35,789 nucleotides of DNA from Candidatus Methanoperedens sp. (GTDB taxonomy: Archaea; Halobacteriota; Methanosarcinia; Methanosarcinales; Methanoperedenaceae), in contig JAHFDG010000041.1 in the NCBI GenBank assembly GCA_023249105.1, forward strand, positions 1 to 35,789. The letters are read 5' to 3'. The translations under genes and the position numbers were made by a program. Positions within the stretch are counted from its first letter, which is position 1. Each line of letters begins with the position of its first letter. Of the stretch, positions 1 to 35,789 are shown one piece after another. The notes beneath the pieces were generated by a model. It saw only the letters and a list, made by a program, of their open reading frames with translations. It searched no databases and was not told the origin of the DNA.

Positions 1-42
1 TACTTTCATTATATCGACATTTTCTATTTCCAATTTCCGCAT
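1..42 (-). CDS. Start of an unknown protein, cut by the window edge
   Basis: A reading frame opens at an ATG (positions 42-40 on the minus strand) and stays open to the window edge; the first residues read MRKLEIENVDIMKV. A GAGGTG ribosome binding site lies four bases upstream, which is what supports a real start. Only 14 residues are visible, so no function can be given. The upstream region has an inverted repeat over a TATA-like run (59-73), which would suit a regulated or self-regulated gene, but that is inference. Confidence 0.4.
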   Translation of the reverse strand, partial: MRKLEIENVDIMKV

Positions 43-58
43 AATACACCTCAGTTAT

Positions 59-73
59 CTATATAGTATATAG
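59..73. promoter_or_regulatory. Inverted repeat over a TATA-like sequence
   Basis: CTATATA-G-TATATAG is a perfect 7-bp inverted repeat with a one-base centre. It sits about 17 bases upstream of the start of the partial minus-strand gene (ATG at 42). It is AT-only apart from its ends and centre, so it could be a TATA element, an operator over the TATA element, or chance in an AT-rich spacer. Confidence 0.35.
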
Positions 74-131
74 ACCAAGGTATATTAATTTATGCGCAAT
101 TACTTATGACGCTGTGTATAGTTCACGGTTT

Positions 132-455
132 TTAATGTCCTCCCCCACTTAAATTCAAACCCACAACACCTGTTATAATCAGACCAATCGAAAGAATCTT
201 TATAACAGTAGATGGCTCTTTGAAATAAAAAATTCCTATTAATGCTATCAGAACTGTTCCAAGACCAGACCATACCGCATAAGCCACACTTACATCAACC
301 TTTTTAAGAGCTAATGTTAGTGAAATCAGACTGAGTATATAAAAAATGAACATTACTATGGATGGCAACGTCTTTGTAAAACCTTGGGACAATTTCATAG
401 AAGTAGTACCAGAAACTTCCAAGATTATTGCTAATAGTAGATAAAACCAACTCAT
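132..455 (-). CDS. Small multidrug resistance (SMR) family efflux protein, EmrE/Qac type
   Basis: This 107-residue protein has four predicted membrane helices and matches the SMR family in length and pattern. SMR proteins work as dual-topology dimers that exchange protons for cationic drugs or quaternary compounds. The essential membrane glutamate is E13 in helix 1, followed by GTTSMKLSQGF, which resembles the EmrE/Qac subtype more than the Gdx/SugE guanidinium exporters. The aromatic substrate-site residues are present in AYAVWSGLG (Y59, W62). The start has a strong AGGAGGT five bases upstream. It lies 138 bp downstream of mfnB on the same strand, with its own probable promoter and a palindrome (516-536) between. 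The real substrate is unknown. Confidence 0.88.
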   Translation of the reverse strand: MSWFYLLLAIILEVSGTTSMKLSQGFTKTLPSIVMFIFYILSLISLTLALKKVDVSVAYAVWSGLGTVLIALIGIFYFKEPSTVIKILSIGLIITGVVGLNLSGGGH

Positions 456-515
456 TTAATACCTCCTTTCATTTATTGATGTTTTCTTAATATTAAAAAT
501 AATGGCTGGGTAAGT

Positions 516-536
516 ACGGTGTTCCGGAACTGCCGT
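516..536. promoter_or_regulatory. GTTCCGGAAC palindrome between mfnB and the SMR gene
   Basis: A perfect 10-bp palindrome (GTTCCGGAAC, 521-530) has imperfect GC-rich arms (ACGGT / TGCCGT) on each side. On the minus strand it lies downstream of mfnB and about 60 bases upstream of the SMR exporter start, just before an AT-rich stretch that could hold a TATA box. It could be an operator for the exporter or a hairpin at the end of the mfnB transcript; no T-run follows, which favours an operator. Confidence 0.4.
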
Positions 537-593
537 GATTCTTATTACCATCTGAATTAACTTGGGATGAAATTTCCAGAAGCTTGATAAATA

Positions 594-1295
594 TTACAGG
601 CAAATCTCGGTTTTTAACCGCTCAACCAGTTCACGTTTGATAGCAGAATTCCTGTCCCCGCCGCACACGCAGCCCCTGACCCCGATAATATCCGGCCATA
701 TGCGCTTTAAAGCAGGAATATCTTTGAATTTGATTGTGCCCGCTATTGCTGTTTGAAGTCCTCTTTCTTTTGCAGCCTTCACAAAATCTATCAATTCCTG
801 CTCTGTCAGGAATTCAAAAGTGGAACGCCCGTCCTTGATGCCTGTGTCCATCATCACAACATCAACACCCGCCTGTTCCCCAACCTCAGGAAGCTCGGAC
901 AGCGATATGGAATTGATTCTCCTGTAATCCGAATAGCCTGAAGCCACGACTTTTTTATTCTTGTCATAGTCTTTGACAGAGCGGACGATATTTGTAAGCA
1001 TATCAAGCGCCTGCTCCTTTGTCTGGATATCGTATAATCCCACCTTGATGTATTCGGCGCCTGCGACAGCCGCTCCGAGCGCCGCAAGCGAAGCTGTCCC
1101 GGGCTTATAGTTAAAATCGCCTATTGTCGCGCTTACAGGTATATTCCCTGCTGCCTTTTTGACGGCTTTTATCATCCATGGGAAATTGGCGCCGAGTGAG
1201 CCTTCTTTCGGGTTCTTCACATCTATGATATCAGCGCCGCCGAGTTTACAGATTTTTGCCTCTTCAACATTAATTGGGCTTACGAGCAATTTCAT
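594..1295 (-). CDS. mfnB: (5-formylfuran-3-yl)methyl phosphate synthase (methanofuran biosynthesis)
   Basis: The 233-residue protein matches MfnB (formerly DUF556), which condenses two glyceraldehyde-3-phosphate molecules into 4-(hydroxymethyl)-2-furancarboxaldehyde phosphate, the furan precursor of methanofuran, the C1 carrier of methanogens and methanotrophic archaea. It is a cytoplasmic TIM barrel. The Schiff-base lysine is K27 in DVKNPKEGSLG, and the second family lysine is K154 in MDTGIKDGR, next to the positions known from the Methanocaldococcus enzyme (K27, K155). K84 in YIKVGLYD is also conserved. No Shine-Dalgarno is seen before the ATG, so the mRNA may be leaderless. It is divergent from a HisA-like gene with only 34 bp between the starts. 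Confidence 0.93.
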   Translation of the reverse strand: MKLLVSPINVEEAKICKLGGADIIDVKNPKEGSLGANFPWMIKAVKKAAGNIPVSATIGDFNYKPGTASLAALGAAVAGAEYIKVGLYDIQTKEQALDMLTNIVRSVKDYDKNKKVVASGYSDYRRINSISLSELPEVGEQAGVDVVMMDTGIKDGRSTFEFLTEQELIDFVKAAKERGLQTAIAGTIKFKDIPALKRIWPDIIGVRGCVCGGDRNSAIKRELVERLKTEICL

Positions 1296-1329
1296 AACAA
1301 TTAAACCAGATAACTACTCTTATACATTT

Positions 1330-2025
1330 ATGTTTCGAATTATTTTCGTGCTGGACATTCTAAATGGTAATGCCGTCCATGCTGTAAGGGGAGAGAGGGC
1401 GAAGTACCTGCCTGTAAAGGGAAGCGTGGTATGCGGTTCATCAGCTCCTGTTGATATAATATCAACGGTTATGCCGAAGGAGGTATATATCGCTGACCTT
1501 GACTATTTGCAGCATCTCGGGGATAATTTTGGGTTGATTGGGGAAATATCGGAAATGACGAGAACCATGGTGGATATCGGCCCTGAAAACATGGATGATG
1601 TCGAAAAATGCGCCAGAATTGCAGATACGGTAATAATTGGCACGGAAACCGCTTCTCTTGACCTGATAGCCGCCGCAGCAGAACGATTTCCCGGAAGGAT
1701 TAACGTGAGCATCGACATGAAAAACGGCGTGGTGCTGACAAAAGACAGGAAACTTGAAATGAAGCCAGGAAAACTTGTGAAGAAGTTGAACGAATATGAC
1801 ATCAAGGATATTATCATCCTTGAGCTGAATAAAGTCGGCACAAGCGCTGGAATCGATGTGGATTTTCTAAAAGAAATCGCCGCGTCTTCCCATCATAATA
1901 TTCTTGCCGGTGGCGGAATCAGGGATATGGATGATATCCATGCTCTTGAAAAAATTGGTGTCAGCGGCGCGCTTGTGGCAACGGCCGTGCATGACGGGAA
2001 GATACCTGTTGAACTTATTCATTAA
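1330..2025 (+). CDS. HisA/HisF-related TIM barrel protein
   Basis: A 231-residue TIM barrel protein resembling the HisA/HisF family: N-terminal IIFVLDILNGNAVHAVRGER, central IGTETAS, and the C-terminal phosphate-binding signature ILAGGGIRDMDD. True HisA acts on ProFAR in histidine synthesis; archaeal relatives of this length often form a separate group with no proven reaction. Its place next to mfnB, sharing a 34-bp divergent promoter region, suggests a link to methanofuran or related C1-cofactor metabolism, but that is inference. The frame stays open further upstream into mfnB, yet the ATG at 1330 fits the start of the barrel. Its 3' end overlaps the convergent DUF1284 gene by 11 bp. Confidence 0.8.
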   Translation: MFRIIFVLDILNGNAVHAVRGERAKYLPVKGSVVCGSSAPVDIISTVMPKEVYIADLDYLQHLGDNFGLIGEISEMTRTMVDIGPENMDDVEKCARIADTVIIGTETASLDLIAAAAERFPGRINVSIDMKNGVVLTKDRKLEMKPGKLVKKLNEYDIKDIIILELNKVGTSAGIDVDFLKEIAASSHHNILAGGGIRDMDDIHALEKIGVSGALVATAVHDGKIPVELIH

Positions 2026-2380
2026 AACATACTTCCAGATATCCGCAGTCCAGACAAAACAAGGCTTTCCACTCGTCCAGAATTCCAGGCAATTTAGCAG
2101 AAATAATCTTCCAGTCAACTATCTCGCCGGGTTTGAACCTCAATAGCCTGAGAGCTTCCCTGTCCTGGAGTAATATTTTTTCATCTGTGTAGTCGCTGTT
2201 TGCGCATTTGTTATCTTCCAGATAAGGACATCTGGCGCAGACGTCGTCGGGTCCCACTACTATTTCCACTTTTTCTTTACCGATGACTGAATAAATGTTC
2301 CTGATGAATTCCTCTGAGTAGCCCTCTCCCCTGAAAAAATTAAGGCAGATGAGATGATGACCACGGAGTTTTGCTTTCAT
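2015..2380 (-). CDS. DUF1284 family cysteine-rich protein
   Basis: This 121-residue protein begins KAKLRGHHLICLNFF, typical of DUF1284. It has seven cysteines: C12, a CARCPYLEDNKC group (C48, C51, C59), and CLDCGYLEVC near the C-terminus (C108, C111, C117). The spacing suggests metal or Fe-S binding. The family has no established function. It is convergent with the HisA-like gene, overlapping by 11 bp, and the 130-bp region upstream holds only promoter-like AT-rich sequence shared with the toxin-antitoxin genes that run the other way. Confidence 0.75.
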   Translation of the reverse strand: MKAKLRGHHLICLNFFRGEGYSEEFIRNIYSVIGKEKVEIVVGPDDVCARCPYLEDNKCANSDYTDEKILLQDREALRLLRFKPGEIVDWKIISAKLPGILDEWKALFCLDCGYLEVCFNE

Positions 2381-2480
2381 TGATGACCACGTAGAGAATT
2401 TAATCGCATGTTATCGTGGTGTGATTAGTACTTTCCATTGTTTATGAACATTTTGATATGAGAAGCCTTGCACATACTAA

Positions 2481-2517
2481 ACATTTATAAATATCCAAGC
2501 CCTTAGTTTAAGTGGTG
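2481..2517 (+). promoter_or_regulatory. TATA box and leaderless start of the AbrB/PIN pair
   Basis: A good TATA element (TTTATAAATA, about 2483-2492) lies roughly 25 bases before the GTG start at 2512. In archaea transcription starts about 25 bases after the TATA centre, so the mRNA would begin at or near the start codon. No Shine-Dalgarno is visible, which supports leaderless translation. Confidence 0.55.
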
Positions 2518-2748
2518 TTTACAGTGGAAGTTTCTCATAGCAGGATAAATCAAAATAAACAGATTAAAATTCCCGACAAAATCCTGGATATGCTGGGCCT
2601 AAAATCCGGAGAAGAAATAAGAATGACGGTTGTCAATAAGAAATTGATAGTAGAGCCGTCAGCTGACCCTGTAGACGAACTCTCTGGAATAATCGAAATC
2701 AAGCAGAGCGAAGCTGACAAACTTATAGAATCTGAAGAGTGGTATTGA
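2512..2748 (+). CDS. AbrB/MazE-like (SpoVT-AbrB fold) antitoxin
   Basis: A 78-residue protein whose N-terminal half is an AbrB-type swapped-hairpin DNA-binding domain: NKQIKIPDKILDMLGLKSGEEIRM, followed by KKLIVEPS. The acidic C-terminal tail (ELSGIIEIKQSEADKLIESEEW) would wrap the toxin. Such antitoxins neutralise the PIN nuclease encoded next to them and repress their own promoter. The next start is one base beyond the stop, so the two genes are co-transcribed. GTG at 2512 was chosen because of the TATA spacing; GTG codons at 2515 and 2524 are alternatives. Confidence 0.82.
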   Translation: MVFTVEVSHSRINQNKQIKIPDKILDMLGLKSGEEIRMTVVNKKLIVEPSADPVDELSGIIEIKQSEADKLIESEEWY

Positions 2749-2749
2749 T

Positions 2750-3244
2750 TTGTCTCTATCTATGGTTCCAAAAGGAACAAACGTGTTTATTGATGCCAGC
2801 GTATTTCTTTTTGTTGCGTTGAAGCAGAAACATCTTGAAGAAAGCAAAGATTTTTTGAAGAGGATAAATAAAAAAGAAATAAATGGTTTTGTATCCATTG
2901 TTGTTCTTGATGAGGTTCTTTTTAAACTTATTCAGGCTGAAGCGTCGGTTAAATTTAACATTCCACTGAGTTCAACGGTGCAATTCTTAAAAATGAACCC
3001 TGATAAAATCCAGGAGTTAACAAGATGCTGGGATGCTCTGAACAAGATTCTATCATTAAATATCACTATTCTTGATGTGCCTTGTGATTTCCAACTCGTC
3101 ATGAATACCTGCCGGGAACATAAGTTACTGACACGTGATGCGCTGCATGTTTCGGTGATGAAAACTCATGGGATAACGCATATAGCAACCGATGATGGCG
3201 ATTTCAAAAGAGTGTCGGAAATAACCGTCTGGATGCCCTCCTGA
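2750..3244 (+). CDS. PIN-domain ribonuclease toxin, VapC type
   Basis: This protein of about 164 residues carries the PIN metal-binding acidic set: D15 in VFIDASVF, a glutamate in VVLDEVLFKL, and aspartates in LLTRDALHVSVM and IATDDGDF. PIN toxins are Mg-dependent RNases that cut tRNA or rRNA. With the AbrB-like antitoxin directly upstream it forms a type II toxin-antitoxin pair. The start is uncertain: TTG at 2750 follows the antitoxin stop by one base, but ATG at 2762 is a better codon and still leaves the whole PIN core. All key acidic residues are intact, so the toxin looks functional. Confidence 0.85.
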   Translation: MSLSMVPKGTNVFIDASVFLFVALKQKHLEESKDFLKRINKKEINGFVSIVVLDEVLFKLIQAEASVKFNIPLSSTVQFLKMNPDKIQELTRCWDALNKILSLNITILDVPCDFQLVMNTCREHKLLTRDALHVSVMKTHGITHIATDDGDFKRVSEITVWMPS

Positions 3245-3287
3245 TAGTGAACCGATAAACTCACCTATTTTGCATTTGCTAAACTTT

Positions 3288-3335
3288 GCACCCTTCGCGG
3301 TGAGTTCCCATCTGCGTTCATCTGCGGTTTCTATT
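3288..3335. repeat. Possible interspersed repeat fragment (ATCTGCGTTCATCTGCGGTT type)
   Basis: The spacer before the NAPRT gene contains the phrase CATCTGCGTTCATCTGCGGT, with an internal CATCTGCG direct repeat nine bases apart. From memory, similar wording recurs as an intergenic repeat in diverse prokaryotic genomes. Only one copy is present in this window, so its repeat status cannot be shown here. Confidence 0.25.
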
Positions 3336-3381
3336 TTTTTCAGAAACTTTTAATTATCCATCCATCCCATGACTTCATTAT

Positions 3382-4737
3382 ATGACCGAAGCACTCCGCA
3401 CCGACCTCTACCAGCTTACCATGATGCAGGCATACTGGAAATCCGGGCACAATCCTGAGGCAACATTCGATTATTTTGTGAGGAAAATACCCTTCGGCTC
3501 ATATCTTATAACAGCAGGGCTGACCTATGTCCTTGACTACATCGAGAACCTGCGCTTTGAGGACGATGACATCGAATACCTCCTGACCCAGGGTTTTGAT
3601 TCCGAATTTCTTGAGCAACTCCGGGAGTTCAGGTTCACTGGCGACATCTTTGCCATGCCAGAGGGCAGCATCGCTTTCCCACTTGAACCCATAATTCGGG
3701 TAACCGCCCCCATAATCGAAGCCCAGCTCATCGAAACCTTCCTGCTTAACAAGATGAACTTCTCAACCCTGATAGCCACCAAAGCCTCACGCGTGGTCCA
3801 TGCCGCAAAAGGCAGGGCGATAGCTGAATTCGGGCTTCGCCGGGCGCAGGGGGACGGGCATCTTGAGGCAACGCGGGCCACATACATCGGCGGGTGCGCC
3901 TCCACGTCCAACGTAATGGCAGGAAAAAAACTGGGCATCCCAGTATCCGGCACGATGGCGCATTCGTTCGTTACGAGTTTTGACCATGAGATTGACTCCT
4001 ACCGCGCTTATGCCGATGCTTTTCCGAAACGATGCTTCCTGCTCATAGATACCTATAACAGCATAGAAGGCGCGAAAAAAGCCGTAATCGTGGGAAAGGA
4101 GCTTGAAATGAAAGGGGAGAGGCTTCTCGGAGTGCGGCTTGACAGCGGGGATTTGGCTCTTCTTTCAAAAGAGGTGCGCAGGATACTTGACGGGGCGGGA
4201 CTTGATTATGCCAAAATAGTAGCAAGCGGCGACCTCAATGAATGGAAGATAGAGGAGCTAATGAACAAAGGCGCAAAAATCGATATGTTCGGCGTGGGCA
4301 CTGAGCTTATCACGGGCCGCCCCACACCGGCGCTGGATGGTATTTACAAGCTCTCTGATGTCGTGGAACGGGGCAGGCATATCCCAAAGATGAAACTTTC
4401 TGAAGAGACCGTAAAAGCCACGCTTCCCGGTAAAAAACGTGTGTGGCGCTTCTTCGAGGATGGGAAGTTCAAAAAGGATATCATATCGCTGGAGGATGAG
4501 CTCATTGATAATGCAACTCCTTTGCTGGAACAGGTTGTTAAAAACGGGAAAATCATCTGCAAAAGACCCTCACTTGATGAGATAAGGCAGAAGGCGGCAG
4601 ATAATTTCTCAAATTTACATGATAAATACAAAAAACTTGAAGGCGCACCCGTATATCCTGTTGAGTTCAGCGCCGGGCTGGTAGCTCTTCGGGAAAATAT
4701 TATTGAAAAAATTAAAAGAGAAGAGATACAAGAATAA
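3382..4737 (+). CDS. pncB: Nicotinate phosphoribosyltransferase
   Basis: A 451-residue enzyme that makes nicotinate mononucleotide from nicotinate and PRPP in the NAD salvage (Preiss-Handler) route. The N-terminus TDLYQLTMMQAYW is a family signature; H194 in SGTMAHSFVTSF fits the conserved His near the active site that is phosphorylated in family members; LGVRLDSGDLA and MFGVGTELITG form the phosphoribosyl-binding barrel strands. The length matches the archaeal/long-form NAPRTs. There is no clear Shine-Dalgarno, and an AT-rich TATA-like stretch about 30 bases upstream suggests a short or absent leader. An ADP-ribosylglycohydrolase gene follows after 7 bp, probably in the same operon. Confidence 0.92.
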   Translation: MTEALRTDLYQLTMMQAYWKSGHNPEATFDYFVRKIPFGSYLITAGLTYVLDYIENLRFEDDDIEYLLTQGFDSEFLEQLREFRFTGDIFAMPEGSIAFPLEPIIRVTAPIIEAQLIETFLLNKMNFSTLIATKASRVVHAAKGRAIAEFGLRRAQGDGHLEATRATYIGGCASTSNVMAGKKLGIPVSGTMAHSFVTSFDHEIDSYRAYADAFPKRCFLLIDTYNSIEGAKKAVIVGKELEMKGERLLGVRLDSGDLALLSKEVRRILDGAGLDYAKIVASGDLNEWKIEELMNKGAKIDMFGVGTELITGRPTPALDGIYKLSDVVERGRHIPKMKLSEETVKATLPGKKRVWRFFEDGKFKKDIISLEDELIDNATPLLEQVVKNGKIICKRPSLDEIRQKAADNFSNLHDKYKKLEGAPVYPVEFSAGLVALRENIIEKIKREEIQE

Positions 4738-4744
4738 AATTGTG

Positions 4745-5698
4745 ATGAATCCACCTGACCGATTAAAAAAGAAATATTTGGGATGCATGCTCGGTGCCGC
4801 TATCGGTGATGCGCTCGGGAAACAGAATGAAGGGTTGAACAGGAAAGACATTCTTGGCATGGGTATTGTCACGGATTACGGTAAAGCCCGACCAGGATGT
4901 CCGGGGGAAAAACTCAGGGCAGGGCAATATACAGATGACACCGAGCAGATGCTTGTGCTTGCGCAATCATTAATTGAATGCAATGGACTCGATGCCGGGG
5001 ATTTTGCAGGAAGGATAACGAAGTGGGGAACAGATGCCCAAAATGACCCTGTAAGGAAATCCCTTGTAGGTCCTTCAAGTTCTGCCGCCATTTCGCGATT
5101 GAATTCGGGAATTACATGGAAAGAGTCGGGAAGCGAAGTACCATCCTGCGGTTCTGCCATGAGAGCCGCGCCTATTGGTCTTTTTTATAATACGCTTGAC
5201 GAAATCGAATCAAAAGCAGCCCTTTCATCCATACCCACGCATAACAGCAAAGGCGCAATCGCAGGAGCGGTGGCGGTCGCTGTCGCTGTAAGATGCGCAC
5301 TTTGGGAGAAAGATTGCTTTGAAATCATAAAAGAGACTACGGGCAGGACTTCAAAATATGATATGGCTCTTGCAAAAAAAATAGAACTTTCATTTGGGAA
5401 GAAAGATGTTGAACCTGATAAAGTATTTGAAGAATTTTGCACATCGTATATGGTATATGACACCGTTCCATGCGCTTTTTACTGTTTCCTGCGGCATTTT
5501 GAAGCTCCTGAAAATGCGATACTCGAAGCGGTGAATGCTGGCGGAGATACGGATTCCATTGCCTGTATAACAGGCTCGTTGTGCGGGGCTTTGCACGGGG
5601 TTGATGCATTGCCGGAGAAGTGGCTAAATGGGCTTGAAAACAGGGAAATGATAGAACACCTTTCCAATACGATTTTTGAGAAAAAGCAAAGGTCTTAA
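4745..5698 (+). CDS. ADP-ribosylglycohydrolase (DraG/ARH family)
   Basis: This 317-residue protein has the metal-binding signatures of the family: GAAIGDALG near the start, TDDT at 63-66 (GQYTDDTEQML), and GGDTDSIACITG near the C-terminus, which together hold two Mg ions. Members remove ADP-ribose from proteins, nucleic acids or small ADP-ribosyl compounds. The ATG at 4745 was chosen, 7 bp after the NAPRT stop; the frame also runs upstream from a TTG inside the NAPRT gene, which would add 14 lysine-rich residues with no family match. Pairing with NAPRT suggests recycling of ADP-ribose or NAD breakdown products. The exact substrate cannot be read from the sequence. Confidence 0.88.
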   Translation: MNPPDRLKKKYLGCMLGAAIGDALGKQNEGLNRKDILGMGIVTDYGKARPGCPGEKLRAGQYTDDTEQMLVLAQSLIECNGLDAGDFAGRITKWGTDAQNDPVRKSLVGPSSSAAISRLNSGITWKESGSEVPSCGSAMRAAPIGLFYNTLDEIESKAALSSIPTHNSKGAIAGAVAVAVAVRCALWEKDCFEIIKETTGRTSKYDMALAKKIELSFGKKDVEPDKVFEEFCTSYMVYDTVPCAFYCFLRHFEAPENAILEAVNAGGDTDSIACITGSLCGALHGVDALPEKWLNGLENREMIEHLSNTIFEKKQRS

Positions 5699-5791
5699 AA
5701 AATTATATAAGTCCAACAGTACTTCCGAAATGCCCTACTTCCGAATGACAGAAAAATTACAAGCTTAAAAGTATAATTAGAGATTGTCGGA

Positions 5792-5860
5792 TTACCACTT
5801 AATTTCATCCTCGTAAATCGCAGGTATCGCTTCTTCCATGAATATATTATTATAACTCAT
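5792..5860 (-). pseudogene. Tiny ORF, possible remnant of a DUF104-like antitoxin
   Basis: In the 390-bp gap before the signalling cluster a minus-strand ORF encodes 22 residues, MSYNNIFMEEAIPAIYEDEI plus KW. The piece PAIYED resembles the opening of small DUF104-type antitoxins (consensus about EAIYENGVFKPL), but the frame stops at once. No toxin is nearby. It may be a remnant or chance. The rest of 5699-6087 holds AT-rich sequence, a short direct repeat (TACTTCCGAA, near 5719 and 5738) and a TATA-like CCATATAAAAATATAC at about 5938-5953 that probably drives the signalling genes. Confidence 0.2.
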
Positions 5861-6087
5861 AGTATTTCATTCTTGTTTTGGTGATTTTCAGCGGCGGATT
5901 ATACGTTGAAAGTACGAAATAAATTTAAACCATGCCCACCATATAAAAATATACAGCATAAACTGATGAATGGGGAAAAACGTGCAATTCTCATCAGGAT
6001 TATGTAACATATCCGCGGTGGAGAGTGAAAGAATTGATGGGTACCGAACGCATGGGGGCAGCGGCAATAAAGCTGGGAGGTAGCAAT

Positions 6088-7974
6088 ATGATGGCTATTA
6101 ACAGGCGTCATTCCAGCCGTCTTTTCGTATTCCTCATCCTCTCGTTGCTCCTGGCAAGCTTCACCCTTCAAATACCGCCCGCCCTTGCAGCCCCGGATGA
6201 TAAAGAAGTCATTGCAGGCGTCCCCGCGAACTTCCCGCCCCAGTATCAGGTGGATGCAAAAACTGGTAAGCCCTACGGATTTGCCATCGATGTCATGGAC
6301 GAGATTGCGAGGCGCAGTGGAATAAAAGTAAGATATGTTGTGTATGGCAACTGGTCTGGTGTCACAGCGGCATTAAAAAAGGGGGAGATCGATGTAGTAC
6401 CCAACTTTGGTATCACTGATGAGAGAAAGAAATATACTGATTTTACCGCGCCTGTTGAAACCTTCCAAATAAAAATTTTCGTGCGCAGCACCACTGAGGA
6501 TATTAATAGCATCGATGACCTGGCGGGACGCAAAGTAGCAGTCGTCTCTGAGAACCAGGGATACGTTATCATGAAAGAGCGCGGCGGGACGGAGCTGCTG
6601 GTCTATGATTCCATGGAAGAGGCGCTTATGGCTCTTATTTCAGGAAATGCCGACGCCATGGTTTATCCTGAGGCGCCGCTTTTACTGGTCGCCCGCCAGT
6701 CTGGTCTTGAAGACCACATCAAAACAACCGGAGAGTCGCTTGCTGAAATCAAGCGCTCCATTGGCGTAAGAAAAGGGCAGCCTGAACTGTATAATAAACT
6801 TGACGAAACTGTAAAAGCCTTTATACTGACGCCGGAATACGAGAAGCTCTACCAGAAATGGTACGGCAAGCCCAAGCCATTCTGGAATACGGAGCGGGTG
6901 CTGGCTGCCGTGGGAATCGCAATTATCCTTGCCGCCGTCATATTTTTTGTACTCCATTACTTTTCAGTTCTCCGCCTGAATAAAAAGCTGGCAGATACCC
7001 TGGCACAGCTTGAAACGTCAGAAAAATCACTGCGGGAGAGCGAGGAGCGTTACCGCATGCTCGTGGATAATAGCATGGATGCGGTACTGCTTACTGCCCC
7101 GGACGGTAGTATTCTCTCAGCCAATCCCACAGCCTGCCGTATGTTCGGGCGTACGGAAGAAGAGATATGCCAGGGCGGCAGGGCAGGAATAGTTGATGTG
7201 ACAGATCCCCGGCTACCTGTCATGCTGGAAGAACGAGCCCGCACAGGGAAATTTAAAGGAGAACTTACTTTAATTCGCAAAGATGGAACCAAATTCCCTG
7301 GCGAGATTACTACAGCAATTTTCAAAGATAAGGATGGACTTGACAGGACAAGTATGATTATCCGTGACATCACCGAACGCAAGCGGGCTGAGGAGGCATT
7401 GCGGAAAAGTGAAATGTATTATCGCTCGTTGTTCGAGAACATGGTTGAGGGATTTGCCTATTGCAGGATGCTTTTTGAGAACGACGAACCGCAGGACTTC
7501 ATATATCTCAATGTCAACAGAGCATTTGAAGAATTGACCGGATTGAATAATGTCGTAGGGAAAAAAGTTACCGAGGTAATCCCCGGAATAAGAGAGTCTA
7601 ATCCTGAACTGTTCGAAATATATGGCAGGGTGGCTTTGAGCGGCATGCCGGAGAGGTTTGAGAGTCACTCGGAATCTTTCGGAGGTTGGTTATCAGTCTC
7701 AGTGTATAGTCCGGAAAAAGGATACTTTATTGCCGTATTTGACAACATCACCGAGCGCAAGCTGGCAGAGGAGGAACTGAAGAAGCACCGCGAGCACCTT
7801 GAAGAGATGGTGAAGGAGCGGACTGCGGAACTGGAAAAGAAGACCACAGAACTTGAGCGTATGAACAGGCTCTTTGTTGGCAGGGAACTGCGCATGGTGG
7901 AGCTTAAACAGAAAATTGCAGAACTTGAAAAGGAAATTGGGGATATGAATAACCTCTTAAAAGCTGAAAAATAG
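6088..7974 (+). CDS. Membrane receptor: periplasmic solute-binding domain (SBP_bac_3), TM helix, two PAS domains, no kinase
   Basis: This 628-residue protein begins with a signal sequence (RRHSSR, then a hydrophobic run, cleavage near ALA-A at about 34), a family-3 solute-binding domain at about 39-262 (FAIDVMDEIARRSG, DVVPNFGITDERKKYTDFTAP), a membrane helix at about 271-296, PAS domains at about 321-435 and 442-558 (each ending in ITERK.AEE), and a coiled coil to the C-terminus. There is no histidine kinase or other output domain. ATG 6088 was chosen because GGGAGGT lies five bases upstream and the signal peptide starts there; a GTG at 6025 is in frame but would bury the signal sequence. 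It probably passes a ligand signal by contact to the kinases encoded downstream, the first 13 bp away. The ligand is unknown; amino-acid-like molecules are typical of the domain. Confidence 0.85.
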   Translation: MMAINRRHSSRLFVFLILSLLLASFTLQIPPALAAPDDKEVIAGVPANFPPQYQVDAKTGKPYGFAIDVMDEIARRSGIKVRYVVYGNWSGVTAALKKGEIDVVPNFGITDERKKYTDFTAPVETFQIKIFVRSTTEDINSIDDLAGRKVAVVSENQGYVIMKERGGTELLVYDSMEEALMALISGNADAMVYPEAPLLLVARQSGLEDHIKTTGESLAEIKRSIGVRKGQPELYNKLDETVKAFILTPEYEKLYQKWYGKPKPFWNTERVLAAVGIAIILAAVIFFVLHYFSVLRLNKKLADTLAQLETSEKSLRESEERYRMLVDNSMDAVLLTAPDGSILSANPTACRMFGRTEEEICQGGRAGIVDVTDPRLPVMLEERARTGKFKGELTLIRKDGTKFPGEITTAIFKDKDGLDRTSMIIRDITERKRAEEALRKSEMYYRSLFENMVEGFAYCRMLFENDEPQDFIYLNVNRAFEELTGLNNVVGKKVTEVIPGIRESNPELFEIYGRVALSGMPERFESHSESFGGWLSVSVYSPEKGYFIAVFDNITERKLAEEELKKHREHLEEMVKERTAELEKKTTELERMNRLFVGRELRMVELKQKIAELEKEIGDMNNLLKAEK

Positions 7975-7987
7975 GGAGTACAAGACC

Positions 7988-10900
7988 ATGAATAATCCGG
8001 AAACCCTAAAATCCGAACTTATCAAAGCGCTTCAACAACTCGGTGTGCATGACCATCTTTGTTTGATTTATGAATCCCGTGAGGAACAGTTAGCTTCAGC
8101 CATACCATTCATAAAAATGGGATTGGAACGCAATGAACAATGCGTTTACATAGTTGATGAAAATACTGCACAGACTGTTTTAGACGCCATGCGTGCTGAA
8201 GGCATTGATACTGATTCTGCAGTCGAATCCGGCGCGTTAAAAGTGATTACAAAGCGTGAGGCATATTTAATGCGGGGATACTTTGATCCCGATTTAATGA
8301 TTCAGTTTCTGAAAGAGGGGGTAAATTCTGCTAAAAGGGCGGGTTTTAAAGCCCTCCGAGTTACGGGTGAAATGACGTGGGCTCTCGGGAGCGAAACAGG
8401 TGTAGAGCGTTTGGTTGAATACGAGGCAAAGTTGAATTATATTATCCCTGAATATGATATTTTAGCCATCTGCCAGTACAACCGCAACCGCTTCAAACCT
8501 GAGATTATCATCGACATAATTCGCACCCATCCACTGGTAATTTATGGCTCTATAGTGTGCAAAAACTTTTACTATGTCCCGCCGGATGAATTCCTGAAAC
8601 CGAAAGAACAGCAGATTTCTATGGAAGTGGCTAGGTTACTGAAAAATGTAATGGATTATGAACGTGCTGAGGAAAAGCTGCGTGAAGCATCGCAGTACAC
8701 CCGCAGTCTTATCGAGGTTAGCCTTGACCCGCTTGTAACAATTGGCAGGAACGGAAAAATCATGGATGTGAACCAGGCAACGGAACTTGCGACAGGTTTG
8801 CCCCGTGAGAAGCTTATAGGAAGCGATTTCTCGGATTATTTCACAGAACCCGATAAAGCAAGAGAAGGATACGGGCAGGTGTTCGAGAGGGGGTTTGTCA
8901 GGGATTACCCGCTTGCCATTCAGCATACATCAGGTAGAACAATGGACGTCCTCTATAATGCTGCCGTTTATAAAAATGAAGCCGGGGATGTGCAAGGCGT
9001 ATTTGCCGCAGCCAGGGATATAACAGAACGGAGGCGGGCAGAAGAGATGCGTTCCATGCTTGCATCCATCGTTGAATATTCTGAAGATGCCATAATCGGA
9101 AAGACTTTAGACGGCATAATCTTTAGCTGGAACCCTGGTGCAGAGAAAGTATATGGCTATTCTGCAAATGAGGTTATTGGCAAACCAGTCTCTATTCTTA
9201 TCCCGCCGGATCATTTTGATGAAATGCCAAAAATTCTTGAAAGAATAAAGCAGGGAGAGACAATAGAACATTATGAAGCAATACGGTTAAAGAAAGACGG
9301 ACGTCATATCGATATAGCTCTAACCGTATCTCCTATAAAGGATGCAGAAGGAAGGATAACAGGTGCTTCGACGATCGCTCATGACATTACAGAACATAAG
9401 AAAATAGAAAGGCAGTTACATGAAGCTTCATTATATGCCCGTAATCTTATCGAAACAAGCCTTGACCCTCTTGTGACCATAAGCCCTGAAGGTAAGATCA
9501 CGGATGTGAATAAAGCCACTGAATTAGTAACCGGAGATTCCCGTGAGAAGCTTATAGGCAGCGATTTCTCAGATTACTTCACCGAACCCGAAAAAGCAAG
9601 AGAGGGGTATGAGGAAGTATTCGAAAAAGGATTTGTAAAGGATTACCCGCTTGCTATCAGGCATGTCTCAGGCAGCATAACTGACGTTCTGTACAATGCT
9701 TCTGTGTACAGGGATGCTGCTGGCAATGTTGCAGGCGTATTTGCGGCAGCCAGGGATGTTACAGAACGAAAGCGGGCTGAAGAGAAGTTGCATGAAGCTT
9801 CATTATACACCCGCAGTCTCATCGAGGTAAGCCTTGACCCTCTGGTTACAATAAGCCCAGATGGAAAAATCACCGATGTAAATACGGCAACTGAGCAGGT
9901 TACCGGAGTTTCGCGTGAGCTGTTGGTAGGCAGCGATTTCTCTAACTACTTTACTGAGCCTGAGAAAGCAAAAGAGGGGTACAAACAGGTCTTCGAGAAA
10001 GGGTTTGTTAAAGATTATCCTCTGGCAATTCGCCACACATCAGGCAAAGTTACTGATGTGCTTTATAATGCATCGGTGTACAAGAACAAAGCGGGAGAAG
10101 TACTGGGTGTTTTTGCCGCAGCAAGGGACATTACCGAGCGCATGCGGGCTGAGGAGAAGTTGCTTGAAGCATCGCTGTACACCCGCAGTCTCATTGAGGT
10201 AAGTCTTGACCCGCTCGTTACTATCAGTAAAGACGGAAAGATTACCGATGTGAATACAGCTACCGAATCAGTAACCGGCGTTTCGCGTGAGAAGCTTATA
10301 GGAAGCGATTTCTCGGATTATTTCACAGAACCCGATAGAGCAAGAGAAGGATACAGGCAGGTATTCGAGAGGGGTTTTGTCAGGGATTACCCTCTTGCTA
10401 TCCGGCATGTCTCAGGCAGCACAGTAGATGTTCTTTACAACGCCGCTGTGTATAAGGACGCGGCAGGCAATGTTGCAGGCGTATTTGCCGCAGCCAGGGA
10501 TATCACAGAGCGTAAACGTTCTGAGGAAAAGCTGCGCGAGGCTTCGTTATATACCCGCAGTCTCATTGAGGTAAGTCTTGACCCGCTTGTAACAATTGGC
10601 AGGGAGGGAAAAATCATGGACGTGAACCAGGCAACGGAACTTGCGACAGGCTTGCCGCGTGAAAAGCTTATAGGAAGTGATTTCTCTGAATATTTCACAG
10701 AACCTGAAAAAGCAAGAGAAGGATACCAGCAGGTATTCGAGAAAGGGTTTGTAAAGAATTACCCGCTTGCCATCCGGCACGTTTCAGGCAGCACAGTAGA
10801 TGTTCTTTACAACGCCGCTGTGTATAAGGACGCGGCAGGCAATGTCACCGGCGTGTTTGCAGCAGCCAGAGATATTACAGAGCGAATGCGGGCTGAAGAA

Positions 10901-11596
10901 GCGCTGCGAAAGGCTCATAATGAACTGGAAATAAGGGTTAAGGAGCGAACATCAGAGCTGAGTTCATCCCTCCGGGAAAAAGAGACCCTATTAAAGGAAG
11001 TTCACCACAGAGTCAAAAATAATCTTCAGATCGTATCAAGCATCCTCCAACTCCAATCAACATATATGAAGGATGAAGATGCTATTGTGGCATTCAGAGA
11101 GGGACGCAACCGCGTCTATACACTGGCGCTCATACATGAGAAGCTGTATCGCTCTAAAGACCTTGCAAAGATTAATTTTGCAGAGTATATAGAAGAATTG
11201 ACGTCAAGCATTTATATCTCTTTTAGTGTCAACGCTGAACAGATAAAACTAAATATAAAAGTCGCAGATGTTTTCTTTGATATTAATACAGCCATACCCT
11301 GCGGTTTGATAATCAATGAACTTATCACAAATTCGATCAAACATGCGTTTCCTGAAGGAAAAAAGGGAGAGATCAATATTCTACTCCAGCCTGTAGAAGG
11401 CAAATTCGTTCTTATCATCAGCGATGATGGCGCAGGCTTTCCAAAAGACATGGATTTCAGGAACACCGAAACTCTTGGCTTGAAACTGGTGACGTCTTTG
11501 GCAAAACAACTCGACGGGACAATAGAGCTTGATAGAAGCGCTGGAACTAAATTTGAAATTACGTTCTCGGAAATGAAATATAAAGAAAGAGGATAA
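7988..11596 (+). CDS. MEDS domain, six PAS domains, HisKA_2/HATPase sensor histidine kinase
   Basis: A 1202-residue cytoplasmic kinase. Residues about 15-215 form an MEDS sensory domain (HDHLCLIYESREEQLASAIPF), known from methanogens and the DcmR regulator. Six PAS domains follow, starting at residues 233, 357, 479, 603, 727 and 851; five are near-copies with a 124-residue period and the second is unrelated. The kinase core has the HisKA_2 motif EVHHRVKNNLQ (H1006/H1007), the N-box NELITNSIKHAF, the G1 box SDDGAGF and GLKLVTSLA. Its short Shine-Dalgarno (GGGAG) overlaps the end of the receptor gene, and the next gene starts 3 bp after its stop. Kinases of this core type usually phosphorylate stand-alone REC proteins, and REC domains are encoded directly downstream. 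No membrane segment is present. Confidence 0.9.
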   Translation: MNNPETLKSELIKALQQLGVHDHLCLIYESREEQLASAIPFIKMGLERNEQCVYIVDENTAQTVLDAMRAEGIDTDSAVESGALKVITKREAYLMRGYFDPDLMIQFLKEGVNSAKRAGFKALRVTGEMTWALGSETGVERLVEYEAKLNYIIPEYDILAICQYNRNRFKPEIIIDIIRTHPLVIYGSIVCKNFYYVPPDEFLKPKEQQISMEVARLLKNVMDYERAEEKLREASQYTRSLIEVSLDPLVTIGRNGKIMDVNQATELATGLPREKLIGSDFSDYFTEPDKAREGYGQVFERGFVRDYPLAIQHTSGRTMDVLYNAAVYKNEAGDVQGVFAAARDITERRRAEEMRSMLASIVEYSEDAIIGKTLDGIIFSWNPGAEKVYGYSANEVIGKPVSILIPPDHFDEMPKILERIKQGETIEHYEAIRLKKDGRHIDIALTVSPIKDAEGRITGASTIAHDITEHKKIERQLHEASLYARNLIETSLDPLVTISPEGKITDVNKATELVTGDSREKLIGSDFSDYFTEPEKAREGYEEVFEKGFVKDYPLAIRHVSGSITDVLYNASVYRDAAGNVAGVFAAARDVTERKRAEEKLHEASLYTRSLIEVSLDPLVTISPDGKITDVNTATEQVTGVSRELLVGSDFSNYFTEPEKAKEGYKQVFEKGFVKDYPLAIRHTSGKVTDVLYNASVYKNKAGEVLGVFAAARDITERMRAEEKLLEASLYTRSLIEVSLDPLVTISKDGKITDVNTATESVTGVSREKLIGSDFSDYFTEPDRAREGYRQVFERGFVRDYPLAIRHVSGSTVDVLYNAAVYKDAAGNVAGVFAAARDITERKRSEEKLREASLYTRSLIEVSLDPLVTIGREGKIMDVNQATELATGLPREKLIGSDFSEYFTEPEKAREGYQQVFEKGFVKNYPLAIRHVSGSTVDVLYNAAVYKDAAGNVTGVFAAARDITERMRAEEALRKAHNELEIRVKERTSELSSSLREKETLLKEVHHRVKNNLQIVSSILQLQSTYMKDEDAIVAFREGRNRVYTLALIHEKLYRSKDLAKINFAEYIEELTSSIYISFSVNAEQIKLNIKVADVFFDINTAIPCGLIINELITNSIKHAFPEGKKGEINILLQPVEGKFVLIISDDGAGFPKDMDFRNTETLGLKLVTSLAKQLDGTIELDRSAGTKFEITFSEMKYKERG
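9422..10909 (+). repeat. Four tandem 372-bp PAS-coding repeats (a fifth copy at 8684-9055)
   Basis: Within the MEDS kinase gene, units begin at 9422, 9794, 10166 and 10538, exactly 372 bp apart. A further unit at 8684-9055 is separated from them by a divergent 366-bp PAS. Each unit encodes EAS.Y.R.LIE..LDPLVTI through VFAAARDITER. DNA identity is high and patchy: units 5 and 6 share a run of more than 50 identical bases in the second half (from about 10417 and 10789), whereas unit 1 is closest to unit 6 in the first third and to unit 5 in the middle. Confidence 0.9.
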
Positions 11597-11599
11597 AGC

Positions 11600-13600
11600 A
11601 TGACTAAGAAAATTCTGATCGTGGAAGATGAAAGTATAGTTGCGCTGCATATAGAAAATAGCCTGAAAACCCTTGGATATACGGTTTCTGGTATAGCTTC
11701 ATCCGGTGAAGAAGCCATTGAAAAGGCTGGAAACACTCACCCTGATTTAGTGCTTATGGACATTGTGTTAAAGGGTGAAATAGACGGCATTGGAGCGGCT
11801 GAACATATCAGAGACCATTTCGATATCCCTGTGGTTTATCTTACAGCTTTTGGAGATGAAAATACATTGCAGAGAGCCAAGGTAACAGAGCCATTTGGAT
11901 ATATACTCAAACCGTTCAAAGAAAGAGAATTGTATATTGCAATCGAGATTGCTCTCTACAAGCATGAGACGGAAAGCAAATTAAAGAGGATAGAGCGGTG
12001 GCTTGCCACCACACTTAAAAGCATAGGCGATGCCGTCATTGCCACTGATACACAGGGGCGCATAAATTTCATGAATCCTGTAGCTGAGTTACTGACTGGC
12101 TGGAAGCAGGAAGAGGCAGTGGGTAAAAATTTGACAGAGGTATATAATATTTTAGATGAAGAAACACGTAAACAAACAAAAGACCCTGTTGCCAAGATAA
12201 TGGAAGAGGGCATTGTTATTGGCATGGAGCATCGTACCGTATTGATCAGCAGGGATGGAAAGGAATTCCCGATTGATGACAGCGGGGCGCCCATCAGGAA
12301 TGAAAAAGGAGGGGTATCGGGCGCTGTCTTTATTTTCAGGGACATCAGCGAGCGAAAGCGGGCTGAGGATGAATTGCAGAAAGCATCACAGCAGTGGTTT
12401 GCCACTTTTAATGCTATTGGAGATAGTGTTTGTCTTCTTGACCTGAACGGAAAGATACTGCGATGCAACGATGCCATGAGCAGACTTCTTGGAAAGCCAT
12501 CAGATGATATCATCGGCAGTACCTGCTGGGAACTTATTCATGGCACATCAAAGCCCGAAGGATGCCTAATCGCACGCATGCGGGAGACTCGCTGCAGGGA
12601 AACATTAGAACTGCAAGTAGGTAATAAATGGTTCCATATTTCAGCAGATCCGCTTCTGGATGATGCAGGCAATCTCATCGGCGGCGTTCATATAATGTCC
12701 GATATTACCGGGCGAAAGCATGCCGAAGAGGAGTTGCACAGGCACCGCGATCATCTCGAAGAACTGGTCAAAGAGCGCACAGCCGAACTTGAAAAGACGA
12801 AGAAGGAACTTCTGGAAAACCAGACGGCTCTTCTAAATATTGTTGATGACCTGAACAGAACAACAGAAGAACTCCACAACGCAAACATCCGCCTCAAAGA
12901 TCTTGACCGCATGAAATCCCTGTTCATAGCAAGCACAAGCCATGAACTGCGCACACCCTTAAACTCCATCATAGGTTTCTCAAGCATCATGCTTGAAGGC
13001 TGGTCAGGCAAGCTTACAACTGAGCAGAAAGAACAAATACAGCTTATTCACAACTCAGGACAGCAACTGCTTGCGCTCATAAACGATGTCATCGACATAT
13101 CCAAGATAGAGGCTGGAAAAATCGATGTATATTCCACCGAATTCAGGCTCAAAGAAGTGGTGAATGAGGCCGTGGCTACGCTCAGGAGAGACATTGATGA
13201 GAAAGGGCTCGCATTGTCTGTGGACGTTCCCGATATTATCATGCACACAGACAGGCGAAGGCTGCTCCAGTGCCTCCTCAACTACTTCTCAAACGCGGTG
13301 AAATTCACCGAAAAAGGTTCTATCGCTCTCACAGCAAAAAGTATTAACAACATGATAGACATATCAATTACTGATACAGGTATCGGTATGAGGGAGAAGG
13401 ACATTGCGAAGCTATTTGAGCCGTTTGTGAGACTGGAATCACCGATTTCGGCACAGGTTGGCGGAACCGGTCTTGGCTTGTACCTGACAAAAAAACTTGT
13501 GGAGGAAGTGCTTGGAGGAACTGTGTGTGTGAAAAGCGTGTACGGCAAAGGCAGCACGTTCTCGCTGCGTATTCCTGTGAAAATGGAGGCTAAAACATGA
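11600..13600 (+). CDS. Hybrid sensor: REC, two PAS, HisKA, HATPase_c histidine kinase
   Basis: A 666-residue cytoplasmic protein. The N-terminal receiver domain (about 4-120) has the acidic pocket VEDE and the phosphoacceptor D54 in LVLMDIVLKG. PAS domains lie at about 131-252 and 265-372, then a coiled coil (RTAELEKTKKELLE) leads into HisKA with H448 in STSHELRTPLNSIIGF and an HATPase_c domain with NYFSNAVKFTEKG, DTGIGM and GGTGLGLYL. All catalytic boxes are intact. A receiver placed in front of a kinase suits a middle step of a phosphorelay, accepting phosphate from the MEDS kinase encoded just upstream (3-bp gap). Its stop overlaps the next start by 4 bp (ATGA), a sign of translational coupling. 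Confidence 0.9.
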   Translation: MTKKILIVEDESIVALHIENSLKTLGYTVSGIASSGEEAIEKAGNTHPDLVLMDIVLKGEIDGIGAAEHIRDHFDIPVVYLTAFGDENTLQRAKVTEPFGYILKPFKERELYIAIEIALYKHETESKLKRIERWLATTLKSIGDAVIATDTQGRINFMNPVAELLTGWKQEEAVGKNLTEVYNILDEETRKQTKDPVAKIMEEGIVIGMEHRTVLISRDGKEFPIDDSGAPIRNEKGGVSGAVFIFRDISERKRAEDELQKASQQWFATFNAIGDSVCLLDLNGKILRCNDAMSRLLGKPSDDIIGSTCWELIHGTSKPEGCLIARMRETRCRETLELQVGNKWFHISADPLLDDAGNLIGGVHIMSDITGRKHAEEELHRHRDHLEELVKERTAELEKTKKELLENQTALLNIVDDLNRTTEELHNANIRLKDLDRMKSLFIASTSHELRTPLNSIIGFSSIMLEGWSGKLTTEQKEQIQLIHNSGQQLLALINDVIDISKIEAGKIDVYSTEFRLKEVVNEAVATLRRDIDEKGLALSVDVPDIIMHTDRRRLLQCLLNYFSNAVKFTEKGSIALTAKSINNMIDISITDTGIGMREKDIAKLFEPFVRLESPISAQVGGTGLGLYLTKKLVEEVLGGTVCVKSVYGKGSTFSLRIPVKMEAKT

Positions 13601-13992
13601 AAGTGCTTGTGGTAGAGGACAATGCCGTCAATATGAAGCTGTTAAAACTTGTATTGAAAAGGTACGGGCATGAAGCGCTCGAAGCCCTAACAGGCGGCGA
13701 AGCTGTAGCGAAGGCGGAATCAGAAAAACCAGACCTTATCCTTATGGACATCCAGCTTCCAGACATGGACGGGCTTGAGGCTACGAGGCGCATACGCAAG
13801 CTTCCCTCCATGAAAACCGTGCCCATCATAGCCATAACTTCTTACGCAATGGCAGGCGACAGGGAAAAGATTATTGAAGCGGGATGCAACGGGTATTTTG
13901 AAAAGCCAATCAATCCTCTAACTATCATGGGTGAAATCGATAAAATCATAAAGGGAAGTGTAAAGAATGAAAGTTCTGGTAGTGGACGATAA
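13597..13992 (+). CDS. Stand-alone receiver (CheY/DivK-like REC) protein
   Basis: This 131-residue protein is a single receiver domain: VEDN acidic pair, phosphoacceptor D51 in [13 protein letters not shown], the conserved Thr/Ser in IIAITSYAM, and the lysine in YFEKPINP. There is no output domain, so it acts as a phosphate shuttle or by protein contact. It starts inside the stop codon of the upstream kinase (ATGA) and its last 26 bp overlap the following REC kinase gene, so all three are translationally coupled. The serine/glycine-rich tail (NESSGSGR) is coded by the overlap and is probably functionally neutral. Confidence 0.9.
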
Positions 13993-15181
13993 TACAAACG
14001 ACAGGCTGCTTCTATCGAGGATGCTTGCCTCTAAAAACTATGAGGTTACTGAAGCGAATAACGGTTTAGAAGCATTGGAGCGTGTGAAAGTATCAAAACC
14101 CGACCTGATAATATCAGATATCATGATGCCTGGGATGGACGGGTTCACTTTGCTTCGGGAACTAAAGAAGAACGAAATGACAAAGGACATCCCTTTGGTG
14201 TTTTATTCCGCGCACTTTGAGAGCGAAAAGGACAGGGAGCTGGCGGTGAATCTGGGGGCGTCGCGATACATCGTTAAACCGACACAAATGAAATCCCTGT
14301 TGCAGGAAATAGAAACCGTTCTGAGAGAATATGAAGCGGGAAAGATAAAATACGAAGAATCATTAATCGGAACAGAGGAAGAATACTTAAAACAGTACAG
14401 CGAGCGCATTGTAAGCAAGCTTGATGAGAAAATCGTACAGCTTGAAAAGGAGATAGTAGAGCGCAAGCGGGCTGAGGATGGGTTAAAGCAAGCCCTGACA
14501 GCGTTAGCCCGTTCCAGCGCAGAATTAGAACAATTCGTGCATCTGGGCTCGCGTGATTTGCAGCAGCCGCTAAAAACTGTACTTGGCAACCTGGAATTGA
14601 TATGCCAGCGCAACTGTGGCAAGTTCGATAAGGGGGATGATGAATTATTTACAAATACCATAGATGCCGTCGCCCGGATGCAAAAACGAAATAACGACCT
14701 GATAGCATATTCGCGCGTGGGCACACGCTTTGAGACTATCGACTGCAACATTATATTGAACTGTGCGCTCGATCATCTCAAGACAGCCATAAAGAAAAGC
14801 GGCGCAGTGGTAACTCATGACCCGCTGCCGATAGTGTCGGCTGACAAACAGCAGCTTGTCCAGTTATTCCATAACCTGATAGATAATTCCATCAGGTTCA
14901 AAAGTAAAGAGCAGCCGCGCGTTCATATCGCCGCTGTACAAAAGGGAAATGAATGGTTGTTCTCGGTGCGCGATAACGGCGCTGGAATAGACCCGCTGTA
15001 CCACGATCGCATCTTTCTTATCTCACAGCGCATTTATGGCAATGGGAGCCAGAGCACCGGTATGGGTCTTGCGATATGCAAGAAAATCGTGGAACGCCAC
15101 GGCGGCAGGATATGGGTGGAATCGCAGCTTGGAAAGGGTTCTACGTTCTTCTTCACGCTCCCTGCAGGTGAACAGCCATGA
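13967..15181 (+). CDS. REC, coiled coil, histidine kinase-like protein with Arg in place of the phosphoacceptor His
   Basis: A 404-residue protein: receiver at about 2-118 (D51 in [14 protein letters not shown] in YIVKPT), coiled coil at about 135-175 ([14 protein letters not shown]), a dimerisation helix pair, and an HATPase_c domain ([38 protein letters not shown]). The dimerisation helix normally carries a His in ASHDLQEPL; here it reads [10 protein letters not shown], with R196 coded by CGT where a His would be CAT. The ATPase boxes look intact, so the protein may bind ATP but should not autophosphorylate at the usual site. Start ATG has GGGAAGTG upstream. Its receiver and coil closely resemble those of the next gene, indicating a duplication. 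Confidence 0.88.
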
Positions 15182-15197
15182 TTTTGGAGAGGCTGCT

Positions 15198-17201
15198 ATG
15201 AAAGTGCTGGTCGTTGATGATAAGAAAAACGACCGGAGGCTTCTATGTAAGCTATTAACCTCAAATGACTATGAGGTTGCGGAGGCGTCCAATGGTATTG
15301 AGGCGCTGGCATGCGTAAAAGCATCAAAGCCCAACCTGATAATATCCGATATCATGATGCCGGGGATGGATGGGTTCACGCTGCTTCGGGAACTCAAAAA
15401 ATATGAGGCTTCAAAAGACATCCCGCTTGTGTTTTATACTGCATATTATGTGAGTGAAAAAGATAAGGAACTGGCTGCAAAGCTTGGTGCTTCCAGATAC
15501 ATTATCAAACCGGCAGAACCCTTAGACCTGATAGAAGAAATAGCTGCCGTGCTCAGTGAATGTGAAGCGGGATTAATAAAACCCACCAAATCCCTCATCG
15601 ATACCGAGGAGGAGTATTTAAAACAGTACAGTGAGCGCATTTTCCATAAGCTTGAGGAGCAGGTCATCGAGCTTGAGCAGGAAATAACCGAGCGCAAAAA
15701 GGCAGAGGAACAAATCGTAGAGCAAAAAGATTTCCTGAAAAATATATTTGAATCTCTCACACATCCGTTTTATGTCATAGACGCCAGCGACTACGCCATT
15801 ATAATGGCGAACCCGGCTGCCAGCCTGGGTCAGCTTAAAGAAAGTTCAAAGTGTTACGCGCTTACTCACGGGCGTAATAAACCGTGTTCAGGCGAACATA
15901 CCTGTCCCCTGGAAGAAGTGAAGAAGACCAAAAAACCTACAACTGTAGAGCATATTCATTATGACAAAGATGGCAATGCAAGGACTGTTGAAGTGCACGG
16001 TTATCCCATTTTTGATAAGGAAGGTAATGTCGTCCAGATGATAGAATATTGCCTGGACATCACGGAGCACAAAAAAGCAGAGAAAGAAATTAACCTTCTG
16101 GCTTCAATTGTTAAAAATATTCCAGAGTCCGTCTGCACTATTGGCCTGGATGGAAACATAGTTACATGGAACGAAGGCGCTGAAAAGATGCTGGGCCACA
16201 AGAAGGAAGAAATCATTGGAAAGCCCATAACCATCACAATTCCAAAACTATTGGCACAGAAAGAATTTGATCACTGCCTCAGTATTTTAAATACGGAAGG
16301 ATTTTTCACAGGCTATGAATCAGTAAGGCTCACAAAACATGGAAGAATAATACCTGTGGAAATTACGGCAGTGGCGCTGAAGGATGAAAAACAGAATATT
16401 ACAGGTTATACTTCTATAATAAGGGACATCACGGAACGTAAGAAAGCAGAAGAGACACGCCTTGAGAACCTGCGCCTTGAGGCTGCGGACAAAGCCAAAA
16501 GCGAGTTTTTAGCCAATATGAGCCACGAACTTCGAACGCCGTTGAATGCAATCCTTGGTTTTTCGGAATTAATGAAGCAGGGGGTGACTGGAAAAATGAC
16601 TGAAAAACAGGAACATTTCATAGATAATATTAATTCAAGCGGGACGTTCCTTCTCAGCCTTATCAATGATATTCTTGACTTAAGCAAAATAGAAGCAGGG
16701 AAAGTCGAGCTTGTCATTGAGAAGGCATCCGTGCCTGTTACTATAAATGAGACGCTTGCCCTCATAAAAGAAAAAGCCACAATTCATAACGTGCTCCTTA
16801 AAACAGAATTAGACCCTGCACTTCCGTACATAGAAGCAGATAAGCAGAGGTTCAAGCAGATTCTATATAACCTGTTAAGCAACGCTGTGAAATTCAGCAA
16901 GAAAGAAGGGGGAACAGTTATAATAGCCGCGAAAAAAGAAGGCGACATGGCTAAGTTCTCGGTTTCTGATACAGGTATAGGGATTAAGGAGGAAAATATG
17001 GGAAAACTCTTCCATAAGTTCGAACAGCTCGAACCTGAAATTGGGGCCAAATACGGGGGCACAGGGCTTGGACTTGCCATTTCAAAGCAGCTTGTGGAGC
17101 AGCACGGGGGTAAAATGTGGGCAGAGAGCAGGTATGGCGAGGGAAGCACCTTTACATTTTTACTCCCAATTGAAGCGAAGAAGACAAAGGAAAATAAATG
17201 A
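15198..17201 (+). CDS. Hybrid sensor: REC, coiled coil, two PAS, HisKA, HATPase_c histidine kinase
   Basis: A 667-residue cytoplasmic kinase. Receiver at about 2-118 with D51 in [13 protein letters not shown]; coiled coil at about 130-180; PAS 1 at about 178-290 containing a cysteine group (C in KCYALTHGRNKPC and EHTCPLEEV) that could bind metal or respond to redox; PAS 2 at about 300-420; HisKA with H443 in NMSHELRTPLNAILGF; HATPase_c with YNLLSNAVKFSK, DTGIGI and GGTGLGLAIS. ATG 15198 was chosen because GGAGAGG precedes it and the receiver starts there, although the frame is open upstream. It follows the previous gene by 16 bp and shares its receiver-coil module, including [12 protein letters not shown]. 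It is the last gene of the cluster. Confidence 0.9.
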   Translation: MKVLVVDDKKNDRRLLCKLLTSNDYEVAEASNGIEALACVKASKPNLIISDIMMPGMDGFTLLRELKKYEASKDIPLVFYTAYYVSEKDKELAAKLGASRYIIKPAEPLDLIEEIAAVLSECEAGLIKPTKSLIDTEEEYLKQYSERIFHKLEEQVIELEQEITERKKAEEQIVEQKDFLKNIFESLTHPFYVIDASDYAIIMANPAASLGQLKESSKCYALTHGRNKPCSGEHTCPLEEVKKTKKPTTVEHIHYDKDGNARTVEVHGYPIFDKEGNVVQMIEYCLDITEHKKAEKEINLLASIVKNIPESVCTIGLDGNIVTWNEGAEKMLGHKKEEIIGKPITITIPKLLAQKEFDHCLSILNTEGFFTGYESVRLTKHGRIIPVEITAVALKDEKQNITGYTSIIRDITERKKAEETRLENLRLEAADKAKSEFLANMSHELRTPLNAILGFSELMKQGVTGKMTEKQEHFIDNINSSGTFLLSLINDILDLSKIEAGKVELVIEKASVPVTINETLALIKEKATIHNVLLKTELDPALPYIEADKQRFKQILYNLLSNAVKFSKKEGGTVIIAAKKEGDMAKFSVSDTGIGIKEENMGKLFHKFEQLEPEIGAKYGGTGLGLAISKQLVEQHGGKMWAESRYGEGSTFTFLLPIEAKKTKENK

Positions 17202-17263
17202 AAAAAATTGGATATATTATTTTTCCGTGTCCCCAGGGCATCTGATTCATACTAAAAACAATA

Positions 17264-17337
17264 AGCCGTCGGAGGGATTTGAACCCTCGATCTGCTGATT
17301 ACGAATCAGCCGCTTTACCGAGCTAAGCCACGACGGC
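17264..17337 (-). tRNA. tRNA-Thr (anticodon CGT)
   Basis: The reverse complement folds as a full cloverleaf: acceptor arms GCCGTCG / CGACGGC, D arm GCTTAGCTCGGTAAAGC, anticodon stem GCTGA / TCAGC with loop TTCGTAA (anticodon CGT, reading ACG), and T arm GAGGG-TTCAAAT-CCCTC. With the unpaired U discriminator, as expected for archaeal tRNA-Thr, it is 74 nt. CCA is not encoded and no intron is present. It lies on the strand opposite to the signalling genes, in the gap before the A24 peptidase. Confidence 0.95.
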
Positions 17338-17413
17338 GTGATGACGTATAACGGTATTTTTCTCTAAATAGCTATCGCATTATTTTTAAAGGAGATAAAA
17401 CAATTAAAAGGAT

Positions 17414-18169
17414 ATGTTGGACATCCTGAAGATAATATTCTGCACACCATTTTTGATTTATTCGTGTTATTCTGACATTAAAACGCGCCGCGTATCCAAT
17501 AATGTATGGCTGGTAATGCTTGCAGGCGGGATTTTTTTTGTGCTGTACGATATTTCAACTTACGGCGCAGCGTATCTTCCTCGCTTATTTATTTCAGCAG
17601 GATTCATTTTCGTATTCGTGTATATCCTCTTTCAACTTGGGGTATTTGGAGGCGCTGATGCTAAATCGCTTATCGTTTTGTCTATAATCCTTCCTGCTTA
17701 TCCTAAATTGCAGGTTTTTGAACACTCTTTTCCACTGAATAAGCCTTTGATTGACCTTTTTGCTTTTGGTATTTTTGGCAACGCTGTTTTGCTTACGATT
17801 ATTGTTCCGATTTCGTTAGCTGTGTATAATCTGATAAAAATGAAAGCGCAGGTTGATAAACCGCTTTATATTTTCATAGGTTACAAAACTAAAATTTCAG
17901 AACTTGCCAATAAGCACATCAAATTAATCGAGAAGTTTGAAGCGATAAACGGCGCGGTCAAATTCCAGTTCAAGCGCGGCGGAGTGGAAATTAATGAGAA
18001 AGTCATTTCAGAGCTTAAAACTCTATCAGAAAAAGGTTTGATAAAAGACGAGGTATGGGTGACCCCTGGATTGCCGTTTATGATTCCCATTACGTTGGGA
18101 TTTTTTGTGGCTATATTTTACGGGGATTTGATCTTTGAGCTAACAAGATATTTGATTTTAAGTTCATAA
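17414..18169 (+). CDS. Archaeal A24-family preflagellin/prepilin peptidase
   Basis: This 251-residue membrane protein has the two catalytic aspartates of the A24 aspartyl proteases: D21 in YSDIKTRRVSN, right after the first membrane helix, and D82 in FGGADAKSL, matching the GxGD motif in the GGAD form. It has about five to six membrane helices, with a soluble, charged stretch at about 150-220 before the last helix. Such enzymes (FlaK, PibD, EppA types) cut class III signal peptides from archaellins, pilins and other secreted proteins at the inner face of the membrane. No pilin or archaellin gene is nearby. ATG 17414 has only a weak AAAGGAT just upstream. Confidence 0.85.
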   Translation: MLDILKIIFCTPFLIYSCYSDIKTRRVSNNVWLVMLAGGIFFVLYDISTYGAAYLPRLFISAGFIFVFVYILFQLGVFGGADAKSLIVLSIILPAYPKLQVFEHSFPLNKPLIDLFAFGIFGNAVLLTIIVPISLAVYNLIKMKAQVDKPLYIFIGYKTKISELANKHIKLIEKFEAINGAVKFQFKRGGVEINEKVISELKTLSEKGLIKDEVWVTPGLPFMIPITLGFFVAIFYGDLIFELTRYLILSS

Positions 18170-18201
18170 TCAATAAAAATTCATTAATTTCAAGTTTTTA
18201 C

Positions 18202-18639
18202 CTACTTTTCAGGATACCACCCTCCTGGAACTACCTCAAACATCCAAATATCTTTAAAAGGATATGAGCATTTGATTGCATCTTGTGCATTCATCTTTCC
18301 TGTCTTTACATTTTTACAATCTTTTCTATCCATTGTGCCGTAAACAAAATATTCATTGCCTATAATATCTGGCACATTTTGCTCACAGAAGGCTACAAGA
18401 AGTCTTTCTAAGTCTGCTTTTTTAACAATAATCAGATCACATCTGGGACAATATCGGCAAGACTTATTAAGAGACAATAAATGCCTGGGTTCGATATGAA
18501 TAAGTAAGCAATACTTTCTAATTTTGGTTTTTACTTCACATTTCGGGCAAACTGTAAAAGCCATATCATCATATGGATTCAAGAAAAAGTAATGACGTGC
18601 TTCTTTTTGCTTCGTTTGAAATGGTTCTTGTCTTTTCAT
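18202..18639 (-). CDS. Unknown zinc-ribbon-like protein
   Basis: The function of this 145-residue protein is not recognised. It has CPKC (C31, C34) and CPRC (C64, C67), spaced as in a zinc ribbon, plus further single cysteines (C44, C61). The rest is mixed charged and aromatic sequence with no membrane segment. ATG at 18639 has a GAGG five bases upstream; a TTG one codon earlier is an alternative. It is the last of four minus-strand genes (down from 20201) that look co-transcribed, 24 bp after the preceding gene. It ends 32 bp from the convergent peptidase gene. Confidence 0.65.
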   Translation of the reverse strand: MKRQEPFQTKQKEARHYFFLNPYDDMAFTVCPKCEVKTKIRKYCLLIHIEPRHLLSLNKSCRYCPRCDLIIVKKADLERLLVAFCEQNVPDIIGNEYFVYGTMDRKDCKNVKTGKMNAQDAIKCSYPFKDIWMFEVVPGGWYPEK

Positions 18640-18663
18640 CAATCCTCTGCAAGTTTCATGATG

Positions 18664-19038
18664 TCATCCATCAGTTTTCTTGAGTCTCTCGTAAGCATCA
18701 TTCGCACATCTCCACCATTCCTGCGGGTCATCCACTTCATCAAAGTCAGTTGTGCTCAACCAGATAGTTTCCCAATTATAGGCACGAACTTCCCCGATAA
18801 ATTCTTTACGACCATTTTTAAGGACAGCAAATACCGTGGCAACGCCTATATCTGGCCAGTCAATTCCCCCATCAAGCCCAAATTCATCGATCTCATAACT
18901 AACATAAAGCCCGGGCTTTATTTTATCCTTTTTCGGAAATTCGGGTAAAGTATCAAGAAACTCTTTGGTTCCACTTTCTTCCAGCGCCCATTTTTGGAGG
19001 TTTACTGCCTGTCTTTTACTTATGCGCCATCGGGACAT
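18664..19038 (-). CDS. Unknown acidic protein
   Basis: This 124-residue protein is not recognised. It is rich in Asp, Glu and Trp (IDEFGLDGGIDWPDIG, DFDEVDDPQEWWRCANDAYE) with no signal, membrane segment or cysteine motif. A GAGGT about 11 bases upstream supports the start. The gene lies between the HhH-GPD-like gene (60 bp upstream) and the zinc-ribbon protein (24 bp downstream) on the same strand, so it probably belongs to one transcription unit with them. Confidence 0.6.
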   Translation of the reverse strand: MSRWRISKRQAVNLQKWALEESGTKEFLDTLPEFPKKDKIKPGLYVSYEIDEFGLDGGIDWPDIGVATVFAVLKNGRKEFIGEVRAYNWETIWLSTTDFDEVDDPQEWWRCANDAYERLKKTDG

Positions 19039-19098
19039 TGTGAGTCTTGACCTCTGGAAATAACAACAGTCTTTGCAATCTGAGTCGCCTCCACCTTT

Positions 19099-19878
19099 TT
19101 ATGGTGAATTTGTAAGGGCATATAGACATGCACCATTCAAGTTACATTCATTGCATTTAGGAGTACTTCCACATATATTGTATTCTGCACAAAATGACCA
19201 AATGAAAATGTCCGCAATTCCTGGAGCCTCACCTAATTCTATATCTTCTGCCACATACCCTTTCAGATACTGAGTACAAAATTGAGTTAAAACATCATGA
19301 AGATGATTTATCTCTAAGTGGTCACTTTTATCTTTGAAGCTGCAAGCATGATAGATCCCACTTCTAATTATAAATCTCATTTCGTGCCTATCAATTGGTA
19401 TTCTATCCCAATATCCAAAATCTCGGAGATACTCGTCTCTTCCTTTTTCACCTAAGACAAACGTCTCCCCTTTCTTCGCCGAGTTATAAAGACTTTCTGT
19501 GAATTCTTTTATTGTTTTATATTCAAGAAGGATATTTACATTCTTAGTTGCCTTCTCTCCAACCAATTCTATCATCTTTTTTCTTGCATCTTCTGATCTG
19601 AAATTTGCCCCATAGCTGCCAATGAAGTTGCTTAACCTCTTTTTAAATTCATTGTTTCTTTTTAATCTGTATCCTTTAGTTGCTATTAATTCAATTATCT
19701 CGTATAGGGCATCTGTAGACTCAGGATTTATTTCAAGACTATTTTTATCAGTTTTGAAATCTTGCAGGTGTTTTGTAATATTCTCAGCATATTTATTCCT
19801 TAACATCCAATCAATGGTGTTTTTAAATTCTTCGCCGAATTTTTTTATATCGAATCCCTGTTTGTAACCTTCTGTCAT
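19099..19878 (-). CDS. HhH-GPD-type DNA glycosylase/lyase-like protein with C-terminal Fe-S loop
   Basis: A 259-residue protein. Residues 143-170 (GEKGRDEYLRDFGYWDRIPI then DRH) resemble the helix-hairpin-helix and GPD region of endonuclease III and 8-oxoguanine glycosylases. K145 and D163 are 18 residues apart, the same spacing as catalytic K120 and D138 of E. coli endonuclease III. The C-terminus has C236-x5-C242-x2-C245-x5-C251, close to the C-x6-C-x2-C-x5-C [4Fe-4S] loop of that family, with one residue fewer. The N-terminal 110 residues are not recognised. I infer a base-excision repair or DNA-processing enzyme; substrate unknown. ATG 19878 was chosen over an in-frame TTG at 19890. It sits with unknown genes in a small accessory operon, so a defence role is possible. 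Confidence 0.55.
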   Translation of the reverse strand: MTEGYKQGFDIKKFGEEFKNTIDWMLRNKYAENITKHLQDFKTDKNSLEINPESTDALYEIIELIATKGYRLKRNNEFKKRLSNFIGSYGANFRSEDARKKMIELVGEKATKNVNILLEYKTIKEFTESLYNSAKKGETFVLGEKGRDEYLRDFGYWDRIPIDRHEMRFIIRSGIYHACSFKDKSDHLEINHLHDVLTQFCTQYLKGYVAEDIELGEAPGIADIFIWSFCAEYNICGSTPKCNECNLNGACLYALTNSP

Positions 19879-19910
19879 TTCTACCCGCAATTTCAGTTAC
19901 TCCCGGGATT

Positions 19911-20201
19911 TCATACGCTAATCCCGGATAATATATTCAGTTTTTTAGCCCATCTGTCTATACCTTTTTTTGCGGCATACCAGTCAAAAAAGTCATCCCT
20001 GTCGTCAAGTTCTCCTGATTCAAACTTCTTCATAAAAACACCAGAACTCATACCGTATTTTTTCTCAAAAATTTTATAGGTTTGGGCATATTTAGCTTTT
20101 TTGTGTTTTGCAATTCTTCCATCCAATGCTAAAGCTGAGCGGATTACGCTGCTTACTTCCTGCATGGAAAAATCCTTCTTCACGTTGACGGTTAGAGTCA
20201 T
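19911..20201 (-). CDS. Unknown small protein, first gene of the accessory cluster
   Basis: This 96-residue protein contains FEKKYGMSSGVFMKKFESGE, followed by LDDRDDFFDWYAAKKG. A motif of this kind, from memory, occurs in many small archaeal and bacterial proteins, often beside toxin or other accessory genes; it is helical and charged. I cannot name the family with confidence. A GGAG nine bases before the ATG supports the start, and AT-rich TATA-like sequence lies 30-60 bases further upstream. The next gene in the same direction (HhH-GPD-like) starts 32 bp after its stop. Confidence 0.65.
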   Translation of the reverse strand: MTLTVNVKKDFSMQEVSSVIRSALALDGRIAKHKKAKYAQTYKIFEKKYGMSSGVFMKKFESGELDDRDDFFDWYAAKKGIDRWAKKLNILSGISV

Positions 20202-20363
20202 GATTTTTTTTCTCCAGACTTATGTTGTTAGATATGCGTGTGAATATACAAATAAATAACGATGGATAAAATATTGGGAATGTTGATAAGCTAACTCTGA
20301 CTTTGAGAAGTGTCTAAAAAATGCTGAGGTGTTATAATAGTAAAAAAAGAATAGTAATAAGTG

Positions 20364-20447
20364 AGCACAGCATCTTCCCGCCCTTCCCGATAGTTCGCAC
20401 ATCTATAGTACAATGCAGAACGTGGGCGGACTTAACTGCCCTGTTCG
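20364..20447 (-). pseudogene. Truncated second copy of 5S rRNA (3' part only)
   Basis: On the minus strand this segment matches the last two thirds of the complete 5S gene at 21060-21184, with about 84% identity by eye over some 90 positions, including landmarks such as AGTTAAG and GCATTGTACT. Similarity extends a few bases past the 3' end (GCTTACTTATT versus GCTCACTTATT). The 5' third is missing: it stops being similar about 15 bases from the stop of the RelE-like toxin pseudogene. Its CCCGAAC loop is nearer the general archaeal 5S consensus than the complete copy, so it may derive from a different rRNA operon. A T-rich run follows it, like a retained terminator. Confidence 0.75.
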
Positions 20448-20460
20448 GGATAAATCCACC

Positions 20461-20776
20461 TCAATTAAGTTCCCACTCTTTGCGAACCGCTTTATTCATC
20501 TCACGGGCACCATGCACCACAGCAAGTATCTCAACATCCTCGCTACCTTCTACAAGCCGATAAACGATTCTGTAATTCTGGTAAACAACCTCTCTGAATC
20601 CATAATCTTCAAGTTCCAACTATGCGCCCGCAGCGAGGCATTTGCCCGAGTTTTGCTGTTGCTCTGATAAGAGATTTTATGAAACGTGCGGCATAAGTTT
20701 TTGAGTCTTTAGCAATATAATCATGAATCGCCTGCAGATTGCTGCTTGCCTTTTCTGTCCATCTTACTTTGCCCAT
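20461..20776 (-). pseudogene. RelE/ParE-type toxin gene, frameshifted
   Basis: The minus-strand frame from ATG 20776 reads MGKVRWTEKASSNLQAIHDY and continues through KSLIRATAKLGQMPRCGRIV, then meets TGA at 20609. A second frame continues ELEDYGFREVVYQNYRIVYR and ends HGAREMNKAVRKEWELN at 20461. Together they make a full RelE/ParE toxin of about 103 residues. The break is at about 20614-20620, where a family member would have a codon such as Pro (GTT-CCG-GAA); two bases seem lost. RelE/ParE toxins are mRNA interferases or gyrase poisons, so loss of function is expected. It starts 13 bp inside the antitoxin gene. A sequencing error is the alternative. Confidence 0.8.
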
Positions 20777-20949
20777 TGCTCGACCCTGTCAAGAAGCTCC
20801 TTGGTGGTCAGCAGCTTTCCCTTCTCAGCATCCTTAAGTCCATCAAGAACCTGCGCAACAAAGTTTATCTCATACATGATGTCTTCTAATGAACTCTCAT
20901 CAGGCAATCGTTTTATAGTTTCTATGGTTGCTTCTTTTAGCAGGGTCAT
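20764..20949 (-). CDS. RelB-like antitoxin of a RelE/ParE module
   Basis: A 61-residue protein with the pattern of short antitoxins paired with RelE/ParE toxins: IETIKRLPDESSLEDIMYEI, then ending LLTTKELLDRVEQWAK. Such proteins are partly disordered, bind the toxin and may repress the operon. A GAGGT eight bases upstream supports the start, and the toxin ATG lies in its last codons (13-bp overlap). The partner toxin is frameshifted, so this antitoxin may have no target of its own. It lies 110 bp downstream of the 5S rRNA gene. Confidence 0.78.
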   Translation of the reverse strand: MTLLKEATIETIKRLPDESSLEDIMYEINFVAQVLDGLKDAEKGKLLTTKELLDRVEQWAK

Positions 20950-21016
20950 TATTGATACCTCAGTATTCAGAATTTTTAAAGTAATTTAATGCTTGTTGTA
21001 TATAAGTTTGCCTCAT

Positions 21017-21056
21017 ATAAAAAATATCGAAAAAATGAAAAAATAAAGTGAAATAA
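21017..21056 (-). terminator. T-rich terminator of the rRNA operon
   Basis: Just after the 5S 3' end the minus strand reads several T-runs (TTTATTTTTTC, ATTTTTTCG, ATTTTTTATA). Archaeal RNA polymerase terminates at such oligo-T tracts without a hairpin. This is the natural end of the rRNA transcript. Confidence 0.7.
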
Positions 21057-21059
21057 GTA

Positions 21060-21184
21060 AGCATAGCAGCTTTCTGCAGTTCCCGAGAGTTCGCACATCT
21101 TAGTACAATGCAAAACGTAGGCGGGCTTAACTTCTGTGTTCGAAATGGGTACAGGTGTTGCCCCGCCGCTTTGGCCGCTATACT
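21060..21184 (-). rRNA. rrf: 5S ribosomal RNA
   Basis: About 125 nt on the minus strand with the usual 5S features: the terminal helix AGTATAGC / GCTATGCT pairs over eight positions (one G-U), the middle holds ACACCTGTACCCATTTCGAAC and AGTTAAG, and loop E/helix IV GTGCGAACTCTCGGGAACTGC. The ends are set from the terminal helix and may be off by one or two bases. It is the last gene of the operon, 46 bp after the 23S processing stem. The spacer holds an 8-bp inverted repeat TCCATCCA-T-TGGATGGA (21202-21218). Confidence 0.93.
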
Positions 21185-21230
21185 CGCTTATGACGGTAAA
21201 ATCCATCCATTGGATGGACGTAATTCCATA

Positions 21231-21249
21231 TATAAGCGCAACACCGGAT
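21231..21249 (-). other. 23S precursor processing stem, 3' arm (5' arm at 24220-24236)
   Basis: TATAAGCGCAAC-A-CCGGA here is complementary to TCCGG-GTTGCGCTTATA at 24220-24236 when the transcript folds, with one bulged base. Archaeal pre-23S is cut by the splicing endonuclease at bulge-helix-bulge structures in such flanking helices. Confidence 0.75.
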
Positions 21250-21251
21250 AT

Positions 21252-24218
<2,967 letters not shown>

Positions 24219-24344
24219 GTCCGGGTTGCGCTTATACACGGTTTCATTTAGCATGATTTTGGTCTAAAATCCGCTCATCTACCCTTCCGCAGCGGCATTA
24301 CACCGCTGAGTGCATTGGTATGAACATGAGTTTTACATGTCCGA

Positions 24345-24417
24345 TGGACTCGCTGGGACTCGAACCCAGGGCCTCCGCCTTGCAAAGGCGGCGATCTTCC
24401 AACTGATCTACGAGCCC
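24345..24417 (-). tRNA. tRNA-Ala (anticodon TGC) in the 16S-23S spacer
   Basis: The reverse complement gives acceptor GGGCTCG / CGAGTCC, D arm GATCAGTTGGAAGATC, anticodon stem CCGCC / GGCGG with loop TTTGCAA (anticodon TGC) and T arm CTGGG-TTCGAGT-CCCAG, plus an A discriminator: 73 nt, no CCA. The acceptor includes one G-U type pair. A tRNA-Ala(TGC) in this spacer is the usual arrangement in Euryarchaeota. Confidence 0.96.
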
Positions 24418-24498
24418 TTTCTCGTGGTCTCGTATGGCCCACGAATCTTTCTCTATTGGCTTGACAGTTTTTCGGTTTCCAATCGATAGACAATTTGT

Positions 24499-24516
24499 AG
24501 CACACGTTTGTGTGCT
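24499..24516 (-). other. Hairpin in the 16S 3' trailer
   Basis: AGCACAC-GTTT-GTGTGCT is a perfect 7-bp inverted repeat with a four-base loop, 5 bp beyond the 16S 3' end. It probably forms in the precursor RNA and may help define the 16S processing site. Confidence 0.5.
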
Positions 24517-24521
24517 GCGTT

Positions 24522-25991
<1,470 letters not shown>

Positions 25992-26520
25992 CTATGTTAT
26001 TACACACTTGTTTGAAGTATTTAACTATCGGAATTTTAGGAGGAACTATTATATAAGGTACAATAGTTCCTTGTTAATTCCCATCTATCGATTGGAATTA
26101 ACCGAACTGTCACGCCAATGTCAGACGAAAACTTGCGTTCTTGTCTCCATTTCATGTATCATGGTTGGAAAGCAGCTCATCACATTCAGGTTTGTCCTTC
26201 AATCAGAGCCGACGCCAAATATTAACCATGAATTAATATTGTGATAAATAATTTTTGTATTTTGCAATACAATTTTCCTGCTATCACACAGGAAACATAC
26301 TATATGTTTTTTGCTGTATATATCCCTTTCCCTCGTGTATGTTTTTAAACGAGTTGATGGTTATATACCGCTAAAAAAACCAGCACATTCACTGATATTT
26401 CCAGAATCCTCTCTAATTTATACAATTTGTATGTATAATTAGCGTTTATTCATCAGGCAATAACCAAATGTTGGTTCTTATTTTTCCCTCGCATATATTT
26501 TTCGTTATACACAAGTTCAT
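25992..26520 (-). promoter_or_regulatory. rRNA operon leader and probable tandem promoters
   Basis: This AT-rich region upstream of 16S holds no convincing gene. On the minus strand two related elements occur about 160 bp apart: AAAAATATATGCGAGGGAAA (complement of about 26485-26504) and AAAAACATACACGAGGGAAA (complement of about 26327-26346), the latter followed by GGGATATATACAGC. They look like two promoters with a shared CGAGGGAAA box, as multiple rRNA promoters are known in Euryarchaeota. A hairpin TTTCCTG-N8-CAGGAAA lies at 26274-26295 in the leader. Between 26521 and 26673 there is another imperfect inverted repeat (26529-26550) and the leader of the next plus-strand gene. Confidence 0.55.
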
Positions 26521-26673
26521 TACATATACCTGGCAACCTTAATTGCCGGGCTCCCCTCACTATCACGCCATCGTATATAAGAGTTGTGGACATGCTATTT
26601 TAGAAGAGTTAATAATGAGGAAGAACCTCATATTCAACAAGTTTAAATTGGAGGAGAAGGAGTTTAGGAATAA

Positions 26674-27210
26674 ATGGCAGAAAATATAACTGGAAAATCT
26701 TATCTCACAAGACAAATAAGATTCATCAAATCTACAGGTTCATCACTTATTTTAGGCTTATCCAGTTCATTGAACGGAGGAGTCGCTTACAGTTATATCA
26801 TATCGCTGGATTACCACTATTTTACACCTGCTGATGGAATCATTGCAGGTTTGATCGGAGGCTTTGGCGTTGGGGCAAAAAACCTCTTTTCCAAGAGTTT
26901 ACCTGAAAATGAAAAACACAATGAAGAAATACCTTTAATCACTATTGGAGAGCATGTTTTATTTGGTATGATAGCCTTATTTCTTGGATATATTTTCGTT
27001 TTTTACCTGGTAAAGCTTCCCTCCACCCACGGAGAACTCCTCCCGCCTTCCGAACAGGGAATATCCCTTTACGAATTCTTTAAACAAACATTAGGCCTGC
27101 CCGATATTGCAGGAGCTGTTCTGGGTTCCATCAGTTCCATGGCCCCTTTGGTTTTCAAGCACAGGATAAGGGCATTAATTGGAAGATTAAATATTAACCG
27201 GGTCTACTGA
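26674..27210 (+). CDS. Unknown membrane protein
   Basis: This 178-residue protein is not recognised. After a charged N-terminus (residues 1-20) it has hydrophobic stretches at about 22-45, 55-72 and 92-118, and a weaker one at 142-165 (LPDIAGAVLGSISSMAPLVF), so three or four membrane helices are likely. Glycine-rich GIIAGLIGGFGVGAKN may be a tight helix turn. The start is supported by a GGAGGAGAAGGAG tract upstream, though the spacing to the ATG is long. It is transcribed away from the rRNA operon and overlaps the convergent NAC gene by 17 bp. Confidence 0.7.
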   Translation: MAENITGKSYLTRQIRFIKSTGSSLILGLSSSLNGGVAYSYIISLDYHYFTPADGIIAGLIGGFGVGAKNLFSKSLPENEKHNEEIPLITIGEHVLFGMIALFLGYIFVFYLVKLPSTHGELLPPSEQGISLYEFFKQTLGLPDIAGAVLGSISSMAPLVFKHRIRALIGRLNINRVY

Positions 27211-27547
27211 GTTTTAAAATAGCTGCGGCAATATCCCCTTTTGTTTCCCGAAGCGCGTTCGTGGCATCGGCCTCATTCGATTTTGCCTGTTCCATCACAA
27301 GCTTTACATCTTCATCAGGTATTCTGACTTCACGGGCGACTTCCTGCGGGGTTCCAATTACCTGGTAGGTCTTCATACCCCTGGCATCCATTATCGAAAC
27401 CTCTGCGTCCTTAAAAATAATATCCTTTTGTGGTGTGCGAATAATCACTTCTTCTACATTTTCTATCTCAGTTACATCAATCCCCATCTGCTTCATCATA
27501 GAAGCCATCTTACGGGGATTTATACCCCTGCCAAGACCCGGAATCAT
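27194..27547 (-). CDS. nac: Nascent polypeptide-associated complex protein (archaeal NAC)
   Basis: A 117-residue protein matching archaeal NAC, the homodimeric counterpart of eukaryotic alpha-NAC, which binds at the ribosomal exit tunnel. The N-terminus MIPGLGRGINPRKMASMMKQ, the NAC beta-barrel at about 32-75 (VEEVIIRTPQKDIIFKDAEV, KTYQVIG) and the C-terminal UBA domain at about 80-117 (VMEQAKSNEADATNALRETK) are complete. The gene follows the HesB-type gene by 5 bp; its GGGTGA ribosome binding site overlaps that gene's stop codon, so translation is probably coupled. Confidence 0.95.
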   Translation of the reverse strand: MIPGLGRGINPRKMASMMKQMGIDVTEIENVEEVIIRTPQKDIIFKDAEVSIMDARGMKTYQVIGTPQEVAREVRIPDEDVKLVMEQAKSNEADATNALRETKGDIAAAILKLSRPG

Positions 27548-27552
27548 TCAAT

Positions 27553-27873
27553 TCACCCGCAACTGCTGCATCCTGAACCGCATTTTGCTGCATTGGGATT
27601 ATCGATAACAAACCCGTTTCCATATTCATTATCGATATAATCGATTTTGAATTCGTCGATATCATCCTGGATGTCTTTATTGAAGATTATTTTTATACCA
27701 TTACTCTCCGAAACAGCATCTTCGTTTTTTGGGGACTTCTCAAGTTTCATGCCATATCGAATCCCGCTACAGCCCATTCCATCTACGAAAACGCGTAACC
27801 CGTGGTCAGTCTTTTTTTCTTTTTCAAGCAATTGTTTTAATTCTGCTGCTGCAGCTTCTGTAATTTCTATCAT
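27553..27873 (-). CDS. HesB/IscA-family Fe-S cluster carrier
   Basis: A 106-residue A-type carrier that hands Fe-S clusters to target proteins. It begins MIEITEAAAAELKQLL and carries C35 in GMGCSGIRYGM and a cysteine-rich end C98-GSG-C102-SS-C105-G, in place of the CGC seen in E. coli IscA. ATG 27873 was chosen because AGGAGAAG lies just upstream and it matches the family N-terminus; the frame runs 18 codons further upstream through the promoter. A clear TATA (TTTATATATA on the minus strand, about 27907-27916) precedes it. It heads a two-gene operon with nac. Confidence 0.9.
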   Translation of the reverse strand: MIEITEAAAAELKQLLEKEKKTDHGLRVFVDGMGCSGIRYGMKLEKSPKNEDAVSESNGIKIIFNKDIQDDIDEFKIDYIDNEYGNGFVIDNPNAAKCGSGCSSCG

Positions 27874-27992
27874 TTGCTTCTCCTTTTTCTCTCTATGTTT
27901 TGGGTATATATAAAAATGTGGTATCATTCATGTTTTTTATTGTAAAAAAAGACTTAAATAGTAACAAAACGAGTTAATGGCGGAGGCTGATT

Positions 27993-29096
27993 ATGACTCG
28001 AGAAGAATTATTGGAAAAAGTAAAGACTTCACGCCCATCCGTGACTGTTGTAGGCCTGGGTGGTGCCGGGTGCAACATCGTAACATGGATAGCTGACAAG
28101 AAACTCGCCGGTGGTAAAATAATCGGAGCTAATACGGATGCTTCGCATCTTAGCACAATGACAAGAGCGGATAAAATCATCCTGCTCGGTGAGAAGCTGT
28201 GCAAAGGGCACGGCTGCGGCGGATTCCCTGAAAGAGGAGCTGAAGCAGCAAAAGAGAATTTAGCCGAAATAAAGGAAGATTTAAAAGGTACAAATCTCCT
28301 GTTCCTGGTGGCAGGTCTTGGAGGAGGTTCGGGTACAGGCTCAATCCCGGTTTTTGCAGGCGTTGGAAGAGAAGCGGGCGCGCTCACAATAGCATGCGTT
28401 ACTATTCCATTCACAATTGAAATGACAAGGCGCGAAAAAGCACGTGATGCCATAAGATCACTCGCTGAGGTTTGCGATTCGATAGTGGTCATAGATAACT
28501 CAAAACTCAGGGAAGTTGCAGGCAACCTGCCCCTTAAAGATGCATTGTCAGTAGCGAATGCGCTTGTGGGTTCGTTTGTTAAGAACCTGACAGATACAAT
28601 AACCCAGCCAAGCCTGATTAACCTTGATTACGCAGACCTTCGCGCCATAATGGAACGCGGAGGAATTTCCTCGATAGGAATTGGCGAAGGCGACGGCGCA
28701 AACCGCGTCGAGAAGGCAGTCTCGCAGGCGTTATCTACCCCTCTGCTCGATATAACCGACATATCGACAGCATACGGCGTACTCATTCACATAGTTGGAG
28801 GAGAAGACCTGACGCTGGAAGAGGTAGCTGTGGCCGGGGAACAGATAATGGATAAGGTTCCAAATACCAAAAGGGTGATATGGGGAGCCAAGGTTGACCC
28901 CATGCTTACCGGCGCGGTGCGCGTGATGGCTGTACTGACAGGAGTAACATGCCCGTTCCTGAGCGGAATAGCAAAACCTGCGCCCCAGATTCCTAAAGAA
29001 GTGGTAAAACCGCTCCGTGAAGCCATGGAGCACATGGCAGAATCCTTCCCGCGTGAAACAATTTCAAGAGCTGCGGTTTTCAGCAAGGAAAAGTAG
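27993..29096 (+). CDS. ftsZ: FtsZ cell-division GTPase
   Basis: A 367-residue tubulin-family GTPase that polymerises at the division site. GTP-binding motifs are GLGGAGCNIV (21-30), NTDA (47-50) and the tubulin signature GGGSGTG (110-116); the catalytic T7 loop is N210-L-D212-Y-A-D215, complete. The T3 region reads GHGCGGFPERG instead of the more usual GAGGNPE, hinting at a divergent archaeal paralogue (euryarchaea often have FtsZ1 and FtsZ2). The start has GGAGG seven bases upstream and a TATA-like TTAAATA at about 27953. It is divergent from the hesB-nac operon, with 119 bp between starts. Confidence 0.93.
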   Translation: MTREELLEKVKTSRPSVTVVGLGGAGCNIVTWIADKKLAGGKIIGANTDASHLSTMTRADKIILLGEKLCKGHGCGGFPERGAEAAKENLAEIKEDLKGTNLLFLVAGLGGGSGTGSIPVFAGVGREAGALTIACVTIPFTIEMTRREKARDAIRSLAEVCDSIVVIDNSKLREVAGNLPLKDALSVANALVGSFVKNLTDTITQPSLINLDYADLRAIMERGGISSIGIGEGDGANRVEKAVSQALSTPLLDITDISTAYGVLIHIVGGEDLTLEEVAVAGEQIMDKVPNTKRVIWGAKVDPMLTGAVRVMAVLTGVTCPFLSGIAKPAPQIPKEVVKPLREAMEHMAESFPRETISRAAVFSKEK

Positions 29097-29104
29097 GAAG
29101 TAAT

Positions 29105-29140
29105 TCCTGCTTTTTATCTTTTCTTTTTTTCTGTTTTTTT
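29105..29140 (+). terminator. T-rich terminator after ftsZ
   Basis: The 43-bp gap between ftsZ and the convergent thiC gene reads CTTTTTATCTTTTCTTTTTT followed by CTGTTTTTTTC. A series of oligo-T runs is the usual termination signal for archaeal RNA polymerase. On the other strand there is no matching T-run for thiC. Confidence 0.75.
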
Positions 29141-30420
29141 CACCGCTCAAAATTAAAATTCTGCTTCACAATCTTAAGCGCGCAGTAATTCCCGCACATG
29201 GTACAGGCTTCTTTATCATCAGGCGAGCGGCTGTCCCTTACTGATTTTGCATGTGCCGGGTCAATCGCCAGCTCATACATCCTGTCCCACTGCAAATCCC
29301 GCCTCGCCCTGCCCATATCAAGGTCGCGCTGCCGGTCATTATTCTTCACCATATCCCCGATATGCGCCGCAATCCTTGCTGTTATCACGCCCTGCCTTAC
29401 ATCCTCGATATTAGGAAGCGCAAGGTGTTCTGCCGGGGTCACGTAGCAGATAAAATCAGCCCCATAAGCGCTTGAAAGGGATGCGCCGATGGCTGCCACG
29501 ATATGGTCGTAGCCGGGGGCGATGTCGGTGACCAACGGCCCGAGCATATAGAAAGGCTTCTCGCCGCTTAAGCGCTTCATGAGTTTAACATTCGCTTCGA
29601 TTTCGTCTATCGGAATATGCCCCGGTCCTTCAACAATCGTCTGGACTCCAGCTTCATGCGCCCTGTCTGATAGCTCCGAGTTCATTATGAGTTCCTGTAT
29701 CTGCGCCCTGTCAGTGGAGTCATGTATTGCCCCGGCGCGCATCCCGTTGCCCATGCTGAGCGTAACTTCATGCTCTTTCATTATCTCAAGCAGGTAATCG
29801 AATTCGCTGTACAGCGGGTTCTCCTTCTCATTATGCAGCATCCATGCTGTCATGAACGCTCCGCCGCGCGAGCAGAGTCCGCCAAAGCGCCCTTGTCTTT
29901 TGAGGCGCTCGACTGTAAAGAGGTTTATTCCTGTATGTATAGCCATGAAATTAGTACCCAGCTTTGCCTGTTCTGCTGTTATTTTGAAAAGTTCATCCTC
30001 TTTCATGTCAACCGTGCTTCCGTATTTCCTGATAGCCTCAATAAAAGCCTGATATAGAGGCACACTGCCCACGGAGAGTGTTGTCGCTTCAATGACTTTT
30101 TTCCTGATTTCATAAAAATCCCCGCCTGTTGAGAGTTCCATGAGCGTGTCCGCACCTGTGGCTTCTGCAACTTTTGCTTTCTCTATTTCCATATCGATAT
30201 CCACTATATCCGAGGATGTGCCGATAGATGCATTCACTTTAGTACGAAGCCCTTTTCCAATGCCGCAGGGTTTTGTGGAACGATAAGGGCTCAGCGGGAT
30301 AACTATCCTGCCGCTTTCTATGCCGCGCCGCACGAATTCCGGTTCGATTCCTTCATCCTTGGCTACCTGTTTCATCTCTTTTGTAATGCTGCCTTTTTTT
30401 GCTTCGGTGATTAAACTCAT
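29140..30420 (-). CDS. thiC: Phosphomethylpyrimidine synthase ThiC
   Basis: A 426-residue radical-SAM enzyme that converts aminoimidazole ribotide to HMP phosphate, the pyrimidine part of thiamine. Characteristic sequences are [57 protein letters not shown] and YVTPAEHL. The C-terminal Fe-S motif is C406-TM-C409-GNY-C413, that is C-x2-C-x3-C, one residue shorter than the common bacterial C-x2-C-x4-C, as I recall for archaeal members. The Shine-Dalgarno is weak. No TPP riboswitch is visible in the 89-bp upstream gap; an inverted repeat (30468-30484) is there instead. Confidence 0.95.
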
Positions 30421-30467
30421 AAAAATTACCAGCTTTCAAAAAGTTACACTTATACTTAAACGTGTTT

Positions 30468-30484
30468 AATCAATAAAATTGATT
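30468..30484. promoter_or_regulatory. Perfect inverted repeat between the NAD kinase gene and thiC
   Basis: AATCAAT-AAA-ATTGATT is a perfect 7-bp inverted repeat with a three-base spacer. It lies 26 bp after the NAD kinase stop and 48 bp before the thiC start. A TATA-like TTTAAGTATAAG follows it on the minus strand, so the repeat could be an operator just upstream of the thiC promoter. Confidence 0.4.
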
Positions 30485-30509
30485 TGAACTCAAGTAAGGT
30501 TGATTAGAA

Positions 30510-31331
30510 TTATGCAAGCTTGCTTCTGACCTTCTCATAAAACCCGCCCTCTCTCGTCTTCACGAACCTTGCGGGTTTATCAGCTTTCGCAATGAGTATC
30601 GTGTCATCCTCTTTTATTTTTCTGGTGTAATGCCCGTCTATTACGAGTACTGCCTCCTTCTCTGGCACGGTCAATTCCACCCTTATTTCACTTTTTGCGG
30701 GAACAACCCAGGGCCGGGATGACAGCTTAAACGGCGCCAGGGGCACGATGACAGTACCATCCACCCTTGGGTCAACTATGGGGCCACCTGCGCTCATGGC
30801 ATATGCAGTCGAACCTGTGGGTGTGGCAAAAACAGCACCGTCAGCCCGCAATTCCTCAAGCTGGCTGTTATCCACAAAAATCCGATACGACAGCATCTTT
30901 GCAGGACTTGCTGTGAGAATCACCACTTCATTGGTGGCAGGAGGCAGGTTTTCATCATTGACCTTAACAGCCAGACGCGAGCGCTCTTCCACCTCAAAAC
31001 CTGACAACACTTTATCTATGACATCTAATGCTTCTTCGGGGTTCACATCCACAAGAAAACCGATAGTGCCCATATTGATACCAAGCACCGGCAACGGGTC
31101 ATCCATTTTCTGGAGACCGCGAAGCACTGTCCCGTCGCCACCAATGGAAACAATAAATTCTGCGCCTGCCCTTCTCATTTCAGCCAGTGGTGTGCCTTTT
31201 TGATTGAGCTTTTCGGCTGTCCTGGGGTCGATTAACACAACAGCTTTTGACTTAAGATGACGCACGATATCATTAACAAGGGCGAGCACATCATCCCTGT
31301 CGCATCTTGAAATTAGCCCTATTTTTTTCAT
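30510..31331 (-). CDS. nadK: NAD kinase
   Basis: A 273-residue enzyme that phosphorylates NAD to NADP. Signature motifs are G64-GDGT-68 (IGGDGTVLRGLQ), NMGTIGFLVDVNPEE, and TPTGSTAYAMSAGGPIVDP. Length and order match the single-domain archaeal and bacterial forms. ATG 31331 was chosen because AGGTG lies five bases upstream; a GTG two codons earlier is an alternative. The gene starts 8 bp after the stop of an IMPase-family gene. In Methanocaldococcus the MJ0917 protein fuses an IMPase-type NADP phosphatase to an NAD kinase in this same order, so the two genes here look like the unfused form. Confidence 0.94.
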   Translation of the reverse strand: MKKIGLISRCDRDDVLALVNDIVRHLKSKAVVLIDPRTAEKLNQKGTPLAEMRRAGAEFIVSIGGDGTVLRGLQKMDDPLPVLGINMGTIGFLVDVNPEEALDVIDKVLSGFEVEERSRLAVKVNDENLPPATNEVVILTASPAKMLSYRIFVDNSQLEELRADGAVFATPTGSTAYAMSAGGPIVDPRVDGTVIVPLAPFKLSSRPWVVPAKSEIRVELTVPEKEAVLVIDGHYTRKIKEDDTILIAKADKPARFVKTREGGFYEKVRSKLA

Positions 31332-31339
31332 AAACACAC

Positions 31340-32116
31340 CTACACAAGTTCAAGTAATTTATCATGAACCATACCGTTACTGGCAACCATATTCACCCTT
31401 TTTGTTACATCAAGCGGCGTGGAAAGCCTGTTTCCCTCTCCATCCGTCACCATCCCGCCCGCTTCCTCGACTATCAGTTTCGAAGCCGCTATATCAGTAA
31501 CACGAAGCATGCTTCGCATATCGATAAAAGCATCAAATATGCCGGATGCGATATAACATAATTCAAGCGCGGCGCACCCGAATACCCTTACTCTCCTCAC
31601 ATTATGGTTGTTGATCGGGATTGCATGTGGGCGGTGGCTGTATGATATTACACTCAACCCGGAAAGTTCCGAAACACTGGAAACGTGTAATTTCCTTTTG
31701 TTCAGAAATGCACCTTTTCCTTTCTCCGCTGTATAAATATCTCCGCTAACGAGATTCTTCACATACCCATACCTGATGTCTGAAATGTCAGAGTCGCCGA
31801 TGGCTACAGGCACGCAGAAAAATGGGATGTTATTCACCGCATTGAACGTGCCGTCAATGGGGTCAAGAACGAACGTGAATTCCGGCTTGCCACCGATTAT
31901 CTTCTCGCCCAGTTCCTCGCTCACAAACCGCATCGACCTGCCGTCTGCTTCAAGCACCTGCAAAGCAGCATTTTCAGCCACTTCATCTATCTTTTCAGTC
32001 GGGGTTCCATCGGCTCCGATACGCATCATTTCACCCGCCGCTTGTTTCCCTATCAGTCCTGAAACCGCCTGCTGGATAGCCTCCGCGACTTCATTGCATA
32101 ATTCATAATAAGACAT
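31340..32116 (-). CDS. Inositol monophosphatase-family phosphatase (possible NADP phosphatase or fructose-1,6-bisphosphatase)
   Basis: A 258-residue member of the lithium-sensitive phosphatase superfamily. Metal-binding residues are in VSEELGE (E67/E68), D85-PIDGT-90 and VTDIAASKLIVEEAGG near the C-terminus. Archaeal members can hydrolyse inositol phosphate, fructose-1,6-bisphosphate and NADP. Its partner nadK (8 bp downstream) suggests control of the NADP pool, by analogy with MJ0917. ATG 32116 is chosen; it lies 4 bp after the stop of the EF-Tu-like gene and its GAGGT ribosome binding site lies within the end of that gene. Confidence 0.9.
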   Translation of the reverse strand: MSYYELCNEVAEAIQQAVSGLIGKQAAGEMMRIGADGTPTEKIDEVAENAALQVLEADGRSMRFVSEELGEKIIGGKPEFTFVLDPIDGTFNAVNNIPFFCVPVAIGDSDISDIRYGYVKNLVSGDIYTAEKGKGAFLNKRKLHVSSVSELSGLSVISYSHRPHAIPINNHNVRRVRVFGCAALELCYIASGIFDAFIDMRSMLRVTDIAASKLIVEEAGGMVTDGEGNRLSTPLDVTKRVNMVASNGMVHDKLLELV

Positions 32117-32120
32117 TGGC

Positions 32121-33161
32121 CTAAACGACCTCGCAGCCTGCGACAAGCCTCTGCTTTGGATTATTAAGCTGGACAATCAAAAACCTGTCACTTCTGCTGA
32201 ATGCGATATCTTTCTGCGTCGCCATGGTGACATTACACTCAGAACCCGGGGGAGCCTGTGTCACGTCCTTTCCGCCTATTGCCATACTATTGATAGTCGC
32301 CGGCATGTCCTGAAGTCCTGCGAACAGGTGGACTGCATCGCCCACGCCCAGTCCCTGCGTGAATTTCGTGAGGCGGCATTTGAGGTTGAATTTTGATGCT
32401 ACCTCTTCTTTCTGTGAAATTATGTACCCCCTGTCGAAGTCTTTTGACTGTATTCCTTTTAGCGCAAGTCCCACTCTTGTACCTGCGGGTGCGGTTTTCA
32501 TATCCACGTCATTACTCTGGATTGAGCGTATCTCTGTGGGAATGTTAATCGGGAAAGTGGTTAGGCTATCATGCACTTTGAGAGTTCCCTGGGTCACAAC
32601 CCCAAGCACCACGCATCCCATGCCTGTGACATTAAAAAAATGATCCACCATGACGCGCTGGGGCAGGGCGTTCTTCAGGGCATTTGCAGCCCGCATCTCT
32701 TCCCCGAGTGTAAAGAGCTTCTCCTTGAGGGTTTCCAGTCCTTCGAATGTGGTAGTGGAAACCGCAACGGCTTCCCATTTCTCAAGGTTTGTGCCTTTTG
32801 TGATGGCTTTTATCTTTTCGATTAATTCGGATATTGCAGCCGGGTTTGATTTATCGGACATGGTTATGACGAACAAGCCGCGTTTGTTCCCCAGCAAATC
32901 CAGGGCAACGATGCACTCTCCCACCTGCGCATTGAGTCCTGCCGACGGCACGCAGACAAGCGCGATATCCGAGAGGTTTATTGTCTGGATAAGTGATTTT
33001 AATGACGCGGGATAGCCATTGGCATCCACGAATGAATATATCCTGTCCCCTTTTACGAAATTATAAAGAGTGATATCCGACTCTGTACCCTTCTTCCCAA
33101 GATTCCCTGCAAGGCTTGTCCTGCCTGATTTTTCGCTGCCTATGATTGCTACGTTTGCCAT
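32121..33161 (-). CDS. EF-Tu/SelB-like protein with degenerate GTPase motifs
   Basis: A 346-residue protein with the domain order of translational GTPases: a G-like domain (about 1-175), then two beta-barrel domains (GCVVLGVVTQGTLKVHDSLT and the C-terminal FLIVQLNNPKQRLVAGCEV). The P-loop is G8-SEKSGRTS (Arg replacing the invariant Lys), the usual DxxG is DANG, and NKxD is replaced by TMSDK. GTP binding may be weak or lost. Similar proteins are known in methanogens under names like 'EF-Tu domain protein' or SelB-like; no Sec machinery is seen here. ATG 33161 was chosen since the P-loop strand MANVAIIG begins there. It heads the gene group with the IMPase and NAD kinase. Confidence 0.8.
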   Translation of the reverse strand: MANVAIIGSEKSGRTSLAGNLGKKGTESDITLYNFVKGDRIYSFVDANGYPASLKSLIQTINLSDIALVCVPSAGLNAQVGECIVALDLLGNKRGLFVITMSDKSNPAAISELIEKIKAITKGTNLEKWEAVAVSTTTFEGLETLKEKLFTLGEEMRAANALKNALPQRVMVDHFFNVTGMGCVVLGVVTQGTLKVHDSLTTFPINIPTEIRSIQSNDVDMKTAPAGTRVGLALKGIQSKDFDRGYIISQKEEVASKFNLKCRLTKFTQGLGVGDAVHLFAGLQDMPATINSMAIGGKDVTQAPPGSECNVTMATQKDIAFSRSDRFLIVQLNNPKQRLVAGCEVV

Positions 33162-33269
33162 AATAATCCCTGTTATAATTAGTTTCCAGATATATGAAAT
33201 TATATGAAATTGGCGAAGGGTTCTCATTAACCAAAATTTATATCACATCTCAACTACTTTTAATTCACA

Positions 33270-34502
33270 ATGGACATCCAAAAAATCCGCCTCGACTTCC
33301 CTGCACTCTGGAAGAAATGGAACGGCAAGTACCCTATATATTTTGACAACGCCTGCATGACCCTGAAACCAAAGCAGGTCATTGACGCAATGAACGAATA
33401 CTATACCGAGTATCCCGTATGCGGTGGTCGTTCCATTCACAAGATGGCAAAGAAAGTGGACGAGAAAGTGACAGAGGCGCGGGAGAAATTCCAGAAATTC
33501 CTGGGTGCATCATGTCCAGAGGAAATAATTTTTACGCGGAATACTACCGAGGGACTGAATCTCGTTGCCAATTCACTTGAGTTCAAAAAAGAAGACATAG
33601 TTCTTACCACGGACAGGGAACATAATTCAAATCTTATTCCCTGGCAGATACAGGCTCACAAGCGCGGGATAAAACACATGGTCATTTACTCAAATCCCGA
33701 TAATACTTTTAACATTCCCCAATTCGAGGAAATCATGAACAAGAACAGGAACGTGCGGCTTGTTAGCATGGTTCATACAGCGAACCTTGACGGCTATACC
33801 ATACCGGCAAAGGAGATTATCAAAATCGCCCACGAGCACGGCGCGCTTGTAATGCTCGACGGCGCCCAGAGTGCACCGCATAAGCCTGTGGATGTCAGGG
33901 CGCTTGATGTTGATTTCTTTGCTCTTTCAGTGCACAAGATGGCGGGGCCGACTGGCATGGGCGTGCTCTACGGGAAACACGACTTGCTTTCGGAGCTTTC
34001 GCCTTTCATCGTTGGCGGCGATACGGTTAGCGATACCACCTATGCTAGTGCAAAATTCCTGCCTCCGCCTGAGAAATTCGAGGCTGGCTTGCAGAACTAT
34101 GCAGGCATCATCGGTTCGGGCGCGGCTGTGGATTACCTGAATAATATCGGGCTATCGGATATCGAGGAGCATGAAAAGAGGCTGAATACGATTATTACCA
34201 GCGGGATAAAGGACATGCCGGGGCTTAAAATCATAGGCCCGCAGGAGCCGCGCATGAGGGGCGGCATCATCGCTTTCACGGTCGAGCTTCCAAAGGGCGG
34301 CGACGCCCACGACATAGCGCTTGTGCTTGATGAAACCGAGAATATAGAGGTGCGCTCAGGGGCATTCTGCGTGCACTCGTGGTTCAACTACCGCAAGTGT
34401 GATGCTGCGGTGCGGGCTTCGCTTTATTTGTATAATACAGAGGAAGAGGCACGGAAGTTTATTGATGTTCTCGGGAAGACGATTGGACTGTTTAATCCAT
34501 AA
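33270..34502 (+). CDS. SufS-like cysteine desulfurase (class V aminotransferase)
   Basis: A 410-residue PLP enzyme of the group II cysteine desulfurase type, which takes sulfur from cysteine for Fe-S cluster assembly. The PLP lysine is K223 in LSVHKMAGPTGMGVLYG, the PLP-phosphate site includes FTRNTTEGLNLVA, and the Asp/Gln pair is in MLDGAQSAPH. The catalytic cysteine is C367 in RSGAFCVHSWF, where SufS has RxGHHC; the His is replaced by Phe, so activity on another substrate is possible. A TATA-like AAATTTATATC 25-30 bases upstream and the lack of a Shine-Dalgarno suggest a leaderless mRNA. A second copy of its last 28 codons lies at 34994-35077. Confidence 0.88.
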   Translation: MDIQKIRLDFPALWKKWNGKYPIYFDNACMTLKPKQVIDAMNEYYTEYPVCGGRSIHKMAKKVDEKVTEAREKFQKFLGASCPEEIIFTRNTTEGLNLVANSLEFKKEDIVLTTDREHNSNLIPWQIQAHKRGIKHMVIYSNPDNTFNIPQFEEIMNKNRNVRLVSMVHTANLDGYTIPAKEIIKIAHEHGALVMLDGAQSAPHKPVDVRALDVDFFALSVHKMAGPTGMGVLYGKHDLLSELSPFIVGGDTVSDTTYASAKFLPPPEKFEAGLQNYAGIIGSGAAVDYLNNIGLSDIEEHEKRLNTIITSGIKDMPGLKIIGPQEPRMRGGIIAFTVELPKGGDAHDIALVLDETENIEVRSGAFCVHSWFNYRKCDAAVRASLYLYNTEEEARKFIDVLGKTIGLFNP

Positions 34503-34528
34503 ATAACGACTTTTTTACTGGATAGGTA

Positions 34529-34939
34529 CTAAACCCGGGTTTTGCTGATACCGAAATGGTTAAATTCGCCGTGATACTTTTTTTTGAGTTTAGTCAATAT
34601 TTTATACCACTCGAAGAGAAACAGGACTAATCCCGAAAATGCTATAAGTTCAAACATTTCATAAGTGGTAGAATCCGGCGCAAAGTCCTCTAAACCTTCA
34701 AACAATTCATGAGAAAGCATGAAAACCCCTGTAATGATTATAAATATGCTACTTCGAATGAAACTTCCTTTTTGCGAAATTATTTCATCCGCATTCAATG
34801 CTTCCTTTTGCAGGAATCTCCATGTCAGAGCTATCTGGATACCAAGATAAACCGTGAACAGGGAGAGTATTATTATAAGTGCTTGAATAATTTTAAATAA
34901 AGTATAATCGTCAATTATGCTTCCTAACAATCTATCCAT
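34529..34939 (-). CDS. Unknown membrane protein between the two desulfurase 3' ends
   Basis: A 136-residue protein with hydrophobic helices at about 15-40 (LFKIIQALIIILSLFTVYLG), 62-78 and 92-112, then a basic tail (KLKKKYHGEF). No family is recognised. It runs opposite to the desulfurase gene, ends 26 bp after that gene's stop, and is followed on the other side by the duplicated desulfurase end. Its lower GC content than the desulfurase gene fits an acquired insert. The upstream AT-rich stretch (34940-34985) may hold its promoter; no strong Shine-Dalgarno is visible. Confidence 0.65.
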   Translation of the reverse strand: MDRLLGSIIDDYTLFKIIQALIIILSLFTVYLGIQIALTWRFLQKEALNADEIISQKGSFIRSSIFIIITGVFMLSHELFEGLEDFAPDSTTYEMFELIAFSGLVLFLFEWYKILTKLKKKYHGEFNHFGISKTRV

Positions 34940-34985
34940 TAGATTTGGTTATGTTTTTACTTATTTATAAAAGTTATGTAATTTG

Positions 34986-35077
34986 TTGCGGTTTCGCTAT
35001 ATTTGTATAATACCGAGGAAGAGGCACGGAAGTTTATTGATGTGCTGGGGAAGACGATTGGGTTGTTTAATCCGTGA
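34986..35077 (+). pseudogene. Second copy of the 3' end of the cysteine desulfurase gene
   Basis: The last 28 codons including the stop (34994-35077) match 34419-34502 with 8 differences in 84 positions, and every one is silent: CTT/CTA, ACA/ACC, GTT/GTG, CTC/CTG, GGA/GGG, CTG/TTG, CCA/CCG, TAA/TGA. Both encode SLYLYNTEEEARKFIDVLGK followed by TIGLFNP. A few bases upstream (GTTGCGGT) also match if six bases are removed. The rest of the gene is missing, so this piece is not expressed as an enzyme. Confidence 0.92.
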
Positions 35078-35167
35078 AAATTCATAGAGTTTACTATTTT
35101 TAAGAAATCATTAACTGAAAAGAAAGACCAAAAGGGTATTATATTGTAAGTAAATATAGATTGAAAC

Positions 35168-35680
35168 ATGAGAACCAGTATTTTCATGAATTATTCGAGC
35201 TTATCTGAAAGTTTCAAAGATGATTTAGAGTTTTTATGGAACTTTCCTGAAAAGGAAAGGAGAGCGATTCTTCCATATTTAACAGAGATTTATAAGACAG
35301 AAACTGAGGCAGATCATGAAATTGCTCTTGACAAAACTATAAAAGAGATTGGTGGAAACGCAGAAGAAAATCTTAGAATAATTAGATTTCTTTTATACAT
35401 ATATCGTTCATGGAATCCTGTACAAGACACGCCAGCAAACTTCGTGAAGGATCTCGAAGACCTTCACATGATTCCTGTTGAAAAGAGAGAGGATGTTTTG
35501 GAGTTTCTTTTAGAATTTTTTTCCATAATTGAAGCAGATAACCCTCGTCGTTTAAAAAAAGCCCATGCAGGAATGATACTGCCATCTTTTATTGGTCTCC
35601 ATGCAATTGTAGAATTTCGTCCGATAATCAAACAACCTTTTGGATCTACTCTAAATACTAGTATAATGATTCCAAATTAA
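35168..35680 (+). CDS. Unknown helical protein
   Basis: A 170-residue protein rich in charged, helical segments (SESFKDDLEFLWNFPEKERR, EENLRIIRFLLYIYRSWNPV, KREDVLEFLLEFFSIIEADN). No signal peptide, membrane helix or catalytic motif is recognised. The C-terminal part (MILPSFIGLHAIVEFRPI) is more hydrophobic. ATG 35168 was taken; ATG 35186 is an alternative. No Shine-Dalgarno is seen, and the AT-rich upstream sequence contains TATA-like GTATTATATTG at about 35135. It lies beyond the duplicated desulfurase end, in low-GC DNA like the membrane gene before it. Confidence 0.6.
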   Translation: MRTSIFMNYSSLSESFKDDLEFLWNFPEKERRAILPYLTEIYKTETEADHEIALDKTIKEIGGNAEENLRIIRFLLYIYRSWNPVQDTPANFVKDLEDLHMIPVEKREDVLEFLLEFFSIIEADNPRRLKKAHAGMILPSFIGLHAIVEFRPIIKQPFGSTLNTSIMIPN

Positions 35681-35682
35681 TA

Positions 35683-35789
35683 TTACAATGACTCAATTCT
35701 TCCAGGCATTTCATCCATCTTGTATTTCCACTTGAAAATCACAGGCATTTTGTTGATATCATCAAGATATTGACATATGCGTTCAACCA
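35683..35789 (-). CDS. C-terminal end of an unknown protein, cut by the window edge
   Basis: A minus-strand frame is open from the window edge to TAA at 35683-35685, giving 34 residues that include VERICQYLDDINKMPVIFKW and end KMDEMPGRIESL. The amphipathic composition looks like coding sequence. It is convergent with the preceding gene, 2 bp from its stop. Too little is visible to suggest a function. Confidence 0.4.
   Translation of the reverse strand, partial: VERICQYLDDINKMPVIFKWKYKMDEMPGRIESL

Follow-up and report, generated by a model that had tools for sequence, protein, structure and literature searches.

Why the end of a protein-coding gene should occur twice, on either side of another gene and with nothing but silent differences between the copies, is the question raised by the cysteine desulfurase locus described here. 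The window analysed is a whole contig (C2, 35,789 bp) of a draft assembly of 134 contigs (genome G000), assigned from close matches to the genus Candidatus Methanoperedens, a methane-eating archaeon. The intact gene (33270-34502, forward strand) encodes a SufS/CsdA-like desulfurase of 410 amino acids (Pfam Aminotran_5, E=2.6e-111), which scores 420 bits (E=6.5e-126) against the NCBIfam SufS model TIGR01979, under the model cut-off of 475 bits. Its last 28 codons (34419-34502), the copy in use, recur on the same strand 575 bp away (34994-35077) with 8 of 84 positions different, and the repeat alignment reaches 34415-34503 and 34990-35078, respectively. Immediately to the left of the detached copy, a by-eye reading finds what is left of the codons that precede the duplicated stretch (34985-34993, forward strand), together with a 6-bp deletion that is seemingly common to the related genome G029. 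The two tails enclose an inserted cassette (34503-34984), in which an open reading frame on the reverse strand (34529-34939) specifies a membrane protein of 136 amino acids without a match over cut-off in Pfam, PADLOC or NCBIfam. Two sister genomes conserve it downstream of their desulfurase, homologues occur in many other members of the genus, and G000 itself has another copy on contig C116; the reading frame is judged from its conservation to be a real gene. Elsewhere in the window, internal repeats (8661-10899, 72-82% DNA identity) are found in a 1202-aa reading frame and apparently correspond to tandem PAS-type sensor domains.

Both desulfurase tails translate identically, as SLYLYNTEEEARKFIDVLGKTIGLFNP followed by a stop, and all eight differences are synonymous, the TAA/TGA stop codon included. 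Under a neutral model the probability of eight synonymous changes out of eight is 8e-6 to 6e-5, varying with the transition/transversion ratio (p about 1e-5). A simple local duplication in tandem, confined to this strain and with subsequent drift of the copied gene end, would account for the same orientation and the short spacing of the copies, but it is contradicted by this substitution pattern and by the greater closeness of the fragment to the desulfurase tail of the outgroup G021 than to that of its own gene, and we regard it as very improbable. The repeat described in the original prediction was thus reproduced by alignment and translation, and the silent-only differences bear out its reading that both tails derive from functional genes of different lineages, joined through recombination with a relative.

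The same locus in the sister genomes G018 and G029, which are about 91% identical in the desulfurase, provides a relative chronology. In both, the membrane gene occupies the corresponding position, within a cassette of 91-94% nucleotide identity; behind it come a decayed remnant of the fragment (the remnants being compared by eye) and then pantoate kinase. Because the membrane gene and the left junction of the fragment are common to the three genomes, the first insertion is older than their split, and the proposal that this particular strain newly gained or retained the membrane gene is not supported as it stands. The fragments of the sister genomes have lost their frame or acquired a stop codon, the trace in G029 displaying a stop codon and many changes, whereas that of G000 is nearly pristine, with 2 differences from the G021 tail versus 8 from its own gene. 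About 9 neutral changes, as estimated from third-position divergence, are expected since the split, and two or fewer have a probability of about 0.006. Since the G000 fragment is near-pristine and closest to G021 while those of its sisters have decayed, we infer that a second recombination probably took place later within the old fragment and renewed it; the different DNA found behind it today may have arrived in the same event. The view that one end is original and the other acquired is consequently too simple, and the expected relative, in which the desulfurase would run straight on into the sequence beyond 35077, has no clear example, the similarity extending only about 20 bp past the stop codon. 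The draft state of the assembly might suggest a chimera of two strains from a mixed sample; however, the junction and the cassette are present in the independent assemblies of G018 and G029, and similar structures are found in G016 and within long contigs, which leaves a chimera scarcely credible. More generally, independently assembled relatives also contain the left junction of the fragment, which makes an artefact of assembly unlikely.

Behind the fragment, a 170-aa reading frame (35168-35680, forward strand), for which Pfam and PADLOC searches gave no known family, runs at its 3' end into the end of a multicopy insertion sequence (35655-35785, forward strand). Of this element about ten copies with 97-98% identity exist, most of them at contig ends of G000. 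As the contig ends in this insertion sequence, the DNA following the fragment is visible only in part, and the far end of the insertion event in G000 is hidden by the contig break. A join between this contig and contig C21, which carries pantoate kinase, was considered and left unproven, the repeat families at the two ends differing in copy number and partners. In many members of the genus, pantoate kinase and its partner follow the desulfurase at a distance of no more than about 0.5-0.7 kb; the interval holds alternative cassettes in relatives, many members having either other DNA or pantoate kinase downstream. In G016 and G010 (L073 and L074, respectively), pantoate kinase is not downstream but inverted and upstream of the desulfurase, beside thiC. 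A conserved stretch of 190 bp before pantoate kinase was rejected as a part of the cassette upon finding that it contains a DUF3800-X RNA (RF02984). In G000 this RNA lies immediately upstream of pantoate kinase (L072:855-928, contig C21), and in G016 it lies in the desulfurase neighbourhood (L039:6374-6447), in both cases on the minus strand; in G011 a DUF3800 gene is found at this locus.

A second case at the desulfurase is found in G016, in which the gene is followed by a HicBA pair, a first fragment, a DUF433/truncated DUF5615 pair and a second fragment. The first fragment starts at codon 360, spans 154 bp and contains one frameshift, with a ratio of synonymous to nonsynonymous differences of 6:2; the second starts at codon 367, spans 136 bp and has a ratio of 9:1, its sole nonsynonymous change falling at a residue where the G016 gene itself deviates from its relatives. 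G010 harbors a similar HicBA cassette directly behind its desulfurase. Third-position identity between these two genomes rises from 61% as far as codon 351 to 83% from there to the stop, a change-point which is only moderately significant (permutation p=0.015), and hicB and hicA are 84-88% identical. Because the tail and HicBA are closer between the two genomes than the gene body is, the gene tail and the cassette appear to have moved together.

The duplicated-tail layout is general and not limited to the desulfurase. In a self-comparison of about 1.06 Mb, and then in one of about 1.45 Mb from three Methanoperedens genomes, with 0.4 Mb from two Methanosarcinaceae as control, detached 3' ends were also found for a LUD protein, LeuC/aconitase, ThiC, an Lhr-type helicase (twice) and TldD, to which inspection added tail duplications of rubrerythrin and 5S rRNA (the LeuC/aconitase and TldD assignments rely on Pfam matches, and those of LUD, ThiC, Lhr, CobB and rubrerythrin on by-eye reading of the protein sequences). 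Free 3'-end copies were located only downstream of their own gene and never upstream (five in G000, six in G016 and one in G001), and none was found in the 400 kb of the two control genomes. Free 5'-end copies in Methanoperedens, such as that of CobB, were found only upstream (two in G016 and one in G001), and one control genome had a small number of 5'-end copies, some of them upstream and others downstream. Synonymous differences prevail over nonsynonymous ones in LeuC (22:2), the first Lhr copy (10:3) and TldD (6:1); the silent-only pattern is nevertheless not universal, since in the LUD, ThiC and second Lhr fragments, which are mixed or decayed, nonsynonymous differences are the more numerous. 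The 5S rRNA case is a second instance of the layout within the window itself (20343-21182). The intact gene (21061-21182, reverse strand; Rfam RF00001, 91 bits) has downstream of it a detached copy of its 3' part and flank (20343-20447, reverse strand), 82% identical to 21038-21142, and between the two lies a truncated reading frame for a ParE-family toxin (20609-20776, reverse strand; Pfam ParE_toxin, E=5.3e-08); in G016 a full-length ParE is found between the 5S copies (contig C14, 13704-14542). Recombination with a related strain, as proposed in the original prediction, is therefore retained, but a single local event is not, given that the layout recurs at other genes.

In the desulfurase and the surveyed genes, a displaced copy of the target 3' end is present up to the stop codon, and the insertions have one homologous and one non-homologous junction, as judged from how the tails align and from the unrelated sequence at the left junctions. 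These arrangements bring to mind site-specific integration, a classic source of duplicated 3' ends that differ only silently, in which a small element would use the desulfurase 3' end as the attachment site of a tyrosine recombinase, its own tail restoring the gene and the original being displaced. The tandem accretion at the same gene in G016 is in accordance with such an element, and the DNA beyond the contig break of G000 could carry an integrase. However, the target genes are unrelated, the fragments at the desulfurase start at different codons (360, 367 and about 383), a 5'-end case exists, and no shared motif or crossover core was found across ten junctions. The cassettes measure 0.5-2.7 kb, and neither in complete inserts nor downstream of the desulfurase across the genus was a recombinase or integrase recognised, by eye and by Pfam searches of selected reading frames. 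A conserved DNA signal in the desulfurase tail was also considered as an attachment site and rejected, as synonymous conservation there shows no more than a mild increase, and other parts of the gene match it. Because targets, starts and junctions vary, site-specific integration fits a single locus but not the whole pattern, and we consider it an improbable explanation.

We hypothesize instead, and hold it to be likely, that the duplicated tail was left behind when a cassette was inserted at a gene end between strains, without an integrase, through one homologous crossover and one illegitimate junction. The donor DNA would consist of a gene tail and a small downstream cassette from a related Methanoperedens lineage, and would enter through a single homologous crossover within the shared gene end. 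The other end would be closed by an illegitimate junction, most simply if the fragment circularised and was then inserted by a single crossover, a documented fate of linear DNA in E. coli (PMC3240628). The gene body would thereby receive the donor tail and cassette, and the displaced tail, cut at the junction, would remain beyond the cassette. Both tails having been functional until the insertion, their differences would at first be silent only, the detached tail decaying later. At the desulfurase, the membrane gene would have been inserted before the split of G000, G018 and G029, and a probable second recombination would then have renewed the G000 fragment. No circle, donor plasmid or clean empty site was found, and a search for viral carriers with a degenerate tail pattern gave no match in 2.9 million viral contigs; the circular intermediate is a presumed step. 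A variant which dispenses with the circle is the replacement of one flank by homologous recombination, as in an intergenic swap of the minimal-mobile-element type, the fragment being left where the tract ended inside the gene. Given one illegitimate end it leads to the same product, and the variable DNA that separates the conserved desulfurase and pantoate kinase genes is in its favour, but an ordinary swap with two crossovers gives no duplicated tail and an illegitimate end is still required. Flank replacement and insertion of a circle are indistinguishable here, and we assign the former a low probability.

A further feature of these insertions is their cargo. In the sampled Methanoperedens sequence, toxin-antitoxin genes (HicBA, PIN, MazF/PemK, ParE, TumE, DUF5615 or MNT/HEPN) are present in most inserts bounded by direct repeats, with exceptions that include the membrane gene at the desulfurase, a subtilase, a papain-like protease and a pyridoxamine-oxidase-like gene. 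Independently of the surveyed insert loci, 30 HicA loci from six genomes were assessed for flanking direct repeats within 1.5 kb. Such repeats were found at 16 of the 30, as opposed to none of 30 ABC-transporter loci (p=2e-6), and, after one duplicate was dropped, at 15 of 29 HicA loci as opposed to 22 of 400 random positions (p=2e-10); for PIN loci the count was 6 of 30 (p=0.009 versus random positions). Repeat-flanked HicBA is not confined to Methanoperedens, since repeats were also found at 9 of 19 HicA loci of Methanosarcinaceae, a different family within the order (L273-L291), compared with 5 of 200 random positions. Many of the repeats flanking HicA are intergenic and not gene ends, and the link with toxin-antitoxin genes may consequently have more than one cause. 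Such cargo might guard repeat-flanked inserts against looping out by punishing their loss. We tentatively extend this into a broader proposal, which we rate as possible and not as probable, that toxin-antitoxin modules of Methanosarcinales spread as integrase-free cassettes, entering gene ends or intergenic DNA through recombination and leaving direct repeats derived from the target; such repeats would favour looping out, addiction would retain the insert, and repeat-flanked inserts would thus be selected as toxin-antitoxin modules. Among the titles and abstracts searched, none gave a direct precedent for such toxin-antitoxin cassettes with flanking repeats.

Little is understood of the means by which chromosomal toxin-antitoxin modules and other very small accessory genes move when neither a transposase nor an integrase is involved. 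Silently diverged gene-end fragments constitute a readable record of the donor lineage, the order and the rough age of such events, and the correlation with HicBA renders the idea that addiction protects unstable inserts directly testable. The interpretation of duplicated gene ends in metagenome assemblies is affected as well.

Integrase elements are known to reside in the 3' ends of protein-coding genes, as phage 21 and e14 in icd and SGI1 in trmE. As in the cases reported here, the insert sits at the 3' end, displaces the host tail and supplies a new one, with silent differences; in contrast, the Methanoperedens cases have many unrelated targets, a cargo of 0.5-2.7 kb and no recognised recombinase or fixed core. 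The minimal mobile elements of Neisseria are likewise varied small cassettes between conserved genes; they move through homologous flanks, as the present cassettes may do, but in Methanoperedens, an archaeal host, the gene end stays duplicated, which implies that one end is illegitimate. The toxin-antitoxin cassettes of Vibrio superintegrons resemble the present ones in being small and rich in toxin-antitoxin genes, some in repeat-separated arrays, whereas in Methanoperedens no integrase was noticed and the repeats are host gene ends that differ from site to site. A further likeness is found with homology-facilitated illegitimate recombination and the single-crossover insertion of circularised linear DNA, in which one crossover is homologous and end joining or circularisation makes the other junction (PMC3240628); that process was described in bacterial experiments, while here it is deduced from many natural archaeal loci with toxin-antitoxin cargo.
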